Of a DNA stretch of 64,000 bases, positions 1-64,000 are shown piece by piece. Each line of letters opens with the position of its first letter. The first letter of the stretch is position 1. The translations under genes and the position numbers were made by a program. Source of the stretch: Chloroflexota bacterium (GTDB taxonomy: Bacteria; Chloroflexota; Anaerolineae; Aggregatilineales; Phototrophicaceae); contig JAPOVL010000033.1 of assembly GCA_026708115.1 (NCBI GenBank), forward strand, positions 62,001-126,000, written 5' to 3'. A model generated the notes under the pieces. It was not told the origin of the DNA, ran no database searches, and saw only the letters and a program-made list of their open reading frames with translations.

Positions 1-843
1 CAGGTCAATTTCGTCGTCAACATTTACCTGGCGAATCACATGGTCCACGGCAGTGTGACGGCGCTGCGCTTCGCCTTCATGATGATGTTCTTTGCCCTGG
101 GCGTGATCGGCCAGAGCGTTGGCACGGCAGTCTTTCCCAGTCTCGCAGCATTATGGGCGGAGGGGAATCTCGAGGACTTCAAGGATCGCCTGTCGCGGGC
201 TATGCGCAATGTGCTGTACCTGTCCTTTCCTGCGACCGTGCTCTTTATCATGCTGGGGGAACCCATCTTCAGCATATTGGAACGCGGCGAATGGACTTCG
301 GAAAGTACCCAAGCCGCGGCCTGGGCCCTGGGTTTCTATGCCTTGGGCATCGCCGGATTCACACTGCTGGAGGTGCTGTCGCGCGCCTTTTACGCGCTTG
401 AAGACACGCTGACACCCGTTGTGATCGGCGCTGGCGCAATGGTGACGAACATCGTGCTTAACCTCTTATTCATTCAGTTCATCGGCGACCCGACCAGCCT
501 TGCGCGCGGCGCTTTTGCCGGCTTGGCATTGGCGAATGCGCTGACGACACTGGTCGAGTCGGCCCTGCTCTGGTGGCTGATGCGACGTCGCCTCAGGGCG
601 CAGGGCGCCGCTGGCGGCATCCACGACGGCGCTATTCTGCGCAGCGCCGGCGGCAGTCTCTTGGCTGCGCTGATCATGGGGCTTTGCCTCTGGCTATTGA
701 GCGGCGCCATTTCCGCTCCCGGCTGGACACTGGCGATCGGCGGCGGCTTGATCGGGGCGATCGTATTTTTTGGCGTCAGCTACCTTTTCAACTTGAGCGA
801 AACGCGGGCGCTGGCGGCGCCCATCCTCCGACGAGTGACCTGA
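1..843 (+). CDS. murJ: Lipid II flippase MurJ (MviN family), C-terminal part
   Basis: The reading frame is open from base 1, so the 5' end lies outside the window and about 280 C-terminal codons remain. MurJ is a MOP-superfamily polytopic membrane protein that flips the lipid-linked peptidoglycan precursor across the inner membrane. The visible part has at least six hydrophobic segments. It also has family-typical stretches: a QVNFVVNIYLAN start resembling the MurJ sequence around the middle helices, LSRAFYALEDTLTPV (the conserved R-x-FYAL-D-T-x-TP motif), and a closing LFNLSETR before the stop. An SDR gene follows 30 bases downstream on the same strand. The family call is firm; the full length cannot be judged. 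Confidence 0.87.
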   Translation, partial: QVNFVVNIYLANHMVHGSVTALRFAFMMMFFALGVIGQSVGTAVFPSLAALWAEGNLEDFKDRLSRAMRNVLYLSFPATVLFIMLGEPIFSILERGEWTSESTQAAAWALGFYALGIAGFTLLEVLSRAFYALEDTLTPVVIGAGAMVTNIVLNLLFIQFIGDPTSLARGAFAGLALANALTTLVESALLWWLMRRRLRAQGAAGGIHDGAILRSAGGSLLAALIMGLCLWLLSGAISAPGWTLAIGGGLIGAIVFFGVSYLFNLSETRALAAPILRRVT

Positions 844-873
844 GAAGGTATAAACGGGTAGGGACAAATCAGC

Positions 874-1611
874 ATGGCGGAAAAATTCAAAGACAAGGTG
901 GTCGTGATCACGGGCGCCGGTCGCGGAATCGGACGCGCGCTTGCGCTTGGCTTCGCCGAGGGCGGCGCAAGCGTAGTCTGCGCGGCGCGCACCCAGTCGG
1001 AAATCGACGCTACTGCTGCTGCGATTCGGGCAGCTGGCGCTACCGCTTCGTCGCAGCGCTGCGATGTCGCGTCCCCCGCTGATCTCCAGCGGCTCTATGA
1101 CGTCACCCGCGAGACCTATGGCCGCCTGGATGTTGTCATCGCCAATGCCGGCGGCAACTTCGCGCGGCAGACGCTCGAAGACAGCGACATCGCGGCTTGG
1201 GAGCAAACCGTTCGTGTCAACTTGCTCGGTGTCTATTACACAGCCAGATTCGCGATTCCGGATCTCAAGGCGCGCGGGGGCCACATTATCGTGGTCGGTT
1301 CCGGGCTGGGCCATCGCGCCGGAGACAACACGCACTCCGCCTACAGCGCGTCCAAAGCCGGCGCCTGGATGCTGGTGCGCGCCATGGCCAAAGAACTGAG
1401 CCCCTACCGAATCTGCGTCAACGAACTGATTCCGGGCGCAGTGCAGACCGAGCTTTTCTCAAGCGCGCCGCGTCCTGCCGATTCGCCGCTCCAGGCCGAG
1501 TGGATCAAGTCGCCGGAAGATGTCCTGCCCTTGGCGCTCTTCATCGCCTCGGGTCCGCTAACCGGTCCCACCGGGCAGAGCTTCAGCCTGATGCGTCGCG
1601 ATTCGCAGTAA
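874..1611 (+). CDS. Short-chain dehydrogenase/reductase (SDR) family oxidoreductase
   Basis: A 245-residue classical SDR. It has the Rossmann nucleotide motif TGAGRGIG near residue 14, the NAG motif (IANAGGNF) near residue 90, and the catalytic Tyr and Lys in YSASKAG near residue 153, with a Ser about 13 residues before the Tyr. It should be a soluble NAD(P)-dependent oxidoreductase. The substrate cannot be read from sequence; lipid, sugar or secondary alcohol substrates are all possible. A purine-rich AGGGA lies about 11 bases before the ATG. It follows murJ on the same strand and converges with the rRNA methyltransferase gene, with only two bases between the stops. Confidence 0.85.
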   Translation: MAEKFKDKVVVITGAGRGIGRALALGFAEGGASVVCAARTQSEIDATAAAIRAAGATASSQRCDVASPADLQRLYDVTRETYGRLDVVIANAGGNFARQTLEDSDIAAWEQTVRVNLLGVYYTARFAIPDLKARGGHIIVVGSGLGHRAGDNTHSAYSASKAGAWMLVRAMAKELSPYRICVNELIPGAVQTELFSSAPRPADSPLQAEWIKSPEDVLPLALFIASGPLTGPTGQSFSLMRRDSQ

Positions 1612-1613
1612 TT

Positions 1614-2855
1614 CTAGGACTTCAGAACGGCAAAGACCGCCTTCAGATACTCCGCTTCCGGGAAGCCAATCGGGTGGTCCAGCGCATGTGAGGTCGTCTC
1701 GGTGATCTCCAGCTCATAACCTGCCACCTCGGCGCTGCGCGTCACCAGGTTATAGAACATCTCCATCGTGATGCGACTAGAGCAAGAGGACATCAGCAGG
1801 GCGCCGTCTTCCGCCAGCAGCGCCATTCCCATTTCTGCCAGCCGGCGATAGGCGAACACTGCTTTCTGGACATTGGCGCGGCTGTTGGCCAGCGCCGGCG
1901 GATCGATGATCACCAGGTTAAACCTACGCCGCGTATCGACCAGTTCACGCAAGCCGGCGAAAGCGTCTGCCACGATGACCCCAACCCGTTTTTCATCCAG
2001 CCCGTTGAGCGCGACATTGGCTTTCAGGGCTTCCAACGCCGGTTCGCTGCTATCCAGCGCCAGGATCGATTTGGCGCCGCCCGCCAGCCCATAAACGCTG
2101 AAACCGCCGCTATAAGCGAAGACGTCCAGAATCCGCCGTCCATTTGCCAGTTCTCGCACCTTTTGTCGGTTGTCGCGCTGGTCGAAAAAGAATCCGGTCT
2201 TGTGGCCCTTGCGCACGTCCGCCTCGAAGCGCAAACCGTTCTCCAGGAATGACGCTCGGGTCGCGTCTCCCGTGCCTAGCAAGGTCTGGCCATCCGCCAG
2301 TCCATGCAGCCGAATGACATCGTGGCGCTGCGATTGCAAGGCGCGACTGAGCCGCAAGACTAGGTTCTCGAATTTGAGCGCCTTTCTCATTGCGGCAATC
2401 AGGGTCTTCATCTGTGGCAACCAGGCAACCGTGTACAGCTTAATCACCAGAGTGTCGCCATAGCGGTCGATGACCAGCGCCGGCAATCCGTCGCTCTCGC
2501 CATAGACCAGCCGATAGCCCGTGGTTCCCATGTCGATCAGGGGTTGGCGCCGCGCCTGCGCCGCTTCCAGCGTCTTGACGAACCAGGCATAATTGATTCG
2601 TTGCGGGGTCTCTCTCTGCAAAATCTTGATGCGAATCGGCGAGAAGGGATCGTAGAGGCCTACCCCCAGGAAGCGATTCTTGCCTCGGTCATAAATCACA
2701 GCCAGATCGCCCGCGTTCCCCAGGTGGCTCTGCTTGACGATAGACTCTTCAAAAACCCAGGGGTGACCTTGCCGGATGGCTCGCTCAGCGGCCGGTTTGA
2801 CGCGGACGGCGATGTTCTTGTCCGATGGCTCCGGCAATTTGCTGAGGTCAATCAT
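1614..2855 (-). CDS. Class I SAM-dependent rRNA methyltransferase (RlmI-like)
   Basis: 413 residues. An N-terminal PUA-like RNA-binding region (roughly 1-90, with GHPWVFEESI) is followed by a RlmI/RlmK-type middle domain and a Rossmann SAM-binding domain. SAM motif I is visible as DVFAYSGGFSVYGLAGG near residue 245. The catalytic region includes IIDPPALANS near residue 318 and MSSCSS near 358, where the Cys of the SCS motif is expected to act in 5-methylcytosine formation. RlmI makes m5C in 23S rRNA in E. coli; the exact target base here is inferred only from family. It lies immediately downstream of xseB on the same strand with 20 bases between. Confidence 0.83.
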   Translation of the reverse strand: MIDLSKLPEPSDKNIAVRVKPAAERAIRQGHPWVFEESIVKQSHLGNAGDLAVIYDRGKNRFLGVGLYDPFSPIRIKILQRETPQRINYAWFVKTLEAAQARRQPLIDMGTTGYRLVYGESDGLPALVIDRYGDTLVIKLYTVAWLPQMKTLIAAMRKALKFENLVLRLSRALQSQRHDVIRLHGLADGQTLLGTGDATRASFLENGLRFEADVRKGHKTGFFFDQRDNRQKVRELANGRRILDVFAYSGGFSVYGLAGGAKSILALDSSEPALEALKANVALNGLDEKRVGVIVADAFAGLRELVDTRRRFNLVIIDPPALANSRANVQKAVFAYRRLAEMGMALLAEDGALLMSSCSSRITMEMFYNLVTRSAEVAGYELEITETTSHALDHPIGFPEAEYLKAVFAVLKS

Positions 2856-2875
2856 ATCCGGTCCTTTCGGCGCGT

Positions 2876-3076
2876 TTAAGCATCATCTGCCTCGACCTGT
2901 CGGATCTTGAGCTCCGCCTTCTCCAACAAGTCTTGACAATGCGCCGACAATCGCTGGCCCAACTCGTACAAAGCGACCGATTGTTCCAGCGACAACTTGC
3001 CACTTTCCAGTTGCGCCACCACGCCTTCGAGTTGCCCGTAGGCCTCTTCGTAGCTCAGTTCTTCGATTTCGTCCAT
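2876..3076 (-). CDS. xseB: Exodeoxyribonuclease VII small subunit
   Basis: A 66-residue acidic, helical protein of the XseB family (usual length 60-85). It has the typical core: LSYEEAYGQLEGVVAQLESG, then LSLEQSVALYELGQRL. Several copies bind XseA to form exonuclease VII, which degrades single-stranded DNA and acts in repair. Its start overlaps the xseA stop by one base (TAATG type), so the two are translationally coupled, the usual xseA-xseB arrangement. Confidence 0.92.
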   Translation of the reverse strand: MDEIEELSYEEAYGQLEGVVAQLESGKLSLEQSVALYELGQRLSAHCQDLLEKAELKIRQVEADDA

Positions 3077-4281
3077 TATTGCTCTACCCTGACGTTGATT
3101 TGATCCCGGTGAAAGCGCACCTGTAAGCGCTGATCGTCCCGCACTTGCGCCGCCGAGCGCACAATCTCGCCCGACTCGTCACTGACCAGCGCATAGCCCC
3201 GCGCCAGAATCTGCTCCGGATTGGCCGCTTCAAGCGCATTCACTTGGGCGGCAAGGCGCTCTTGCAGCCGCTCGAGGCTTGACGAGGCGACGCGTTCAAT
3301 CCGTTCGCCGAGGCCGTCGAGCCTCCCCACAGCCGAATGAACGAATCGCAAGGGCGTATTGAACCCTAGGGCGCGCGTCATGCCTTGCAAAGCGCGCTGC
3401 GCTTCCAGGGTTGCTGCGCTCAATCTCGCGTTCAGCGTTGCGCGCGCCCGATCCAGGTCCAAAAGCAGTTCCTCTTGATTCGGCGTCGCTAACTCCGCCG
3501 CGGCCGAGGGCGTCGGCGCCCGCAAGTCGGCGACGAAATCGGCGATCGTGAAGTCGATTTCGTGCCCGATGCCGCTGATGACGGGCACGCGGCTCGCGGC
3601 TATCGTCCGCGCAACGGTTTCATCGTTGAAGCACCAAAGATCTTCGATCGAGCCGCCGCCGCGCGCGACGATGATCACGTCGATGTCGTCCCGCGCGTAG
3701 AGCCGCGCCAGCGCCGCGACGATTGCCGCAGGGGCATCCGCGCCTTGTACGATGGTCGGGCTGAGGATGACTTCCGCCAAGGGAAAGCGCCGGCTCAGCA
3801 CATTCAGAATATCCTGATAGGCGGCGGCGTCAGGCGAGGTCACGATGCCGATTCGGCCCGGGAAGGGCGGGGGCAGGTGTTTTTTCTCTTGATCAAACAA
3901 TCCTTCGGCATCCAGCTTGGTTTTCAGCGCTTCAAACTGTTGGTGCAAATCGCCGACTCCGCCCAGGGCTTCGATCGCATTGGCATAGAGCTGATACTCG
4001 CCCCGGGCTTCATAAACGCTGACCCGTCCCAGAACGACGATTTCATCGCCGACTTTCACATCGAGCCGGACAAAGCGCGCCGCGCTGCGGAACATGACAC
4101 AGCGCAACTGCGACTTGGCGTCTTTGAGTGTGAAATACCAATGCCCGGAGGCAGCCTTGGTCAAATTGGAGACTTCGCCCCGCACGCGTACGTCAGCCAG
4201 GATGTCGTCAGCGTCAAACAGCTCGTGGATGTAGCGCGTGATCTCTTGAACCGAAAAACTTTGCATGCTCAATTCGAACAA
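3076..4281 (-). CDS. xseA: Exodeoxyribonuclease VII large subunit
   Basis: 401 residues, slightly shorter than the usual 400-460. The N-terminal OB-fold is visible (VRVRGEVSNLTKAASGHWYFTLKD near residues 31-54). The catalytic domain follows with GRIGIVTSPDAAAYQDIL near 143, IIVARGGGSIEDLWCFND near 205 and the conserved GIGHEIDFTIADFVADLRAPTPS region near 238, which carries metal- and DNA-binding residues. A coiled-coil C-terminal part binds XseB. Translation may start at the first Met or at Met6 (MQSFSV, base 4266), which is closer to the family N-terminus. The upstream region is shared with a divergent small gene at 4357. Confidence 0.93.
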   Translation of the reverse strand: MFELSMQSFSVQEITRYIHELFDADDILADVRVRGEVSNLTKAASGHWYFTLKDAKSQLRCVMFRSAARFVRLDVKVGDEIVVLGRVSVYEARGEYQLYANAIEALGGVGDLHQQFEALKTKLDAEGLFDQEKKHLPPPFPGRIGIVTSPDAAAYQDILNVLSRRFPLAEVILSPTIVQGADAPAAIVAALARLYARDDIDVIIVARGGGSIEDLWCFNDETVARTIAASRVPVISGIGHEIDFTIADFVADLRAPTPSAAAELATPNQEELLLDLDRARATLNARLSAATLEAQRALQGMTRALGFNTPLRFVHSAVGRLDGLGERIERVASSSLERLQERLAAQVNALEAANPEQILARGYALVSDESGEIVRSAAQVRDDQRLQVRFHRDQINVRVEQ

Positions 4282-4356
4282 AACCCGTTGTTTACTGTCC
4301 TTTTGGAATATACAATTATGTCAGATTTCGCGCACTAATACTATTGAGGATAAACA

Positions 4357-4647
4357 ATGGCCTATCTCAACGCCAGTGAACGCGGGCAATTGCTGGACGA
4401 ACTTAGCGGCATGAAATTCGGGCGCGCCAAATCCAAACTCTCGCGCATGGATCCTGACGGGCGCCTCGCTTATTATCGCAATGCGCAGCAATCCGGCGAG
4501 TGGCATACCCGCTTCGTTCTGGATGGCTTGGGAACGATAGTGACGCTGGTGGAAGTCAACCACGCCAAGAATGACCAGCCGCGCAACAAGCAACGCTTCG
4601 AATTCGTCAATATCATTGTCGAGCCGACCCCCGCCAATAACAGCTAG
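4357..4647 (+). CDS. Hypothetical protein, 96 aa
   Basis: A small soluble protein, slightly basic, with no signal peptide or membrane segment. The N-terminal third is polar and helical (MAYLNASERGQLLDELSGMK). The rest looks like short beta strands, with TRFVLDGLGTIVTLVEVNH and FEFVNIIVEP. A GAGG ribosome-binding site sits seven bases before the ATG, and the codon use matches the neighbours, so the gene is believable. It is transcribed divergently from xseA. I do not recognise the family. Confidence 0.6.
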   Translation: MAYLNASERGQLLDELSGMKFGRAKSKLSRMDPDGRLAYYRNAQQSGEWHTRFVLDGLGTIVTLVEVNHAKNDQPRNKQRFEFVNIIVEPTPANNS

Positions 4648-4697
4648 CGATACAAACCTGTAAATTCGCCAAGCCGCAATTGTCGAACAATCCTTGT

Positions 4698-4792
4698 AGC
4701 CGCTCGGCGGCAGCGAAAAGGTCACAGGAATGTCCCGCTCACGCAAAAAGGTAAGCGTTCTCGTCGAACGAGCGACGCGATTTACGTAAACA
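4698..4792 (-). repeat. ~95-nt dispersed structured repeat, copy A
   Basis: On the minus strand this matches 55705-55798 on the plus strand. The last 48 bases (4698-4745) are 46/48 identical to 55751-55798. The preceding part is more diverged but aligns with one two-base gap. Two hairpins can be drawn: CGTCG/CGACG at 4762-4777, and GCCGC/GCGGC near the 4698 end with a CGA loop. It lies just downstream of the PHP metallohydrolase stop. See the finding on covariation and synonymous differences. Confidence 0.75.
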
Positions 4793-4869
4793 GGGCCGAC
4801 CCTGGGGGTCGCCTAAAATCGCCTCGTATTGTTCTCTTGGCATTACTGGAACTCAGAGTCACTGCCAAA

Positions 4870-7446
4870 TCAGTGCTCGTGATGCGCGTCGTGCGCGTGC
4901 AAGGGACTATGTTGGTGGTAAACGCCTTGGCGATGCATGAGTTGGTGCAGCTTGTTATGCGCGGATTCCAGCGCCGCGCGGATCCGCTTGTATTGCTGCG
5001 CTTCCGGCCGGGGCGCCAGCGTGTCCACAAAGGCCATCGCCCCTTCAATCTGTTCCAGGACGGCGATGTCGTCGCCTTGCTGAAAGGGCCGCGCCCCGCC
5101 AACGCGAATCTGAACGCAGCTGCTATGCGCTGCGATGTCTGACTTTCTGCCGCTGTGACTACCCCGGGCTCTCAACGCGATCCAGGTCGACTCGCTGATG
5201 TGAATTTCGCAACTGCCCTCCGCCTGCAAAGCCCCGTCCACGGTCTGCTCTTCTACAGCGAATCCCCCACCTACGACTTCGACCCGCTCCAGCGGCATGG
5301 CCGCGGATTCGGCTCGCCAGCTCACATTAACGGTGCCGCCGCCAGCGGGCAAATCCAGCTTTGACCCCGGCGACAGCCCTTCCACCTGCAATTCAAGCAG
5401 GGGACCGACCGTGACAAAAGTATTGCCGGCCTTGATGCTCTCCATCCAGTTATCGTAAGTGAACTCGCGATCTCCAAGATGCGCGTAGGTGCGCATGCCG
5501 CCCAGCAATGATCGGGCATCCATCTTGTCCGAGCCGCCCACGATTGGCACCTGATAGCCGAGATTGAGATAGCGGTACCAATCCAGCAGCCCATAGGGCG
5601 TGATCTGCGCGTCAAAGGGGTTGAAGCTCATCATCTCGATGGCATGCACCAGTTCCAGCACGATATCGGCGGCGCGCTCGGCTTGCGGGTTGGGAGCATG
5701 TGGTAGGACGACCAAACCATTCTGCTCGATGCAGCGCCGCGCCCAATCCGCCATGCTCACTTCCAGGGCATCGCCGATCGCCGACTCCGATGGGCCGCCG
5801 CTGCAGAGCGGATGAATCATCTCGCCCGAGTATCCCAGCAAGGAAATATGACCCATGACCTGCATGCGATTTTCTGTGCCCACCCGCACCAGGAACTCGC
5901 CATCGCCGCCGAAGTCCACCGCGCCCAGCGTGCTGCGCCCGTCAAAATCGCTGACATTGCTAAACATCTCGCCCCACTGGCTGGCCAGCAGATTGACGAC
6001 ATTGACGCCTTCGGCGGCGCCTTCCAGCAGCGCCGTCTGCGGACTCAAGAAATGCACATGGGTATCGGCTGTGACCCAGCCGCGTTCGCGCCAATCGAGC
6101 GCGCTTTCCAGTTCAAAGACGAATTCGTCGCTATCGACGCGCACTTCGATGCTGCCGCGGAAAGGCTTGATCTCGTAGCCGCGGCTGATCTCGACGAAGA
6201 CTTCGCCCAGGGGCGCCTCGACCTCGCAGTGCCCGCCGATATAGGCGTACTGATTCAGTTGATTGGCGAACTCGCCGTAGTTGTCTTCGAACCAGTAGCG
6301 ATTGACGCGGCGATGATTCCCGCGGGGCGGCAGATACTCTCCGGCGCCCCCATGAAAATGCACGCGCGCGGCCACCGGCTTGCCCGCAGGGTCCACAACC
6401 TTGACCTTGATCAAGCGCCGCGCTTCCGCCACTTCAACCAGCGCGTCCCCTTGGAACTGGCTCAGGTCATAAGCGCGGGTCTTCCCGTTCGCGTCACCCA
6501 GGTACAGCTTGGCCTGGGGATGCGCGGCGTATTCTATGATGGCGACTCGCTGGGAGCGCGTCGGCTGCACATCGGTGGCCTCGCCGAACCAGGCTTCGCG
6601 GTCATAGTCCAGCTTGGCCCGCGCCGAGATGACGTATCCGAGGTCGATATCGACATTGTCCAGCTCGCCTAAAGAATTGAATTCGACGCCCGGCCGGGTG
6701 GTCAGCGCCAATTTGCGCCGAACCTGCGCGCGCAGCGGGTGCTCGCTGACTTGCGTGGCGCTGATGGCAAAAATCAGAGCGCGTTCGTCTTTGGGGACGC
6801 AGCGGATTGCGGCGATGGCTCTTTCGGGAAAGGGATTGGGAAGGGCGTAGAGCCAGATATGCTCGGCGCTGTCATCGCGCCCGCTTCCATGCCGTGTTTC
6901 GCCATTGCCGTAGGCGGAATCGGGCATTCGCCCCAGGGATAGCGACTCCGAGACTGTCGAGATGATGGTGTCTTTCTGATGCGGCGCCGCGGCAAAGGGA
7001 CTTGCGCCCCAGCCGATGCGCGCCTGCTGAATGGCGAAACGCCTGCGGATCGGGATGGACTCTATACTGCCATCGGCATATTCCAGTTGATACGCCGCAA
7101 CCAGTCCGCCCAATTCGTTGCCGGTGAGTTCGCTGGGGAACTGCGCCGCTTTCGCAACATCGGCCAAGTCTGGCGTCAACGCCTGCGGCTTGTCTTCGAC
7201 GATATGGGCGAAGACGAGATATGTCGCCCGCAAATTATCCACCGGAATGCGCACTTCATCGGAATCGAGCAGGATGACATTCGCTTGGCTGGCCGCGCCA
7301 AATTCAAAGGGGATGCCGCGACAAGACTGAGGACCGAATCCGTCCGGGAGCCGGAGACGCAGCAACTTGTCCAGCGCCGACCGATCTTGATTGAAACTGC
7401 CTGTCAAGGGAAGGGGCGTAAACTGATCCGAAGCGGGGATTTCCAT
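4870..7446 (-). CDS. PHP-domain metallohydrolase, CehA/McbA-like
   Basis: 858 residues and soluble. The N-terminal half (about 1-400) is beta-rich and probably consists of carbohydrate-binding-like or Ig-like modules. The PHP-type hydrolase core begins near residue 458 with TADTHVHFLSP, whose HxH pair is the first metal motif. Further metal-binding candidates are VVLPHAPNP near 585 and IVGGSDKMDARS near 636. PHP-superfamily enzymes use two or three metals to hydrolyse phosphoester, ester or amide bonds. CehA/McbA members cleave carbamates, but the substrate here is not readable. The C-terminus is His-rich (HQHSPLHAHDAHHEH), which may bind metal. It is monocistronic or follows the alkylation-repair gene, 42 bases upstream. 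Confidence 0.7.
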   Translation of the reverse strand: MEIPASDQFTPLPLTGSFNQDRSALDKLLRLRLPDGFGPQSCRGIPFEFGAASQANVILLDSDEVRIPVDNLRATYLVFAHIVEDKPQALTPDLADVAKAAQFPSELTGNELGGLVAAYQLEYADGSIESIPIRRRFAIQQARIGWGASPFAAAPHQKDTIISTVSESLSLGRMPDSAYGNGETRHGSGRDDSAEHIWLYALPNPFPERAIAAIRCVPKDERALIFAISATQVSEHPLRAQVRRKLALTTRPGVEFNSLGELDNVDIDLGYVISARAKLDYDREAWFGEATDVQPTRSQRVAIIEYAAHPQAKLYLGDANGKTRAYDLSQFQGDALVEVAEARRLIKVKVVDPAGKPVAARVHFHGGAGEYLPPRGNHRRVNRYWFEDNYGEFANQLNQYAYIGGHCEVEAPLGEVFVEISRGYEIKPFRGSIEVRVDSDEFVFELESALDWRERGWVTADTHVHFLSPQTALLEGAAEGVNVVNLLASQWGEMFSNVSDFDGRSTLGAVDFGGDGEFLVRVGTENRMQVMGHISLLGYSGEMIHPLCSGGPSESAIGDALEVSMADWARRCIEQNGLVVLPHAPNPQAERAADIVLELVHAIEMMSFNPFDAQITPYGLLDWYRYLNLGYQVPIVGGSDKMDARSLLGGMRTYAHLGDREFTYDNWMESIKAGNTFVTVGPLLELQVEGLSPGSKLDLPAGGGTVNVSWRAESAAMPLERVEVVGGGFAVEEQTVDGALQAEGSCEIHISESTWIALRARGSHSGRKSDIAAHSSCVQIRVGGARPFQQGDDIAVLEQIEGAMAFVDTLAPRPEAQQYKRIRAALESAHNKLHQLMHRQGVYHQHSPLHAHDAHHEH

Positions 7447-7488
7447 AGCGATATACTCCTATCGGGCGTGCTTGCCAGGAGTGTATCC

Positions 7489-8613
7489 TCAGTCCCCAGC
7501 CATCACAAGTTCATAGTCGGCGCCGCCGACGATGCGCCCGTTGACCTGAATCTCAAGACGCTGCAGGCCGGCATAATAGCGTCGCGTCGATATCGGCCGG
7601 ATCGCATGCGACTTGCTGAGGGACAGCGAATCGCCTGGTTTTAGCGTCCCTTTCTTGAGTTTGAAGACCTTGGGCGCCCTCTTGCCATTGGCCTTGACGA
7701 AGTGCATGACATAATCGATCATCAACTGCTGCGCTTTATCGCCAACATTGTGCAGGAGAAATGAAAAGCGCAACTTATCGCCGAACAAAAGCCGCTCCGG
7801 TGACAGCTTCAGCTCACGCAGCTCAACCTGCGGCTCGCCGTATCCCAGAATGGCCAGAGCCCCCGGATCTCCCTTTTTTATCAAGGAGCGCAGCGCATGG
7901 TTGATCAGCCACAGCCGCTGCTCGCTCGCGCCAACCCGCCAGGTTTTCAGCGTATCCAAAACCACTTGCGGATGATCTTTGCTGATATCGTTAAGATGGT
8001 TGGCAACTGACCGCCTGACATAGAGCGAGCTATCGTCCTTCAGGATTTCCAGCAGCGCCAGGGCCGGCGTCGGATCGGCGATGAATTCCCGCAACTGCGG
8101 CGCCCAGGGCAAGCGCGGCCGACTGCCCTCGCTGACCAATCGGCGTACGTGCTCATTGCTGTCCTTCGCCCAGGCCTGTAGTCTGGTCATCGTTTGCTGC
8201 GGATAGCGCATGATGAAGGGTCGAACGGCCGATTCGCAGGAACTATATCTGGTGATGATGTACATTGCGTCCAGCGACTGCCGCGGATGTTCCAAACCGT
8301 AGCGCTCGACGAATGTCGGGATCGGCAAGAGTCGAAAACTGGCATCTTCGATTCGTTCAAATTCCCGCGTGTCCTCGTCCAGAATCTCGATCAATATCTT
8401 GACCGCCGCCGGATAATCCTGGGGCAAGTGCGCGCGCAGCTTGTCCGCGATCAAGCCAAAGCGATGCTTGAGTTCCAGGCGATGCAATTCCGCATCCACT
8501 GCGGCGACGAATTCCTCCCGGGCAAATTGTGGATAGACCGCCTGAATGCGCCCGGCAATCTGCCGCGCCAGCGGCAGATCGATCATTTCTTTGAGCAAGG
8601 GAAATTCGGACAT
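7489..8613 (-). CDS. DNA alkylation repair protein, AlkC-like, with C-terminal Ig-like domain
   Basis: 374 residues from the chosen ATG at 8613. An in-frame ATG at 8700 exists, but that extension would translate through the palindromic repeat at 8641-8666, so the shorter start is preferred. The body (about 1-260) is HEAT-like helical repeats, with the AlkC/AlkD signature VRRLVSEGSRPRLPWAPQL and SLYVRRSVANHLNDISKDHP. These helices cradle damaged DNA and excise N-alkylated bases without base flipping. The C-terminal 100 or so residues form a beta-rich, Ig-like module (RFSFLLHNVGDKAQQLMIDY; YYAGLQRLEIQVNGR), as seen in some AlkC proteins. It lies between VOC and PHP genes on the same strand. Confidence 0.83.
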   Translation of the reverse strand: MSEFPLLKEMIDLPLARQIAGRIQAVYPQFAREEFVAAVDAELHRLELKHRFGLIADKLRAHLPQDYPAAVKILIEILDEDTREFERIEDASFRLLPIPTFVERYGLEHPRQSLDAMYIITRYSSCESAVRPFIMRYPQQTMTRLQAWAKDSNEHVRRLVSEGSRPRLPWAPQLREFIADPTPALALLEILKDDSSLYVRRSVANHLNDISKDHPQVVLDTLKTWRVGASEQRLWLINHALRSLIKKGDPGALAILGYGEPQVELRELKLSPERLLFGDKLRFSFLLHNVGDKAQQLMIDYVMHFVKANGKRAPKVFKLKKGTLKPGDSLSLSKSHAIRPISTRRYYAGLQRLEIQVNGRIVGGADYELVMAGD

Positions 8614-8640
8614 ATCAATTGCCTCAGATTGCGAAAAACC

Positions 8641-8666
8641 GTAGGGGCGACTCTGTGAGTCGCCCG
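8641..8666. repeat. 26-bp palindromic repeat (variant copy)
   Basis: GTAGGGGCGACTCTGTGAGT followed by CGCCCG. It forms a 9-bp stem, GGGCGACTC/GAGTCGCCC, with a TGT loop. It belongs to the same family as the copies at 30950, 32322 and 33259, which have CTATCAG in the centre. The stem is kept by paired changes relative to those copies. It sits just before the alkylation-repair start codon. Confidence 0.75.
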
Positions 8667-8707
8667 CCAGTTTTGAGTATTGTCGCAATGCCCGCAACAA
8701 TCATGGA

Positions 8708-9076
8708 TTAGCCCTCTCCAGGATTCGCGCTCTGCCAGAAGGCCACGCGATTGCCAGTTGGATCCTTGAAAATGCCCAAGGCGCCGAAGCCCGGTATGTC
8801 CTGCCGCGGCAAAACCACCTCGCCGCCCAATTCGGCTGCCCGCGCCATATCAGCCTCCAGATCGTCGCTGTTGAAGTACAAAATGACGTCCCCCGGTTGT
8901 ATGTCATCGCTAGTGGCGCTTAATGCTACCGTCACGTTGCCCGTGTTAAACATGACATATGTGAAATCCGGCCCCATGGGGACCTCCTGGATCTCCCATC
9001 CACAGAGCGCGCTGTAGAATGCCTTGGCGGCGCCGTCATCGCTTGACGGAATCTCGATGTGAACGACTGGACGCAT
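8708..9076 (-). CDS. VOC family protein (glyoxalase/bleomycin-resistance fold)
   Basis: 122 residues, the normal size of a two-module VOC protein. The start MRPVVHIEIPSSDDGAAKAF has the first beta strand with a metal-ligand His (VHIEI). The C-terminal ...GIFKDPTGNRVAFWQ is the typical closing motif DPxGNxxxxxQ. The family includes lyases, dioxygenases and resistance proteins, and the reaction cannot be assigned here. It is 94 bases upstream of the alkylation-repair gene on the same strand, with the palindromic repeat between. A good AGGAGA-type ribosome-binding site (AAAGGAGAACAACTC) precedes the ATG. Confidence 0.82.
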   Translation of the reverse strand: MRPVVHIEIPSSDDGAAKAFYSALCGWEIQEVPMGPDFTYVMFNTGNVTVALSATSDDIQPGDVILYFNSDDLEADMARAAELGGEVVLPRQDIPGFGALGIFKDPTGNRVAFWQSANPGEG

Positions 9077-9328
9077 GAGTTGTTCTCCTTTGCAAATCAG
9101 AATATTTGTTCGTTGCCCAATAGTTTAGATTGTTTGTTCTGCTCTGTCAAGGCCTATATTCATGCCACGATAAATTATGATTCCTGGCGGGCGGATTCGG
9201 CGCGCCGTCTGTCTTCTACGCAAATCCAACGCACCATTTTGGGCCTGCCCGCGTATACTACTATGGGCTGTCCCAAGACAGACGCCTTCTGATGATCGAC
9301 GGTCGACAAAGGACGCGAGGAGAAATCG

Positions 9329-10525
9329 ATGCGCGTGATTGTGCATACCGGCAAGGGCGGGGTAGGCAAAACCAGTATCTCGGCGGCGACTGCCTTGCGC
9401 TGCGCGGAAATGGGCTTGAAAACGATTGTAGTCAGCACCGATACAGCGCACAGCCTCGGCGACGCGCTGGACCGGCAGGTCGGTCCCGAACCCAGCGAAA
9501 TCGCACCGAATCTCTGGGCGCAGGAGCTTGATACGCGCTATTCCATGCAGAAGTACTGGGGCAAGATCCAGGAATACCTGGGCGCCTTTTTCAATCGCGA
9601 AGGCATCGCCAAAGTCAACGCCTCCGAGGTCACAATCATCCCCGGTTTGGAAGAAGGCGCGCAATTGCTCTGGATCAGCGAATACTTCCAGGCCGGCGAA
9701 TACGATGTCTTGATCGTCGATGCCGCGCCTACTGCGGAAACGATCCGCCTGCTCAGCTTGCCCGATGTGACGCGCTGGTGGGTCGAGCGGCTGATGCGTA
9801 TCGCCCGCGGGCTCGACAGTGTCATTCGCCCGGTGCAAAAGCTGCTCACCCGCGCCAAGAAAAATGAGACCGGCATCGATATCGCCGAAAACGCCTGGGA
9901 CCAGGTCCAACTGCTCTTTGATACGCTGGATGGCGTGCGCGAATTACTGACCGACCCCGAGCATTCCAGTATTCGGCTTGTGGTCAACCCGGAACGCATG
10001 GTCATCCGAGAGACGCAGCGTACTTACACCTATCTCAATCTCTACGACTACGCGACTGACGCTATCTTGGTCAACCGCGTTTTCCCGGACGAGATCAAAG
10101 ATCCCTTTTTCGACGTCTGGAAGCAGCGACAAGCCAAGAATATCGAGTTCGTCCGCGAAGCCTTCGGCAGCCTGCCCATACTGAAGGCGCCTCTGTTTGG
10201 CGAAGAGATGGGCGGCTTGGATATGCTGCGGCGCTTGGCCGATGAGTTGTATGACGATCGCAATCCGGCCGAGCGCATGTTCGACGGCGTCGTGCATAAG
10301 CTGGTACGACTCGACAGCGACTCCACCTGGATGCTGCGCGTGCCGGTGGGTTTTGCCAGCAAGGAACAGCTTGAGCTCTATCGCGCGCGGGACGAACTCA
10401 CGTTGAGCGTCGGTCCCTACCGCCGCAATATCGTGCTGCCCGATGAATTGCAGGATCTGGAAATCACCAGCGCCAAGTTCGAAGATCGCACCCTCAATAT
10501 CCGCTTTGAAGAGCAGGCGTCTTGA
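9329..10525 (+). CDS. ArsA/Get3-family ATPase
   Basis: 398 residues. The P-loop KGGVGKTS (residues 8-15) is the deviant Walker A with the signature first Lys. The family motif VSTDTAHSLGDALD follows near 36 and the DAAPTAET switch II-like motif near 130. The C-terminal 80 residues (SDSTWMLRVPVGFASKEQLEL to the end) form the small beta-rich domain found in ArsA-like ATPases of Chloroflexota and related bacteria. Eukaryotic Get3 targets tail-anchored proteins and ArsA drives arsenite export. No arsB or arsR is visible nearby, so arsenic export is not supported. The gene stands alone on the plus strand, with purine-rich GAGGAGAAATCG just before the ATG. Confidence 0.85.
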   Translation: MRVIVHTGKGGVGKTSISAATALRCAEMGLKTIVVSTDTAHSLGDALDRQVGPEPSEIAPNLWAQELDTRYSMQKYWGKIQEYLGAFFNREGIAKVNASEVTIIPGLEEGAQLLWISEYFQAGEYDVLIVDAAPTAETIRLLSLPDVTRWWVERLMRIARGLDSVIRPVQKLLTRAKKNETGIDIAENAWDQVQLLFDTLDGVRELLTDPEHSSIRLVVNPERMVIRETQRTYTYLNLYDYATDAILVNRVFPDEIKDPFFDVWKQRQAKNIEFVREAFGSLPILKAPLFGEEMGGLDMLRRLADELYDDRNPAERMFDGVVHKLVRLDSDSTWMLRVPVGFASKEQLELYRARDELTLSVGPYRRNIVLPDELQDLEITSAKFEDRTLNIRFEEQAS

Positions 10526-10595
10526 AGCGCGCGCTTCGCGGCTGCTGACGGCTATTAATCCGGGAACCAACCCCTTTCCGCTGTCGCCCCAGGCA

Positions 10596-10625
10596 CAAAA
10601 AATACCTTGCTCGCACGAGCAAGGC
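10596..10625 (-). terminator. Rho-independent terminator after the small acidic protein gene
   Basis: A perfect 9-base inverted repeat, CCTTGCTCG (10605-10613) and CGAGCAAGG (10616-10624). Read on the minus strand it is followed by TATTTTTT. It lies about 60 bases past the stop of the minus-strand gene at 10688. It also sits past the end of the plus-strand ATPase gene but lacks a T-run in that direction. Confidence 0.8.
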
Positions 10626-10687
10626 ATCTCATGGCTTAATCTGAAACCGGCGCAGGTAATCGCGCGCCCAAGGCCGGCGCTGGATGG

Positions 10688-11059
10688 TCAGTCGTCCAAC
10701 TCGACTCTAATCTTGCCGCTTTCGCTGCTGGCGTCGTCTTCGTCGTCATCGTCGTCAGCGGACAAATTGGCCGCCGCGGCTCGCTCTTGATCTCCCTCCT
10801 GACGTCCCTCGGGGTCTTCCATTTCGCTGGCTTTCTTGATCTCGTCGATGGCTGCGTCGATCAGCACGCGGAAGCCGTTGGCGAATTCGTTGCCGGCGGC
10901 CTGCGTGTGTTCTCGGAAGCCGGGCGGCAACAACGATTCCATCGCCTTGCCAAATTCTTCCAGGCCGCGCCGTTGATGAAATATGAATTGTTCGAGCGGC
11001 GTCTTGGCGCCCTCGCCTTCTACCGGGTCTTCCGGCATGGGATTCATGTCTTCGCTCAT
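10688..11059 (-). CDS. Hypothetical small acidic protein
   Basis: 123 residues from ATG 11059. A GAGGAG ribosome-binding site eight bases upstream decides this start over the in-frame ATG at 11128. The middle is helical and polar (PLEQFIFHQRRGLEEFGKAM; FRVLIDAAIDEIKKASEM). The C-terminal 35 residues are very acidic and probably disordered (NLSADDDDDEDDASSES). No signal peptide or membrane helix is seen. It could bind a basic partner. I do not recognise the family. A strong terminator follows at 10596-10625. Confidence 0.65.
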   Translation of the reverse strand: MSEDMNPMPEDPVEGEGAKTPLEQFIFHQRRGLEEFGKAMESLLPPGFREHTQAAGNEFANGFRVLIDAAIDEIKKASEMEDPEGRQEGDQERAAAANLSADDDDDEDDASSESGKIRVELDD

Positions 11060-11176
11060 CACGTCGCTCCTCAACAGGGAATTCATCATTACTATACAAT
11101 ACGCAAGTCCCCGACGGTAGTTGCGCATGCCGTCGTCATCAAGTTACGGACATGACGATTAGTAGTTGAATTGGCT

Positions 11177-12043
11177 TCAGTCGCCCGCTTGGTTCAAGGA
11201 TTCGATCAACTCCAAATCCTTTTGGATATTGCGCGAGCGCCAGAAGAAACTGAGGATTAACAGAGCCAATATGGCGAAACTGGCTGTCAGCGCCAGGGCT
11301 AGATAACCGGCATTGTCCGGCGTGATAAAAAAGCCTAAAACGGTCCTGTTGTAGGCGTCGGCAAGCTTCGGCAGGTTCCCTGTCTCGCCCTCGCCAATGG
11401 CCAGAAAGCTATCATTGCCGAAGACCATGCCCATCCCGACGGCGCCAGCGCCGCCGGCCCGCGTCCACTCCCCGCTCGGCAGCGCAAGCGCGCTCGTCTC
11501 GACCAGGTCGGCGGGCTTATTCGACGCCAGCAAGCTCAAGGCCAGGTCAATCTCGGCCGCCGCATCTTCCCTGGCGTCGCCGCTCTGCGCGATCGTCAAC
11601 ATCAGAATCCGCGCCTCGGGATCGCTTTCCACAAAGCTAATGACCACGGATTGCGATCCCGCGCGCCGCGCCATGACCGATGCGCTGGCAACCGCATCGG
11701 GCTCGTAAACCAATACGTTCCAGGTGCCATCCGCCAGGTTCACTTTGTCCTGATAGATCGCCTCCCCAAGCTCAATGCCGAAAGCGCGTCGCAGGTCCGA
11801 CCTCGCCGCCGCGACAGGATCGCCAATTTCAACCAGGGCGCTGCGAATGGTCGCATGGGCTTCCGCATAATGAAACTGAGCAAAGTCATCCTCGCTCTGG
11901 TTCTCCCAGCCTTCCAGGAGCGGCGTGTTGAAGGCCGATAGCTGAATATATGGCACGGTGTCCTCATCGCCCTGGGCGAGGACGACGCCGGCGAATATGA
12001 GTATCGATATGAGACAGAGGAGCCTTAAAAGTGATCGCATCAT
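11177..12043 (-). CDS. Exported membrane-anchored protein at the end of the ccm operon
   Basis: 288 residues. An N-terminal signal peptide (MMRSLLRLLCLISILIFAGV, cleavage likely after VLA-QG) precedes an extracytoplasmic domain of about 210 residues. One transmembrane helix follows (LALALTASFAILALLILSFF, about 247-267), then a short basic cytoplasmic tail ending LELIESLNQAGD. It starts three bases after the ccmC stop, so it is almost surely co-transcribed with the cytochrome c maturation genes. I recognise no catalytic motif and no CXXCH. A role in heme delivery or apocytochrome handling is inference from position only. Confidence 0.6.
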   Translation of the reverse strand: MMRSLLRLLCLISILIFAGVVLAQGDEDTVPYIQLSAFNTPLLEGWENQSEDDFAQFHYAEAHATIRSALVEIGDPVAAARSDLRRAFGIELGEAIYQDKVNLADGTWNVLVYEPDAVASASVMARRAGSQSVVISFVESDPEARILMLTIAQSGDAREDAAAEIDLALSLLASNKPADLVETSALALPSGEWTRAGGAGAVGMGMVFGNDSFLAIGEGETGNLPKLADAYNRTVLGFFITPDNAGYLALALTASFAILALLILSFFWRSRNIQKDLELIESLNQAGD

Positions 12044-12046
12044 GTT

Positions 12047-12799
12047 CTACTCGCTCAGAATCTGTAGCTTGAGACGATTGACCGCTTCCAGCCGACCCTC
12101 GATGCGACTGCGGTGCCAGATCAAGGTAATGGGCATCAGCGTCAGCCAGAGCAGCAGACTGGGAACCAGCGCCATCACGACGCCGCTGGTGGCTTCGAAG
12201 CTGCCCTGCGCGTTCTGGGGGCTGGCGCCGACGATAACCGGATGGATCGTTTCCGGCACGACGCGGATAATGAACAATGTGACCAAGACGCTAGTGAAGG
12301 CGAAGATCCCGTATACCGACATGAAAGTCCGCTTGCGGGCCTCATCTTCAATGCCGGCGCGCAGCATCAGATACGCCGCGTAGGTCAGCGCCATGATGGC
12401 GGCCGAAGTCAGGCGCGGGTCCCAGGTCCACCAGGTATTCCAGATCGGCCGCGCCCAGATAGCGCCTGTCACCAGATTGATCAGCGCGAAGGCCAATCCC
12501 ACTTCCACACCCGCCCCCGCGATTCGGTCCCACTGCTCGTTCTTGCGCCACAGGTACAAGATGCCCCCGACTACCGTCAAGCCAAAAGCGGTGAAGGCGC
12601 CAAAAAACGACGGCATGTGAATGTAAAAGATGCGCTGTATCTCTCCTTGTTGGATATCCGTGCCGGCGACAAAGAGACCGAGCGCCAGCGTGAAGCAGAA
12701 TCCGACCAGGGTGACAATCGTCAAAAGCTGCAGCGCGCGTGGCATGGGCGTCGCTTCGACAGTCTGGCGGGTGGGCATAACCTTCGTTTTCGTTGTCAT
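12047..12799 (-). CDS. ccmC: Heme-handling protein CcmC of cytochrome c maturation
   Basis: 250 residues with six predicted membrane helices. The heme-handling WWD signature is visible as WNTWWTWDPRLTSAAIMAL near residue 125. Conserved His residues flank it, in YIHMPSFFGAF near 80 and ETIHPVIVG near 187, as in CcmC. CcmC loads heme onto CcmE together with CcmAB. It is the last canonical ccm gene in the operon, 88 bases after ccmB. Confidence 0.9.
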   Translation of the reverse strand: MTTKTKVMPTRQTVEATPMPRALQLLTIVTLVGFCFTLALGLFVAGTDIQQGEIQRIFYIHMPSFFGAFTAFGLTVVGGILYLWRKNEQWDRIAGAGVEVGLAFALINLVTGAIWARPIWNTWWTWDPRLTSAAIMALTYAAYLMLRAGIEDEARKRTFMSVYGIFAFTSVLVTLFIIRVVPETIHPVIVGASPQNAQGSFEATSGVVMALVPSLLLWLTLMPITLIWHRSRIEGRLEAVNRLKLQILSE

Positions 12800-12887
12800 T
12801 TCCGAGATCTCCGTTGAGTCTGAATCGGTCTCATTCTAGGATATGACGAAGTGTAACAATAGTGTCTGGCTTACGGACGCAGGCAGG

Positions 12888-13565
12888 TCATTCTTCCAGC
12901 ACGAATCCGGACAAGAGCCAGCACAGCGTCAGATAGATGACGGTGACAGCGGCGAGCAACTGCAACCACACCAGCCATTCACGCGCGGGATTGTCATTGA
13001 GTATATTCGTGGTCGCGCGCACGGCTGTCAGCAGCAGCGGCAGCGCCACCGGCAGCATCGCTATCGGCAACATCGCCTCGCGCGAGCGCGTATGCAGCGT
13101 CAGCATCGCCAGCAAGGTGCCAATGGCGGAAAAACCGAACACGCCCAGCAATGTTGTGACGATCAACCAGCCCTTAAGCAAATTGCTGTTATAGATCACC
13201 GTCATCAGCGGCAATATCACCAGCGCCACGATCAAGGTGAACAGATAGTTGCTTAGCAGCTTGCCCAGGAAAATCGCCGGGCGCGAAACCGGCGCCAGGA
13301 GCATGGCATCCAGATTTCCCTGGTCGCCCTCCTGCGCCAGGCTGCGATTGAATCCCAGTAAGCTGGCGAAAACGAGCGTAACCCAAAGCACGCCGCTGAT
13401 CGCTTCTTCCCGCGCCACCCGGTCCAGTTCTAGCGCAAAGCTGAATACCAGAATGCACAGGAACGCGAATATGGCCATCACGCTCAATAATTCCCGCGAA
13501 CGGATTTCCGCGCGCAAATCCTTGCTGACAATGGCCAGCACAGCGGTCCGGAAAGGCGTCTTCAT
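12888..13565 (-). CDS. ccmB: Heme exporter permease CcmB
   Basis: 225 residues from ATG 13565. This start overlaps the ccmA stop as ATGA and is preferred to the in-frame ATG at 13586. Six hydrophobic segments are seen. The CcmB signature is present: KDLRAEIRSRELLS near residue 13 and the SLLGFNRSLAQEGDQGNLDAMLLAPV region near 69. CcmB is the membrane part of the CcmAB ABC transporter, which works with CcmC to release holo-CcmE. Confidence 0.92.
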   Translation of the reverse strand: MKTPFRTAVLAIVSKDLRAEIRSRELLSVMAIFAFLCILVFSFALELDRVAREEAISGVLWVTLVFASLLGFNRSLAQEGDQGNLDAMLLAPVSRPAIFLGKLLSNYLFTLIVALVILPLMTVIYNSNLLKGWLIVTTLLGVFGFSAIGTLLAMLTLHTRSREAMLPIAMLPVALPLLLTAVRATTNILNDNPAREWLVWLQLLAAVTVIYLTLCWLLSGFVLEE

Positions 13566-14296
13566 GCCACCGCCGCGCCGCCGCAAACGCCGGCATACAG
13601 TTCGCTCAAACTGGCAGCGCTCATCGTCGCGATTTGCCCGTCAAAGGCGATCTGCCCGCGCGCCAGAATCAGCGCGCGCCCAGCCAGCGCCGGCGCGCGT
13701 CCCAGCTGATGTGTCGTCATGATCAGTGTGCGCTCTTCCCGCTGCGCCGACAGGACCAGGTCCTCCAGCCTTTCCGCGGCGGCTTGGTCGAGGCCGGTAA
13801 AGGGCTCGTCCAAGAGCAAGATCTCGGGCTGATGCAGGGTGGCCCGGGCGATGCTCAAGCGCTGCTGCATGCCGCGTGAAAAATCGCGCGCCAGGCTGTC
13901 CGCCCGTTTCGCCAAACCAACCTGGTCCAATACAGCGCCGATTCGCTCGCCGCGCTCGCCCTTCGCCATGCCGTAAAGTTTGCCGAAGAAGTCGAGATTC
14001 TCCCGCGCGCTCAGGTTGCCGTAGAGCAGCGGCTGATGACTGACCAGCCCAATCTGACGGCGCACTGCCATCGCCTCCTTTGGCATCTGCCAGCCGCCGA
14101 TGCGTATGACGCCGGCCGTCGGCTTGCTCAAGCCAGCCAGCAGGCGCAGTAGCGTCGACTTGCCGCTGCCGTTCTGCCCCAACAGCACGACCGTCTCTCC
14201 GCGCGCCACGCCGAAGCTCACGGAGCGCAGGACCGGGAGCAGGCCAAAAGTCTTGCTCAGGTTTTCGACCTCGATTATCGGCGTTTCGTCGCTCAT
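13562..14296 (-). CDS. ccmA: Heme exporter ATP-binding protein CcmA
   Basis: 244-residue ABC ATPase. Walker A is GQNGSGKST near residue 39. The signature is FSRGMQQRLSIARATLHQPE near 142, and Walker B is ILLLDEPFTGLD near 163. The H-loop is MTTHQLGRA near 198. The start overlaps the upstream cytochrome lipoprotein stop by one base, and the end overlaps ccmB by four bases, so translation is coupled. It powers release of heme-loaded CcmE. Confidence 0.92.
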   Translation of the reverse strand: MSDETPIIEVENLSKTFGLLPVLRSVSFGVARGETVVLLGQNGSGKSTLLRLLAGLSKPTAGVIRIGGWQMPKEAMAVRRQIGLVSHQPLLYGNLSARENLDFFGKLYGMAKGERGERIGAVLDQVGLAKRADSLARDFSRGMQQRLSIARATLHQPEILLLDEPFTGLDQAAAERLEDLVLSAQREERTLIMTTHQLGRAPALAGRALILARGQIAFDGQIATMSAASLSELYAGVCGGAAVA

Positions 14297-16035
14297 CAGG
14301 CCTCCCGCTGCTGGCTCATCAGTTCAGCCAGCTTGGCCTTAAGCTCGCGTCGGCGATGATGATAGAGGTCATGATTGATCTGACCCCGGTCATGCTCGTC
14401 GTCCAATTGCGCGATTTGCTTCGCCAAGTTGTTTATCGACCCCGCCTGATCGGCCGTTCGCCGCCGCCACAAAGCAAGTCCAGCCGGCAGGGCGACTGCG
14501 GCCGCGCCGAGCGCCAACAGCGCCGCCAGCAGGCCGTCGCCGGTGAGCAGGCCGGCGTCGTCGCTGGTCGTCGCGAAGGGATCCCCGGCGATCTCGAAGC
14601 GCAGACGCGGTTCGCGATCCTGAATGAGCCGGCCCTCATATACCTTGACATGGTCCGATTCGCCGCCGTCACGCCTGGCATCCAGTTCGGCGCTTTCTAT
14701 AGTCAGGGCCTTCGGCAGCATGACGGTGATATCGCCTTCCACTCGATTGTTGAAGGCTTGATCGAATTCCAGACCGTCGCCGTAAGGCAAAAAGTACTCG
14801 ACGATGATTTCGTGCTCGCCCCCCGGCGCGACTGGCAGCGTGTCGATCAGCGAATCGGGCAGCCGTTCCAGGTCCACAATCAGCACATAACGACCGGCTG
14901 CGTCGTCGCTCATGATCTTGGCCCCAGTCGGGAACTGAACCAGCAGGCTCGCTTCCCGCCCGTCCTCAAAACCGCGGCCGCTGGTGAAGATGCGGTCCGA
15001 CTCGTTGCGATAGCGGATCACCTGCGTCACCTGCAAACCGGTCCCCTGCGGCTCCAACTGAACCGGATTCAAGAATAGATCAATCGCCGCCACGCTGATG
15101 ACGGCCGGGTCCGTAGTCACGTCATAGATTGTAATTGTCTGGTCGTACGCGCCTTCTGGCAGCAGACGGCTGAAAACGCGCCCGTCGTAAATCACGCCGA
15201 TGACATAAGAGATGTCCCCCGTCAGCGGGATGTCCTCAAAGACAAAGTTGCCATCGGCGTCTAGCGATGTCTCCGCGATGCTGAAACCGATCTCCGGGTT
15301 GCCGAATTGCAGTTGCACGGCAGTATCGGGCGGTACGATCCCGCGGGCGCTGCCATGTTGAACGCGCCCGCTAATCTCGCCGCGGGGAAGCGCGCCTGCG
15401 ACATTCTCGGCTCCTTCGCCGGCGCCGCGCAAGGACTGCATCCGCGCCCAGGCGACGACAGCGGCGATTTCTTCCGCTTCAAGAGCGTCGGCGAAGACAT
15501 CCCGGTTCAGCGCTTGACCATAGTCCTGGTCGCTGTAAAGGGGCGGGATCGCGGCGGGCAATTCGCAATCCGCGCAGCGCTCCCTCCATAAATGCGCTCC
15601 CGCTGCCAGCAATTCAGCATCATATGCCAGCGCATAAGAATACATCGCTACATCCCAGCGCTCGCCTTCGCTCAAGGCATTTTGCCAAGGCGGCATCAAG
15701 TTTTCGATATTGCCTTCGCTGATAATCGTGAACCAGTCCAGCGGCGACATGGCCCTGGTCAAGGCCCGGTCTGTCATGTCAATCGGCGCGCTGACGCTGC
15801 CCGACAAAACCAACTCGCCCTGGCCATCGCCGCTGATGCCGTGGCAGTCACTACAGTTTTCAGCGAAAATCCGCTGCCCTCGCGCGATGTCAGGACGCCA
15901 ATTCTCAGAAATTGCCGCGCTGTCCGCCGGTGACGACGGAGCGTATGTCGCGACGATCTCCGGCTCGCCGCCCAAGCCGCCGCAGGCGCAGAGCAACGTA
16001 AGCAAGATCAGGCAGACCGGCGTCAGGCCTGACAT
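14296..16035 (-). CDS. Cytochrome c lipoprotein with beta-rich body, C-terminal TM and SHOCT-like tail
   Basis: 579 residues from ATG 16035. The open frame runs to 16212, but the upstream part overlaps the ccmI-like gene. The start carries a lipoprotein signal (MSGLTPVCLILLTLLCACGG, lipobox LCAC). A heme c site ENCSDCHGISGDGQGE follows near residue 57. A second cytochrome-like segment has CADCE in place of CXXCH near residue 157, so it should not bind heme covalently. The middle (about 220-500) is beta-rich, resembling carboxypeptidase-regulatory or DUF-type Ig domains. A transmembrane helix follows near 515-537, then a cytoplasmic tail with LDDEHDRGQINHDLYHHRRR. It is embedded in the ccm operon. 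The function is probably electron transfer to or from the maturation system, which is inference. Confidence 0.68.
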   Translation of the reverse strand: MSGLTPVCLILLTLLCACGGLGGEPEIVATYAPSSPADSAAISENWRPDIARGQRIFAENCSDCHGISGDGQGELVLSGSVSAPIDMTDRALTRAMSPLDWFTIISEGNIENLMPPWQNALSEGERWDVAMYSYALAYDAELLAAGAHLWRERCADCELPAAIPPLYSDQDYGQALNRDVFADALEAEEIAAVVAWARMQSLRGAGEGAENVAGALPRGEISGRVQHGSARGIVPPDTAVQLQFGNPEIGFSIAETSLDADGNFVFEDIPLTGDISYVIGVIYDGRVFSRLLPEGAYDQTITIYDVTTDPAVISVAAIDLFLNPVQLEPQGTGLQVTQVIRYRNESDRIFTSGRGFEDGREASLLVQFPTGAKIMSDDAAGRYVLIVDLERLPDSLIDTLPVAPGGEHEIIVEYFLPYGDGLEFDQAFNNRVEGDITVMLPKALTIESAELDARRDGGESDHVKVYEGRLIQDREPRLRFEIAGDPFATTSDDAGLLTGDGLLAALLALGAAAVALPAGLALWRRRTADQAGSINNLAKQIAQLDDEHDRGQINHDLYHHRRRELKAKLAELMSQQREA

Positions 16036-16037
16036 CT

Positions 16038-16454
16038 CTAGTTTGCCTCGCGGGTACGCGTCACCGCCCCCGCGCCTTCGCGATAAGCCGAAATCGCCGC
16101 TTCGATCGCCTCGTCGATCTTGTCCGCATTCGCGTCCCCGCCCTTTACCAGGCTTTGCCGCGCGTCCAGGCTGTCGCGAACGCGTAACAAGCGCATGCCG
16201 CGACGCGCCCAAACCTCCCGCTCTTCGCGGTAGTCATCTTCGTTGATCTTGCCGGTGGCATAGTCCTCGTCGAGATCGCGTATATTGGTCAGTACACGCT
16301 CGTAGTATACCTGCACCCGGTCCCGTTGGACTTGCAACTGCGCGTCGTCGTGCTCTGATGTCTTGCGCCGGCGCAAAAACGGATGCGCCACGGCTGCAAT
16401 CGCCAGCAGAAATAAAGCGAGTGATATAGTCAGCCCCAGGATGCTCATCTTCAA
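16038..16454 (-). CDS. Short CcmI-like membrane protein
   Basis: 138 residues. An N-terminal membrane helix (ILGLTISLALFLLAIAAVAH) is followed by a cytoplasmic helical region. That region has the motif LDEDYATGKINEDDYREERE, like the start of CcmI/CycH. Full CcmI carries C-terminal TPR repeats that are absent here, so this is a short form. Its ATG overlaps the ccmG stop (ATGA), and the next gene starts two bases after its stop. A role in presenting apocytochrome to the CcmF/H lyase is inferred from family and position. Confidence 0.7.
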   Translation of the reverse strand: MKMSILGLTISLALFLLAIAAVAHPFLRRRKTSEHDDAQLQVQRDRVQVYYERVLTNIRDLDEDYATGKINEDDYREEREVWARRGMRLLRVRDSLDARQSLVKGGDANADKIDEAIEAAISAYREGAGAVTRTREAN

Positions 16455-17026
16455 CTCGCCAGCAACTCACGAATGCTGCGGCTCATGTCGTCGTAGTTTA
16501 GCGCGCCCAATACAAAGCGCTGAATCTCCCCCGATTTGTCGATTAGAAAGCTTTCCGGCGGCGCCTCAACGCGATACAACTCCGCGATGAATTGCCCCCT
16601 GTCTTCGCCATTTGCGTAGCTGAGGCCGAACTCAGCGATGAAATCCAGCGCCTTTTCCCGTGAACTCTCCAAAATGTTGATCCCGATTATCGTCAAACCC
16701 GCATCGCTGAAGTCGCTGTGTAGCGCATGCAGATCCGGCGCTTCGTCTCGGCAAGGCGGGCACCAGCTCGCCCAAAAGTTGAGCAATATCACTCGTCCGC
16801 GCAACTCCGACAGCCGCAGTTCGCCGCCCTCGAATAGCGTCAGGTGGAAATCCGGCGCCGGGCCGCCCGTCGGCTGTGTGGCGTTTTGCCGCGCCAACTG
16901 CAGCGCCAATGTGAGCGCCAGCGCCAGGAAGCCCGCCAACAGAACCAGCGTGCCCAAACTGAATCGGCCTTCACGACGATTGGGCGCTGCCTGGTCCAGG
17001 AACTCCAGTTGCTCGACTTCGCTCAT
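16451..17026 (-). CDS. Thiol-disulfide oxidoreductase CcmG/ResA/TlpA-like
   Basis: 191 residues. A cytoplasmic N-terminus and one signal-anchor helix (LGTLVLLAGFLALALTLALQ) precede an extracytoplasmic thioredoxin fold. The active site WASWCPPCRDEAP lies near residue 87. The family-typical cis-Pro region is PPESFLIDKSGEIQRFVLG near 155. It should reduce apocytochrome CXXCH cysteines before heme attachment. It sits between ccmH and the ccmI-like gene and is coupled to the latter by an ATGA overlap. Confidence 0.9.
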   Translation of the reverse strand: MSEVEQLEFLDQAAPNRREGRFSLGTLVLLAGFLALALTLALQLARQNATQPTGGPAPDFHLTLFEGGELRLSELRGRVILLNFWASWCPPCRDEAPDLHALHSDFSDAGLTIIGINILESSREKALDFIAEFGLSYANGEDRGQFIAELYRVEAPPESFLIDKSGEIQRFVLGALNYDDMSRSIRELLAS

Positions 17027-17042
17027 CGTACCCTGCGCCGCG

Positions 17043-17537
17043 CTATCGCCGCGCTGCCAGATCTTCTTCCAGTCGCTGCCGATAAACGTCGTCCGCGATC
17101 GTCGCGCTCAAATCGACCTCGTCACTGACGCGCAAGCGCCGGTGCCCGCCAAAGCGAGAAAACGTATAAGCCCCCAGCGCGATCGCCAGACAAAGCACCA
17201 GGATCGGCGTCACGACAGTCAACCCGCGCAAGACCGGATCCTGTGGAATGCCGACCACCTGGTCGCCGAAGCGCTGTACAAAGCTGCCGATCACCGCGGC
17301 TTCATCCTTGCCCGCTGCCAATTGCAGCCGGATTTCTTCTTTCCACTCGATGCAGGCCCGCGTCTGGCACTCGTCCAGCGGTATGTTCTCGCAGACCGGA
17401 CAGTACATCTTCTCCGCGACCGCGTTCACCGCGTTGTCGGAAATCACCCCCTCCTGCGCCGTCGCTATACTCGCGACGAAGAAAAAGACGGTTGCACACA
17501 ACCAAAATAAGGGGCGATTGCAGCAGGTCACATTCAC
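17043..17537 (-). CDS. ccmH: Cytochrome c maturation protein CcmH (CcmL-type, redox CxxC)
   Basis: 164 residues from a GTG start at 17537, which overlaps the ccmF stop as GTGA. This start is chosen because it begins right at the signal peptide; the longer ATG frame at 17639 runs inside ccmF. A signal peptide (PLFWLCATVFFFVASIATAQ) precedes the domain with the redox pair MYCPVCENIPLDECQTRAC near residue 45. A membrane helix follows (LTVVTPILVLCLAIALGAYT), then a cytoplasmic tail. CcmH reduces or holds apocytochrome thiols at the CcmFH lyase. Confidence 0.87.
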   Translation of the reverse strand: MNVTCCNRPLFWLCATVFFFVASIATAQEGVISDNAVNAVAEKMYCPVCENIPLDECQTRACIEWKEEIRLQLAAGKDEAAVIGSFVQRFGDQVVGIPQDPVLRGLTVVTPILVLCLAIALGAYTFSRFGGHRRLRVSDEVDLSATIADDVYRQRLEEDLAARR

Positions 17538-19597
17538 CTTGAGTCTTCCGCCTCGCGCTTGCGAACGCGCCGCGCCGGGATGACTTTCGGATAGGCGGCG
17601 ATCACTGTACCGATTATCAGTACGATGCCTCCCCACCAAACCAGATTCACCAGCGGATTGATGTAAATGCGAAAAGTCGCGCGCTCGCGGTTCCCGCCGA
17701 GCAACAAGACATAAAAGTCGTTTTCAAAGGTGCTGTGCGCGCCGGCGATGGTCATCGGCATGTCGGGATAATCGTCCACGCGCGGTCGAATCCGCGCCAC
17801 TTGAGCGCCCTGTCTCAGCACCGTAAGCTCGGCGATATTCATCATGCGCCCGTCGACCGCCTGCGCCCGAATATAATCGTCATAGCGCAGTCCGTAGTCC
17901 TTGATGGCGATTGTCTCTCCGCGCGCCAGGCTGTGCTGAACCTCGGTTTGGAAAACTGTGCTGCCGATGATGCCGATCCCGATCACCGTCACGCCCAGAT
18001 GAACAACATAGCCGCCGTAGCGGCGCTGGTTGCGGCGGAAGAGCGCCGTGACCGCCCGTAGCCAGTTCTCGTTCAAGCCCCGATGCCGCGCCCGCGCGCC
18101 TCGATAAATCTCAAATAGCGCCACATATCCCGCGAAGCATACCGCGCCGTATCCCAAGATAGACACCAGAGCGCCCGTGCCTGCGATGATCAGCAGCAGG
18201 ACGCTGAGGACGGTCAGCACAAGCGGAATGGCCAGAGCCTTGCCCAGGCGCCGCGCCGACGTGGCGCCCCAAGCCGACAGCGGCGCAACGCCCATCAAAA
18301 TGTACATGGCGATAAACAGCGGTACCACGAAGAACTCGAAGGTCGCCGGGCCAATCGTAACTTCTACCCCCATGAACAATTCCGAGATGATCGGCAATCC
18401 AAAGCTGCCCCAAAATATCGCCGCAAAGAGCGCGATGAATATGACATTATTGAGTACAAACATCGTTTCTCGGCTCAGGATATTGGCGAACTGCTGCTCA
18501 CCCCGCAATTCGCCGCGCTGCCAGCGCCAGAGCAACAATGTCAGCGCGATCAAGGTCATGAGCGCCCAAAACGCCAGCATCGGGAAGCCAATCTCGCTGC
18601 GGGCGAAGCTGTGTACGCTCTCGATCACGCCGCTGCGCGTCGCGAAACTGCCAAACATGACCGCCGAAAAGGTCGCGATCACCAGCGCCATATTCCAGGT
18701 TTTGAGCATGCCGCGCTTTTCCTGGATCATGACGCTGTGGATAAAAGCCGTGCCGACCAGCCAGGGCAAAAACGCCGCGTTTTCGACCGGGTCCCAACCC
18801 CAATAGCCGCCCCAGCCCAAGACGTCATAAGCCCAGCGCCCGCCCAATATCAGCCCCAAGCTCAGGAAAATCCAGGCGATCAGCGTCCAGCGTCGCGTGG
18901 CCTGGATCCAGCCCGTGGACAAATCGCCAGAGGCCAGCGCCGCCAAGGCAAAGGCGAAAGGAATGGTGAAACCGACAAAGCCCAGGTAAAGCATGGGCGG
19001 ATGAATGATCATGCCAAAATGGCGCAGCAGGGGATTCAAGCCGGTTGCGCTGGCCGCCAGGTTCTCCCTCGCCGGCGCAATCGCTCCCGCTGGGATCAGC
19101 GCTCTCTCCACCACTTGCCGCGACTCCGGCATATCAGGCAAGATCCACCAGCGCTCAAAGGGATTCTCCAGCAGCAGCGACAAGCCGAGGAAAAAGGCCA
19201 GGCTCGCCATCATGGTCGCGATCGCGTAGGGCATCAAACGGCCCTCGCTCCGCCAATTGAGCGCAATCGCGCCGAATGTGAACAAGCTCAGCAACAGCGA
19301 CCAAAACAGCAGCGAGCCCCGCTGGGATCCCCACAAAGCGGTGAAGCGGTAAATCGCCGGCGTCTGCGGATCCGTCACCGACCATACATAGCTGATTTGG
19401 TACTGCTCGGTCATCAAGGCCAAAACCAGCATCGCCGTCGCCAGCAGCGTCGCCGGAAATGTCAAAAGCGCCGCGTTGCGGCCGCTGCGCAGCAGCGTTT
19501 CGCTCCCCGCGCCAATGCCGAGCAAGCAGGCGACCGCGGCGTAGAGCGCCAACAGCAGCGCCAATGCCAGAGATGCAGGCCCGATTTCCGCCAGCAT
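17534..19597 (-). CDS. ccmF: Heme lyase CcmF
   Basis: 687 residues with about 15 membrane helices. The WWD heme-handling motif is in GWGGYWGWDPVENAAFLPWL near residue 255. Conserved His residues for heme are seen in MIIHPPMLYLGFVGF near 195 and near 288 and 330. The extracytoplasmic domain near the C-terminus carries YGLRYDDYIRAQ. CcmF takes heme from CcmE and attaches it to the CXXCH motif. Its start overlaps the ccmE stop by one base, and its stop is fused to the ccmH GTG start. Confidence 0.94.
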   Translation of the reverse strand: MLAEIGPASLALALLLALYAAVACLLGIGAGSETLLRSGRNAALLTFPATLLATAMLVLALMTEQYQISYVWSVTDPQTPAIYRFTALWGSQRGSLLFWSLLLSLFTFGAIALNWRSEGRLMPYAIATMMASLAFFLGLSLLLENPFERWWILPDMPESRQVVERALIPAGAIAPARENLAASATGLNPLLRHFGMIIHPPMLYLGFVGFTIPFAFALAALASGDLSTGWIQATRRWTLIAWIFLSLGLILGGRWAYDVLGWGGYWGWDPVENAAFLPWLVGTAFIHSVMIQEKRGMLKTWNMALVIATFSAVMFGSFATRSGVIESVHSFARSEIGFPMLAFWALMTLIALTLLLWRWQRGELRGEQQFANILSRETMFVLNNVIFIALFAAIFWGSFGLPIISELFMGVEVTIGPATFEFFVVPLFIAMYILMGVAPLSAWGATSARRLGKALAIPLVLTVLSVLLLIIAGTGALVSILGYGAVCFAGYVALFEIYRGARARHRGLNENWLRAVTALFRRNQRRYGGYVVHLGVTVIGIGIIGSTVFQTEVQHSLARGETIAIKDYGLRYDDYIRAQAVDGRMMNIAELTVLRQGAQVARIRPRVDDYPDMPMTIAGAHSTFENDFYVLLLGGNRERATFRIYINPLVNLVWWGGIVLIIGTVIAAYPKVIPARRVRKREAEDSR

Positions 19598-20163
19598 TAG
19601 TTGTGTTCCGGTATAGCGCTCAAGCCTTCGGGAGAGGTTTCTTCAAAGCGGCTGGGGCATTTCAGCAGCAATTCGCTGGCGCGAAAAATGCCATCAGGTG
19701 CCAGCGCGCCGGTCAGGATCGCCTGCGCCTCGTGCTGCAAAAGATCCGGTATCGCTTCGTCCTCGACCAGGATCGACAATCGGGACGCTGCCGGGTTCGC
19801 CAGGGCGGCGCGCAGCGCGCTGGCCAGGTCATCGAATTCCCCCGGAATGTTGACAATCTCGAAGCGGATGATCGCGTTCTCACTGTCATATTCGATGGTT
19901 TCGCCATCTACCGCCCCGGAAATGCGCACGGTCTTCCCCTCGTAGGCGCCGTCCTTGAGCAGATCGTCTACGGTGATGAAATAGCGCGCCCCCTGCAAGG
20001 TGCCAGAGACCAGCAAATACACGACCGACGCCAGGATCAAGCCGCCGCCAATCAAGAACTTTAGGCGCTCCGATCCTTTCCTTTTTCTCAGATGCTTGGG
20101 TTTTGCCCAACTGACCACGGCCATTTCGCCCTTCGTTCCCGTCCCGCGAGAACCCTTGACCAT
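19597..20163 (-). CDS. ccmE: Heme chaperone CcmE, Cys-type variant
   Basis: Up to 188 residues; ATG 20124 (MAVVSWAKPKHL) is an equally good start. A signal-anchor helix (LKFLIGGGLILASVVYLLVS) precedes the OB-fold domain with GKTVRISGAVDGETIEYD. The covalent heme position is ELLLKCPSRFEE. The His of classical CcmE (KHDENY) is Cys, and the Tyr four residues later is Phe. CXXXY-type CcmE is known in archaea and some bacteria; Phe at the last position is a further departure. It is the first gene of the ccm run, 36 bases after the membrane protein that follows the octaheme cytochrome. Confidence 0.9.
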   Translation of the reverse strand: MVKGSRGTGTKGEMAVVSWAKPKHLRKRKGSERLKFLIGGGLILASVVYLLVSGTLQGARYFITVDDLLKDGAYEGKTVRISGAVDGETIEYDSENAIIRFEIVNIPGEFDDLASALRAALANPAASRLSILVEDEAIPDLLQHEAQAILTGALAPDGIFRASELLLKCPSRFEETSPEGLSAIPEHN

Positions 20164-20199
20164 CCTACTATCATTATACGGTATTTGTGATATTTGTCA

Positions 20200-21123
20200 C
20201 TATCGCGCGCTTGGCGGCGGCATATTCTCGCCCGGCGCCAACAGCGCCAGCAATCCCATCAATCCAACATTGCAGAAGAGCAGCGGCGCCAGCAGCGGAG
20301 AGCCCCGCAGGAAACGCTCGATCACGATCATCCCGGCCGATGTCAAGCTGGATTGCGAATGCAAGACGAAACCAATCGCGCCCACCGCAATCAAAAGCAG
20401 CATAGCGGTGCCATGCGCGGCGATGTCCACGGGGTTCGGCCGCGAGGCAATGCCCAGGAACAGCGCTGTGCTGAACCCAAACAGGGCCGCTGTTACCGGC
20501 AGCCAGACCCAGGCATTATCGAAGCCGAATCGCGCGTGATCCAACACGCTGCTGATGAGCGTCGCCAGGATGAAAATCGCGACGATCAGCAGATAGGCGC
20601 GGGTCTTGCTGTAAGGCATTTGCACCGTCCTGCCCGCGAACAGCCGCAGCCTGCCGCTGTCAACCGGCCTTTCAATCCAGGCCGCGCTGATGCCTAACAC
20701 GCCGACGAGAACATAGAACAGGGGGCCGATGACCGGCGGCGCCCAGATCAAGGTCGCGACCGCCCGGATGCTGACCAGGCCCTCGCTTAGCAATACCGTG
20801 CGGTTCAGATGAAAGTAAGCGCCCAGCAGTCCAACCCCGATGCTGACTGCAAATACGATATTGGCCAGCGCGCTGGCCAGGTCGCGATTCTTGACGGCAA
20901 TAGCGCCGGCGATCAGCAAGATCGCCCCGCAGGCGCCGCCGGAAATAATCGGAATCCATTCCGCCGCTTTGATGCCGCCGCTTATGTTATGCGCCAGGTA
21001 AATGTCGATGGCGATGAAAAACTGATTGAATGCGGCCAGCAGCAAAAAAGCCTGGTCGCGGCTCAAGGGAATGCGCAGATGACGGAATCGCGGCAGCACC
21101 AGCGCCAGGTAAGCCATTGTCAA
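20200..21123 (-). CDS. Polytopic membrane protein paired with octaheme cytochrome c
   Basis: 307 residues with about eight hydrophobic segments, for example FLLLAAFNQFFIAIDIYLAH, GGACGAILLIAGAIAVKN, LLIVAIFILATLISSVLDHA and LLFCNVGLMGLLALLAPGEN. Several intramembrane His and Asp residues are visible, including YLAHN, YFHLN, LDHAR and AAHG, which could bind heme b or quinone. Its ATG overlaps the octaheme cytochrome stop by four bases (ATGA), so the two are co-translated. It does not look like NrfH or the usual HaoB. A quinone-interacting partner of the cytochrome is inference. Confidence 0.65.
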   Translation of the reverse strand: MTMAYLALVLPRFRHLRIPLSRDQAFLLLAAFNQFFIAIDIYLAHNISGGIKAAEWIPIISGGACGAILLIAGAIAVKNRDLASALANIVFAVSIGVGLLGAYFHLNRTVLLSEGLVSIRAVATLIWAPPVIGPLFYVLVGVLGISAAWIERPVDSGRLRLFAGRTVQMPYSKTRAYLLIVAIFILATLISSVLDHARFGFDNAWVWLPVTAALFGFSTALFLGIASRPNPVDIAAHGTAMLLLIAVGAIGFVLHSQSSLTSAGMIVIERFLRGSPLLAPLLFCNVGLMGLLALLAPGENMPPPSAR

Positions 21124-22427
21124 CTCCCGTCAGTCGCGCTGCCGCCGTCGAGGCCGGCTTTCTCCAGCAACTCGCGCACCATCTCTTCCAATTCCGCTTG
21201 ATCGCGCAAGATCTCATAGGCGCCGTGCCACTGCACATAATCCGGGCCGCCCATCCAGGCGCCGAACTTCGCCGTGCGCCCCCAATGGTGCCACAGGTCA
21301 AAGTGCACGAAATCTATCGGCTGGTCGAAGGGTTCGTCGGTCAACAGACCCGCCTCGCGCGCCGGCGCGATCGTCTCGTTGCTAATCTGCACGCGCCGGT
21401 TGATCTCTTCGGTCAGGGCGTCGGCGTCAACATAAAATTCGTCGATGAAGGCGGCGCTGTGACACGCGCTGCAGACGGCTTGCATCCGCACTTGATTGTC
21501 CTGCCAGGCCGGCCGCCGCTGGCTCTGCGGCGCGAACAGGTACCAGGTCAAGCGGTCGCCCACATCGTGCGTGGTGCTCGCCCCGCCGAAACCGCTGATA
21601 TGGCAAGTCGCGCAAGTCGGGGCGGGAAAGTCCGCCACGGTCAAGGTGCCCGGCTCGGCATCCCAATGCCAGTCATCACCGCCTGTCAGATAGGCGATGC
21701 CATGGAAAGACTCGATGTAGATCTCGTACTGCGGATGATCCGGACCGATGTGGCAGTGGTTGCAGGTCTCCGGCTTGCGCGCCTGCTCCAGGCTGAATTC
21801 GTGCCGAAGATGGCATTCTTGGCACTGGCCAATCGAACCATCCGCGGCTGGCGCGCCGATATCGTGGCAGCCGCTGCAGGCAAATTTTGTGATCGCCCGG
21901 CCCTCTTTTTCGAAGAGCGCGTTGCGCATCCGGTCCGGATTGAAACTGCCTTCCGGTATCGACTCGTAGATCGCCAAGTGCTCTTCGCTCAAGCCGCTCG
22001 CGCCCCACATGGCAACGTAGGACGGCAAGCCGTGGCGGCTGGCGTTGAATTGCGCCGCTTCGTTTTGGTGGCAAGTGGCGCACTTGGCAGTGCTGGGGAC
22101 GGTCAAAACAAACGTGCCATGATGTGCGATGCCGCCGGGATAACCCCCCTCTACCTCGTGACAGTTTTGGCAGGTTACATTGGCGGCTGCCATGCTGCTG
22201 CGGCTGTATTGCTCGATGATCCCGGGCGTCGTCTTCCGATGACAGGCCACGCAGGCGTTGCTGTTGTCGAGCGCGACCGGCGCCGAAACGCTCGGGTCCG
22301 CGGCGATGCTGCGCCCGATGGCGGCGATGATAAAGGCCAGCGCCGGGACGATAATCACCACCAATATGCCAGCGATCACCAGCCGAAAAGACGCCAGCAA
22401 GCCTTGTTGCGATCGTTCTTCAGCCAT
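21120..22427 (-). CDS. Membrane-anchored octaheme cytochrome c, HAO family
   Basis: 435 residues. One N-terminal anchor helix (LVIAGILVVIIVPALAFIIA) precedes eight CXXCH sites in order: CVACH, CQNCH, CATCH, CSGCH, CQECH, CNHCH, CATCH, CSACH. Spacing and linking motifs match the hydroxylamine oxidoreductase family: CHIGPDHPQYEIYIESFHG after heme 6, THDVGDRLTWYLFAP after heme 7, and a C-terminal GGPDYVQWHGAYEIL near residue 397. The family oxidises hydroxylamine or hydrazine, or reduces nitrite, depending on a heme-linked Tyr whose presence needs alignment. It is co-translated with the membrane protein at 20200 and sits between bc-complex and ccm genes. Confidence 0.85.
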   Translation of the reverse strand: MAEERSQQGLLASFRLVIAGILVVIIVPALAFIIAAIGRSIAADPSVSAPVALDNSNACVACHRKTTPGIIEQYSRSSMAAANVTCQNCHEVEGGYPGGIAHHGTFVLTVPSTAKCATCHQNEAAQFNASRHGLPSYVAMWGASGLSEEHLAIYESIPEGSFNPDRMRNALFEKEGRAITKFACSGCHDIGAPAADGSIGQCQECHLRHEFSLEQARKPETCNHCHIGPDHPQYEIYIESFHGIAYLTGGDDWHWDAEPGTLTVADFPAPTCATCHISGFGGASTTHDVGDRLTWYLFAPQSQRRPAWQDNQVRMQAVCSACHSAAFIDEFYVDADALTEEINRRVQISNETIAPAREAGLLTDEPFDQPIDFVHFDLWHHWGRTAKFGAWMGGPDYVQWHGAYEILRDQAELEEMVRELLEKAGLDGGSATDGS

Positions 22428-22655
22428 GGCTCAACTCCAAAGTAAGACTAGAAAGCATGGACATTATTGGTAAGTGTGTCTATATGGACTAAAGAGCAAG
22501 AGACAGCCCTACAATAGCATGACTGTGTTTGTTGATGTTGGCTTTTCGTCAATATTCACAAATGAAGTCGGCTTCGCGCTACGAGGGAAACAAACGAAGC
22601 GCCCGCCGGTTGGCTCCGCGCGAACGCCACTGCGTTGCAAGCTTGCTATGCGAAA
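22428..22655. other. Intergenic gap, A+T-richer, no gene seen
   Basis: This 228-base region separates the octaheme cytochrome gene from the 67-residue membrane protein. It holds no frame that resembles a protein on either strand. It probably contains the promoter of the octaheme unit on the minus strand, but I could not pick a convincing -35/-10 pair. Confidence 0.5.
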
Positions 22656-22859
22656 CTATTCTTCTTCGTCCGTTGTCGATTGGCTCCAGCGAATGACGAA
22701 AACGCCAACAATGCCGGCGATCCCCAGAAAAAGTACGAACATCGCCAATCCCGCGGGAGAAGAAGTTGTCTCGCCGTCTTGTGCCAGCGCAGTCATGCCG
22801 CTGGTCAAGATCATCAACAGCGCCAGCGCCGCCGGTCTATACAGTGGCAATTTGCCCAT
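22656..22859 (-). CDS. Small exported single-helix membrane protein, 67 aa
   Basis: Starts at ATG 22859 (MGKLPLYRPAALALLMILTS). A longer in-frame ATG at 23045 is rejected because it runs into the upstream gene. A signal peptide likely cleaves after ALA-QD. A short linker, one transmembrane helix (MFVLFLGIAGIVGVFVIRW) and an acidic tail STTDEEE follow. Size and topology resemble small accessory subunits of respiratory complexes. The position between bc-complex cytochromes and the octaheme gene fits that, but the family is not recognised. Confidence 0.6.
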   Translation of the reverse strand: MGKLPLYRPAALALLMILTSGMTALAQDGETTSSPAGLAMFVLFLGIAGIVGVFVIRWSQSTTDEEE

Positions 22860-22933
22860 GATCAAGTCTCCAAAAAATCGCTTCCGATAATAGCCCAATT
22901 GTAGCGGCTCTTGGCGCCCAATTGAAGCGCAGC

Positions 22934-23365
22934 TCAAGCACTTTGCAGCATGGCGATATCGTAGGCGGTGAAGGCGATGAGCAGCGTCAAGGCCGCGAGC
23001 GCCACCAATAGATAGGACCAGCGATGCTTGTAGCCGATTGTCCAAAACCGCCGCAGGCTCAGAAAGATCGACGCCATCGCAATCAGGTTGATCAAGAGCA
23101 GGATCGGCACGGTGGCATCCGCCGCGACGCCGATGATCGGCAAGAGGAAGGGCAGCAGGACATATTGCAATATGCAGCGCAAGCCGGAAAATAGCAGCGA
23201 AATTGTCAGCGCGTTTTCGGCGCGCCGCGTCTGGGCGGTCTCATCGGACGGGGCGGCAATACGACCCCGCTGGTCGATCAATAGCAAGCGACTCATGAAA
23301 CCATCGGCGCGGCTGAAATTCGCATTTGTCGCCATGCTTGAACCTACCTGCAAGCCTGCTGGCAA
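22934..23365 (-). CDS. Small polytopic membrane protein
   Basis: 143 residues, or 133 from ATG 23335 (MATNANFSRADGF). A basic N-terminal region precedes three to four helices, including YVLLPFLLPIIGVAADATVP, ILLLINLIAMASIFLSLRRF and YLLVALAALTLLIAFTAYDI. There is no heme or metal motif. It is on the same strand as the bc complex and octaheme genes. It may be an assembly or accessory factor; the function is unknown. Confidence 0.55.
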   Translation of the reverse strand: MPAGLQVGSSMATNANFSRADGFMSRLLLIDQRGRIAAPSDETAQTRRAENALTISLLFSGLRCILQYVLLPFLLPIIGVAADATVPILLLINLIAMASIFLSLRRFWTIGYKHRWSYLLVALAALTLLIAFTAYDIAMLQSA

Positions 23366-23404
23366 TGACGCCAGTCTATCATTGCGCCCCGCAGAATGCC
23401 ACGT

Positions 23405-24106
23405 TTATTCATCGTCCAGCAACTGATCCTGGCTATCAAGAAAGGCCACCAAATCCGCCAAATGCTGGGTGCTCAACTGACTGCCATAGAAATCCGGCAT
23501 CAAGGGAGCGTAATCCGGGATGGTATAGGCCATCGGCCGCACGATGCTTTCCACCAAATACTGCCGATGACTATAATCTCTGAATGCCGGCTGCCCCAAA
23601 CGGAAATCGTTTATGCGGGTCCAGGTACCGGCGGTCAACGGCGCGACAGCTTCGTTTTCATGGCAGCCCGCGCAACCCAGCATGACCCCGCCCAGAGCCG
23701 GCTCCAGACCGTTGTAAAGCAATTGCCCGGCCAGCGGATCGCCGTATGTCTCTTCCAGGTCGAGCAAGATCGCCGCGACATCGTTACCCACTGATTGCGC
23801 CGCTATCAAATCTTCCAAAGTCACGAAGCGCAGCGCCTGTTCGAGCATGGAATCGATCTCTGGCTCGGAGGGCATATATCCGCAGCGCAGCGCCATCGAC
23901 TGATACAGGGCCCCCAATCGAAACAGATTGGCAATCGCCAAATCATAATCGCCAGCGAAATCTGGACTCAGATAACCAGCCAGCGTATTCTGTTGCGCAT
24001 TCAATTCCTCGGGTGCGCAGCCCTCCGTCTCTGTGCCCTGGCCAAAAGAAGGGATAATCAGTGCGAGAGATAGCATCAGCGCGCAACCTATTCGCCTCGC
24101 CTCCAT
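23405..24106 (-). CDS. Monoheme cytochrome c, exported
   Basis: 233 residues from ATG 24106, chosen because GGGAG precedes it and a signal peptide begins there (MEARRIGCALMLSLALIIPS). The open frame upstream to 24424 runs into the neighbouring gene. One heme c site, GCAGCHENEA, lies near residue 145. The C-terminal 90 residues match the last part of the diheme cytochrome encoded next upstream (TWTR, QYLVESIV, SGV/PLMP and ADLVAFL positions). It belongs to the bc-complex cluster and probably carries electrons from it. A terminator separates it from the upstream gene. Confidence 0.8.
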   Translation of the reverse strand: MEARRIGCALMLSLALIIPSFGQGTETEGCAPEELNAQQNTLAGYLSPDFAGDYDLAIANLFRLGALYQSMALRCGYMPSEPEIDSMLEQALRFVTLEDLIAAQSVGNDVAAILLDLEETYGDPLAGQLLYNGLEPALGGVMLGCAGCHENEAVAPLTAGTWTRINDFRLGQPAFRDYSHRQYLVESIVRPMAYTIPDYAPLMPDFYGSQLSTQHLADLVAFLDSQDQLLDDE

Positions 24107-24127
24107 CGTTTGCTCCCTGCTCCAATC

Positions 24128-24152
24128 AAAAAGCCCCCGATTCCGAGGGCTT
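24128..24152 (-). terminator. Rho-independent terminator after the diheme cytochrome gene
   Basis: On the minus strand, AAGCCC (24152-24147) pairs with GGGCTT (24136-24131) across a loop that can itself pair further (TCGG/CCGA), followed by TTTTT. It lies 23 bases past the stop of the 24175-25410 gene, inside the gap before the next cytochrome gene, so it may act as an attenuating terminator within the cluster. Confidence 0.7.
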
Positions 24153-24174
24153 GTCAGTGTCTCATCAAAGCGCG

Positions 24175-25410
24175 TTATGCCTGCGTCTTCAAGAAGGCGA
24201 TAACATCCGCCAACTGCTGGTCGGTCATTTGACGCGTGCCAAAGTCCGACGGCATCACGCCTGACGAGTAAGTGTCGACGACATATGCCGCAGGTAAAAC
24301 GATACTCTCGACCAGGTAGCGTTCGCCCGTGTAGCTGGCGAATTGCGGTTGCGCCAGGCGTTCGTTCAGCACGCGCGTCCAGGTGCCGATGGTATCCGGC
24401 GCCGAAGCCCCATCGCGATGACAACTGGTGCAGCCAAACTTGGTATCGTACAGGATCGCGCCATTGCTGGCGCTGCCCTCGATTCCCTCTTCCGCCCAGC
24501 GCGCCAGAATCCTTTCCGGATTGTCGCCCGCTGGATCCGGCCGCGGTACGCCCGGGATTGATCCGTCAGACAAGGGTTTGCCATATTGCTCGACAGCCAG
24601 GAAATCTTCCATCGTCCAATTGCTGCCCTTGTCCCAATTCAAGATGTAAGCCGCGAGATCTTCAATCTGATCTTGCCGCAGCGAACCACCCGCCAACTGC
24701 GACCAAGCCACCATGCCGCCGTCGCTGTTCGGCCAAACGTTTAGGCTGCCGGGGCGGCCATGTATCAATGTGGTTATTACATAGCCTCGCAAGTCGCCAG
24801 CCCAGCCGACCTGCGCCAGCCGCGTGCCATTGTTGTTGAAGAATACTTCGATCTCATTGAAGGCGGTCCGGTCACTGTCTTCAATGGTATCCCACAGCGG
24901 GAACAGCCCCTTGTCCACCGCCGCGCCTAAACTGCCCAGGATCGCCTGGCGCGCTGCGATGGCTTCGTCAATGATGCTTTTCTGATTGTCAATTTCCGCC
25001 TGGATGGCTTCCAGCTCGGCCTGGATCTGGTTCTGTCGTTCATCGCTGGGCGGGTTCACGGCGTCGGTAAGTTCAGCCACAAGATCGTCGCTGTCGTCGC
25101 TCAAGCGCACCAGCGTTCGGTTGGCATTGGTGATGGCCGCGGTCTGCTCGCCGACCGGGTCGTAGCCGAAGAAATGGGGATTATTGAGCCCCGGCGCCCG
25201 CAGCAAGGCGCCATATCCCGCTTCCCCATGGCACTCGGCGCAGAGCGAGGCATACAACTCGGCTCCACGTTCAATCGACCGACCGGTATGTTGATATACG
25301 AAGGCCTGCATGCGCGCTTCTTCGTTGATGGCGACCCAACCGACCAGAATCATAATGGCGACGAACATGACAATGCCCGTCAGTATGCGACTCTCGACTG
25401 ATTTAATCAT
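24175..25410 (-). CDS. Membrane-anchored diheme cytochrome c of the bc complex
   Basis: 411 residues. An N-terminal anchor helix (ILTGIVMFVAIMILVGWVAI) precedes the first heme site LCAECHGEAGYG at residues 57-61. A long helical, coiled-coil-like region follows (about 130-165, QIQAELEAIQAEIDNQKSI), then a region with WPNSDGGMVAW. The second heme site GCTSCHRDG lies near residue 330. The last part ends QMTDQQLADVIAFLKTQA. It directly follows cytochrome b and should be the cytochrome c subunit of the quinol-oxidising complex. The C-terminal module is paralogous to the next cytochrome gene. Confidence 0.83.
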   Translation of the reverse strand: MIKSVESRILTGIVMFVAIMILVGWVAINEEARMQAFVYQHTGRSIERGAELYASLCAECHGEAGYGALLRAPGLNNPHFFGYDPVGEQTAAITNANRTLVRLSDDSDDLVAELTDAVNPPSDERQNQIQAELEAIQAEIDNQKSIIDEAIAARQAILGSLGAAVDKGLFPLWDTIEDSDRTAFNEIEVFFNNNGTRLAQVGWAGDLRGYVITTLIHGRPGSLNVWPNSDGGMVAWSQLAGGSLRQDQIEDLAAYILNWDKGSNWTMEDFLAVEQYGKPLSDGSIPGVPRPDPAGDNPERILARWAEEGIEGSASNGAILYDTKFGCTSCHRDGASAPDTIGTWTRVLNERLAQPQFASYTGERYLVESIVLPAAYVVDTYSSGVMPSDFGTRQMTDQQLADVIAFLKTQA

Positions 25411-25490
25411 GTATCGGTCCTAGATCTCGGTTGCTAAATCGCTTGCCACAGGTCAGTACGTGCTCCGGCCGCCTTTGACAATCCAAAAGC

Positions 25491-27383
25491 CTAGTCGAAA
25501 TAAGCCGAGGCTTCGTGGATGAACAGATGATCGCTGAAGATGCGCCGCGCCGCGACCGGATTGCCCTCCGCGTCCAAGACTTGCTGTTCTTCCGTCAGCG
25601 CTTCGCCGTTGTCGTCGAACACCGGATTGCCCTCATCGTCCAAAAGCGGCACGTCTTTGGTCGCATACACAAAGAGCGGATTTCCTTCGTCGTCCAACTT
25701 CACATCACCGCCCTCGATGACGACGCTGTCCCAGCTGACGATCCAATCCAGACGCTTCAACCCGCGCTGATTATCGGTGATCACCAGCGCGCCCCAAACA
25801 TTGGGCAATTCCTTTGGCGCGCCTTCCAGATGATGGTCGAACTCTTCCATCACGCGCAGCAGCACAGGCGCCTCCATTTCCGGTATCGTGCGGAAGCGCA
25901 ATGGCACTTGATTGGCGCTCAGCTTCTGGAACTTCAATTCGTCGATCATCTGCTGGTACTGGCCGTTCTCGGCGGTCTCTCCGTTGATTTCGGTGATGAT
26001 GTCCGCGGCGGACAATCCTTCGTGCCCATGGAATTGCGCAGTGGTATAAGCCCCCGCAAGCATTTGATCGAAGGGAATCGTCCGGCCGATGCCCACCTTG
26101 CTATGCGCCGGCTCAAAGGTTAGCTCGTGGACAATCTCAGTCTCTGCCGAGGTCTTGACTGCGAATTTCGCCAAGCCCATATAGCTCAGTATCGTCGTCA
26201 CCGAAACCAGCAGCATCGCAATCGTCAACATGAAACGGCGATGGGCGAAGCGCCTGCTCGGTGTCACATCCAGGTAGGGCAGCATAGCCAAGCCGCCCAA
26301 CGCGACCGTCGGGAAGGCCACCCCCCAGATGAACTTGTCGCCCAGCTTGAGCGCCCCCTGAATCCAAAGGAAGTACCAGGGCGCCGTCGTGCCCAAAGGC
26401 GTCACTTGCGGATCGGCGTGGTTCTCCAGCGGCGCGTGATAGAACCAGATGCAAAGCACCGTGATGATGAAAGTGGTCGCCCCCAGCCACATCAACTCGT
26501 TGGTCAAAATGTCGGGTATGAAATAAACGCGCTTGTCCAGCGGCACGCGCTTCGCGCTGTCTTCGCCGATATTCTCTTTCTGCGGCGGCAAGCTGTAACC
26601 GTGGATGATGACTTTGTAATAATGTACGCCGAAGAAAACGAAGAGCAGGGCAGGCAGCGCCAGGACATGCAGCAGATAAAAGCGCAGCAAGCCATTCGCC
26701 CCCAACTCCGGCGCGCCCCGCAGCAGCAAGTTCACCTGGTCGCCCACCACCGGCGTCGCTTCCGCCATCGACGCCCCAATCGTCACCGCCCAAAGCGACA
26801 ACTGATCCCAGGGCAACAAATAACCCGAGAAACTGAGGAAACCGGTGATCACCAATAGCAACAAACCGGTGAACCAGGTGAATTGTCGCGGTTTCTTGTA
26901 ACTGCCCGTGATCCAGGTGCGCATCATGTGCAGCGCCACCACAGCGACCATGAACTCCGCGCCCAGCCGGTGCATATCCCGCATCAACTGGCCCAGCGGC
27001 ACATTGCTGAGTATCGTCAGCATATCGCCATAGGCGATCTCGGGTGAGGGCGTGTACCAGAGCATCAACAAAATGCCCGTGATCGTCTCGAAGAAAACAA
27101 AATAAGAAGACAGCCAGCCCAAACGGAAGCTGGGATACATGCCCGTCACATCGCGATTGAAGTAAGACGGGCGCATGTGCAGCCAGAAGCCATCGGCATG
27201 CGGCGTCAAACGCGGATTGGGGCGCCGGCTGGCGCCGTCGCCGCGCAAAGCCTCGCGCACGTCCTGCACGTTCATGCCGGCGGTCAGGCGCTCCACCGAA
27301 TCGTCTATGCCTTCGAAGATCGCCTTTTTGAAGCCTTTTTCCTTGACATCATCGAGGAATGACGGGAAGGGGAGAATGGACAT
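25491..27383 (-). CDS. Fused cytochrome b of the bc complex with long C-terminal extension
   Basis: 630 residues, longer than usual. The membrane part (about 85-410) holds both b6-like and subunit IV-like helices. Heme b ligands are His138/His152 and His239/His254. The 14 and 15 residue spacing is that of b6-type proteins. The quinol-site motif aligned to PEWY reads TAPWYFLW (333-340), lacking the Glu. After residue 410 comes a soluble extension of about 220 residues, with DIITEINGE and three DDEGNP/DAEGNP repeats. This is the proton-translocating quinol oxidase core, between Rieske and cytochrome c genes. Confidence 0.88.
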   Translation of the reverse strand: MSILPFPSFLDDVKEKGFKKAIFEGIDDSVERLTAGMNVQDVREALRGDGASRRPNPRLTPHADGFWLHMRPSYFNRDVTGMYPSFRLGWLSSYFVFFETITGILLMLWYTPSPEIAYGDMLTILSNVPLGQLMRDMHRLGAEFMVAVVALHMMRTWITGSYKKPRQFTWFTGLLLLVITGFLSFSGYLLPWDQLSLWAVTIGASMAEATPVVGDQVNLLLRGAPELGANGLLRFYLLHVLALPALLFVFFGVHYYKVIIHGYSLPPQKENIGEDSAKRVPLDKRVYFIPDILTNELMWLGATTFIITVLCIWFYHAPLENHADPQVTPLGTTAPWYFLWIQGALKLGDKFIWGVAFPTVALGGLAMLPYLDVTPSRRFAHRRFMLTIAMLLVSVTTILSYMGLAKFAVKTSAETEIVHELTFEPAHSKVGIGRTIPFDQMLAGAYTTAQFHGHEGLSAADIITEINGETAENGQYQQMIDELKFQKLSANQVPLRFRTIPEMEAPVLLRVMEEFDHHLEGAPKELPNVWGALVITDNQRGLKRLDWIVSWDSVVIEGGDVKLDDEGNPLFVYATKDVPLLDDEGNPVFDDNGEALTEEQQVLDAEGNPVAARRIFSDHLFIHEASAYFD

Positions 27384-27423
27384 AGATGCTCCTCAACTTA
27401 AAGCAGCTTAACCATTTGCCGGT

Positions 27424-28020
27424 TCAATGCAGTTCTCCGATGATGCGCGCGCCGGTATCGATCTGTATGCTCGTGATCTCCCGCGTCAGATCCAGCGGGA
27501 TCGGGCCGCCGTCCGCCGGCGTGACCAAGGTACTGCCATCGGCATAAGTGACCGTGGCGATGAAACGATCCAGATTGCGCGGCGCCGGACCCTCGATCCA
27601 CTGCCCATTGAGCTGGAACTTCGAGCCGTGACAGGGACATTCAAAGCGGAAATTGGTCGGCACCCACTTCGGCAAACAGCCCAAGTGCGTGCAAACTTGA
27701 TACAAGGCCCGCAGTCCATCCGGCGTATGCGAGATATGAAAACGCCCCGACGACACCGTCACCGGCGCCGCGCCGGCGCTCGGCAACTCCTCGGGATCAA
27801 AGGCGAAGGTGCCGCCGAATTCGCCCTCTTTGAAGCGCGGGAAAGCGAACCAAATCAACCCGGCGCTGGTCTCGCCCAACAGCAAAGCCATGGACGCGAT
27901 CCAGATGTAATTGAGGAATTCTCGTCTGCTCGGCGCTGTCACCTGGACGCCCGGCGCGGCAGCCGGCCTGGCGACCGCGGCGCTCATGGATGTCGGTCGT
28001 GCGGATTGTGCAGTAGCCAT
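27424..28020 (-). CDS. Rieske iron-sulfur protein of the bc complex
   Basis: 198 residues. The N-terminus has a twin-arginine-like motif SRREFLNYIW at residues 31-40 and one helix (IASMALLLGETSAGLIWFAF), typical of a Tat-exported, membrane-anchored Rieske protein. [2Fe-2S] ligands are Cys110-Thr-His112 and Cys128-Pro-Cys130-His131, in CTHLGC and CPCHGS. Ligands are Cys110, His112, Cys128 and His131; Cys115 and Cys130 form the disulfide. It is the first gene of the minus-strand respiratory run. GGAGG lies upstream of the ATG. Confidence 0.93.
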   Translation of the reverse strand: MATAQSARPTSMSAAVARPAAAPGVQVTAPSRREFLNYIWIASMALLLGETSAGLIWFAFPRFKEGEFGGTFAFDPEELPSAGAAPVTVSSGRFHISHTPDGLRALYQVCTHLGCLPKWVPTNFRFECPCHGSKFQLNGQWIEGPAPRNLDRFIATVTYADGSTLVTPADGGPIPLDLTREITSIQIDTGARIIGELH

Positions 28021-28240
28021 ATTCTGTCGTCGTCCTCCGTTGCAACAGGACTGATAACGCCGTTTTCCGAATTATTACAATTTACATTACGAACTCGGTT
28101 TCTGCTTTTGTTAAATATATCACAATCTCATGGGGGTGTCAAAGTATAAACCTTTGTGGATTGGCTGGGAAATCTGGTCGAGGATGATACGGAAAATTAC
28201 GGTAAAATGTCGAAAATACCAACCATATCATGCAGGCAAC

Positions 28241-31200
28241 ATGGCACCCATCACCATCCAGCCTAACGACAGGCAGCTTAGAAAATACTACGATACACTT
28301 AGCGAACTGCGCGATGTCCCGCACGAAGGCGGCACGCGCCGCGCCTTCAGCGCCTTGCTCTCCGCCATGGCCAAGCGCCGCAAGCTCAAGCTCGTCGAAG
28401 AGCATTCGATCCAGGCGACAAACTCAACTCGTACCGTACGCCCCGATGGCGCGCTCATTGATGAATTCATGCGCCCTTTTGGCTTATGGGAAGCCAAAGA
28501 CAGCGCTGATAATCTCTACGTCGAAATCAACAAAAAGAAAGCCGCCGGCTACCCGCTCAAAAACATCATCTTTGAAGACACCGTCACCGCCGTTCTTTAC
28601 CAAGATGGCTACGAAGCGCGTCGAACGCGCATCCGCGAAAAGAAGAACTTCGCCGCCCTGCTCAGCCAATATCTCAGTTACCGAGCAGAATCCTTCGACA
28701 ACTTCAACGAAGCGGCCCAGAGCTACGGCGAGCAAATCCGCGAAATCGCCACCCAGCTCAAAGGCAAGATCGACGCTGCCCACCAGGACAATCCCGAATT
28801 CCAGCGCCAGTTCGACGAATTCATGGGGCTCTGCCGCCGTTCGCTCAATCCCAACATCAGCACCGAAGCCGTCGACGAAATGCTCATCCAGCACCTCATG
28901 ACCGAGCGCATCATCCGCCGCGTCTTTGATGTCGCGCAGTTTGCCCAGACCAATGTCATCGCCGCCAAGATCGAAGAAGTCATCCGCGCCCTCACCAGCC
29001 GCTATTTCAACCGCAGCGATTTTCTCGGCGCGCTCAATCAGTTCCACAAAGCCATTGAAGACGCCGCCGAAGACCTCGATTTCAGCGACAAGCAAACCTT
29101 CATCAACTCCGTCTACGAGAAGTTCTTTCAGGGCTACAGCGTCAAAGTCGCCGATACCCACGGCATCGTCTACACGCCCCAGGAAATCGTCGACTTCATG
29201 TGCGCCGCCGTCGAAGAAGTCCTCGCAACCGAGTTCGGCAAAAAGCTCGGCGACGAAGGCGTCGTCATCATTGACCCCGCCACTGGCACCGGCAACTTCG
29301 TCGTCAACCTGCTGCGCCGCGCCTACGGGCGCAACCTGCGCGAGTTCGAGAGCTTCTACCGCGAACGCCTCTTCGCCAACGAAGTCATGCTCATGCCTTA
29401 TTACATCGCCTCGCTCAATATCGAGCGCGAATACTACGAACTCACCGGCCGCGCCGCGCCCTTCGAGGGACTCTGCTTCGTCGACACCCTCGATCTGGCC
29501 CGCGAACGGCAAATGTCCTTTTTCAACGAAGCCAACACCGAGCGCGTCGAACGCCAGAAAGCCGCCGATATCAACGTCATCATCGGCAACCCGCCTTACA
29601 ACGTCGGCCAGGTCAACGAGAACGACAATAACAAGAATCGCAAATACGATGTCATCGACCGTCGCATCCGCGCGACCTACGCTAAAGACTCAAAAGCGAC
29701 CAACAAGAACGCCTTGAGCGATGTCTATGTCAAGTTTTTCCGTTGGGCGGTTGACAGGCTGGAAGATCGGCCCGGCATCGTCTGTTTTGTCAGCAATAAT
29801 AGCTTCGTCGATCAGTATGCCTTTGACGGCATGAGGAAACACCTGCTGCAAGATTTTGACAGAGTCTACCACTTGGACTTGCACGGCAATGTCCGCCAAA
29901 ATCCCAAAATCAGCGGCACGTCCCATAACGTCTTCGGCATTCAGGTGGGCGTCGGCATTACCGTCGCTGTTCGCTCCCAAGAAATCAAAGACCATAAGCT
30001 GCTCTATCACCGCCTCCCTGAATTCTGGCGCAAGGAAAACAAACTCGACTACCTCGCCGACAACGCTCCCCCTCCCTCTTTATGGGGGAGGGGGCCGGGG
30101 GGTGGGGGCATCGACTGGCAGCGCCTCGTCCCCAATACCAAACACACCTGGCGCCGCACCGACACCGAAGACGAATTCGCATCCTATCTCGCCATCGGCA
30201 GCAAAGAAGCCAAACGCACCAAGCGCGATCAAGCCGAAACGATTTTCAAGACCTATTCTGGCGGTGTAAAGACAAATCGTGACGTTTACGTTTATGATTT
30301 CCAGTTTGATGCGTTGGCTAAACGTATGCGGCGCTTTGTCGACGATTACAATAGCCAAGTCGACAAATACAAGCGACAAAATCCTAAGCCGAACATTGAT
30401 GACTTTGTCGACTACAGAATTGTTTCGTGGAGCCGTAATCTGAAGCTCGATTTGAAGCGCGGCAACTATTCAATCTACTCACGAGACAAAATCAGATGCA
30501 GTCTATATCGACCTTTCGCGAAGCGACATCTTTATCTTGACCGAATACTAAACGAGGAAGTGTATCAGCAGCCGATTTTCTTCCCAAACGAGCAATCCGA
30601 AGCGGAAAACCGACTAATGTGCGTTGCGTCGGTAGGCATTGAAAAGCCATTCTATTCGATACTCGTGAATACAATACCGAATCTTTCATTTGTTGGCTTT
30701 GGTGGTGGCTGCCAAACATTCCCCTTCTACACATACGACCAAGACGGCTCCAACCGCCGCGAAAACATCACCGACTGGGCCCTCGACCAATTCCGCGACC
30801 ACTACAACGACCCGGCCATTACAAAATGGGACATCTTCTACTACGTCTACGGCCTGCTCCACCATCCCGGCTACCGCCAACGCTACGCCCTCGATCTCAA
30901 GCGCAATCTGCCCAGAATCCCGTTCGCGCCAACCCGCACCAGCGAAAATGTAGGGGCGACCTATCAGGTCGCCCGAAAGTCCGAATCTCAATCCGAGGCG
31001 ACAAAGTCTCCCCCCATTGCAATGGGGGGAGATTTAGAGGGGGGTGGGGGGTTCTGGCCCTTCTCCCAAGCCGGACGCCAACTCGCCGACCTCCACCTCA
31101 ACTACGAATCAGTCGACCGCTACGGACTCGATTGGCATGCCGAGCGCAGTCCCATCAGTTACCGCGTCGAAAAGATGCTGCCCAAAGGCAAGGTCGACGC

Positions 31201-31507
31201 CGCCGACGGCAATTACAAGGTCTACAATACGCTCAAATACAACGACACCTTGACCTTGCACAACATCCCCGAACGCGCCTTCGCCTATCGCCTCGGCAAT
31301 CGCGCTGCCCTCGACTGGATCGTCGACCAATACCGTCTCAAAACCGACAAGCGCAGCGGCATCACCCATGACCCTAACGGCTACAGCGACGACCCGCAAT
31401 ATATCCTCAAACTCATCGAACGCGTCATCACCGTCAGCCTGCGCACCGTCGACATCGTCGAAAACCTCGCCAAACTCCCCTTCCGCGCCGACTCCGGTGA
31501 TGCCTAG
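28241..31507 (+). CDS. Nuclease-methyltransferase fusion restriction enzyme (Type IIG/ISP-like, no helicase)
   Basis: 1088 residues from ATG 28241. The frame opens at 28130, but the first 37 codons look non-coding. The N-terminal nuclease is PD-(D/E)xK-like: Pro-Asp at 68-69 and Glu84-Ala-Lys86 (GLWEAK). A helical linker follows, then an N6-adenine methyltransferase: YTPQEIVDFM, SAM motif IDPATGTGNF near 344 and catalytic NPPY near 449. The C-terminal half is the target-recognition region. No helicase motifs are seen, unlike full Type ISP enzymes. Three palindromic repeats interrupt the C-terminal half in frame (near residues 609, 903 and 922). DNA from about 30280 to 30730 looks lower in G+C than its flanks. 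It would methylate and cut DNA as one polypeptide. Confidence 0.82.
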   Translation: MAPITIQPNDRQLRKYYDTLSELRDVPHEGGTRRAFSALLSAMAKRRKLKLVEEHSIQATNSTRTVRPDGALIDEFMRPFGLWEAKDSADNLYVEINKKKAAGYPLKNIIFEDTVTAVLYQDGYEARRTRIREKKNFAALLSQYLSYRAESFDNFNEAAQSYGEQIREIATQLKGKIDAAHQDNPEFQRQFDEFMGLCRRSLNPNISTEAVDEMLIQHLMTERIIRRVFDVAQFAQTNVIAAKIEEVIRALTSRYFNRSDFLGALNQFHKAIEDAAEDLDFSDKQTFINSVYEKFFQGYSVKVADTHGIVYTPQEIVDFMCAAVEEVLATEFGKKLGDEGVVIIDPATGTGNFVVNLLRRAYGRNLREFESFYRERLFANEVMLMPYYIASLNIEREYYELTGRAAPFEGLCFVDTLDLARERQMSFFNEANTERVERQKAADINVIIGNPPYNVGQVNENDNNKNRKYDVIDRRIRATYAKDSKATNKNALSDVYVKFFRWAVDRLEDRPGIVCFVSNNSFVDQYAFDGMRKHLLQDFDRVYHLDLHGNVRQNPKISGTSHNVFGIQVGVGITVAVRSQEIKDHKLLYHRLPEFWRKENKLDYLADNAPPPSLWGRGPGGGGIDWQRLVPNTKHTWRRTDTEDEFASYLAIGSKEAKRTKRDQAETIFKTYSGGVKTNRDVYVYDFQFDALAKRMRRFVDDYNSQVDKYKRQNPKPNIDDFVDYRIVSWSRNLKLDLKRGNYSIYSRDKIRCSLYRPFAKRHLYLDRILNEEVYQQPIFFPNEQSEAENRLMCVASVGIEKPFYSILVNTIPNLSFVGFGGGCQTFPFYTYDQDGSNRRENITDWALDQFRDHYNDPAITKWDIFYYVYGLLHHPGYRQRYALDLKRNLPRIPFAPTRTSENVGATYQVARKSESQSEATKSPPIAMGGDLEGGGGFWPFSQAGRQLADLHLNYESVDRYGLDWHAERSPISYRVEKMLPKGKVDAADGNYKVYNTLKYNDTLTLHNIPERAFAYRLGNRAALDWIVDQYRLKTDKRSGITHDPNGYSDDPQYILKLIERVITVSLRTVDIVENLAKLPFRADSGDA
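30068..30108. repeat. G/C-rich palindromic element inside the restriction gene (element P1)
   Basis: CCCCCTCC, a short A/T-rich centre and GGGGGAGGGGG, followed by a G-rich tail to about 30108. It is translated in frame as PPPSLWGRGPGGGG. The composition and palindrome are foreign to the surrounding coding sequence, so it looks like an inserted repeat that kept the frame. It resembles the palindromes at 31007 and 31532. Confidence 0.7.
30950..30975. repeat. 26-bp palindromic repeat inside the restriction gene
   Basis: GTAGGGGCGACCTATCAGGT followed by CGCCCG, with stem GGGCGACC/GGTCGCCC and loop TATCA. It is identical in all 26 bases to the intergenic copies at 32322 and 33259. Here it is translated in frame as VGATYQVAR. 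Confidence 0.85.
31007..31050. repeat. Perfect 26-bp G/C palindrome with G-rich tail inside the restriction gene (element P2)
   Basis: A perfect 13-bp inverted repeat, TCTCCCCCCATTG and CAATGGGGGGAGA (31007-31032), followed by a tail of G runs to about 31050. It is translated in frame as SPPIAMGGDLEGGGG. It lies 31 bases after the 26-bp repeat at 30950, so both may have arrived as one composite. Confidence 0.78.
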
Positions 31508-31525
31508 CACCTGCATTAAAGTAGA

Positions 31526-31573
31526 AAAAAGCCCCTCTCCCCTTGTGGGAGAGGGGTTTGGGGTGAGGGGGCA
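31526..31573 (+). terminator. Palindromic element P3, likely also the terminator of the restriction gene
   Basis: A perfect 10-bp stem, CCCCTCTCCC (31532-31541) and GGGAGAGGGG (31547-31556), loop CTTGT, preceded by AAAAAA and followed by TTTGGGG. It begins 19 bases after the restriction gene stop. It belongs to the same G/C-palindrome style as the two elements inside the gene, so it is both a repeat and a plausible transcription terminator. Confidence 0.6.
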
Positions 31574-31582
31574 ACCCGCGCC

Positions 31583-31690
31583 AAATCCGAAGACGACTAA
31601 GTCTTATCCTCCGTGCCCTCCGCATCCTTGTGGTCAAAAAAATCTTTGTGCCTCTGTGCCCTCTGCGCTTCTCCGGTTAACCCACAATTA
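31583..31690 (+). repeat. Composite dispersed repeat, copy 1
   Basis: Contains AATCCGAAGACGACTAAGTC, then TTATCCTCC and the low-complexity phrase with alternating TGTGCC/CTCTGCG units. A second copy begins at 32212 (AAGCCGAAGACGACTAGATC), and a partial third lies near 33131. An open frame across it gives a repeat-derived peptide and is not called a gene. Confidence 0.65.
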
Positions 31691-31763
31691 CCAAACCCAA
31701 ATGTTTCCAAATCGCTCATTTTCTGTTACGGTTCTACCATCCTCAATCGTCGGAGACTAGCGA

Positions 31764-31988
31764 ATGGAAGCCAACCCACCACAAGACGCCGTCGGACGAT
31801 CCAACAGCGAGCGCATCACGGCGATCGAAGCAACCTTGCCTCATTTGGCGACAAGAGCGGATATCGCGAACATCAGAACCGATATTGAGAGCTTGCGATC
31901 CGAAATAACGACTATGCGCTGGCTGATTGTGGTCGCCATCGCTGTGACTGGCATCCTTGTGCAATACCTCAATCAAGGCGGAGCTTGA
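31764..31988 (+). CDS. Small coiled-coil membrane protein (paralog 1)
   Basis: 74 residues. A polar N-terminus with SERITAIEATLPHLATRADI is followed by a heptad-like coil (IANIRTDIESLRSEITTMRW) and one C-terminal membrane helix (WLIVVAIAVTGILVQYL). The pattern is like DUF1640/XhlA-type small proteins, which is a resemblance only. GGAG precedes the ATG by nine bases. The next gene starts one base after its stop and is a paralog. It lies downstream of the restriction gene. Confidence 0.65.
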   Translation: MEANPPQDAVGRSNSERITAIEATLPHLATRADIANIRTDIESLRSEITTMRWLIVVAIAVTGILVQYLNQGGA

Positions 31989-31989
31989 A

Positions 31990-32208
31990 GTGGCAATTCA
32001 AGCTGCGACTGAACAAGCGCAGATTGAATCCAATCAGGCAGGGCGGTCTAGCAGCGAGCGTATTACAGCCATCGAAGCGACCTTGCCCCGTCTCGCAACC
32101 AAAGCCGATTTGGAGCGCCATACCAGGCTCCGCATCATGTGGCTCGCCGGCGCACAGTTCGCCCGCTTCGCCGCCTTGTCAGCCCTGCTTTTGCATTTCC
32201 TGGGCTAA
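31990..32208 (+). CDS. Small coiled-coil membrane protein (paralog 2, GTG start)
   Basis: 72 residues from a GTG at 31990, one base after the preceding stop. It shares SSERITAIEATLPRLATKAD with paralog 1, then diverges. Its C-terminal hydrophobic segment (LAGAQFARFAALSALLLHFL) is less regular. Tandem duplication and coupling suggest a hetero-oligomer, which is inference. An ATG at 31957 is in frame but lies inside the upstream gene. Confidence 0.58.
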   Translation: MAIQAATEQAQIESNQAGRSSSERITAIEATLPRLATKADLERHTRLRIMWLAGAQFARFAALSALLLHFLG

Positions 32209-32211
32209 TGA

Positions 32212-32410
32212 ACCCAAGCCGAAGACGACTAGATCCTATCCTTCGCGACCTTCGCGCCTTTGTGGTGAAAAAACCTCAGTAGGACCAACAAAGTCATGAA
32301 GCTCAAACTTATAAGTCACCCGTAGGGGCGACCTATCAGGTCGCCCGCAAAACGGTCTTCTCCCTTGGTTTTTCTCTGTGCCCTCCGCGCCTCTGTGGCC
32401 AATCCACACA
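32212..32410 (+). repeat. Composite dispersed repeat, copy 2, with 26-bp palindrome
   Basis: It begins with AAGCCGAAGACGACTAGATC and continues through CTTCGCGCC-type low complexity and TCAGTAGGACCAAC. It includes the 26-bp palindrome at 32322-32347 and ends in a second TGTGCC/CTCTGTGG stretch. The TCAGTAGGACCAAC-to-palindrome part aligns with 33211-33291. Confidence 0.65.
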
Positions 32411-32426
32411 TCCCAAGCCCACCAAG

Positions 32427-32891
32427 TCACATACTATGCGCCTTGTACACAATCCCATTCGCCTCCTGCAACTCGCGAATGTAACGTATGATCTGGCTAA
32501 CCTCCTCCCGCGCCACCTGCGGCTGCGCCGGCATGTCCCCATAGGGCCAATGATGCTGCCGCACGCCCGTCGCCGCCGCCAGGTAGAAGGCCTCGTCCGA
32601 ATGATGCCCCGGGTTGTAAATGTCATGGACGAGCGGCGGCCCCAGCTTCGTGCCCGCCGCGTTCGGACCGTGACAGACCTGGCAATTCACCTTGAAGAGC
32701 GCCGCGCCCGCCTCCCCCTCCTGGGACAGCGCGGCCGGAACAACCTCAACCGTGAACGCCTGATCCTCTTGCCCGACATGGGACAAGATCGCGGCCGCGG
32801 CCATCGCCGCCAGCGCAATCGCCCCGGCGACAATGAACAACAGCGCCTGCTTCTCTTTCTTCCGACCCCGCGCCCGGCTCCGCTTCTTCAT
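32427..32891 (-). CDS. Membrane-anchored monoheme cytochrome c
   Basis: 154 residues from ATG 32891, supported by GAGGAG eleven bases upstream; the frame's earlier ATG at 32966 lacks a site. A very basic N-terminus (KKRSRARGRKKEKQ) precedes one anchor helix (LLFIVAGAIALAAMAAAAIL). A class I cytochrome c domain follows with NCQVCHGPNAAGTKLGPP. The likely distal Met is in YGDMPAQPQV. It stands apart from the main respiratory block, flanked by repeats on both sides. Confidence 0.82.
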   Translation of the reverse strand: MKKRSRARGRKKEKQALLFIVAGAIALAAMAAAAILSHVGQEDQAFTVEVVPAALSQEGEAGAALFKVNCQVCHGPNAAGTKLGPPLVHDIYNPGHHSDEAFYLAAATGVRQHHWPYGDMPAQPQVAREEVSQIIRYIRELQEANGIVYKAHSM

Positions 32892-33130
32892 GCTCCGCTC
32901 CTCGTTGCGCAATATAGCGGCCCTGTTCCCACCGCTTCCGGCCCGCTTGCCGCCATCTGCTGCCATATATGCGGCCGAATGCCGTCGCCCCGCATAAGCG
33001 ACCTAGCGCAAACCCGCCCCGGCCATTCCCAGCCTGCCTATCATACTAAATGCCCCTTACATCCAAATTACAATTGTCTTACAGCTCTCGCCCTGCCCGC
33101 GCGCCGCGGCATCATCCCGCCCCCATCATC

Positions 33131-33291
33131 TTCAGCGACTAAAACCTTGTCCTTCGCGCCTTGACGGTCAGCGTCGCCGGTCAAATTCTTCGCGACCGCT
33201 AGTGCAAAAATCTCAGTAAGACCAACTAAATTATGCAACTCCAAAATAAAAGTCGGCGGTAGGGGCGACCTATCAGGTCGCCCGAAAATCG
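33131..33291 (+). repeat. Composite dispersed repeat, degraded copy 3, with 26-bp palindrome
   Basis: CTCAGTAAGACCAACTAAAT at 33210 aligns with CTCAGTAGGACCAACAAAGT at 32276. The alignment runs with interruptions to the identical 26-bp palindrome at 33259-33284. The part before it shares the CCTTCGCGCCTT phrase but is more diverged. Confidence 0.6.
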
Positions 33292-33530
33292 CCACAAAAA
33301 TACAGATTTATTGGCGATATCAAGCTAGATGAAAATGTGTCAGCACCTCAGCCGATGCTACGGAGCACTGGCCGGGGGAGATGGGGGGTAGAAAATCGCG
33401 GCAACGCTCCGTTGCACGACTTAAACCTGTGCTGATTCCAAAACGCGAACATTTGGTCTCCCTTCCATCCCAAATCCATGCTACCTTGTCCTCACTTGCA
33501 CATTAACAACCCAATCGCGTTCCCAGCGAT

Positions 33531-33664
33531 ATTGCGCAAACATTGGCGCAAAAACATGCTTGGCGCGCCAACGCCAATACCACCCCGATTCCCCTGCCAA
33601 CCCGCACCGACGCAAGCTTGAGGCATTGGCGCAAACCCTTAATCACTTGGCGCATTTCCGCCAA
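33531..33664. promoter_or_regulatory. Cluster of TTGGCGC iteron-like motifs upstream of corA
   Basis: ATTGGCGCAAA occurs at 33542-33552 and 33625-33635, with a near copy ATTGCGCAAA at 33531-33540. A perfect palindrome TTGGCGCGCCAA is at 33560-33571. TTGGCGC recurs at 33647, and CGCCAAT (the reverse) at 33573 and 33658. Spacing and both orientations suggest protein-binding sites. The regulator is unknown. Confidence 0.45.
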
Positions 33665-33719
33665 TCTTCGCCATCAGCCCGCCATTGCCCGCTATCCCCA
33701 TCGGCGTCATAATAAACCC

Positions 33720-34637
33720 ATGACCACCAGAATCATCACCCACGGCGACCTCACCTGGCTCGACCTGGCGCACCCGACCGAAGCCGATGTCGACAGCCTC
33801 AGCGGGCGCTTCCCCTACTTCCACCCGCTCAATCTGGAGGACATAAGAAGCCCCATCGAGCGGCCCAAGCTCGACCAGGACGACGACTACATCTTCGCCG
33901 TCATGCACTTCCCGCTCTGGGATTCCCGGCACGAGATCTCCCGCGCCGCCGAGGTCGATTTCTTCGTCGGCCGCGACTACGTCGTCACCGTGCATAACGG
34001 CACCCTCAAGCCCCTGGTCAACCTGGTCGAACGCTGCCAAACCGACCCCGCCGAGCGCCAGCGCCTGCTGGGTCGCGGCGCCAACCACGCCTTCCACACG
34101 CTCATCGATCAACTGGTGGATTACGTCTTTCCCATTCTCGGCAAGGTCGACAAGCGCATCCACGCCATCGAAGACGCGCTCTTCGAATCCAACGCCAAGC
34201 GCGTCATCCAGGAGATCGCCCTGCTGCGCCGCGATATCATCTCCCTGCGCCGCATCATCCGCCAGCAGATCCCCATCGTCCAGCAACTGGAAACCGTCCA
34301 GCATCCCATCCTGCACGACGAGATGGAAGAGTACTTCGGCGATATTGCCGATCACCTCTTCAAACTCCGCGATATCGCCGACGAGAACTACGAGATCATC
34401 AACAGCTTCGCCGAAACTGCCGATACGTTGGCGAGCTATCGCATCAACGAAGTCATGCGCATCCTCACCGTCATCTCCGTTATCATGCTGCCGCTCACGC
34501 TCATTTCCAGCATCTATGGCATGAACATCGAGCTTCCCTTTGCCGACGATCACAACGCCTTTATAATCACCTCCGGCGCCATGTTACTGATCGCCATCCT
34601 GATGCTGATCTATTTCCGTAAACGCAACTGGCTATGA
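33720..34637 (+). CDS. corA: CorA-family divalent cation transporter
   Basis: 305 residues from ATG 33720. A soluble alpha/beta N-terminal domain and a long helical stalk (ALFESNAKRVIQEIALLRRD) lead into two C-terminal membrane helices. The CorA signature YGMN (near 265-268) sits in SSIYGMNIELPF, and the protein ends KRNWL, near the usual length. It forms pentamers that take up Mg2+ or Co2+. The rnd gene begins within its stop codon (ATGA overlap), so the two are co-translated. The iteron cluster upstream may control it. Confidence 0.92.
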   Translation: MTTRIITHGDLTWLDLAHPTEADVDSLSGRFPYFHPLNLEDIRSPIERPKLDQDDDYIFAVMHFPLWDSRHEISRAAEVDFFVGRDYVVTVHNGTLKPLVNLVERCQTDPAERQRLLGRGANHAFHTLIDQLVDYVFPILGKVDKRIHAIEDALFESNAKRVIQEIALLRRDIISLRRIIRQQIPIVQQLETVQHPILHDEMEEYFGDIADHLFKLRDIADENYEIINSFAETADTLASYRINEVMRILTVISVIMLPLTLISSIYGMNIELPFADDHNAFIITSGAMLLIAILMLIYFRKRNWL

Positions 34638-35776
34638 CCACCCCCTCGCCAGCCGCAGCGACCTACATCGACTCCGAGCGCGCGCTCAATCAATTGCTCG
34701 CTTCCCTGCGTGCGGAGCCCCGCATCGCCTGCGATACCGAGTCGAACAGCCTGCACGCCTACCGCGGCAAGACCTGCCTCATCCAACTGTCGACGCCGGG
34801 CCAGGACGTCCTGATTGACCCGCTGGGCATCGCCGATATCAGCGCCTTGGGCCCCGTCTTCGCCGATCGGCAGATCGAGAAGGTCTTCCACGCCTCCGAA
34901 TACGATCTGATCTGTCTCAAGCGCGATTTCGATTTCGATGTGCATCCCGTATTCGATACCATGGCCGCGGCCCGCGTCTGCGGCTACACGCGCATCGGCT
35001 TGAGCAACATGCTGGAGGACCTGCTCGGCCTCCGCCACAGCAAGAAGCATCAGACCGCGGATTGGGCGCGGCGCCCGCTGCCGGCGAGCCACCGCCGCTA
35101 CGCGCAGATGGATACGCGCTACTTGCTGCCCTTGCGCGATATCCTGTATGACGAGTTGCAGCGCGCCGGTCGCCTGGAAGAAGCCTTCGAATACTTTGCA
35201 GACATCACCGCATTCGAAGTCAAATCCCAAGATTTCGACCCGGAGGGCTTCTGGGATCTCTGCCGCCCGAAGGACCTGAATCCGCGCCAGGCCGCCATCT
35301 TGCGCGAGCTCTACATCCTGCGCGATGAACTGGCGCAACACTACGACCGCCCCTCGCACCAGCTGATCACGAACAAGGCCTTGCTCAAGCTCGCGACAAC
35401 ATCGCCGCGCCGGCCCAATCAACTCTTTGGCGTCTCGGGACTGCCGCCCTGGCTCGCGCGCCAGAACGGCAACGAGATCCTTCAAGCGATTTCGCATGGG
35501 AACAGAAGCCTCGCGCCGCCGAAACCCCCGCGTCGGAAGGCGATCCCACAGACGATCGTGGATCGCTACACCGCGCTGCACACTTGGCGCAAGGAGGTCG
35601 CGCTTTCCCGCGGCGTGGAATCCGATGTCATCTTGAGCAAAGGCAGCATGTGGGCCATCGCCCGCCGCAAACCCGCCTCCGTCGACGACCTGGACGACAT
35701 ACCGGGCCTGGGTCCCTGGCGGCGGGCAACCTATGGCGCGGACTTGCTCTCTGTGGTTAACGGAGGGGGCGGATAG
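34634..35776 (+). CDS. rnd: Ribonuclease D (3'-5' exoribonuclease)
   Basis: 380 residues, close to the family length. DEDD exonuclease motifs are visible: IACDTESNSL near residue 33 (Asp and Glu), VFHASEYDLICLKRDF near 90, and RRYAQMDTRYLLPLRD near 155 with the catalytic Tyr/Asp. Two HRDC-like helical domains follow, at about 210-290 and 310-375. The end has IPGLGPWRRATYGADLLSV, a helix-hairpin-helix-like element. It trims tRNA and other stable RNA 3' ends. It overlaps the corA stop by four bases and is followed by a Nudix gene. Confidence 0.88.
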   Translation: MTTPSPAAATYIDSERALNQLLASLRAEPRIACDTESNSLHAYRGKTCLIQLSTPGQDVLIDPLGIADISALGPVFADRQIEKVFHASEYDLICLKRDFDFDVHPVFDTMAAARVCGYTRIGLSNMLEDLLGLRHSKKHQTADWARRPLPASHRRYAQMDTRYLLPLRDILYDELQRAGRLEEAFEYFADITAFEVKSQDFDPEGFWDLCRPKDLNPRQAAILRELYILRDELAQHYDRPSHQLITNKALLKLATTSPRRPNQLFGVSGLPPWLARQNGNEILQAISHGNRSLAPPKPPRRKAIPQTIVDRYTALHTWRKEVALSRGVESDVILSKGSMWAIARRKPASVDDLDDIPGLGPWRRATYGADLLSVVNGGGG

Positions 35777-35786
35777 CCTTCATACC

Positions 35787-36479
35787 ATGCCTCGTCACGC
35801 TAGCCTGCCGCTCTGGCGCGATCAATCTGTCGAGCAGAAGCTGGACGCCTTGCGCGGTCAAGCGCTCGATCTCTACCGCTATCAGCTCTCAGCGGCCTAC
35901 GCGGCTATCATGCGCATGCTGGGGGCGCATCAACCGGCGGATGGCAAAGAAGCAGCGGATATCGAGTTGATTAAGCGCTTGATCGCTGAACATCCTGATA
36001 TCCTCAGCATGCGCTGCGAAGTCGGCCATATCACCGCCTCGGCCATGATCGTCGACCTCGCTTCCCGCCGCACGCTGCTGCACTTTCACAAGCGGATGGA
36101 TCGCTGGCTGCAGGTGGGCGGGCACCTCGAATACGAAACAGATATCGCCGCCGCCGCCCTGCGCGAAGCCCTTGAGGAAACCGGCTTGACCGACCTCGCG
36201 TTTTACCCGGCGGCCGACGCCGTCTCGCCTATCGACTACGATGTGCATACCGTCCCGCGGCGCCTCGAGACGCCCGAGCATCTGCATCTCGATTTTCGCT
36301 ATCTGCTATTGACGCGACGACCGGAGTCCATAGCGCCGGCCGCAGGCGAATCCACGCAGTTCAGGTGGCTGAGCTTTGACGAGGCATTCGCGCTCGTCAC
36401 CGAAATCGACCCGCCGCTGAAGAGACTGTTGCGGAAGGGACAAGTCCTGCTGCGCGATCTGTCCAGCGACGACGACTAG
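35787..36479 (+). CDS. Nudix hydrolase
   Basis: 230 residues from ATG 35787; the in-frame ATG at 35733 lies inside rnd. The Nudix box is GGHLEYETDIAAAALREALE followed by ETGL near residue 110. The first Glu of the G-x5-E part reads Thr, while the REALEETGL metal-binding part is intact. An N-terminal helical region of about 75 residues precedes the fold. The substrate (a nucleoside diphosphate derivative) is not predictable. It is the last gene of the corA-rnd run. Confidence 0.84.
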   Translation: MPRHASLPLWRDQSVEQKLDALRGQALDLYRYQLSAAYAAIMRMLGAHQPADGKEAADIELIKRLIAEHPDILSMRCEVGHITASAMIVDLASRRTLLHFHKRMDRWLQVGGHLEYETDIAAAALREALEETGLTDLAFYPAADAVSPIDYDVHTVPRRLETPEHLHLDFRYLLLTRRPESIAPAAGESTQFRWLSFDEAFALVTEIDPPLKRLLRKGQVLLRDLSSDDD

Positions 36480-36533
36480 CGACTGACTCTAGAAATTCGT
36501 CGTAATCTCTTGCCAAATTGCGCCCCTTCTCTA

Positions 36534-36561
36534 TTGACATATCTCACAATAACGCTAAAGT
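36534..36561 (+). promoter_or_regulatory. Candidate sigma70 promoter
   Basis: TTGACA at 36534-36539 and TAAAGT at 36556-36561 with a 16-base spacer. It lies in the 295-base gap between the Nudix gene and the uracil-DNA glycosylase gene, about 215 bases before the latter's ATG, so a long leader or a separate small transcript would follow. No other gene is seen in this gap. Confidence 0.4.
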
Positions 36562-36774
36562 AGAGCCAAGAAGCAATCGCTACAATTTGAAATCTCCTGC
36601 GCCAGTATGAAATGTCCTGCCTTGACTGTATCAAGGCTGTCTCTCTTCGGTTGTCCCTGTCTGATCGAATCTTGATTACACTCACTACAGCTAAGTAGTC
36701 TCGCTTTGCCTATCGCGCTTGGCGTTGTTATGCTCTATGGATGATAACGCTCACGCCAGAAAGGCAGCGACGAC

Positions 36775-37380
36775 ATGTCTAGCACTCGCACCGATCTTTT
36801 GCGCGCAATCCGTGACGAAATCGTGAATCTCACCGAATCACCACTGTACCGGTATCGCGTCGACAACGGCTATTTCCCGGTTATCGGTCAGGGCAGCCAC
36901 TACGCGGATATCATGTTCATTGGCGAAGCCCCGGGCAAGAACGAAGCCGAGATCGGTCGTCCCTTTTGCGGCGCTTCGGGTCGCGTGCTCGACGAATTGC
37001 TCGATTCAATCCATGTTCGGCGCGAGGACGTATACGTGACCAATATCGTCAAGGACCGTCCGCCCAACAATCGCGATCCGCAACGTGCCGAAATCGAACT
37101 CTACGCGCCCTTCCTCGAGCGGCAGATTGATATCATCCAGCCCAAGGTCATCGCGACGCTCGGCAGATTCTCCATGGAGTTCATCTTGCGCCAATTCGGC
37201 TCGATGCAAGCCGGCTTGCGCATCAGCCAGGTGCACGGCACGGTCATCAGAGTTCGGGCCGGATATGGCGAGGCGTCGGTGGTGCCGCTCTTCCATCCCG
37301 CCGCTGCGCTCTACAATGCCAGTCAGCGCTCGACCCTGGAGCAAGACTTTCAGGTTTTGAAGCAGTTCATTTCTGCATAA
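36775..37380 (+). CDS. Uracil-DNA glycosylase, family 4-like, lacking Fe-S cysteines
   Basis: 201 residues. Motif 1 is FIGEAPGKNEAEIGRPFCGA (residues about 48-67). Further features are TNIVKDRPPNNRDP near 88 and the C-terminal substrate motif LFHPAAALYN near 176. This is the family 4 layout. The four Cys that bind the 4Fe-4S cluster are not there: the early CxxC position reads TESP, CRPP reads DRPP, and the later Cys is Tyr (ELYAPF). Only one Cys exists in the protein. It should remove uracil from deaminated DNA. It stands alone between the Nudix and Uma2 genes. Confidence 0.83.
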   Translation: MSSTRTDLLRAIRDEIVNLTESPLYRYRVDNGYFPVIGQGSHYADIMFIGEAPGKNEAEIGRPFCGASGRVLDELLDSIHVRREDVYVTNIVKDRPPNNRDPQRAEIELYAPFLERQIDIIQPKVIATLGRFSMEFILRQFGSMQAGLRISQVHGTVIRVRAGYGEASVVPLFHPAAALYNASQRSTLEQDFQVLKQFISA

Positions 37381-37433
37381 CAGTCGGGTATAATGAGTCC
37401 AACTCCGTAGGTACGGATATTGGTGAGCAATCC

Positions 37434-38003
37434 ATGGTCGTAGACAAGCAATTCATCAGCGCAGAGAAATTTCTCGAAATGGTTGAACAACCACAGTATG
37501 TAGATCGCGTCGTTGAGCTTGTGGAAGGGGAGATCGTCGAGATGTCATTGCCAGGTGGAGAGCACGGTGAAATTCTGACACTGCTGGCCGTGAAGATTGC
37601 AAACTTTGTCTACGGCAATGGTCTAGGCCGCGTCACTTCGGGCGACACAGGATTCATGCTTGAACGGAATCCCGATGGCAAGGACACGGTGCGCGGCATC
37701 GACATTGCTTTTGTCAGTTTCGCAAAAGCGCCAAGTCCATTTGTCAGCAAGTTAGTCGATGTCTCTCCCGATTTGGCAGTAGAGGTGATTTCACCGAGCA
37801 ATGAGGCGGCTGATATTCGATTGAAAGTCTTGCAACTCCTCAACGCGGGTACAAAATTGGTATGGGTAGTTTATCCCGATAGCAGAATGGTCGATGTCCA
37901 TTCCGCTTCCGGCGCCAAGACGCTTCACGAGAACGATACACTCTCCGGAGGCGATGTCTTGCCCGGTTTCCAGATGCGGGTTGGCGATATATTCCCCTCC
38001 TGA
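37434..38003 (+). CDS. Uma2-family (DUF820) PD-(D/E)xK endonuclease-like protein
   Basis: 189 residues. It has the Uma2 pattern: RVVELVEGEIVEMSLPGGEH near residue 23, RGIDIAFVSFAK near 86, then LAVEVISPSNEAADIRLKV near 112, whose Asp and Glu-x-Ile/Lys region is the degenerate nuclease core. The end DVLPGFQMRVGDIF is typical. The family is expanded in Cyanobacteria and Chloroflexota, and its biological role is poorly defined. No toxin-antitoxin partner is visible next to it. Confidence 0.87.
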   Translation: MVVDKQFISAEKFLEMVEQPQYVDRVVELVEGEIVEMSLPGGEHGEILTLLAVKIANFVYGNGLGRVTSGDTGFMLERNPDGKDTVRGIDIAFVSFAKAPSPFVSKLVDVSPDLAVEVISPSNEAADIRLKVLQLLNAGTKLVWVVYPDSRMVDVHSASGAKTLHENDTLSGGDVLPGFQMRVGDIFPS

Positions 38004-38093
38004 TTCTTGACAGTTGTGTCCTGTCGTCAATGCGCCAAGCTGCGCCTTTTGTACAAAATCCATTTCCCCTGAACTGGCCACACATTTTGCGTA

Positions 38094-38750
38094 ATGGATC
38101 GTAATCTACATAGTTTGGTGCAAGTCATCTGGGATTACATGCTCGTCGGTCAGCGCTTGCGCGCCGCTGACTGCATCTTCATGCTCGGCAGCTATGACAT
38201 CCGCGTAGCGGACTACGCGATTGATCTGTTTCACAAGGGTTACGCGCCTTATCTGCTGTTTTCGGGCGGCGCTGTCCAGCGGAATGAGGCGCTCGGCGTC
38301 TTTTGGGACCTGCCTGAAGCCGATTACTTCGCCCGGCACGCGCTGGCGCGCGGCGTCCCGGCTGAGGGCATTCTGGTGGAAAACCGCGCCAGCAACACAG
38401 GCGAGAATTTCCTGCTCGCCAGAGACTTGCTCTGTCGCAAAGGCTTTGACTTCGAATCTTTCATTCTGGTGCAGAAGCCCTTCATGGAGCGACGGGTGCT
38501 GGCGACCGCGCAAAAGCTTTGGCGCGACTTTGACTTTGTCGTGACGTCGCCGCCGATATCCTGCGCCAACTACCTCAACAGCGATTTGCCGCGCGACGCC
38601 TTGATACAGTACATCGTTGGCGATTTCCAACGAGTTAAGGTCTATGGCGACAAGGGTTTTCAAATGCCTCAGCACATCCCCGACGATGTATGGGACGCGT
38701 TTGAACAGCTCTGCGCGCTGGGCTATGACCAGCGGCTAGTGAAACCCTGA
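38094..38750 (+). CDS. YdcF/DUF218-family protein
   Basis: 218 residues without a membrane helix, so a cytosolic YdcF type. Family motifs are CIFMLGSYDIRVADYAIDL near residue 28, LLFSGGAVQ near 53, RGVPAEGILVENRASNTGEN near 92 (the ENRAxNTxEN core) and FILVQKPFMERR near 122. The family may bind SAM or act on envelope precursors; the true role is not established. Its stop is close to the convergent M20 gene. Confidence 0.83.
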   Translation: MDRNLHSLVQVIWDYMLVGQRLRAADCIFMLGSYDIRVADYAIDLFHKGYAPYLLFSGGAVQRNEALGVFWDLPEADYFARHALARGVPAEGILVENRASNTGENFLLARDLLCRKGFDFESFILVQKPFMERRVLATAQKLWRDFDFVVTSPPISCANYLNSDLPRDALIQYIVGDFQRVKVYGDKGFQMPQHIPDDVWDAFEQLCALGYDQRLVKP

Positions 38751-38753
38751 GCG

Positions 38754-40175
38754 CTACCTCAACGGATGCGCATGTTGCGGCCCGTGTACATCGTCCGGTA
38801 TCGGGCATTTGTAGGGCGTCTCCTTTAGGACGGCGTTGAATTCGGCTTGCGCGGAGGCCAGCGTCTCCGGCGACAGGATCAACTCAGCGGCAGCCAGCGC
38901 CATCACTTTGGCGGCGTACATCATGCCTTTGTGCCCGATTGATGTCCGCCCGGTAGCGACAACCCCCCAGGAGTGGGCCGCGGCGCGGCTGGCCCAGGTC
39001 GCGGTCTGCAACATGCTGCAAGGGGCATACCAACTCATGTCGCCCATGTCCGTCGAGCCCGGAGAAACATCGCCCTTGTCTCGGCTCGGCAGCACATTGC
39101 CGATCAGCGGTTGATTGGCTGCCTGCGGATCGACGCCGTAGCGGTCGACCAAGGTCTTGACGTTGGCGTCGCCGAAATGGGCATTGATTCTCGAGGCGTA
39201 TGCTCGCTCCTCATCGCTAAAGTCGATGCCGCCCAATGCCCGCATCACTTCGGTTTGCAGGTCGGCCAGCACTTCGTTGGACAGGACACGCGTCGAGCCG
39301 GATTTGTAGACGATCTCAACTTCGGTATCGGTCATCATGGCCGCGCCTTTGGCAATGCGTATCACGCGCTGGCTAACGTCGTCGAGGTTTTGCGGATCGT
39401 GAGCGCGCACGTAGTAATAGCTTTCGGCGTAGTCCGGCACGACGTTTGGCGCCAGCCCGCCGCTGAGAATGGCATAGTGCAGACGCACATCGTCAGTGAC
39501 ATGCTCGCGCAGATAGTTGACGCCGATGTTCATCAATTCCAGGGCGTCGAGGGCAGAACGTCCGGAATGTGGGTCGGCGGCGGCATGCGCCGATTTGCCC
39601 TTGAAACGAAAATAGTAGCGGTTCACGCTGAGCATGCTGCCCTTCATGGCAGAATTGATATACCAGGGGTGCCAGTTGAAGGTCGCGTCGAGATCGTCGA
39701 AGGCGCCGGCGCGCCCCATGAAGACTTTGCCGCTGCCGCCCTCTTCAGCAGGGCAACCATAATAGCGAACGGTGCCCGCGCGGCCTGTACTCTCCAGCCA
39801 TTCCTTAAACGCGACAGCAGCTGCCAGGCAGCCCGTACCGAGGAGATTATGCCCGCAACCGTGGCCAGGGTCCCCCGCGATGATCGGGTCGGGACTGTTC
39901 TGATCCTTCTGTGACAAGCCCGGTAAGGCGTCGTACTCACCGGCAAAGGCGATGACGGGCTTGCCCGCGCCCCACTCCGCAGCGAAGGCCGTGCTTAAGC
40001 CCCCGATATCCCAAGTGATGCCAAAGCCTTCCGACTCCAAGAAGTCGGCTTGCAGCTTCGACGCTTTGAATTCCAGAAATTGTAACTCGGGATTGTCCCA
40101 TATCTCGTCTGCCATGGCAGTGAAGCGGATTTGATGTTCGTCGAGCCAGTCGGCAATATCCTGTTTCAAACGCAT
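38754..40175 (-). CDS. M20-family amidohydrolase, AbgB-like
   Basis: 473 residues from ATG 40175, chosen because AAGGAAG lies ahead of it; the upstream in-frame ATG 40193 lacks a site. The M20D pattern is visible: FAGEYDALPGLSQ near 83, DPGHGCGHNLLGTG near 103 (metal His), YYGCPAEEGGSGK near 140 (catalytic Glu-Glu), NWHPWYIN near 168, and a late DMGDMSWYAPC near 388. The length fits p-aminobenzoyl-glutamate hydrolase subunit B or indole-acetamide-type hydrolases. It cleaves an amide of a small acid. No abgA or abgT is adjacent. Confidence 0.83.
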   Translation of the reverse strand: MRLKQDIADWLDEHQIRFTAMADEIWDNPELQFLEFKASKLQADFLESEGFGITWDIGGLSTAFAAEWGAGKPVIAFAGEYDALPGLSQKDQNSPDPIIAGDPGHGCGHNLLGTGCLAAAVAFKEWLESTGRAGTVRYYGCPAEEGGSGKVFMGRAGAFDDLDATFNWHPWYINSAMKGSMLSVNRYYFRFKGKSAHAAADPHSGRSALDALELMNIGVNYLREHVTDDVRLHYAILSGGLAPNVVPDYAESYYYVRAHDPQNLDDVSQRVIRIAKGAAMMTDTEVEIVYKSGSTRVLSNEVLADLQTEVMRALGGIDFSDEERAYASRINAHFGDANVKTLVDRYGVDPQAANQPLIGNVLPSRDKGDVSPGSTDMGDMSWYAPCSMLQTATWASRAAAHSWGVVATGRTSIGHKGMMYAAKVMALAAAELILSPETLASAQAEFNAVLKETPYKCPIPDDVHGPQHAHPLR

Positions 40176-40332
40176 GTCCGTCTTCCTTATCATTGACGAT
40201 TCATGGCGCGATGATAACCCGAAGCCGCAGTCATCGCTACAGCGGGCTAAGGCGCGCCTGCCTGTACAACATGAAAAAAAGTGGAAACTCTTGCCCGTTC
40301 CGGGATCGAACAGCGCAACTGGAACGATCGCC

Positions 40333-41268
40333 CTAGACGTTCACGGTTGCAATTACCTGTTGATTGGGGTCTCTGGCCGATTCTGAAGGTAAGAGGTCAA
40401 TAGCAGCGTCCGGCAGAGCCAGGGTGAGCGCGCGGAAACCAAGGCGATGTCCCATGTCCCGAATGGCTACCAGAAGTTGTGTGCTCAAGTGGCGCGGTGA
40501 CCAGCAATAAACCTCAGCTTGGCGCGTATTGTAGAGCTGTTGATGGAAACATACCAGCGCCTCGTGACCGGATGCATTAACGTACTGTCGGTATTTGCTG
40601 CGCTCAATTATCTGCGGAATGCCTTTCCAGTGTTCGCGCCATTCAGCTTCCCATTGGGCGCGGGGACTGGTCAGGCGGCCAACAGCCATTGCCCAGCCGT
40701 CGATCATACTCGCGCTGGTATTGTCATATTCCTGGCTTTTGTAGAAGCTTTGACCGATTTGCGCCGCAAACGTGTATCGGGTTAGGCGGAACGCTTCCTT
40801 GGCGCCGAAATGAGTACGATAATACGTCGCCAGTGATTTGTCGTACTCAGGATAGGTCACCGAAAGACGTCCTGGCGCGCGCGCGTCGGCCAAGATCGCG
40901 TCCGCGAGCGTCTGATGCACTTCGTCGGCACAACTATCGTCGACAATCATTTGCGCGAGGTGCAAATGACTGTTCATGGGCGTCAATTCTCGATTGAAAA
41001 AGGCCTCGGCATAGGCCAGAATCTGGCCCTCTTCTGCTACGACGTAAGCGTATCCGTTGCCACTGAGGAGATGGTTCAGCCAAATTGCTCCGGTTTCCAG
41101 CGACATCCAGGCCCCGCCATGTAACCAACGTTCGTAGATGGTCAGCGCATCGTAGGGCAAATCTTCCACGTGTCCGCGCGCATCCATGCGCTGCCACAGG
41201 GAAACGCCACTGACAAAGAGACCTACGATATGGCGCGCGTCATCGAGCGTGGCTTGACGAACTTGCAT
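40333..41268 (-). CDS. GNAT-family N-acetyltransferase-like protein
   Basis: 311 residues. The N-terminal half is GNAT-like: MQVRQATLDDARHIVGLFVS, then YVVAEEGQILAYAEAFFN near 97 and LHLAQMIVDDSCADEVHQTL near 122, the usual acetyl-CoA region. The C-terminal 140 residues look like a second, more degenerate acetyltransferase-like domain. The acceptor is unknown. It is alone on the minus strand, with 111 bases separating it from the divergent coaX. Confidence 0.65.
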   Translation of the reverse strand: MQVRQATLDDARHIVGLFVSGVSLWQRMDARGHVEDLPYDALTIYERWLHGGAWMSLETGAIWLNHLLSGNGYAYVVAEEGQILAYAEAFFNRELTPMNSHLHLAQMIVDDSCADEVHQTLADAILADARAPGRLSVTYPEYDKSLATYYRTHFGAKEAFRLTRYTFAAQIGQSFYKSQEYDNTSASMIDGWAMAVGRLTSPRAQWEAEWREHWKGIPQIIERSKYRQYVNASGHEALVCFHQQLYNTRQAEVYCWSPRHLSTQLLVAIRDMGHRLGFRALTLALPDAAIDLLPSESARDPNQQVIATVNV

Positions 41269-41379
41269 AACTGGTCTTCTTCAAAACGATTTGTCTACAG
41301 CTTTGCTGGATTCTCTTATAGTATATCGTAAAGGCGCCGCCCGGACGATACGATTAGTGCCTCGGGAGTTTGTCGATTA

Positions 41380-42147
41380 ATGCTTCTGGCTTTTGATATA
41401 GGCAATACCAATATTCACATGGGCTTGTGGGACGGCGAGCGCTGGCGTCTGTCCTGGCGCGCTCGTACGGTTACCGAAAAGATGCCGGACGAGTACGCGG
41501 TTTTAGTGCGCAACTTCCTGTCTACAGCCGATGTTGCCCATCAGAGCATCAAGGGCGTTGTCATGAGCAGCGTTGTTCCTGCGTTAACGCCCACTTTCCA
41601 GGAATTGATTTGGCGTTATCTGACGATCGAAACGCTGACGGTCAACAGTGATACACCCTTGGGCATCGACATCGCAATTGACATGCCCGAACAGGCCGGC
41701 GCCGATCGCTTGTGCAACGCCGTGGCGCTTTCGCAACTCTTCGGCGCGCCGGCAGTCAGTGTGGACTTTGGTACCTCCACGAACTTTGATGTGCTTTCAG
41801 CGGATAACGAATACATTGGAGGCGCATTGTCACCGGGCATCGGTCTCGCGCACGATGCGCTGGTAAGCCGCGCCGCTCAATTGCACAAAGTGGAGTTGGT
41901 ACCGCCCCCGAATCCGATTGGTCGTAATACCATACATGCTATGCAGTCGGGCATTTTCTGGGGTTATGTCGGCATGATCAACAGTCTGCTGGCGCGAATT
42001 CTTAAGGAACTTGACTGCGAGGAAACCCAAGTCGTCGCGACAGGCGGATTGGCGCCGGTGTTCAAGGAGCACATTGTGCGGATCACCCATGTCGCGCCCG
42101 AATTGACACTGGATGGTTTGCGTCTGATATACGATTTGAATCAATGA
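41380..42147 (+). CDS. coaX: Type III pantothenate kinase
   Basis: 255 residues, the normal length. The ASKHA-fold phosphate motif is LLAFDIGNTNIHMGLWD at the N-terminus with the catalytic Asp in DIGNTN. Further features are EQAGADRLCNAVA near 103 and VSVDFGTSTNFDVLSADNEY near 126, followed by GGALSPGIG. It phosphorylates pantothenate, the first step of coenzyme A synthesis. It is the only CoA gene in the window. Confidence 0.94.
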   Translation: MLLAFDIGNTNIHMGLWDGERWRLSWRARTVTEKMPDEYAVLVRNFLSTADVAHQSIKGVVMSSVVPALTPTFQELIWRYLTIETLTVNSDTPLGIDIAIDMPEQAGADRLCNAVALSQLFGAPAVSVDFGTSTNFDVLSADNEYIGGALSPGIGLAHDALVSRAAQLHKVELVPPPNPIGRNTIHAMQSGIFWGYVGMINSLLARILKELDCEETQVVATGGLAPVFKEHIVRITHVAPELTLDGLRLIYDLNQ

Positions 42148-42199
42148 AAAAGATTGTCCCGGCGAAGGGAACGGGTGGCTGCATTCCCGCGCGACCTGC

Positions 42200-43186
42200 T
42201 CAAAATGACGTGCCCGGTTCCGACAGCGAATGCCTGTTGAGCAATTGTTCCGCCAGTTCCGTCGCGTCCACCGGCCAAAAGCATTCTGGACGAGGTCGCT
42301 TCACATTTGGCGCACCGTCTTTTGGACGGCATTTCCGCACGCATTCAGCCCATTGCTCTGGAATCGCCTCCCGCCCCCAAACAGCGCCCAATAGCGCGCC
42401 GGCAATAGCGGCGTTGGTATCGGTGTCGCCACCGCGCATGACGCTGTCTACGACTCCTTGTTCCAGATTCTCGGCATGCAGGAGCTGCCAAAGGGCGTTT
42501 CGGAATGCGATGAGCACCCATCCCTGCGACTTGACATAGTCGGCGGGCGGGGCTTCGGAAGCTTTTACGACCGTATCGAGGAGGCTTGCGCAGACCTGCA
42601 TTTCTTGCGCCCAAGCCACGATGCGCTCATAAAGATTTTGTGCGTCGCAGCCTTGTCGTATCGCGTAGGCAATCGACATCGCGTACAGCGCATTGGCCTG
42701 CTGACAAATCGGATGAATATGGGTGATGGCTGCATCCTGCCGCGCCCAATCCGCCACATGGCTCAAGTCATGGTTGGCGCCGAAAATGCCCAAAGGGCTG
42801 ACCCGCATCATCGCGCCGTTGGCTTGGCTCTTACGATTGTGACGACCGCGCAGTCCGTTGGCGACCGTCATTCCGCAATCGAAAGGATCGGAATCCAGCC
42901 AGCGAACATAGGCTACCCGTACTGCCTCGCGGTCATAGTGCCCGTGCTCCGCCAGCGAGCGCGCCAGCGCCAGAGCCATTTCGGAATCGTCGGTGGGCTG
43001 CCCCGCGATTGTATTCCATGTGCCGCCATCGGCGAGTTCACGTACGCCATTGGGATATGTCCGCCGGATTTGCTCCGGCGTCTGGAATTCCACCAAGCTT
43101 CCGAGCGCGTCACCGGCAAGCTGCCCGAGCAGGCAGCCTCGAGCGCGTTCCAGCATTGCTTGCCTAGGGTTCTCCCTGGTTGTCAT
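42200..43186 (-). CDS. ADP-ribosylglycohydrolase family protein
   Basis: 328 residues. The family hallmarks are GCLLGQLAGDALGSLVEF near residue 17, the metal-binding PTDDSEMALALARSL near 64, and the C-terminal MRGGDTDTNAAIAGALLGAV near 249. The paired Asp residues bind two Mg2+ ions. It removes ADP-ribose from proteins or small molecules (DraG/ARH-like). The tRNA-Asn lies 63 bases upstream of its start on the same strand. Confidence 0.9.
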   Translation of the reverse strand: MTTRENPRQAMLERARGCLLGQLAGDALGSLVEFQTPEQIRRTYPNGVRELADGGTWNTIAGQPTDDSEMALALARSLAEHGHYDREAVRVAYVRWLDSDPFDCGMTVANGLRGRHNRKSQANGAMMRVSPLGIFGANHDLSHVADWARQDAAITHIHPICQQANALYAMSIAYAIRQGCDAQNLYERIVAWAQEMQVCASLLDTVVKASEAPPADYVKSQGWVLIAFRNALWQLLHAENLEQGVVDSVMRGGDTDTNAAIAGALLGAVWGREAIPEQWAECVRKCRPKDGAPNVKRPRPECFWPVDATELAEQLLNRHSLSEPGTSF

Positions 43187-43249
43187 AGGCGCTTGCGCGT
43201 GTAAGGAGGACGGAACTCGCGGCCAAAGAACCGCTGATATTCACGTTTG

Positions 43250-43322
43250 CTCCGTAGCTTGGACTTGAACCAAGAACCGATCGGTTAACAGCCGATTGCT
43301 CTGCCAATTGAGCTACTACGGA
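43250..43322 (-). tRNA. tRNA-Asn(GTT)
   Basis: 73 bases. The 7-bp acceptor stem TCCGTAG/CTACGGA closes perfectly. The anticodon arm is ATCGG-CTGTTAA-CCGAT with anticodon GTT at 43289-43287. The T arm carries TTGG-TTCAAGT-CCAA. CCA is not encoded. A strong promoter lies just upstream. Confidence 0.96.
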
Positions 43323-43335
43323 ATAATGATGCGCT

Positions 43336-43364
43336 ATAATATCTAAGGCGAAGTCGACTGTCAA
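43336..43364 (-). promoter_or_regulatory. Sigma70-type promoter of tRNA-Asn
   Basis: Read on the minus strand, TTGACA (43364-43359), a 17-base spacer and TATTAT (43341-43336). The expected start point is about seven bases before the mature tRNA 5' end at 43322. Consensus boxes, spacing and location all agree. Confidence 0.82.
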
Positions 43365-43413
43365 GATGTTTCCCGCACTTGGAACCGGTTCTTTGCAGAG
43401 TTCATAAAGGTGA

Positions 43414-44565
43414 ATGCTCCCTTTGATCGAGATTCGACCGTTAGCTAACCGACGGGAATTCGATAACTTCTTTCGTTTTCCCTGGCGACATTACGCGGAA
43501 GACCCAAATTGGGTGCCACCGCTGCTTTCCATGAGGCGCCAACTGCTGGACAAAGCCAAACACCCTGCCTGGCAATACATGGAAGGCGAATATTTCGCCG
43601 CATGGAGAGGCGACGATGTGCTTGGCACGGTCGTCGCGTTCATCAACCACGAGCACAATCGCTACCAGGACGAGAATATCGGTTTCTTTGGCATGTTCGA
43701 GACGGTCAACGAGCCGGAGGTTGCTCGCGCTCTGCTGGAAGTCGCGTGCGAGTGGGCGCAGGAACGGGGCGCTGCAGCGATACGGGGACCCGCGACATTT
43801 ACGACCAACGAGGAATGTGGATTGCTGATCGATAATTTCTCCCCTCCCGTGATCATGATGCCCTATAACCCGCCTTACTATCAGAAGCTGGTAGAGTCTG
43901 CCGGTTTTGACAAGGTGATGGATGTTCACTGTTTGTACATGGATCGCGACTTGATCGAAGCCAACGATACCTTGGCTCGCCTGGAACGGTTGGTTGGCCG
44001 CGCGGCCAAGCGCAGCAATATCAGCGTGCGCAAGTTTAACGGGCGTGACAAGAAAGCCGAATTCAGGCGCTTTCGGGAAATATACAATGCTGCTTGGGAA
44101 CAAAATTGGGGATTCATCCCAATGAACGAGGCCGAATTGCAGGCCTTGGTAGACGACTTGGGGATGTTGGTGGAGCCGAACCTGGCATGCTTCGCCGAAA
44201 TCGCCGGCGAGCCAGTTGGCTTTGCCCTCTCAATCCCCAATTTCAACGAACCTCTGCAGCGCGCTTATCCGCGGCCGGGCGTGCCGGAAGTGCTGACGAT
44301 GGCGCAGGTGGCTTGGCGCTGGAAGATCCGAAAGTCGATCCGCGGTGTGCGTATGCCCTTGATGGGCGTCAAAAAAGAATACCGCAATAGGGGCGTCGAG
44401 TTGGCGATGTTTCTGGCTTTGATGAAGGCGCTATTGCCTTCGCAATATGATTATCTGGATTCCGGCTGGATTCTGGAGACAAATCCCCTGATTGGCATCA
44501 GTGTCAATTTGGGCAGCAAAATCTACAAGACCCACCGTTTCTATCAGAAGGCCCTTGTCCCTTAA
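43414..44565 (+). CDS. GNAT-like acetyltransferase-fold protein
   Basis: 383 residues. The protein looks like a tandem GNAT-fold family found in many bacteria, often named only as N-acetyltransferase. It has FRFPWRHYAEDPNWVPPLLS near residue 20, AIRGPATFTTNEECGLLIDN near 124, FIPMNEAELQAL near 234 and a late GVKKEYRNRGVELAMFLALM near 324, where the acetyl-CoA pyrophosphate loop would be. The length and motifs are internally consistent. The acceptor is unknown. Its stop overlaps the convergent solute-binding protein gene by four bases. Confidence 0.65.
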   Translation: MLPLIEIRPLANRREFDNFFRFPWRHYAEDPNWVPPLLSMRRQLLDKAKHPAWQYMEGEYFAAWRGDDVLGTVVAFINHEHNRYQDENIGFFGMFETVNEPEVARALLEVACEWAQERGAAAIRGPATFTTNEECGLLIDNFSPPVIMMPYNPPYYQKLVESAGFDKVMDVHCLYMDRDLIEANDTLARLERLVGRAAKRSNISVRKFNGRDKKAEFRRFREIYNAAWEQNWGFIPMNEAELQALVDDLGMLVEPNLACFAEIAGEPVGFALSIPNFNEPLQRAYPRPGVPEVLTMAQVAWRWKIRKSIRGVRMPLMGVKKEYRNRGVELAMFLALMKALLPSQYDYLDSGWILETNPLIGISVNLGSKIYKTHRFYQKALVP

Positions 44566-45875
44566 CGATCGCCGAACTGGTTCATCACTTGTCGAGTTGC
44601 GGATGCGGCGCTGACTTCGCCATGCAAAACCCGGGCCAGCGCCTCTTGCATGATCCGCGGGGCGGAGCCGCCCTCGCTTTCCGGCAGTGGCAGAATACCC
44701 TTGTATAAGAGGTCTTCAAAGAATTGATGATCGACGTTTTCCGGCAAGCTATCCCGCAATATTGCGGGCTGAGTGGGTAGTTGATACAGCGCCTTTGCGA
44801 ATTCGGCATGAAACGCAGGCTCGGTCATCCATTCCAGAAAACGAGCCGCGAGCGTCTGGCGCGTTTGATCGGGCGTGATGATTACCCACAGCCAGCCATC
44901 GCGCGTTGCCAGGCTTTCGCCGTTGGCAGTTGGTATGTTGGATGGGAACAATTCTATGTCATGCTGGTCCAGCATTGATAAGTATTCAGTTGAACCAAAT
45001 ACGGCGACCTTCGCTAGAGCCGTATCGCCAATGAAGTCCGGCCGATAATCGGCAGGTGTCTGATAGCTGAGTACGTCGATGGGAATAAGGTCTTGCTTCA
45101 CAAGTTGCTCATAGAACTCTAAAACGGCAAAAAGCGCGCCTTCATCAATTGCAACGACATCGTTGCGGGAGGTGGAACCGCTCGCGGCTAGATACTGAAG
45201 ATAAAATGTTTGGTTCAAGCCGGTGCTGCGCGCTGCGGGGAAAAGCAGCGTAGCGCCGCGAGAAAGCACATCGTCGAAACGGACGCCAAGCCCCGCATCG
45301 CTCAGTGGCTGAGTCGAGACCGCGTGCAATACCTCAAAGAAATACGGCAAGCCATACAGGGCCGTGCCGCCGTCTTGCGGGATCTGGCCGAATTCCAGCG
45401 CGATTCCCAGGTCGCTAATTAACGCCGACGAGAACAAAGTCTCCATAGAGTACAGATACTGCCGCGCCTGCGTCGGGGTGAAGTCGCGCCGGCGGATGAG
45501 AGCGACATCCGGCAGAGCGCCGGGGGCTACCTCGCTTGCGGACCGAATGGAAGACATGATTCCACCGGTCACACCAACATCCTTGATACGGTATTTGACA
45601 TCTATGTCGTTGTTGGAGGAGAAGACGCTTGTGTGTTCTTGCAAGAGCGCGAACGCAATACCAGATTTGTCGGATATCAGCGGAACCGGCAACCACGCCT
45701 GCAGCGGCTGCTCTGACGCGCCAACCTCGGAAGGCGGATTCTCTTGCGCATTTGCGCGAGAATCGCTTAAGCCCAATATGCAGAATAGAAGCGCGGCCAA
45801 GGCCAGCATGGTTTGCGCTGTTTTCGAGGAGATTCCTCCGCGTGGCATCAGGCGAAATGAGTTTGTCAATGTCAT
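44562..45875 (-). CDS. Extracellular solute-binding protein (family 1-like)
   Basis: 437 residues from ATG 45875; the frame is open to 46001, but that part does not look coding. A signal peptide (TMLALAALLFCILGLSDSRA, cleavage likely ANA-QE) precedes a two-lobed binding-protein domain. Features include LPDVALIRRRDF, GTALYGLPYFFEVLHAVS, and DGWLWVIITPDQTRQTLAARFLEWM in shortened form near the C-terminus, all typical of sugar-type binding proteins. No permease or ATPase genes are beside it, so the transporter partner is elsewhere. The ligand is unknown. Confidence 0.72.
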   Translation of the reverse strand: MTLTNSFRLMPRGGISSKTAQTMLALAALLFCILGLSDSRANAQENPPSEVGASEQPLQAWLPVPLISDKSGIAFALLQEHTSVFSSNNDIDVKYRIKDVGVTGGIMSSIRSASEVAPGALPDVALIRRRDFTPTQARQYLYSMETLFSSALISDLGIALEFGQIPQDGGTALYGLPYFFEVLHAVSTQPLSDAGLGVRFDDVLSRGATLLFPAARSTGLNQTFYLQYLAASGSTSRNDVVAIDEGALFAVLEFYEQLVKQDLIPIDVLSYQTPADYRPDFIGDTALAKVAVFGSTEYLSMLDQHDIELFPSNIPTANGESLATRDGWLWVIITPDQTRQTLAARFLEWMTEPAFHAEFAKALYQLPTQPAILRDSLPENVDHQFFEDLLYKGILPLPESEGGSAPRIMQEALARVLHGEVSAASATRQVMNQFGDR

Positions 45876-46032
45876 ACTGCCCAACTGGCGGATGGCATTT
45901 CCTCCCGGACCGTGATGGCAACGTACGAGCGGTAACAGTAGACCGTGCTTGAAAAGCGCGTCCTCTTCCCACCGCCTTGGTAGCAGCGTGGCCCAGTTCA
46001 TTTACTTATTCCCTCGTGTCGCCATCCGCGTG

Positions 46033-46566
46033 CTATCGTTGACCATTGAGATGAAACAACACCTCTTCCATAGTGTGTGCGATAGTAATCATGCCCTGGT
46101 AACCGGCGCCAAGGTAGGGGCTTGCCTGCAGCGCTCCAATGATGTCTTGCCAGAGGCCGCCAAAGCAAATAAAGGGTCGGTCCGGGATGCCGCCGATGCG
46201 CATCAATTCCCAAGTCTCGGCGATCTCGTGCAGGGTGCCGGTGCCACCGGGCATTGCCAAATAGGCATCGGCATTTTCGACCATGTACGAGAGACGATCA
46301 CGCAGGTCCGCAAAGTGAACGATTTCGCAGTTGTAGGTGTTTGGCTGCAGATCGTAACGCTTGCCGATCTGATCTGTGGTCACGCCGATCACGTGCCCGT
46401 CGGCTTGGCGCGCGCCTTTGCTGACTGCTTCCATCATGCCGTAGTATCCGCCGGTCATGACCTTGTAACCTGCTTGCGCGAGCCCGGCGCCGATAGCGAC
46501 CGCTGTATCATACAGGGGGTTGTCTGGGTGGACCTGGGAACTGCCAAACACGGTGATCGTCTTCAT
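46033..46566 (-). CDS. LOG-family protein (TIGR00730-type nucleotide phosphoribohydrolase)
   Basis: 177 residues. The N-terminus TITVFGSSQVHPDNPLYDTA and VMTGGYYGMMEAVSKGA are the Rossmann-like nucleotide part. The catalytic signature PGGTGTLHEIAETWE lies near residue 105. The family includes LOG cytokinin-activating enzymes and bacterial relatives that release base from nucleoside monophosphates. GAGGA precedes the ATG. A diverged copy of its first 35 or so codons occurs at 48040-48142, part of a segmental duplication. Confidence 0.85.
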   Translation of the reverse strand: MKTITVFGSSQVHPDNPLYDTAVAIGAGLAQAGYKVMTGGYYGMMEAVSKGARQADGHVIGVTTDQIGKRYDLQPNTYNCEIVHFADLRDRLSYMVENADAYLAMPGGTGTLHEIAETWELMRIGGIPDRPFICFGGLWQDIIGALQASPYLGAGYQGMITIAHTMEEVLFHLNGQR

Positions 46567-46778
46567 TCTTCCTCGTTCGCGAGTTACCCTTGGAACAAGA
46601 TTTGAGTATAGCAGACATCGGCACGGGCGCTAATGTAGACTTGTATGAGCGGTCTCTAATGCAACATTTATCGTCTAAATGTCGTAGCTAGAGATACCCC
46701 TGAGATTTAGGGGGGAAACTGGCTGTCTTTGTGATGTATAGTAAAGCTGTGGACCGACGGGTTGATAAAGGAGAGAGA

Positions 46779-47828
46779 ATGTTCACAAGATGGATTTACA
46801 TAGCGCTGGTGATCGCGGTTATTGTGCCGTTGGCTGCAGTTGTCGCGAATGCGGACAATGCAGACGATGTAATTTGCGGCGATCTTGCCGAGTCCGATTG
46901 TCAGATTCTCAAAGACAATCTTACGGCAATGGAATCCGTTGGGGCCATGTCGTTTAGCGTGTCCATGTCGATAGATGTGCCGGAGGGAGATGCCGTCAAT
47001 GACAGGACTGCAATGAACATGTCACTTGCCGCGCAGGGCAGCCTGTCTGTTGATCCGGCGATCCTGGCCGAGATAGTGGATTTGGAGGATCAAATTGAGG
47101 AATCGCCGAGCCTGTTGTTGTCGCAAGACACAATTACCGTACTGGATTCCTTCATAGCCGAGCTCACTGGAGACGTCAGACTGGATCTCCACATGGTGGC
47201 GGAAGGCGAAACATTAGACGTCGAGATGCATTTGCTGATGAGGGACGGCATCTTTGTGCTGGATGCCGGCGCTCTGGAAGATCTCATGGGACAGCCCATG
47301 CAAGGCGTGGACTGGTTGGGTTTGGACGCCAACGGTATTATGACGCTCGTGGCTTCAGATCCGAGTGTGACCGAGGCGCTTGGTCTGATGGAAGATATGG
47401 GGACAGATGCAAGCGACATACAAGCGGTTGAAGAGGCAGCTACCTCAGTCACGCGTTTGGCCGATAGCGAAATCAACGGGGTTGCGGTCGCTGTGTTCGA
47501 GAGCTCGGTGGATATGGGACTGCTGACCGATTTGGTCGTTGGACTTTACGATCCACAGGGTTTGATGAATCCAGCTGAAGTTGCGATGACACGGGAGGCC
47601 TTGGCCGAAACAGAGCTGATCATGTGGCAGTATATTGGCATCGACGACCATTATACCTACCGCACGGCGGTCTCTATGGAAATGGGCAGCAGGGATGTCG
47701 AGGTCGACATGGCCATGTCGCTGTCGATGACCCTGGATCAAGGCAACTTCAATGAACCGGTGGTCGTCGAGATTCCCGAAGACGCGTTTGTCATGCCGCT
47801 TGCCATGCTGATGCAAATGGGCAACTAG
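46779..47828 (+). CDS. Exported protein of unknown family, duplication copy 1
   Basis: 349 residues from ATG 46779, supported by GGAGAGAGA directly upstream; the frame opens at 46731. A signal peptide (WIYIALVIAVIVPLAAVVAN) and a conserved CxxL-xxxDC region near the start (VICGDLAESDCQIL) may form a disulfide. The body is acidic and rich in Met and Asp, with alternating strands, for example LRLDLHM-like MRDGIFVLDAGALEDLMGQP. It ends VEIPEDAFVMPLAMLMQMGN. That ending is identical to the paralog at 48351-49400. It resembles periplasmic or surface lipid-binding-like folds only loosely; the function is unknown. A terminator follows. Confidence 0.68.
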   Translation: MFTRWIYIALVIAVIVPLAAVVANADNADDVICGDLAESDCQILKDNLTAMESVGAMSFSVSMSIDVPEGDAVNDRTAMNMSLAAQGSLSVDPAILAEIVDLEDQIEESPSLLLSQDTITVLDSFIAELTGDVRLDLHMVAEGETLDVEMHLLMRDGIFVLDAGALEDLMGQPMQGVDWLGLDANGIMTLVASDPSVTEALGLMEDMGTDASDIQAVEEAATSVTRLADSEINGVAVAVFESSVDMGLLTDLVVGLYDPQGLMNPAEVAMTREALAETELIMWQYIGIDDHYTYRTAVSMEMGSRDVEVDMAMSLSMTLDQGNFNEPVVVEIPEDAFVMPLAMLMQMGN

Positions 47829-47841
47829 CCAGAGAAAAAGT

Positions 47842-47870
47842 CGGGGCGAGTTTTACACTCGCCCCGTTTG
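47842..47870 (+). terminator. Terminator of exported protein copy 1
   Basis: CGGGGCGAG (47842-47850), loop TTTTACA, CTCGCCCCG (47858-47866), then TTTGG. It begins 14 bases after the stop. A matching inverted repeat follows copy 2 at 49412-49441. Confidence 0.72.
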
Positions 47871-47896
47871 GATTTATGTCGCGCACTTAGCATTAT

Positions 47897-47982
47897 CGGA
47901 GAGGGTGGGATTCGGACCCACGGCACCCGGAGGATACAACTGTTTTCGAGACAGTCCCAATCGTCCACTTTGGCACCTCTCC
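47897..47982 (-). tRNA. tRNA-Ser(CGA), diverged copy 1
   Basis: 86 bases. The acceptor GGAGAGG/CCTCTCC is perfect. The anticodon arm is ACTGT-CTCGAAA-ACAGT with anticodon CGA. The long variable arm GTATCC...GGGTGC keeps pairing partly through wobbles. The T arm reads GTGGG-TCCGAAT-CCCAC, so the near-universal T55 is C. Copy 2 at 49469 has TTCGAAT. The -10 position reads TATACC (48001-47996) against TATACT in copy 2. It may be a decaying or weakly used gene. Confidence 0.85.
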
Positions 47983-48039
47983 CGAGCAGCGCCCCGGTAT
48001 ACACTTCCCGCAGAGAAAGGGAGCGCTATCATTGTATCT

Positions 48040-48142
48040 GCCGGTCATGACCTGCAACCCGCTTGCGCGAGCCCGGCGCCGATATCGACCGCTGTATCGT
48101 AGGGCGGACTTGGGAACTGCCATATTCGGTAATTATCTTCAT
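48040..48142 (-). pseudogene. 5' fragment of a LOG-family gene
   Basis: On the minus strand from 48142 it encodes KIITEYGSSQVRP, matching KTITVFGSSQVHP of the intact gene at 46566. The DNA match continues through GCCGGTCATGACC near 48041-48053, with small deletions that break the frame. About 35 of 177 codons remain. It marks the junction of the tandem duplication that also copied the exported protein and tRNA-Ser. Confidence 0.85.
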
Positions 48143-48350
48143 TCTGCTCGGATTGCCAAATATCGACGGAACAAACCCGAAGTGCGGCGGACGATGGCTA
48201 TGGCGCTGATGTGAACGCGTAGCCTTCATACTCAATTGAAACTTGATGCTTTCGCCCGGCGTAAACCGAGAGACCTCAATAATTCGGGGGCTGTAAACTA
48301 ATAATTGAGGTATATTTGAATCTTACATAAAATTCGGAGATGAGAGACAC
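48143..48350. other. Intergenic leader before exported protein copy 2
   Basis: 208 bases with no gene seen. It corresponds by position to 46567-46778 in the first duplication unit but is too diverged to align by eye. It ends with a GGAGA ribosome-binding site before the ATG at 48351. Confidence 0.5.
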
Positions 48351-49400
48351 ATGATGTTGACCGAGAAACTGAAAGCAGCGCTTGTCTTTGCGTTGTTACT
48401 GTTTCCACTGGCCAGCGCCGGTGCGCAAACCGATGATGACAGCGCGGTCTATTGCTCAACATTGTCGCCGGAGGACTGCGAGATCCTGGCGTTGAATGAG
48501 GCCTGGGGAAAGCAAAACGCGTCGGTGGCGTTCGAGATGACAGCCAACGCTTATATCAGCGTCAGTTTTGAAGGGATGCCATCCGAGGAAACGAATGCCG
48601 TTGTCACTGGTACTGGAAAACTGGCAACCGACAAGGAAGCATTCTATGACTGGTCAGATGTTGACAACGATGTTTCAGTTGAGGCTCTTGTTGACATACT
48701 TGAACGCGTTTTCAAGGGGATTGAGGGCGAAGTTTCGTTGAGCATTACCTCCACGGCTCACGACGAAACGACCAATTTGACGCTCAATCTGCGTATGCGC
48801 GACGGGATATACTTGCTGGACGCGGCTACGCTAGAAGGCTTGACGGGCGAATCGATGGGCGGCATGGGCTGGCTCGGTTTTGACGTCAGCGGCCTGGTCA
48901 GCGCACTGGCGGCTGAGGAGGACTTCAGTTCGGCTATTGGTCTGGCTACAGTCACAAATGAACCGGAGTTGGATGCGTACACGTCGATCGTTCGCCTGCC
49001 GGACAGCGAAGTTGATGGCGTGCGCGTTGCCGTGTTCGAATTCGACAGCGATGTGGCGGCTGCCGCAGCAGACTTCGAAATGCGGGACATGATGTATATG
49101 GCCGGTTCTGACACGCCCCTGGACGAAGCGTCCGTTGAAAGCATGATGTCAATGTTGAAGTCGATGCGGATGTCTGGCCTGGAGTTGATTGGCTTGGAAG
49201 ACTATCGCACCTATCGCATGACCTTTGACTTCGAAATGACATTCGACGGCGCGACGATGGGCGATCCCGACATAGACAGCATGTCATTGCTGCTCTCCGT
49301 GGCAGTCGACCTGCGCGACCACAACTTAGCCGTTGATGTCGAAATTCCCGAAGACGCTTTTGTCATGCCGCTTGCCATGCTGATGCAAATGGGCAACTAG
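48351..49400 (+). CDS. Exported protein of unknown family, duplication copy 2
   Basis: 349 residues (ATG 48351 or 48354). A signal peptide (LKAALVFALLLFPLASAGAQ) precedes VYCSTLSPEDCEILALN, equivalent to the CG..DC region of copy 1. Shared blocks with copy 1 include LTLNLRMRDGIYLLDAATLE, GWLGFDVSG, RLPDSEVDGVRVAVFE and the identical ending IPEDAFVMPLAMLMQMGN. Overall similarity is moderate, so the duplication is old. GGAGA lies 11 bases before the ATG. The function is unknown; two exported paralogs with the same tail suggest a shared partner or fold constraint. Confidence 0.68.
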   Translation: MMLTEKLKAALVFALLLFPLASAGAQTDDDSAVYCSTLSPEDCEILALNEAWGKQNASVAFEMTANAYISVSFEGMPSEETNAVVTGTGKLATDKEAFYDWSDVDNDVSVEALVDILERVFKGIEGEVSLSITSTAHDETTNLTLNLRMRDGIYLLDAATLEGLTGESMGGMGWLGFDVSGLVSALAAEEDFSSAIGLATVTNEPELDAYTSIVRLPDSEVDGVRVAVFEFDSDVAAAAADFEMRDMMYMAGSDTPLDEASVESMMSMLKSMRMSGLELIGLEDYRTYRMTFDFEMTFDGATMGDPDIDSMSLLLSVAVDLRDHNLAVDVEIPEDAFVMPLAMLMQMGN

Positions 49401-49411
49401 CCGAAGAAATT

Positions 49412-49441
49412 GTCGGGGCGAGGCTAGGCGCTCGCCCCGAC
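49412..49441 (+). terminator. Inverted repeat after exported protein copy 2
   Basis: An 11-bp perfect stem, GTCGGGGCGAG (49412-49422) and CTCGCCCCGAC (49431-49441), with an 8-base loop. It is the counterpart of the terminator at 47842 but lacks a T-run, so termination strength is uncertain. Confidence 0.55.
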
Positions 49442-49468
49442 TACGATATATCAAGCGCTTGCTGTTAA

Positions 49469-49555
<87 letters not shown>

Positions 49556-49636
49556 CGAGCAGCGCCCCAGTATACACTGCCCGCACAAAAAGAAAACACT
49601 GGCTTTGTCGATACGGGCGGCGCGCTACACTCGTCC

Positions 49637-50098
49637 CTAGGCGCGCAGCTTACGGAAAAACCGGCGTATTTGTTCAGCTGCCTCTTCCGCGAGCACACCA
49701 TGTTCGACCTGCGTGTGATGGTTGAGTCGATGGTGCCTCGTGACATCCATTACGCTGCCGGCGGCGCCGGCTTTGGGATCGATAGCCGCATATACCAGAC
49801 GCGGCACGCGGGCCAGCACCAAGGCGCCGGCGCACATTGCGCATGGCTCCAAGGTACAATAAAGCGTCACATCCTCCAGCCGCCATTGACCCAGGACATC
49901 GGCCGCCTGCCGCAAGGCGATCATCTCGGCGTGAGCGGTTGGGTCTTGGTCGGCTTCGCGGCGGTTGTAACCACGCCCGATGATCCGACCCTTATGCACT
50001 GCGATCGCGCCGATCGGCACATCATCGGATTCCAGCGCATTTTCCGCCTCGCGCAGGGCAATGCGCATCCATTTGCGGTCGTCATCGGTGACCGGCAT
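49637..50098 (-). CDS. tadA: tRNA-specific adenosine deaminase
   Basis: 153 residues. Zinc-dependent deaminase motifs are HAEMIALRQAA near residue 56 (zinc His and catalytic Glu) and LEPCAMCAGALVLARV near 83 (two zinc Cys). PIGAIAVHKGRIIGRGYNRR is the typical N-terminal strand. TadA makes inosine at position 34 of tRNA-Arg(ACG). It starts two bases after the stop of the acidic protein gene, so the two form an operon. Confidence 0.9.
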   Translation of the reverse strand: MPVTDDDRKWMRIALREAENALESDDVPIGAIAVHKGRIIGRGYNRREADQDPTAHAEMIALRQAADVLGQWRLEDVTLYCTLEPCAMCAGALVLARVPRLVYAAIDPKAGAAGSVMDVTRHHRLNHHTQVEHGVLAEEAAEQIRRFFRKLRA

Positions 50099-50100
50099 GG

Positions 50101-50631
50101 CTAAAAGAGGCTCATTTGCTGCGGCTTGTCGACATCCTCGTCGTCCTCGCCGGAATTGACGGGCTCTTCATCGTCGCTCGCTTCGGTTTCCTCCGCGGCC
50201 AGGCTGTCTTCAAAGGTCAGGGGGGCGGGTTCATCATTCGTTTCGCTCGTTTCGATGTTTTCAAGCGCGTCGGTCGAGATCGCGCTTCCAGGTTCAACCG
50301 TCGCTTGTGCCGGGTCAATCGGCAAGGTCTGATCGTCGGCGTCAGAACGACCCTCGGCGTGCAAGGTACATAGCGGGCAAAGACATTCCGCTGCGTGGGG
50401 CAGCGTATGCTCTAGAATCTCCATATCCGCCATGTGATCCGAGCTAATTTTGTCGACGTGCATGGTGGCTTCAATGTGCAATTGCGCCAACTCGTCTTCG
50501 TTGAATCCGACATCAAGCATGACCGCAGTCAAGGTAGGCAAGGTCACGCGATCATCTTGGCGCAGGACGTGCTTGTATTGCTCACGGAGGCTGCGGATCC
50601 ATTCTTCAAAAAAGACGCTGCGTTGATCCAT
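50101..50631 (-). CDS. Acidic protein with C-terminal clamp-binding-like motif
   Basis: 176 residues. The first 90 are helical with a CLCPLC pair near residue 84 that could bind metal. Residues from about 100 on are acidic and probably disordered (ETSETNDEPAPL, DEEPVNSGEDDEDVDKPQ). The protein ends QQMSLF, close to the QLxLF-type peptide that docks on the bacterial sliding clamp and placed where such peptides often are. Function unknown; a replication or repair role would be inference. It is coupled to tadA. Confidence 0.6.
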   Translation of the reverse strand: MDQRSVFFEEWIRSLREQYKHVLRQDDRVTLPTLTAVMLDVGFNEDELAQLHIEATMHVDKISSDHMADMEILEHTLPHAAECLCPLCTLHAEGRSDADDQTLPIDPAQATVEPGSAISTDALENIETSETNDEPAPLTFEDSLAAEETEASDDEEPVNSGEDDEDVDKPQQMSLF

Positions 50632-50715
50632 TGTTCTTCGTCCTCGACAGGCACGTTTGCGCCAGTTTATCAGATGAAGCTGGCAAAATACGCCCGAGCC
50701 CGACCAGTTGGCTCG

Positions 50716-52584
50716 CTAATCCGCTCGTAGGAAGAGCGCCTGACCATGACTAAGGCCCTCCAGCCGCAAGCTGCCGTCTTTGACAACATACTGCTCGCCG
50801 CCGAGCAGGTCGGTAAGCGCCCTGCCGTCAGCGATGTTTGCCAAAACCATATCGAGTTCCAAGGCGGGCACAGCATCGACGCCGCGGTAGGCGGCCACTA
50901 TTAATTGTTCCGCATGGGCTTGTCGCTGGAACGCGATCAGATCGCCCCCCGCATATAGCATTTGGAAACCGCCGTTTTTGAGGGCGTCAGATCGCTTGCG
51001 AATGCCAATCAGCTTTTGATGGAAAGCGCGCAAATCGCGATCCCACTCGCGCTCATCCCAAGGCATGCAGCGGCGATTATCCGGATCGTGTCCACCGTCC
51101 AGGCCTACTTCGTCGCCATAGTAGATGCAAGGTGTGCCCGGGAAACCCATCAGCAGCGCCGTACCGGCTTTGACCAAGTCGCGGTCTCCATCTGCGACGC
51201 GCAAGGGACGGCTGATGTCGTGGCTGCCGATCTGGTTGAACTGCTGCAGCGCGATGACATAGGGAATGGCGGTGAGGTATTGCCGCCATTGTAGAGCCAG
51301 GTATTCTGTCGATAGCGGATGGCGATCGCCGAAAGGTTCGTTTTGCGGAACGCCGTGATCGCCCATGCCCAGCCAGCGCCGAACAGGCGTGTTGAAGCCC
51401 TGATAGTTCATCGACGCGTCCAACTCGTCCCCCTGCAGGTGGGCGCTGCTATCCTGGAAGAATTCGCCCATCATGTAGGCGCGCGGATTTTCCTCCTTGA
51501 GAGCCGCGCGCATGTCCCGCCAGACCTCGCTGTCGCGCTGGGTATGCCAGAAATTGCCAGTCATATTGGCGACATCGAGGCGGTAGCCGTCAATGCTGTA
51601 CGGTGGTCGCAGCCATTTCCGCATAGAACTGTCCGCGTCGCGGTAAATCAGCCCCCGCAGCTGGTGGCTGTTGTAATTGAGCTTTGCCAGATACTTCACG
51701 CCGAGCCAACTCTCAATTTCGCCGGTATCGGGATGCTGATAGAAATATTCCGCCGATTCGCAATCTGGATCTTCCCTGGCGGCCAGTACCCAGGGATGGT
51801 GGAAGCCGATATGGTTGGGCGTGAAATCCAGGATCAACTTCATATCGCGCTTGCTCATCGCCCGGCGCAAGTCTCGCAAAGCATCGTCGCCGCCCAGGCA
51901 CTCAGCAATTCGATTGAAATCACGCACTAGATAAAAGTGATTGGTTTCGGCGTCAAAGATTGGGTTGAGATAGATTGCGGTCACGCCCAGGTCTGCCAGA
52001 TAATCGAGGTTTTGAGTGATCCCTTGCAAGTCCCCGCCGAAGTAATCAACATTGCGCGCTTCTTCAAACGGGCGCGGCAGATCGCCCCATTCACGCTGAA
52101 TGACCGGCTGGCCCATCCAGGTTGGCTCGCCAGTTTGGCGGTCATTGGCGGGCTCGCCATTGGCAAAGCGCTCGGGAAAGATCTGATAGAAGATCTGCTC
52201 CCGAACCCACAAGGGCGCGTCATAGTCGCCGAGAACGGTAAAATTGAACCAGTCGGGGCTGTCGACCGGGCTGATGCCGAATTGGTTGTAGTAAAACGAA
52301 CCAGACTCGGTCAAGAAATGAAAACAGTAATTGTTGTGATGCATGATGATTGGCAATTCGGCCGACCACCAGTCGTAATACTGATCGGTGTCAGACTTGG
52401 CCATGCGTATCCGGCGCCACTCGCCGTCGGGTCGACTGCGCAAATACAGGGCGCGGATGTCAGCTTCTGACGATACGCGGATGCGCACTGTGATCGATTC
52501 ACCGATATTTGGCAGCGGATTGCTGAGATAGCGCTCCGAACTGTCGTGGTGAACATAGCACGTCCAATCTGGCAAATTGCTCAT
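50716..52584 (-). CDS. GH13 alpha-amylase-family glycosidase (neopullulanase/cyclomaltodextrinase-like)
   Basis: 622 residues. An N-terminal beta-sandwich (about 1-120) is typical of neopullulanase and maltogenic amylases. The (beta/alpha)8 barrel follows with YLNPIFDAETNHFY near 211, LILDFTPNHIGFHHP near 249, nucleophile GYRLDVAN near 334, acid/base MMGEFFQD near 370 and the transition-state Asp in QIGSHDISRP near 450. It hydrolyses or transfers alpha-1,4 glucans or cyclodextrins in the cytosol. No signal peptide is seen. Its start overlaps the malQ stop by four bases. Confidence 0.88.
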   Translation of the reverse strand: MSNLPDWTCYVHHDSSERYLSNPLPNIGESITVRIRVSSEADIRALYLRSRPDGEWRRIRMAKSDTDQYYDWWSAELPIIMHHNNYCFHFLTESGSFYYNQFGISPVDSPDWFNFTVLGDYDAPLWVREQIFYQIFPERFANGEPANDRQTGEPTWMGQPVIQREWGDLPRPFEEARNVDYFGGDLQGITQNLDYLADLGVTAIYLNPIFDAETNHFYLVRDFNRIAECLGGDDALRDLRRAMSKRDMKLILDFTPNHIGFHHPWVLAAREDPDCESAEYFYQHPDTGEIESWLGVKYLAKLNYNSHQLRGLIYRDADSSMRKWLRPPYSIDGYRLDVANMTGNFWHTQRDSEVWRDMRAALKEENPRAYMMGEFFQDSSAHLQGDELDASMNYQGFNTPVRRWLGMGDHGVPQNEPFGDRHPLSTEYLALQWRQYLTAIPYVIALQQFNQIGSHDISRPLRVADGDRDLVKAGTALLMGFPGTPCIYYGDEVGLDGGHDPDNRRCMPWDEREWDRDLRAFHQKLIGIRKRSDALKNGGFQMLYAGGDLIAFQRQAHAEQLIVAAYRGVDAVPALELDMVLANIADGRALTDLLGGEQYVVKDGSLRLEGLSHGQALFLRAD

Positions 52585-54101
52585 TGACCAGTTTCCTTCC
52601 GCTGTTTTGGATGTCGCTGATACAGCCAGGTGAAATGGCGCAGAGCGTCCTTGCCGGGATGCGCGTAAGCCCCTTCGGTGAAGCGCCAGGTCCAGTTTCC
52701 GGCTGCTGCTCCCGGCGTATTCATGCGCGCATCCGATGCCAGACCCAGCACATCCTGCATAGGCATGACAAATGCCTGCGCCGGCGAACGCATCCCCAGC
52801 CGCGCCAATGTCCAGACGATATCATGAACATCGTGCCCCAGGTAATCTTTCACGAAGCCGCGGGTGTTATCGTCAACCTCGTTGTCCCACCAACCGCGCG
52901 TGGTATTGTTGTCGTGGGTACCAGTGTAAACGATAGAGTTTCGCCGATGATTGTGCGGCAAGAATGGATTGGCCGGGTCGCTGAACGCGAATTGCAGCAC
53001 CTTCATGCCGGGCAAGCCGAAATCGTCGCGCAGCTTCTCGACGCCCGGGGTGATTATGCCCAGGTCTTCGGCGATGATCGGCACGTCGCCAAGGGTCCTT
53101 TCCAAGGCCTGGAAGAAGGAGGCGCCAGGACCCGCTTTCCACTGGCCATTAATGGCAGTTGCTTCGCTGGCGGGTATTTCCCAGCAAGCCTGGAAGCCGC
53201 GGAAATGATCGACGCGGATATAGTCCACCAGCCGCAACAGAGTCTCGATTCGATGAATCCACCATTGGTAGCCTTCGGCTGCCATGACATCCCAGCGGTA
53301 GAGCGGATTGCCCCAGCGCTGACCGGTCGGGCTGAAGTAATCGGGCGGCACGCCGGCAACAACCGTTGGATTGCCCAGCCCATCCAGGAAATACTCATGC
53401 TGATTCGCCCAAACGTCGGCGCTGTCGTGGGCGACAAAGATCGGCAAATCTCCGATCAACTGTATGCCTCTGCTGTTGGCGTATGCTTTGAGAGCGCCCC
53501 ATTGGCGATAAAAAAGCCATTGCCGGAAGCGCTCCAAATTGACTTGACTGTCGCAATGCTGCTTTGCTTCCGCAAGCGCTCGTTTATCGCGGCGTAAGAG
53601 CGATCTTTCCCACTCGATCCAGGGACGCAGCTTGTGCTGTCGCTTCAAAGCGGCGAATAGAGCGAATTCATCAAGCCAAGCGCCGTTCTCGTTAACGAAC
53701 TCTTCGTAATCATAGTTCAGTTGCGGACTCGCGCCCTCCGTGAAGTTGCGCTGCGCCAGCGCGAGCTTCTGATTGTGGTAAGGAATGATCCAACCGAAAT
53801 CGACGCGTTCCCGCGGGAAGGGCGGAACATCGGCCAGATCGCCTTTCTCGAGCAGACCCTCATCGACGAGTGTGTCCAGACTAATCAGATTGGGATTGCC
53901 GGCAAATGCGGACAGCGTTTGATAGGGAGAGTCTCCATAACTGGTCGGTCCGAGGGGGAGCACCTGCCAGATCGATTGCCCTTGCGCTTCCAGCCAGTCT
54001 ACGAAGCGATAGGCCGAGGGACCCAGATCGCCGATACCGTAATTGCCCGGTAGAGAGCTGGGATGAAGCAAAATGCCGCTAGAACGCGGAAGTGAGATCA
54101 T
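52581..54101 (-). CDS. malQ: 4-alpha-glucanotransferase (amylomaltase)
   Basis: 506 residues, GH77. It begins RSSGILLHPSSLPGNYGIGD, the family hallmark. It continues with GDLPIFVAHDSADVWANQ near 225, nucleophile Asp in YIRVDHFRGFQACWEIP near 294, IIAEDLGIITPGVEKLRDDF near 345, and THDNNTTRGWW near 390. It transfers alpha-1,4 glucan segments and works with the coupled GH13 enzyme on maltodextrin or glycogen. It is the first gene of this two-gene operon. Confidence 0.94.
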   Translation of the reverse strand: MISLPRSSGILLHPSSLPGNYGIGDLGPSAYRFVDWLEAQGQSIWQVLPLGPTSYGDSPYQTLSAFAGNPNLISLDTLVDEGLLEKGDLADVPPFPRERVDFGWIIPYHNQKLALAQRNFTEGASPQLNYDYEEFVNENGAWLDEFALFAALKRQHKLRPWIEWERSLLRRDKRALAEAKQHCDSQVNLERFRQWLFYRQWGALKAYANSRGIQLIGDLPIFVAHDSADVWANQHEYFLDGLGNPTVVAGVPPDYFSPTGQRWGNPLYRWDVMAAEGYQWWIHRIETLLRLVDYIRVDHFRGFQACWEIPASEATAINGQWKAGPGASFFQALERTLGDVPIIAEDLGIITPGVEKLRDDFGLPGMKVLQFAFSDPANPFLPHNHRRNSIVYTGTHDNNTTRGWWDNEVDDNTRGFVKDYLGHDVHDIVWTLARLGMRSPAQAFVMPMQDVLGLASDARMNTPGAAAGNWTWRFTEGAYAHPGKDALRHFTWLYQRHPKQRKETGQ

Positions 54102-54314
54102 GAAGAATAGTCCGGGAAGAAAATGGCGCTTCAGTTAGTCTCAGCATAGTAATTTAGAATGGGGGCGGACGCAATGATTTTCGTCGCCCCTCCGCGCTCA
54201 CCAGTTTTTCTGAAGCTGTGACCATTGGAAACCTTGCCCCGGCGCATTGCCAGCGACCGCGTTCTTATAACGCGCGTCAGGATGTTGACAACGGTTTTCG
54301 CATTGTGCCCGTTC

Positions 54315-55646
54315 TCAACGGGTGGTACATAGCATGTCTGTAACCGCGCCTGCAATGTCAGACATCGAGAGCGTTCGCTCTTCACCATCACTCAGTCGAC
54401 GAAGCTTGACCAGCCCGGCGTTAATTTCATCGGGACCCGCTAAGGCGACGATGGGAATGCCTTTCTTGTCGGCATAGCTGAACTGCCGGCCCAGTTTGCG
54501 CGGCTCGAAGTAGAGTTCAGTGTTGATTCCGGCGTCGCGCAATTGATTGGCGACTCTCATGGATGGCGTTCTGGTCTCTTGGCTGAAGACAGTTACCAGC
54601 ACCTGAACCAGTGTGCCGCCCAGATTCGCGGGATACAGGTCAAGCTCATCCATCAAATCAATGATGCGCTCAATGCCAAATGAGGTGCCGGTTGTCGGCA
54701 GGCTCTGTTTGCGGAACATGCCGATCAGTTCATCGTAACGTCCGCCGCCAGTGACGCTGCCCAGGTTGGGCCGGGAAATCACGGTCTCGAAAATGGGACC
54801 GGTATAATAGCCGAGTCCGCGCACCATGGTGAAATCGAAGTCGTAACATCTCGTCGGGATGCCGGAATCGGACAATACATTTGCCAGTCCGCGCAGATCG
54901 TCCAGACCGTTGTCGCCAGCGCCGATTGCCTTCGAGATGAGGTCGAGGTTGCCGCTACCCGGCTCGTATGCTTGCAGCAGATCCATCATCCGGCTGACGG
55001 CATCTGGCTGGACCTCGCGCGCGATTAGTTCCTGGCGCACGCCAACGGCGCCTATCTTGTCGAATTTGTCTACGCTGCGATATAGATCCGGCAACTGCGC
55101 ATCTGGCACGCCAGAAAATTCTCCAATGGCCGCCAGCAATTTGCGGTGGTTGATTTTGATGGTGAATTGCGGAAACTTCAGCCGATCCAAGATACGGTGC
55201 ATCATTGTCACGATTTCGGCGTCAGCCTCGATGCCAGCCACGCCGACGATATCCGCGTCACACTGATAGAATTCACGATAGCGCCCTCTTTGCGGACGTT
55301 CTCCCCGAAATACCGGCGCGACATGGTAGCGCTTGAAAGGGAAGCTCAGTTCGCTTTCGTACTGGGCAACGACTCGCGCCAGGGGAACTGTCAAATCGTA
55401 GCGCATCGCTAGCGGTTCCCTGCTGCTGCGCCCATGCTGCGCGCTGAAAATCAGTTGTTCCGCATCTTCGCCATATTTGCCAAGAAGGGTCTCGCGCAAT
55501 TCGAGGATGGGTGTATCGAGCGGTTCGAATCCGAAGCGATGAAATACATCGGTGATGACCTCAATGACATATTTGCGACGCAACATCGTCTCTGGCAAAA
55601 AATCACGGAATCCCTTTGGCGTTCTGGGATTGATGGTTTTACTCAT
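54315..55646 (-). CDS. hisS: Histidyl-tRNA synthetase
   Basis: 443 residues. Class II motifs are PKGFRDFLPETMLRRKYVIE (motif 1 region), FRGERPQRGRYREFYQCDAD near 114 (motif 2), and RPNLGSVTGGGRYDELIGMF near 298 (HisB and motif 3 region). The His-specific LGYYTGPIFE is near 282. The C-terminal anticodon-binding domain ends near EERTLSMSDIAGAV. It charges tRNA-His. No T-box or other leader element is evident upstream. Confidence 0.95.
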   Translation of the reverse strand: MSKTINPRTPKGFRDFLPETMLRRKYVIEVITDVFHRFGFEPLDTPILELRETLLGKYGEDAEQLIFSAQHGRSSREPLAMRYDLTVPLARVVAQYESELSFPFKRYHVAPVFRGERPQRGRYREFYQCDADIVGVAGIEADAEIVTMMHRILDRLKFPQFTIKINHRKLLAAIGEFSGVPDAQLPDLYRSVDKFDKIGAVGVRQELIAREVQPDAVSRMMDLLQAYEPGSGNLDLISKAIGAGDNGLDDLRGLANVLSDSGIPTRCYDFDFTMVRGLGYYTGPIFETVISRPNLGSVTGGGRYDELIGMFRKQSLPTTGTSFGIERIIDLMDELDLYPANLGGTLVQVLVTVFSQETRTPSMRVANQLRDAGINTELYFEPRKLGRQFSYADKKGIPIVALAGPDEINAGLVKLRRLSDGEERTLSMSDIAGAVTDMLCTTR

Positions 55647-55704
55647 TGACGGTCCTCTGGTTGCGAATCGGTCAACGCAGCAAAAGGCGTCAGACTGGAT
55701 CTCT

Positions 55705-55798
55705 TTGTTTATAAACTGCGTTGCTCATGCAACGAGAAGGTTTGTTATTCTGCGTGAGCGCGACATTCCGGTGACCTTTTCGCTGCCGCCGAGCGGCT
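55705..55798 (+). repeat. ~95-nt dispersed structured repeat, copy B
   Basis: Pairs with the minus-strand copy at 4698-4792. Hairpin 1 is CGTTGC (55719-55724), TCAT, GCAACG (55729-55734). Hairpin 2 is GCCGC/GCGGC with a CGA loop near 55786-55798. The core 55751-55798 differs from copy A at two bases. It lies between hisS and the DinB-like gene, both on the opposite strand. Confidence 0.75.
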
Positions 55799-55831
55799 GT
55801 TTGGGAAGGATAAAGCTGTTGCGCGAATGCG

Positions 55832-55863
55832 AAAAGGGGCGACTCAATTGTCCGCCCCTTTTA
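55832..55863. terminator. Terminator, symmetric, after the DinB-like gene
   Basis: AAAA-GGGGCG (55836-55841), loop, CGCCCC (55853-55858)-TTTT. A T-run follows on either strand, so it can act in both directions. On the minus strand it ends transcription 34 bases past the DinB-like gene stop. Confidence 0.72.
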
Positions 55864-55896
55864 CATTTGCCTCGAAGACTCGGCAATTTGAAATCT

Positions 55897-56490
55897 CTAT
55901 GCCATAGACCTTGCGGCTAGCGCCTGCCGTTTGACTTCTTCAATTTGGCCATAATGACCGACCTCGTGCGAAAGCCCAAAGAGGAAGGCAGCCGGGGCAT
56001 TCATGTTGCCAAAGCGCGCGGCAAATCGCTCTGAAACGACGCGATTCACATCAAGAAAAGGCCTATCTGGCCAGGTCTCGAGATAGGCGTTGCGCATGCG
56101 CCGGCTTTCCTCGAGCCGCTGACGGACTTTGGCGACTGTTGTCATATCGCGCCAAGGCGTCTCGTACCGCGGCCGTTCGGAAGCGGCCACGCCACGAGCA
56201 AGCAAAGAACTGAAGGCGGCCGCTTCTTCGCTGCTGGCGGTGACGTGCGCAATGAGATGTCCGAAAGTCCAGCCGATTCTCTCCTCACCCTCTACCGCAT
56301 AGGGATCATCGGCTTCCGGATCTTCGGGCGTGTTGACGATATCGCCGTCGGTCAATCCGTCCAGCAGCGAGAGCAAGAAGTCAATACTTTTGTCGCTGAA
56401 TTCGCGTAGCGCCGCTGCGTCGATATTTTCACGCGCTGCATAGTCCAGGTAGGTTATTTCGCCGTTCTGCATCGGTGCAAAATCTATCAT
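55897..56490 (-). CDS. DinB-family protein
   Basis: 197 residues from ATG 56490, preceded by GGGAG; the in-frame ATG 56520 lacks a site. It has the four-helix DinB-like layout with putative metal His residues: GHLIAHVTASSEEAAAFSSL near 84 and GLSHEVGHYGQIEEVKR near 175. The family holds thiol-transferases such as bacillithiol or mycothiol S-transferases and uncharacterised metal proteins. The substrate is unknown. It is divergent from the EtfD-like gene. Confidence 0.78.
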   Translation of the reverse strand: MIDFAPMQNGEITYLDYAARENIDAAALREFSDKSIDFLLSLLDGLTDGDIVNTPEDPEADDPYAVEGEERIGWTFGHLIAHVTASSEEAAAFSSLLARGVAASERPRYETPWRDMTTVAKVRQRLEESRRMRNAYLETWPDRPFLDVNRVVSERFAARFGNMNAPAAFLFGLSHEVGHYGQIEEVKRQALAARSMA

Positions 56491-56664
56491 TGTGCATACT
56501 CCCGTGACGGTTGTGCCCAAGCCTATTCACATTTCGGATGATCTCAACGTCATCAAACTTACTTGACCATCCATCTGTTTGGTGAAAGACACTGGCGATG
56601 GTAAACTGAATTCGGTCCTTGCTAGCGCACAGGCTGATATCATTGATGAAACGGAAACTTGTTC

Positions 56665-58686
56665 ATGTTGACGGACGTTGAGAAACTGCTTTTTATCCTG
56701 CTGGCTGTATTCTCCCTTGGCGCGGCTTACTCCGGATTTGCCGAAATGATCAGCATCATCCAACGAGGTCGGGGTCAGTTGCAACTTGACGGACTCTGGC
56801 GACGGACGTTGCGGGCGCTGGCTATTTACCTGTTTCAGCGGACGACGCTGAGGACTCGACGAGCAACCGGCCTCTTTCATTGGGGCATCGTCTTGGGCTT
56901 TACCTACTATTTTCTTGTCAACGTTGTGGACTTGGCGATTGGCTTCGTGCCGGACTTTGAGTTGACATTATCTGGTTGGGGAGCGTGGTTTGACCTGTTT
57001 CGTTTGCTTGGGGACGTCTTGAGCGTTGTGGTGCTGTTGGGAATCTGCTATTTCATCGTCCGTCGGTTCTATTTGCCGGGCAGGCGCGCGCTACATTTCA
57101 ATGACAATATTCTGCTTCATCCCAGCGTGCGAGAGGGCGCTATAAGTCGCGATTCACTGATTGTTGCGGCTTTCATCCTGCTGCACGTCGGCGCGCGTTT
57201 TCTTGGAGAATCCATAACAGTGGCGCAACACGGTCACGATCCTTTCATGCCCTTTGCTTCGGCAGTCGCGCCACTGTGGCAATATATGAATGTCGACGCG
57301 CTGGTAGCGTTGCGGCACCTTTGCTGGTGGATTGCATTGGGCGGTATTCTGCTATTCTTGCCGTATTTTCCCTTTACAAAGCACGCGCATCTTTTCATGG
57401 CGCCGCTTAATTTCTTGACCCGACCAGAACGCAGTTCACTTGGAGAGTTGGAACCACTTGACTTTGAAGACGACGCAATCGAACAGTTTGGCGCTGCTCG
57501 GCTGGAAGACCTTCATCGGACTCATATCTTCGATGGTTTTGCCTGTATCATGTGCAATCGATGCCAAGACGTTTGCCCGGCTTATGCGACCGGCAAGGAG
57601 CTGTCGCCGGCCGCGCTTGAAGTCAACAAGCGGTTCCACATCAAGGATAATTGGGAGTCGCTGGCAAACGGAAAAGAGCCTGGGCAGGCTTTAGGCGGCT
57701 TGCTCCTAAGCGAGTCGGCGCTTTGGGCATGTACAGCTTGTGGTGCCTGCGTCGACATTTGCCCGGTCGGCAACGAGCCGATGTTCGACATAATGGACAT
57801 TCGGCGCGACGCCGTGCTCATGCAGAGCGAGTTCCCCAACGAGTTGCTGGGCGCGTTCAACGGTATGGAACGGCAAGGGAATCCCTGGCAAATAGCTGAA
57901 TCTCGTCTCGGCTGGGCGCAGGGACTGGACTTTCAGGTTCCAACGGTAGAAGAGAACCCTGACTTTGAAATCTTGTATTGGACGGGTTGCGCGGTCAGCT
58001 ATGACCCCAGGGCCCAGCAAACGGCCCGGGCGCTGGTGAAAGTCTTGCACGCCGCTGGTGTAAACTTCGCAATCCTTGGCGAGGAAGAACGTTGCACGGG
58101 GGACGTCGCGCGCCGTGCCGGTAATGAATATTTGTATTATGAAATGGCGAACGCCAATGTCGAAACGCTAAATGCCGTATCCCCCAAGAGGATTGTAGTC
58201 ACGTGCCCTCATTGTTTGCACAATATCGGCAAGGAATACCACCAGTTTGGCGGGTCATTCCAGATTGTTCATCATAGCGAGCTGATTAACGAGTTGATAG
58301 GTTCTGGCAAATTGCCGGTTGCGGCCAATACCTCGCGCTGGAGCAACGTCACCTTTCACGATCCTTGTTATCTGGGTCGCCACAACGATATTGTCGACCC
58401 GCCGCGCGATGCTTTGGGAGCAATGGGCCTTGGCATCATAGAAATGTCACGCAATCGCAGAAACTCATTTTGTTGCGGCGCGGGTGGCGCGCAATTCTGG
58501 AAGGAAGAAGAACCCGGCGAAAAGAAAGTCAGTGTTGAGCGCATTCAAGAAGCGCAAGCGACAGGCGCGGAGGCTATCGCAGTCGCCTGCCCCTTTTGCA
58601 TGCGCATGTTTGAGGACGCCGGCAAGGAACTTGGCGAGAAAACCGACGTGGTGGATATCGCTGAGATCGTCGCGGACAGTTTGTGA
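56665..58686 (+). CDS. Membrane Fe-S oxidoreductase, EtfD/heterodisulfide-reductase-like
   Basis: 673 residues from ATG 56665; a TTG six bases earlier is also in frame. The N-terminal 270 residues hold about six membrane helices of NarI type, with His residues able to bind heme b (GLFHWGIVLG; FILLHVGARF; LRHLCWWIAL). Two 4Fe-4S motifs follow, CIMCNRCQDVCP near 299 and CTACGACVDICP near 355. Two CCG domains come next (CTGD with CPHCLHN; DPCYLG, FCCGAGG and CPFCM). This is the layout of proteins that pass electrons from electron-transferring flavoprotein to quinone. No etfAB is in the window. Confidence 0.83.
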   Translation: MLTDVEKLLFILLAVFSLGAAYSGFAEMISIIQRGRGQLQLDGLWRRTLRALAIYLFQRTTLRTRRATGLFHWGIVLGFTYYFLVNVVDLAIGFVPDFELTLSGWGAWFDLFRLLGDVLSVVVLLGICYFIVRRFYLPGRRALHFNDNILLHPSVREGAISRDSLIVAAFILLHVGARFLGESITVAQHGHDPFMPFASAVAPLWQYMNVDALVALRHLCWWIALGGILLFLPYFPFTKHAHLFMAPLNFLTRPERSSLGELEPLDFEDDAIEQFGAARLEDLHRTHIFDGFACIMCNRCQDVCPAYATGKELSPAALEVNKRFHIKDNWESLANGKEPGQALGGLLLSESALWACTACGACVDICPVGNEPMFDIMDIRRDAVLMQSEFPNELLGAFNGMERQGNPWQIAESRLGWAQGLDFQVPTVEENPDFEILYWTGCAVSYDPRAQQTARALVKVLHAAGVNFAILGEEERCTGDVARRAGNEYLYYEMANANVETLNAVSPKRIVVTCPHCLHNIGKEYHQFGGSFQIVHHSELINELIGSGKLPVAANTSRWSNVTFHDPCYLGRHNDIVDPPRDALGAMGLGIIEMSRNRRNSFCCGAGGAQFWKEEEPGEKKVSVERIQEAQATGAEAIAVACPFCMRMFEDAGKELGEKTDVVDIAEIVADSL

Positions 58687-58770
58687 AAGCCACTTGCAAA
58701 GTCAATGAATATCGCTTTTTAAACTATTTGTGTAAACTATTTAGGAATATCCTGTCGGCTGGTGTAGAGC

Positions 58771-59364
58771 GTGACCGTGACATTCAACTTTGAAGAGACG
58801 CCGGCACTGGAAACCGAGCGGCTGCGTTTACGGCGCATCCTCCCCAGCGACCTGGCCGCCTGGGCCGAGATCTGGCAGTGCCTCAGGGTAAGGCAATACC
58901 TGCTTGAATTTGAAGAGGCGCCTGATGATTCGGCAGTATGGTCTATCATGGAATGGGCGGACCGCATTTTTAAGCGAAAGACGGGCATTCGCTGGGCGAT
59001 CACGCTTAAACCGAACAATCGAATGATAGGCTCATGCGGTTTCCATTTGTATGAAGCGCATAGCAGACGGCTGGAAATCGGCTACGAATTGCATAACGCG
59101 TACTGGCGAAGGGGAATCATGACTGAGGCGGTTGCTGAAGTGCTGCGCTTCTGTTTCGATTGCCTGAATGTTCATCGCGTCGAAGCCGATGTGACCGAAG
59201 GCAATGTCGCGTCGGCTGCCTTGTTGCGAAAGCTGGGTTTTGTCTTGGAAGGCCTCTGGCGCGAGCGCGTCTATTCGCGCGGCGCCTATCACGGCATGTG
59301 GCAATTCGGCCTATTGGAACCGGAGTATCGGCAACATGTGGGCGTCGAATGTCCCGATTTCTAG
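58771..59364 (+). CDS. GNAT acetyltransferase, RimJ/RimL-like
   Basis: 197 residues with a GTG start (no early ATG). It has the RimJ/L pattern: ALETERLRLRRILPSDLAAW, then RMIGSCGFHLYEAHSRRLEI near 88, IGYELHNAYWRRGIMTEAV near 107 (acetyl-CoA loop R-R-G), and NVASAALLRKLGFVLEGLWR near 144. It acetylates protein N-termini or small amines; the target is unknown. Confidence 0.88.
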   Translation: MTVTFNFEETPALETERLRLRRILPSDLAAWAEIWQCLRVRQYLLEFEEAPDDSAVWSIMEWADRIFKRKTGIRWAITLKPNNRMIGSCGFHLYEAHSRRLEIGYELHNAYWRRGIMTEAVAEVLRFCFDCLNVHRVEADVTEGNVASAALLRKLGFVLEGLWRERVYSRGAYHGMWQFGLLEPEYRQHVGVECPDF

Positions 59365-59445
59365 AATCGCCATTTTGGATCGTAGATTGTTGACAGCGAT
59401 TGTCGCTTCGTTCATTTGTCCGTGGTTTTGTCGCCACAGCATCGG

Positions 59446-61341
59446 ATGAGTTCAATGCAGGTCAGTGAAATCAAATATCTCTTCGCCATGGTGCTGATCC
59501 TGCTTTTCGCCTCTGCTATCGGGGGAATGGGTTTGAACGCCGACGTCATCTGGGGGGATGAGTTGGCGTCGTTTGTATTCATGGGCGCCTTTGATACTAC
59601 GTTTTCTCCTTCACAGATATTAAACACAATTGCAACGCTTGCTCCCGATCATGTGCCGCTCTACTATCTTCTGGGCGCCGGATGGTCGCAACTGGTTGGA
59701 TGGTCCCAGTTGGCACTGCGCTATCTATCGTTGTTGGCTGGGGTTGCGATGATCGCATGGCTATATCGGCTTGTTTGCGACGACATCGGCCGTCGAAACG
59801 CCATTGTCGCTGCCTTCGTGCTGACAAGCAACACCTATGTCATGATTTTTTTTCATGAAGTTCGGAATTATACGTTTATACTGCTGCTGGTAGTCGTTCA
59901 CACTTGGTGCTATCGACGTCTCATTCGAAGCAACAATCCATCATCGTTGCTGTGGGGCTGCTTCATAGCATCCGCCGCTGTTCTGTTGTACATGCATTTT
60001 CTTGGACTTTTCTTCTTGGTTGCGCTTGGCGCTTCACATTTGCTGGTTGAACGTTGGTCTAGTCGCACTCGAAGTATGCTCGTCGGATGGGCTGTTGCGA
60101 TGGGGTCCTTGCTTCCATATCTGCCGACCATATTAGCGGGTGGATTCAAGTATGGAGAAACTGAAAGCGCAATCTTGGCGACCGAGTTGGCTGAACCCCT
60201 TGTCGGCCTTCTTTCAAACGGACTTGGAATACTACTGATTCCTTTAGTCTTGAACCTCGCTTACCAAATCTCGCGAAGAAGAAATACGATGATCTTGAGC
60301 CTCGTTTCGCTGGCTCTTATATACGTCACACTTCTGATAGTTGCTAGCTGGATGTTTGAATTGATCACATTGAGCCGTATGCGTTATTTCCTGATTTTAT
60401 GGTTCCCTAGTATGATCCTTATAGCGTTTAGCATCTCAGAGTTTTCCCATTCATCGAAGATCGTCATTATTCTATTAACAGTTTGGGCATTGGCAGGATT
60501 GCAGTTCGAGCGATCAGGACAGATTCGCCAATATGCGACACATGATAAACGAATTCTGCAATATCCGCCGCTTCACTTCTATGAGACCAGTCTCTTGGGA
60601 AAAGTGCGCCCGGAAGATTTCCTTGTTGGATTCTCCGAGTCGCTTTCCGTGAATGAAAACAAGGGCAGGCTAGGTGTTGGAATAGCTGACTACTATCTTG
60701 GCGCCCAGCTTGGCATCGACGGCGTATTCCTGCATACGAACCTCAAGCGGTATCGTCTGGAGGAAGACGTTCGATCTATTCTAGAAGCGCGTCCTCTTGT
60801 TTTGCTCGCTCACGATCCCAGTAAGGCGCCGCTGAACTACGCCAAAACGTTGGCGGTCGTCCAGTCTGTCTTCGCGCCCTGTGATCTCTTGGTGGACGAG
60901 CCGACGCTCTTGATTCGCAGATACGCGCATGCAGTGATGGGATGCAATCACGAAGCCGCGCCGATTGAGTACGAAAACGGCATCCGCGTTGTCGACCGGG
61001 CCCTGCGACTCGATGCCGACGCGGAGCGAATAGAAGCGCTTACCTGGTGGCATGTGCCGGATGAAGCCATGCTGGACGAATACAACATTTCCTTACAAAT
61101 CATCTCGTCAGAAGGGAAGAATGTCCGACAAACCGATCATCACCTATACAACAATATCGTGCCATGGTCTGTGATCGATTTGTCGACAGCAGAGTTGCCT
61201 GCCGACGACTACGCGCTTGTGTTGATCTTGTACAGACGTGATACCGGGTCGAAAGTTGTCGGAGTGGATGAATCGACTGACGAGTTCGGCAGTATGCTCC
61301 CCTTACTGGGATTCACCAGGCGCCTGGAAGATGTGGAATGA
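59446..61341 (+). CDS. GT39-like membrane glycosyltransferase, array copy 1
   Basis: 631 residues from ATG 59446; a TTG at 59416 is in frame. About 10 membrane helices fill the first 360 residues. The catalytic-type Asp-Glu is in NADVIWGDELASF near residue 26, in the first extracytoplasmic loop, as in polyprenyl-phosphate-sugar transferases. Next comes HVPLYYLLGAGWSQLVGWSQ. The last 260 residues are extracytoplasmic, ending with a beta-rich module near PADDYALVLILYRRDTG. It is the first of three tandem paralogs and should transfer a lipid-linked sugar on the outer face. Confidence 0.78.
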   Translation: MSSMQVSEIKYLFAMVLILLFASAIGGMGLNADVIWGDELASFVFMGAFDTTFSPSQILNTIATLAPDHVPLYYLLGAGWSQLVGWSQLALRYLSLLAGVAMIAWLYRLVCDDIGRRNAIVAAFVLTSNTYVMIFFHEVRNYTFILLLVVVHTWCYRRLIRSNNPSSLLWGCFIASAAVLLYMHFLGLFFLVALGASHLLVERWSSRTRSMLVGWAVAMGSLLPYLPTILAGGFKYGETESAILATELAEPLVGLLSNGLGILLIPLVLNLAYQISRRRNTMILSLVSLALIYVTLLIVASWMFELITLSRMRYFLILWFPSMILIAFSISEFSHSSKIVIILLTVWALAGLQFERSGQIRQYATHDKRILQYPPLHFYETSLLGKVRPEDFLVGFSESLSVNENKGRLGVGIADYYLGAQLGIDGVFLHTNLKRYRLEEDVRSILEARPLVLLAHDPSKAPLNYAKTLAVVQSVFAPCDLLVDEPTLLIRRYAHAVMGCNHEAAPIEYENGIRVVDRALRLDADAERIEALTWWHVPDEAMLDEYNISLQIISSEGKNVRQTDHHLYNNIVPWSVIDLSTAELPADDYALVLILYRRDTGSKVVGVDESTDEFGSMLPLLGFTRRLEDVE

Positions 61342-61402
61342 TGTCCGTTCTCATGTTAGCTTGATATCACACGTTGTGAATTCGTTCTGAAACTATAGGC
61401 AG

Positions 61403-63316
61403 ATGACTCCGGCGTACAGATCTGAAGCCAAGATCCAAAGAAATCGCCCAGTAGCGATTATAGCCATGACGGGCATATTGCTGTTGGCATTCGCGCTGGG
61501 CGCTCACGGGTTGGATCTGGATCCGATATGGGCGGACGAGTTGTACTCATTGACAAGCATGGGAGCCTTTGAGTCCCCCTACACTCTTGGTCAAGTAGTG
61601 CAGTCTTTGCGTCGATACAACCCTGATCACGTTCCGCTCTACTTTTATATGGGAGCACTTTGGGCAAGAGTAGCCGGCTGGTCTCAGTTGTCTATGCGCC
61701 TAATATCGCTATTTTTCGGCATGCTTACAGCAGCGACGCTATATCGCTTTGGAGCACATGTCCTAAGCCAACGAACAGCGCTGGTTGCTGCCTTTTTGAC
61801 CGTCACAAGCGCTTTTGTGATCTTGTATTTTCATGATCTGCGCATGTATACAATGCTAATGTGGCTTGGTATCCTTCACACTTGGCTTTACTGGCGAATT
61901 GCGCACGGACATCATGTTTCGCGGCTGACTTGGGTGTTGTTCTGCGGATCCGCCATCTCTCTGTTTTATACACACAACTTTTCAACGTTAGTATTCGCTG
62001 GCCTAGCCTTCTATCATCTGCTGTTTATAAAGAAGTCACTTTGCTGGCTTAAGGTCATTGTCGCGTGGTGCATCTGCGCCCTGGTGTTCTTGCCTTACGC
62101 GCCCTTTGTGATTGATGGTATTCTGCTGCATCAAGAATTCGACCGAAACCCCTTAGATACCATGGCCGTGATAGACACGTTTGCTTTGCTATTGGCAAAT
62201 GGTCAGATCGTCTTATGGTTGCCCATTCTGTTGACGATCGGATATGCGCTTGCGCGTCGCCAGCGTGGCTCGATTCTGCGGATCCTCGCTGTCGCAAGTT
62301 CTATGGTCGTCGTACTTCTTGCCATACATATGACATTTCACCTTATTACTATTACCCGTCTGCGATATCTGCTCGTCCCGTGGTTACTTATAAACGTTGT
62401 TATTGCATACGGCATTGCGGAAATCCCGAAACGCGCATGGATCGCTCATGTGTTGATTCTTGTCTGGCTGATTGCGGGTTACCGGTTTACAAGTTCAGGT
62501 GATATTCTCAATTACGCTGGGCTGATGTCAAGAACGGAAAATTTTCCGCCGCTGCACCAATATGAACGTCATTTGAGGGACAGCGTGGCGTCAACGGATT
62601 TTCTGGTGGGTTTTGACGAATCAGGCGTAGTGAGTCAGGTGCATCGCGAGTATTACAGTGCAAACAGCATCAGTGATTATTACTTGCAGACAATGCTCGG
62701 TATAGATGGCACATTTCTCCATTCAAGCAAGAAACGATATCGCCTAGAGCGAGATGTACGCGAAATACTGCAATCACATCCTCACGTTCTACTTGCGCAC
62801 GACCCTTCGAACGTGCCGCTCAACTATGCCCGAACGCTTGCGATCATAGAAGAAGCTTACGCACCTTGTCCATCGTTGGTTGATGAAGCGGCATTGCGGA
62901 TTCGCAAATACACACATCCCGTCATGCGCTGCGATCACCGTCCCGCTCCCATTGACTACGACAATGGCATGCGATTGATCGACCGCGCTGCATATTACGA
63001 TGCCGACGGGGAGATTGTTCAAGCGCTGACCTGGTGGGATGTTCCTGACGCGGCAACATTGGACGAATACAACATTTCCGTTCAGGTCATCTCATCAGAA
63101 TGGAACAATGTTCGACAAGTCGATCGACACCTTTATGACAAGCTCATCCCATGGAGCGTCATTGAATTGCCAACGGGTGATCTGACCCCGCGCGAGTACC
63201 GATTGATGTTGGTTCTCTATGATCGTGAGACGGGCAGAAGAGTCATCGGTAGCGATCCGTCAAGTGGCGAATCAGCTGAGATACTGCCGTTGCTTGTTTT
63301 TAGCGTACCAGCGTAA
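61403..63316 (+). CDS. GT39-like membrane glycosyltransferase, array copy 2
   Basis: 637 residues. It has the same layout as copy 1: LDLDPIWADELYSLTSMGAF near residue 36 with the Asp-Glu pair, DHVPLYFYMGALWARVAGWS near 73, then helices and a C-terminal domain with MLDEYNIS/TLDEYNIS-type and DREYRLMLVLYDRETGR-type segments. The region DPSNVPLNYARTLAI parallels DPSKAPLNYAKTLAV in copy 1. Its stop overlaps the ATG of copy 3 by one base (TAATG). Confidence 0.78.
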   Translation: MTPAYRSEAKIQRNRPVAIIAMTGILLLAFALGAHGLDLDPIWADELYSLTSMGAFESPYTLGQVVQSLRRYNPDHVPLYFYMGALWARVAGWSQLSMRLISLFFGMLTAATLYRFGAHVLSQRTALVAAFLTVTSAFVILYFHDLRMYTMLMWLGILHTWLYWRIAHGHHVSRLTWVLFCGSAISLFYTHNFSTLVFAGLAFYHLLFIKKSLCWLKVIVAWCICALVFLPYAPFVIDGILLHQEFDRNPLDTMAVIDTFALLLANGQIVLWLPILLTIGYALARRQRGSILRILAVASSMVVVLLAIHMTFHLITITRLRYLLVPWLLINVVIAYGIAEIPKRAWIAHVLILVWLIAGYRFTSSGDILNYAGLMSRTENFPPLHQYERHLRDSVASTDFLVGFDESGVVSQVHREYYSANSISDYYLQTMLGIDGTFLHSSKKRYRLERDVREILQSHPHVLLAHDPSNVPLNYARTLAIIEEAYAPCPSLVDEAALRIRKYTHPVMRCDHRPAPIDYDNGMRLIDRAAYYDADGEIVQALTWWDVPDAATLDEYNISVQVISSEWNNVRQVDRHLYDKLIPWSVIELPTGDLTPREYRLMLVLYDRETGRRVIGSDPSSGESAEILPLLVFSVPA

Positions 63317-64000
63317 TGTCAGTAAAGACCACCGATAATTCAAGCACCAGAAACGATAGCCGCAGCCACCTATGGGCTCTCATGGCTATGATTTTAGTTC
63401 TGCTCTTTACCTTTGGTGTTGGTGTACACGGGTTGAACGCGGATCTGGTCTGGAATGATGAACTGGCGTCGCTTACGAATTTCGGCGCCTTTGATAAGAC
63501 TTTGGCACTGCAAGACGTGCTCGCAACAATGAAGCAATATAGCCCAGCCGACGTGCCGGTTTATCCATGGATCGGTTATATTTGGGCGCGGATAGCCGGA
63601 TGGTCTCAATTCGCGCTACGGTCGCTGTCTCTTTTTGCAGGTGTGCTCATGATCGCGTTCCTGCATAGATTTGCGTCTAGCATCTTCGATTGTCGGGTAG
63701 CCATAGTCGCATCATTTCTGATAGCGAGCAACTCTTTTGTATTGCTGTACTTTCACGAGTTGCGAATCTACACATTGTTTATGCTTCTTGTCACCATCCA
63801 TTTGACGTACTACTGGAAGCTTGCATATGACGCTCGCATTAAGAAACTTCCTTGGTTGGGGTTTCTAATGAGTACCGTTTTTATGGTTTATACGACGATA
63901 GTTTCCGTAGCTGTTATCGCTGCACTTGCAGTATTTCACGTGCTGTTTGCGCCAAAGGGTCGTCGATGGAAAAAGATCGTGTTTGGCTGGGCCATAGGAG
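63316..64000 (+). CDS. GT39-like membrane glycosyltransferase, array copy 3, cut by window end
   Basis: Open from ATG 63316 to the last base, 228 codons. It begins with a polar tail MSVKTTDNSSTRNDSRSHLW, then a helix, then GLNADLVWNDELASLTNFGA with the same Asp-Glu pair. It continues with PVYPWIGYIWARIAGWSQFA and further helices. It is clearly paralogous to copies 1 and 2 and coupled to copy 2. The C-terminal domain lies outside the window. Confidence 0.78.
   Translation, partial: MSVKTTDNSSTRNDSRSHLWALMAMILVLLFTFGVGVHGLNADLVWNDELASLTNFGAFDKTLALQDVLATMKQYSPADVPVYPWIGYIWARIAGWSQFALRSLSLFAGVLMIAFLHRFASSIFDCRVAIVASFLIASNSFVLLYFHELRIYTLFMLLVTIHLTYYWKLAYDARIKKLPWLGFLMSTVFMVYTTIVSVAVIAALAVFHVLFAPKGRRWKKIVFGWAIG

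What the first reader, a model, noticed from the sequence alone, without database searches (positions are those of the whole stretch)
30068..31050. Palindromic repeats inserted in frame inside a restriction-modification gene
Three palindromic elements (30068-30108, 30950-30975, 31007-31050) lie inside the C-terminal half of the nuclease-methyltransferase gene, yet the frame stays open. One is identical over 26 bases to intergenic copies at 32322 and 33259; another is a perfect 13-bp inverted repeat. They add Gly/Pro-rich or short neutral peptides. This parallels Rickettsia palindromic elements, which are known to insert in frame, but here the hosts are a restriction enzyme and probably Chloroflexota.
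Basis: partly seen in the sequence, partly recalled or inferred. Interest (0 to 1): 0.72.

Follow-up and report, generated by a model that had tools for sequence, protein, structure and literature searches.

The report
In-frame ends of nuclease mobile elements
Three short palindromic repeats really are inserted, without breaking the reading frame, in linkers of a bacterial restriction enzyme; two of them match the ends of an apparently undescribed mobile element that carries a small DNA-cutting enzyme and that has settled in frame inside many proteins, including essential ones, in several bacterial phyla.

Summary
The gene (28130-31507) encodes a Type ISP/IIG restriction-methylation enzyme under purifying selection. 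Relatives, including the solved DrdV, LlaGI and LlaBIII, lack the residues encoded by the palindromes. In the genus, site b is empty in some genomes and holds different inserts in others, all multiples of 3 bp.

The palindromes belong to two unrelated families. 30950-30974 is a GTAG-tagged REP (99 exact genomic copies; 42 of 45 sampled copies intergenic), a known kind; no RAYT transposase was found in its genus except in one outlier genome. 30065-30109 and 31004-31051 are something else: 43/44 and 42/44 identical to palindromes flanking DUF559 (Vsr / I-Bth0305I-fold) nuclease genes in sister species.

DUF559 genes across Chloroflexota, Cyanobacteria and Bacteroidota are commonly bounded by inverted, mutually matching palindromes, and many sit in frame inside unrelated host genes: this restriction enzyme (seven homologs, two sites), other methyltransferases, PriA, PurL, IleRS, LeuRS and MetH. 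One Flavobacterium metH holds two copies. Empty and occupied sites in close relatives and the nuclease tree indicate mobility. I found no description in the held literature.

Shown: anatomy, recurrence, in-frame retention, movement between hosts. Inferred: that DUF559 does the mobilising, and how.

The parts
28130..31507 (+). Host gene: Type ISP/IIG restriction-methylation enzyme, 1125 codons (or 1088 from the ATG at 28241)
   Evidence: Pfam ISP_coupler, N6_Mtase, Eco57I, Type_ISP_C; PADLOC REase_MTase_IIG; dN/dS 0.15-0.29 against same-genus homologs
30065..30109 (+). Palindrome 1 with G-rich tail (site a): solo end of a DUF559 element, read as APPPSLWGRGPGGGG
   Evidence: 43/44 identical to an end of the DUF559 element of G106:C12; absent from homologs
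30935..31051 (+). Site b insert as a whole: 117 bp, 39 codons, absent from empty-site homologs
   Evidence: Empty stretch 72 bp in G104, G119, G115, G141 against 189 bp here
30950..30974 (+). GTAG-tagged REP (GTAGGGGCGACCTATCAGGTCGCCC), read as VGATYQVA; shared with G123
   Evidence: 99 exact genomic copies; covarying stems; no match to DUF559 flanks; same insert in G123
31004..31051 (+). Palindrome 3 with tail (site b): solo end of another DUF559-element subfamily, read as SPPIAMGGDLEGGGG
   Evidence: 42/44 identical to a palindrome next to DUF559 in G104 (L203)
31530..31572 (+). Intergenic palindrome of the DUF559-end type just after the gene
32322..32346 (+). Intergenic GTAG REP, same 25 bases
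33259..33283 (+). Intergenic GTAG REP, same 25 bases

Best explanation
The gene is a working restriction-methylation enzyme with two permissive linkers that have been hit repeatedly by two kinds of palindromic mobile DNA. Palindromes 1 and 3 are solo ends (non-autonomous or remnant copies) of a mobile element with the layout tail-hairpin-DUF559 nuclease-hairpin-tail, the two ends being inverted copies of each other. Complete copies of this element sit in frame at the same two sites in relatives and in many other host genes in several phyla. The middle palindrome is a separate, older GTAG REP insertion shared with one sister species. Most likely mechanism: the DUF559 protein, a Vsr / I-Bth0305I-fold (EDxHD-type) endonuclease, cuts DNA, probably guided by the hairpin ends, and repair copies the element to a new place (inferred). 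Nothing is spliced out (inferred): copies persist inside genes where the added length is a multiple of three, free of stops, and lies in a tolerant loop, so that the nuclease or the short palindrome peptide becomes part of the host protein. Anatomy, recurrence, in-frame retention and movement between hosts are shown; catalysis, target choice and the fate of the fused domain are inferred.
For: Residues absent from homologs and solved relatives. Site b in one genus: empty 72 bp (G104, G119, G115), REP only 132 (G123), palindrome pair without nuclease 180 (G126), solo 123 (G121), complete DUF559 element 543 (G106), window 189, all differences multiples of 3; more inserts at site b in G088, G093 and G141. 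Complete in-frame DUF559 elements in seven homologs: site a in G008, G049, G136, G026, G088; site b in G106, G141. Window palindromes 1 and 3 match DUF559-flanking palindromes at 43/44 and 42/44. Inverted-pair score of DUF559 flanks: 16 of 46 above the 99th percentile of mismatched pairs, 0 of 44 for windows 700 bp away; the same layout in Chloroflexota, Cyanobacteria and Bacteroidota. Host domains continue across the insert: tRNA-synt_1 2-318|326-413, Met_synt_B12 1-98|90-273, MmeI_Mtase 12-92|139-256, Pyr_redox_2 2-126|142-291. Occupied and empty metH sites within Flavobacterium; one metH carries two 450-bp elements 84% identical to each other. Tree: five site-a nucleases fall in five separate places; one clade with 98% support spans three unrelated hosts. 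Fold: 3HRL, I-Bth0305I 3R3P, Vsr. Catalytic-type D, E, D, H invariant in 36 sequences.
Against: No transposition, cleavage or splicing assay exists. About a quarter of the 46 tested DUF559 loci show no clear end pair, and some pairs are direct rather than inverted. No target-site duplication was seen at the two sites read by eye. The window carries only solo ends, and its genome has one DUF559 gene. DUF559 could be a passenger of palindromes moved by something else. The tree has 113 columns for 104 rows, so most forks are weak. Many host genes come from metagenome assemblies.
Confidence: 0.74

Rival explanations
1. All three palindromes are ordinary REP/MITE-like repeats, as in Rickettsia, moved by an unrelated or extinct transposase; the nearby DUF559 genes are coincidental passengers.
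For: Most copies of both families here are intergenic solos; the GTAG REP fits this exactly and matches no DUF559 flank.
Against: Palindromes 1 and 3 are near-identical to ends of DUF559 elements; end pairs match each other within an element and are absent 700 bp away; the layout recurs in distant phyla with different end sequences.
Confidence: 0.17
2. The DUF559 domain is a functional part of restriction-methylation enzymes (an extra nuclease or a Vsr-like repair domain), and the palindromes are linkers of that architecture.
For: Many hosts are DNA methyltransferases or restriction enzymes.
Against: Hosts also include IleRS, LeuRS, MetH, PurL, PriA and a glutamate-synthase-like reductase; most homologs lack it; positions differ between copies; five separate origins at site a.
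Confidence: 0.06
3. The inserts are inteins or introns removed after translation or transcription.
For: In-frame insertion in conserved essential genes carrying a homing-type nuclease resembles inteins.
Against: Inserts consist of palindrome peptides plus about 110 residues of DUF559, with no splicing domain; solo palindromes of 17-20 codons are far too short. Intron models were not searched.
Confidence: 0.03

Closest known systems
GTAG-tagged REPs (PMC3733652) and their RAYT transposases
   Same: Element 30950-30974 has the GTAG tag, a short imperfect palindrome and high copy number, mostly between genes; intragenic copies and GTAG repeats in Chloroflexi are already reported
   Different: No Y1 transposase at E 1e-8 in 33 of 34 genomes of the genus
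Rickettsia palindromic elements (RPE)
   Same: Palindromic repeats retained in frame in many unrelated genes
   Different: RPEs are described without a nuclease gene; here two palindromes are ends of elements that encode one, and the phyla differ
Free-standing and in-frame homing endonucleases, e.g. the ShiLan insertion in a phage methylase (PMC11855218); I-Bth0305I fold (3R3P)
   Same: Nuclease-coding insertion that stays open in frame with a methylase and has no splicing domain; same nuclease fold as I-Bth0305I
   Different: ShiLan hides an HNH enzyme in another frame and the paper mentions no palindromes; here a DUF559 enzyme is in the host's own frame, with inverted palindromic ends and many kinds of host
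MITEs
   Same: Short non-autonomous copies with inverted ends; G126 holds an end pair without nuclease
   Different: No target-site duplication seen; the presumed partner is a Vsr-fold nuclease, not a DDE transposase

Membership tests
GTAG REP (30950-30974) | GTAG tetranucleotide next to a short palindrome | tested here: met
   GTAGGGGCGACCTATCAGGTCGCCC; stems vary with compensating changes among 45 copies
GTAG REP (30950-30974) | High copy number, mostly intergenic | tested here: met
   99 exact copies; 42 of 45 intergenic
GTAG REP (30950-30974) | Cognate RAYT (Y1/HUH) in the genome (common, not required) | tested here: not met
   Own genome has one weak Y1 hit, E 4e-5; none at 1e-8 in 33 of 34 genus genomes. 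[quoted passage not shown]
Rickettsia palindromic elements | In-frame insertion in coding sequence | tested here: met
Rickettsia palindromic elements | Sequence similarity to RPE families | not tested
   No RPE reference was fetched
DUF559-end palindromes (30065-30109, 31004-31051) | Sequence match to the ends of complete DUF559 elements | tested here: met
   43/44 and 42/44 identical
Intein | Protein-splicing domain | tested here: not met
   Inserts hold only DUF559 and palindrome peptides; no dedicated intein model was run
IS200/IS605 | Y1 HUH transposase between hairpin ends | tested here: not met
   The encoded protein has the DUF559/Vsr fold
Homing endonuclease element | EDxHD/Vsr-type nuclease fold | tested here: met
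   3R3P TM 0.70, profile E 2.7e-4
Homing endonuclease element | Site-specific spread into empty alleles | tested here: inconclusive
   Empty and occupied alleles exist, but positions vary and no cleavage data exist
MITE | Target-site duplication | tested here: not met
   None visible at RM site b of G106 or in metH; read by eye at two sites only

The most novel reading that the evidence does not exclude
DUF559 nucleases with palindromic ends are an undescribed, phylum-spanning class of mobile element whose way of life is to insert in frame in protein-coding genes, be expressed as part of the host protein without splicing, and leave protein-compatible palindromes behind; this would also explain the common CCCTCACCCC..CCCCTCTCCC..GGGAGAGGGG type of repeat in many bacterial genomes.
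Probability: 0.6. Interest if true: 0.9.

Novelty: new variant of a known kind. Interest (0 to 1): 0.8.

Why it matters
Selfish DNA inside coding sequence is known mainly as inteins, which splice, and as Rickettsia palindromes, for which the papers read here name no mobilising nuclease. Here palindromes that settle in frame can be tied to a specific nuclease family, which makes the origin and spread of protein-coding palindromes testable. It would also mean that aminoacyl-tRNA synthetases, methionine synthase and restriction enzymes in ordinary bacteria carry a whole foreign nuclease domain, and would offer a partner enzyme for a widespread orphan repeat.

Tried and rejected
A RAYT for the GTAG REP: one weak own-genome hit in a 642-codon frame, with no palindromes noticed in its flanks, and no genus-wide support. 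GTAG REPs as DUF559 ends: no match. A first, stricter pattern for the palindrome-1 type found only 3 copies; a looser one about 70. The idea that DUF559 belongs to the restriction system fell with hosts such as IleRS, MetH and PurL. The idea that free DUF559 copies have broken genes: in 7 of 9 loci with both neighbours called, the flanking genes lie on opposite strands, so they are not halves of one gene; out-of-frame insertions were not searched for systematically. Literature searches found no link between DUF559 and palindromes; preprints and most subscription papers are not held.

Full report
Host gene. ORF 28130-31507 (1125 codons; a gene caller prefers the ATG at 28241) encodes a Type ISP/IIG restriction-methylation enzyme. 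dN/dS against same-genus homologs is 0.15-0.29, so the protein is under purifying selection despite its inserts.

The inserts are real. Relatives and the solved structures DrdV (7LO5), LlaGI (5FFJ) and LlaBIII (4XQK) lack the residues. Site b follows the conserved LPRIPFAP: the stretch to the next conserved motif is 72 bp in empty relatives (G104, G119, G115, G141) and 189 bp in the window. Other genomes of the genus hold other inserts at that place: 132 bp in G123 (the same GTAG REP as the window), 180 bp in G126 (a pair of palindromes, no gene), 123 bp in G121 (one palindrome), 543 bp in G106 (palindrome, DUF559 nuclease, palindrome). All differences are multiples of three. More distant homologs add further inserts at site b (G088, G093, G141), and a GTAG palindrome at site a in G047.

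Two families. The middle palindrome is a GTAG-tagged REP: 99 exact copies in the 4.83 Mb genome against 0 for the reversed control, stems varying with compensating changes, 42 of 45 sampled copies intergenic although 86-90% of the sample is coding. Such REPs, inside genes too, are described in PMC3733652, which lists Chloroflexi among their phyla. No Y1 transposase passes E 1e-8 in 33 of 34 genomes of the genus. The outer two palindromes are of another type: C-rich arm, G-rich arm, G-rich tail, about 70 copies; 5 of 21 sampled copies are in predicted genes, two of them in this one.

The link to a nuclease. Seven homologs of the window gene carry, at one of the two sites, an in-frame insert with a DUF559 nuclease between palindromes: G008, G049, G136, G026, G088 (site a), G106, G141 (site b). 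Window palindrome 1 is 43/44 identical to an end of the G106 element, and palindrome 3 is 42/44 identical to a palindrome beside a DUF559 gene in G104. The own genome has one free DUF559 gene, also among such palindromes.

Generality. In 46 DUF559 loci of the order, upstream and downstream flanks pair as inverted copies: 16 exceed the 99th percentile of mismatched pairs, a severe null because all ends share a consensus; none of 44 windows 700 bp away does. A scan of named genomes shows the same layout in Chloroflexota (11 of 17), Cyanobacteria (9 of 12) and Bacteroidota (20 of 36) at score 15 or more; 15 is slightly below the 95th percentile (16.5) of mismatched pairs. Of the matches in the order, 38 lie in open frames of 450 codons or more (counted by hand). 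Hosts include other DNA methyltransferases, HsdR, PriA, PurL, a glutamate-synthase-like reductase, IleRS, LeuRS and MetH, and in the cases scanned with Pfam the host's domain or its next domain continues on the far side of the insert. Isolates are among the carriers, for example Flavobacterium sp. I-STPP5a (metH) and Spirulina sp. CS-785/01 (a methyltransferase).

Movement. In Flavobacterium, metH site 1 is occupied in two genomes and empty in a third, and site 2 is empty in one of the occupied two. One metH carries two 450-bp elements at different sites, 84% identical to each other and 77-79% to the element of the other species. In a tree of 104 DUF559 domains the five site-a copies in the restriction gene fall in five places, while one 98%-supported clade sits in three unrelated host genes; the tree is short of columns and only its starred forks are relied on for the second statement.

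The enzyme. A model of pLDDT 91 matches 3HRL, the homing endonuclease I-Bth0305I (3R3P) and, more weakly, Vsr. The catalytic-type residues D46, E57, D59 and H63 are invariant in 36 copies, free and inserted.

Interpretation. Shown: insertion, absence in relatives, family identity, recurrence at permissive sites, in-frame retention, and presence of related elements in unrelated hosts. Inferred: that DUF559 cuts at or near its hairpin ends and spreads by repair, and that selection, not target choice, explains the frame. Free copies mostly lie between genes on opposite strands, as expected if disruptive insertions are lost. No splicing domain is present, so the domain probably stays in the host protein; a phage precedent for an unspliced in-frame nuclease insertion exists (ShiLan, PMC11855218), with an HNH enzyme in another frame.

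Limits. Ends could not be defined exactly without more empty-site pairs; no target-site duplication was seen; many hosts are from metagenome assemblies; literature outside the held library was not seen.

Noticed in passing
L062-L068, L071, L075 (G129, G111, G110, G123, G109, G119, G120, G115, G100); window 31764-32210: In sister genomes the restriction gene is split near residue 617 into two ORFs with 290-1580 bp between them, holding small membrane-type ORFs (..SNSERITAIEA.LPHLATKADLERHTRLLIMW..) and repeated copies of the NVFGIQVGVGITLAIR end; the same small-ORF family lies downstream of the intact gene in the window.
   Followed up: partly
window 30088-30934 against L073: Identity to G106 is 86% before residue 662, 63% over 654-935 and 88% after 960: the specificity region looks swapped between the two insertion sites.
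   Followed up: no
G000:C21:113-351, C11:53-184, C49:429515-429967: GTAG REPs at 107-bp (or 214-bp) spacing near contig ends, suggesting long tandem arrays that broke the assembly.
   Followed up: no
window 32265-32354 and 33202-33291: The two intergenic GTAG REPs share about 90 bp at 81% identity, so the repeat unit around them is longer than the REP.
   Followed up: no
L303 153-602 and 1407-1856: One Flavobacterium metH carries two DUF559 elements of exactly 450 bp in frame.
   Followed up: yes
L055 (G040), site b: The site-b insert here is a short tandem repeat (GLTTNDLGLTTND..), not a palindrome.
   Followed up: no
L281, L293, L295 (Pedobacter): DUF559 with palindromic ends is joined in frame just upstream of hisF in three Pedobacter genomes.
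   Followed up: no
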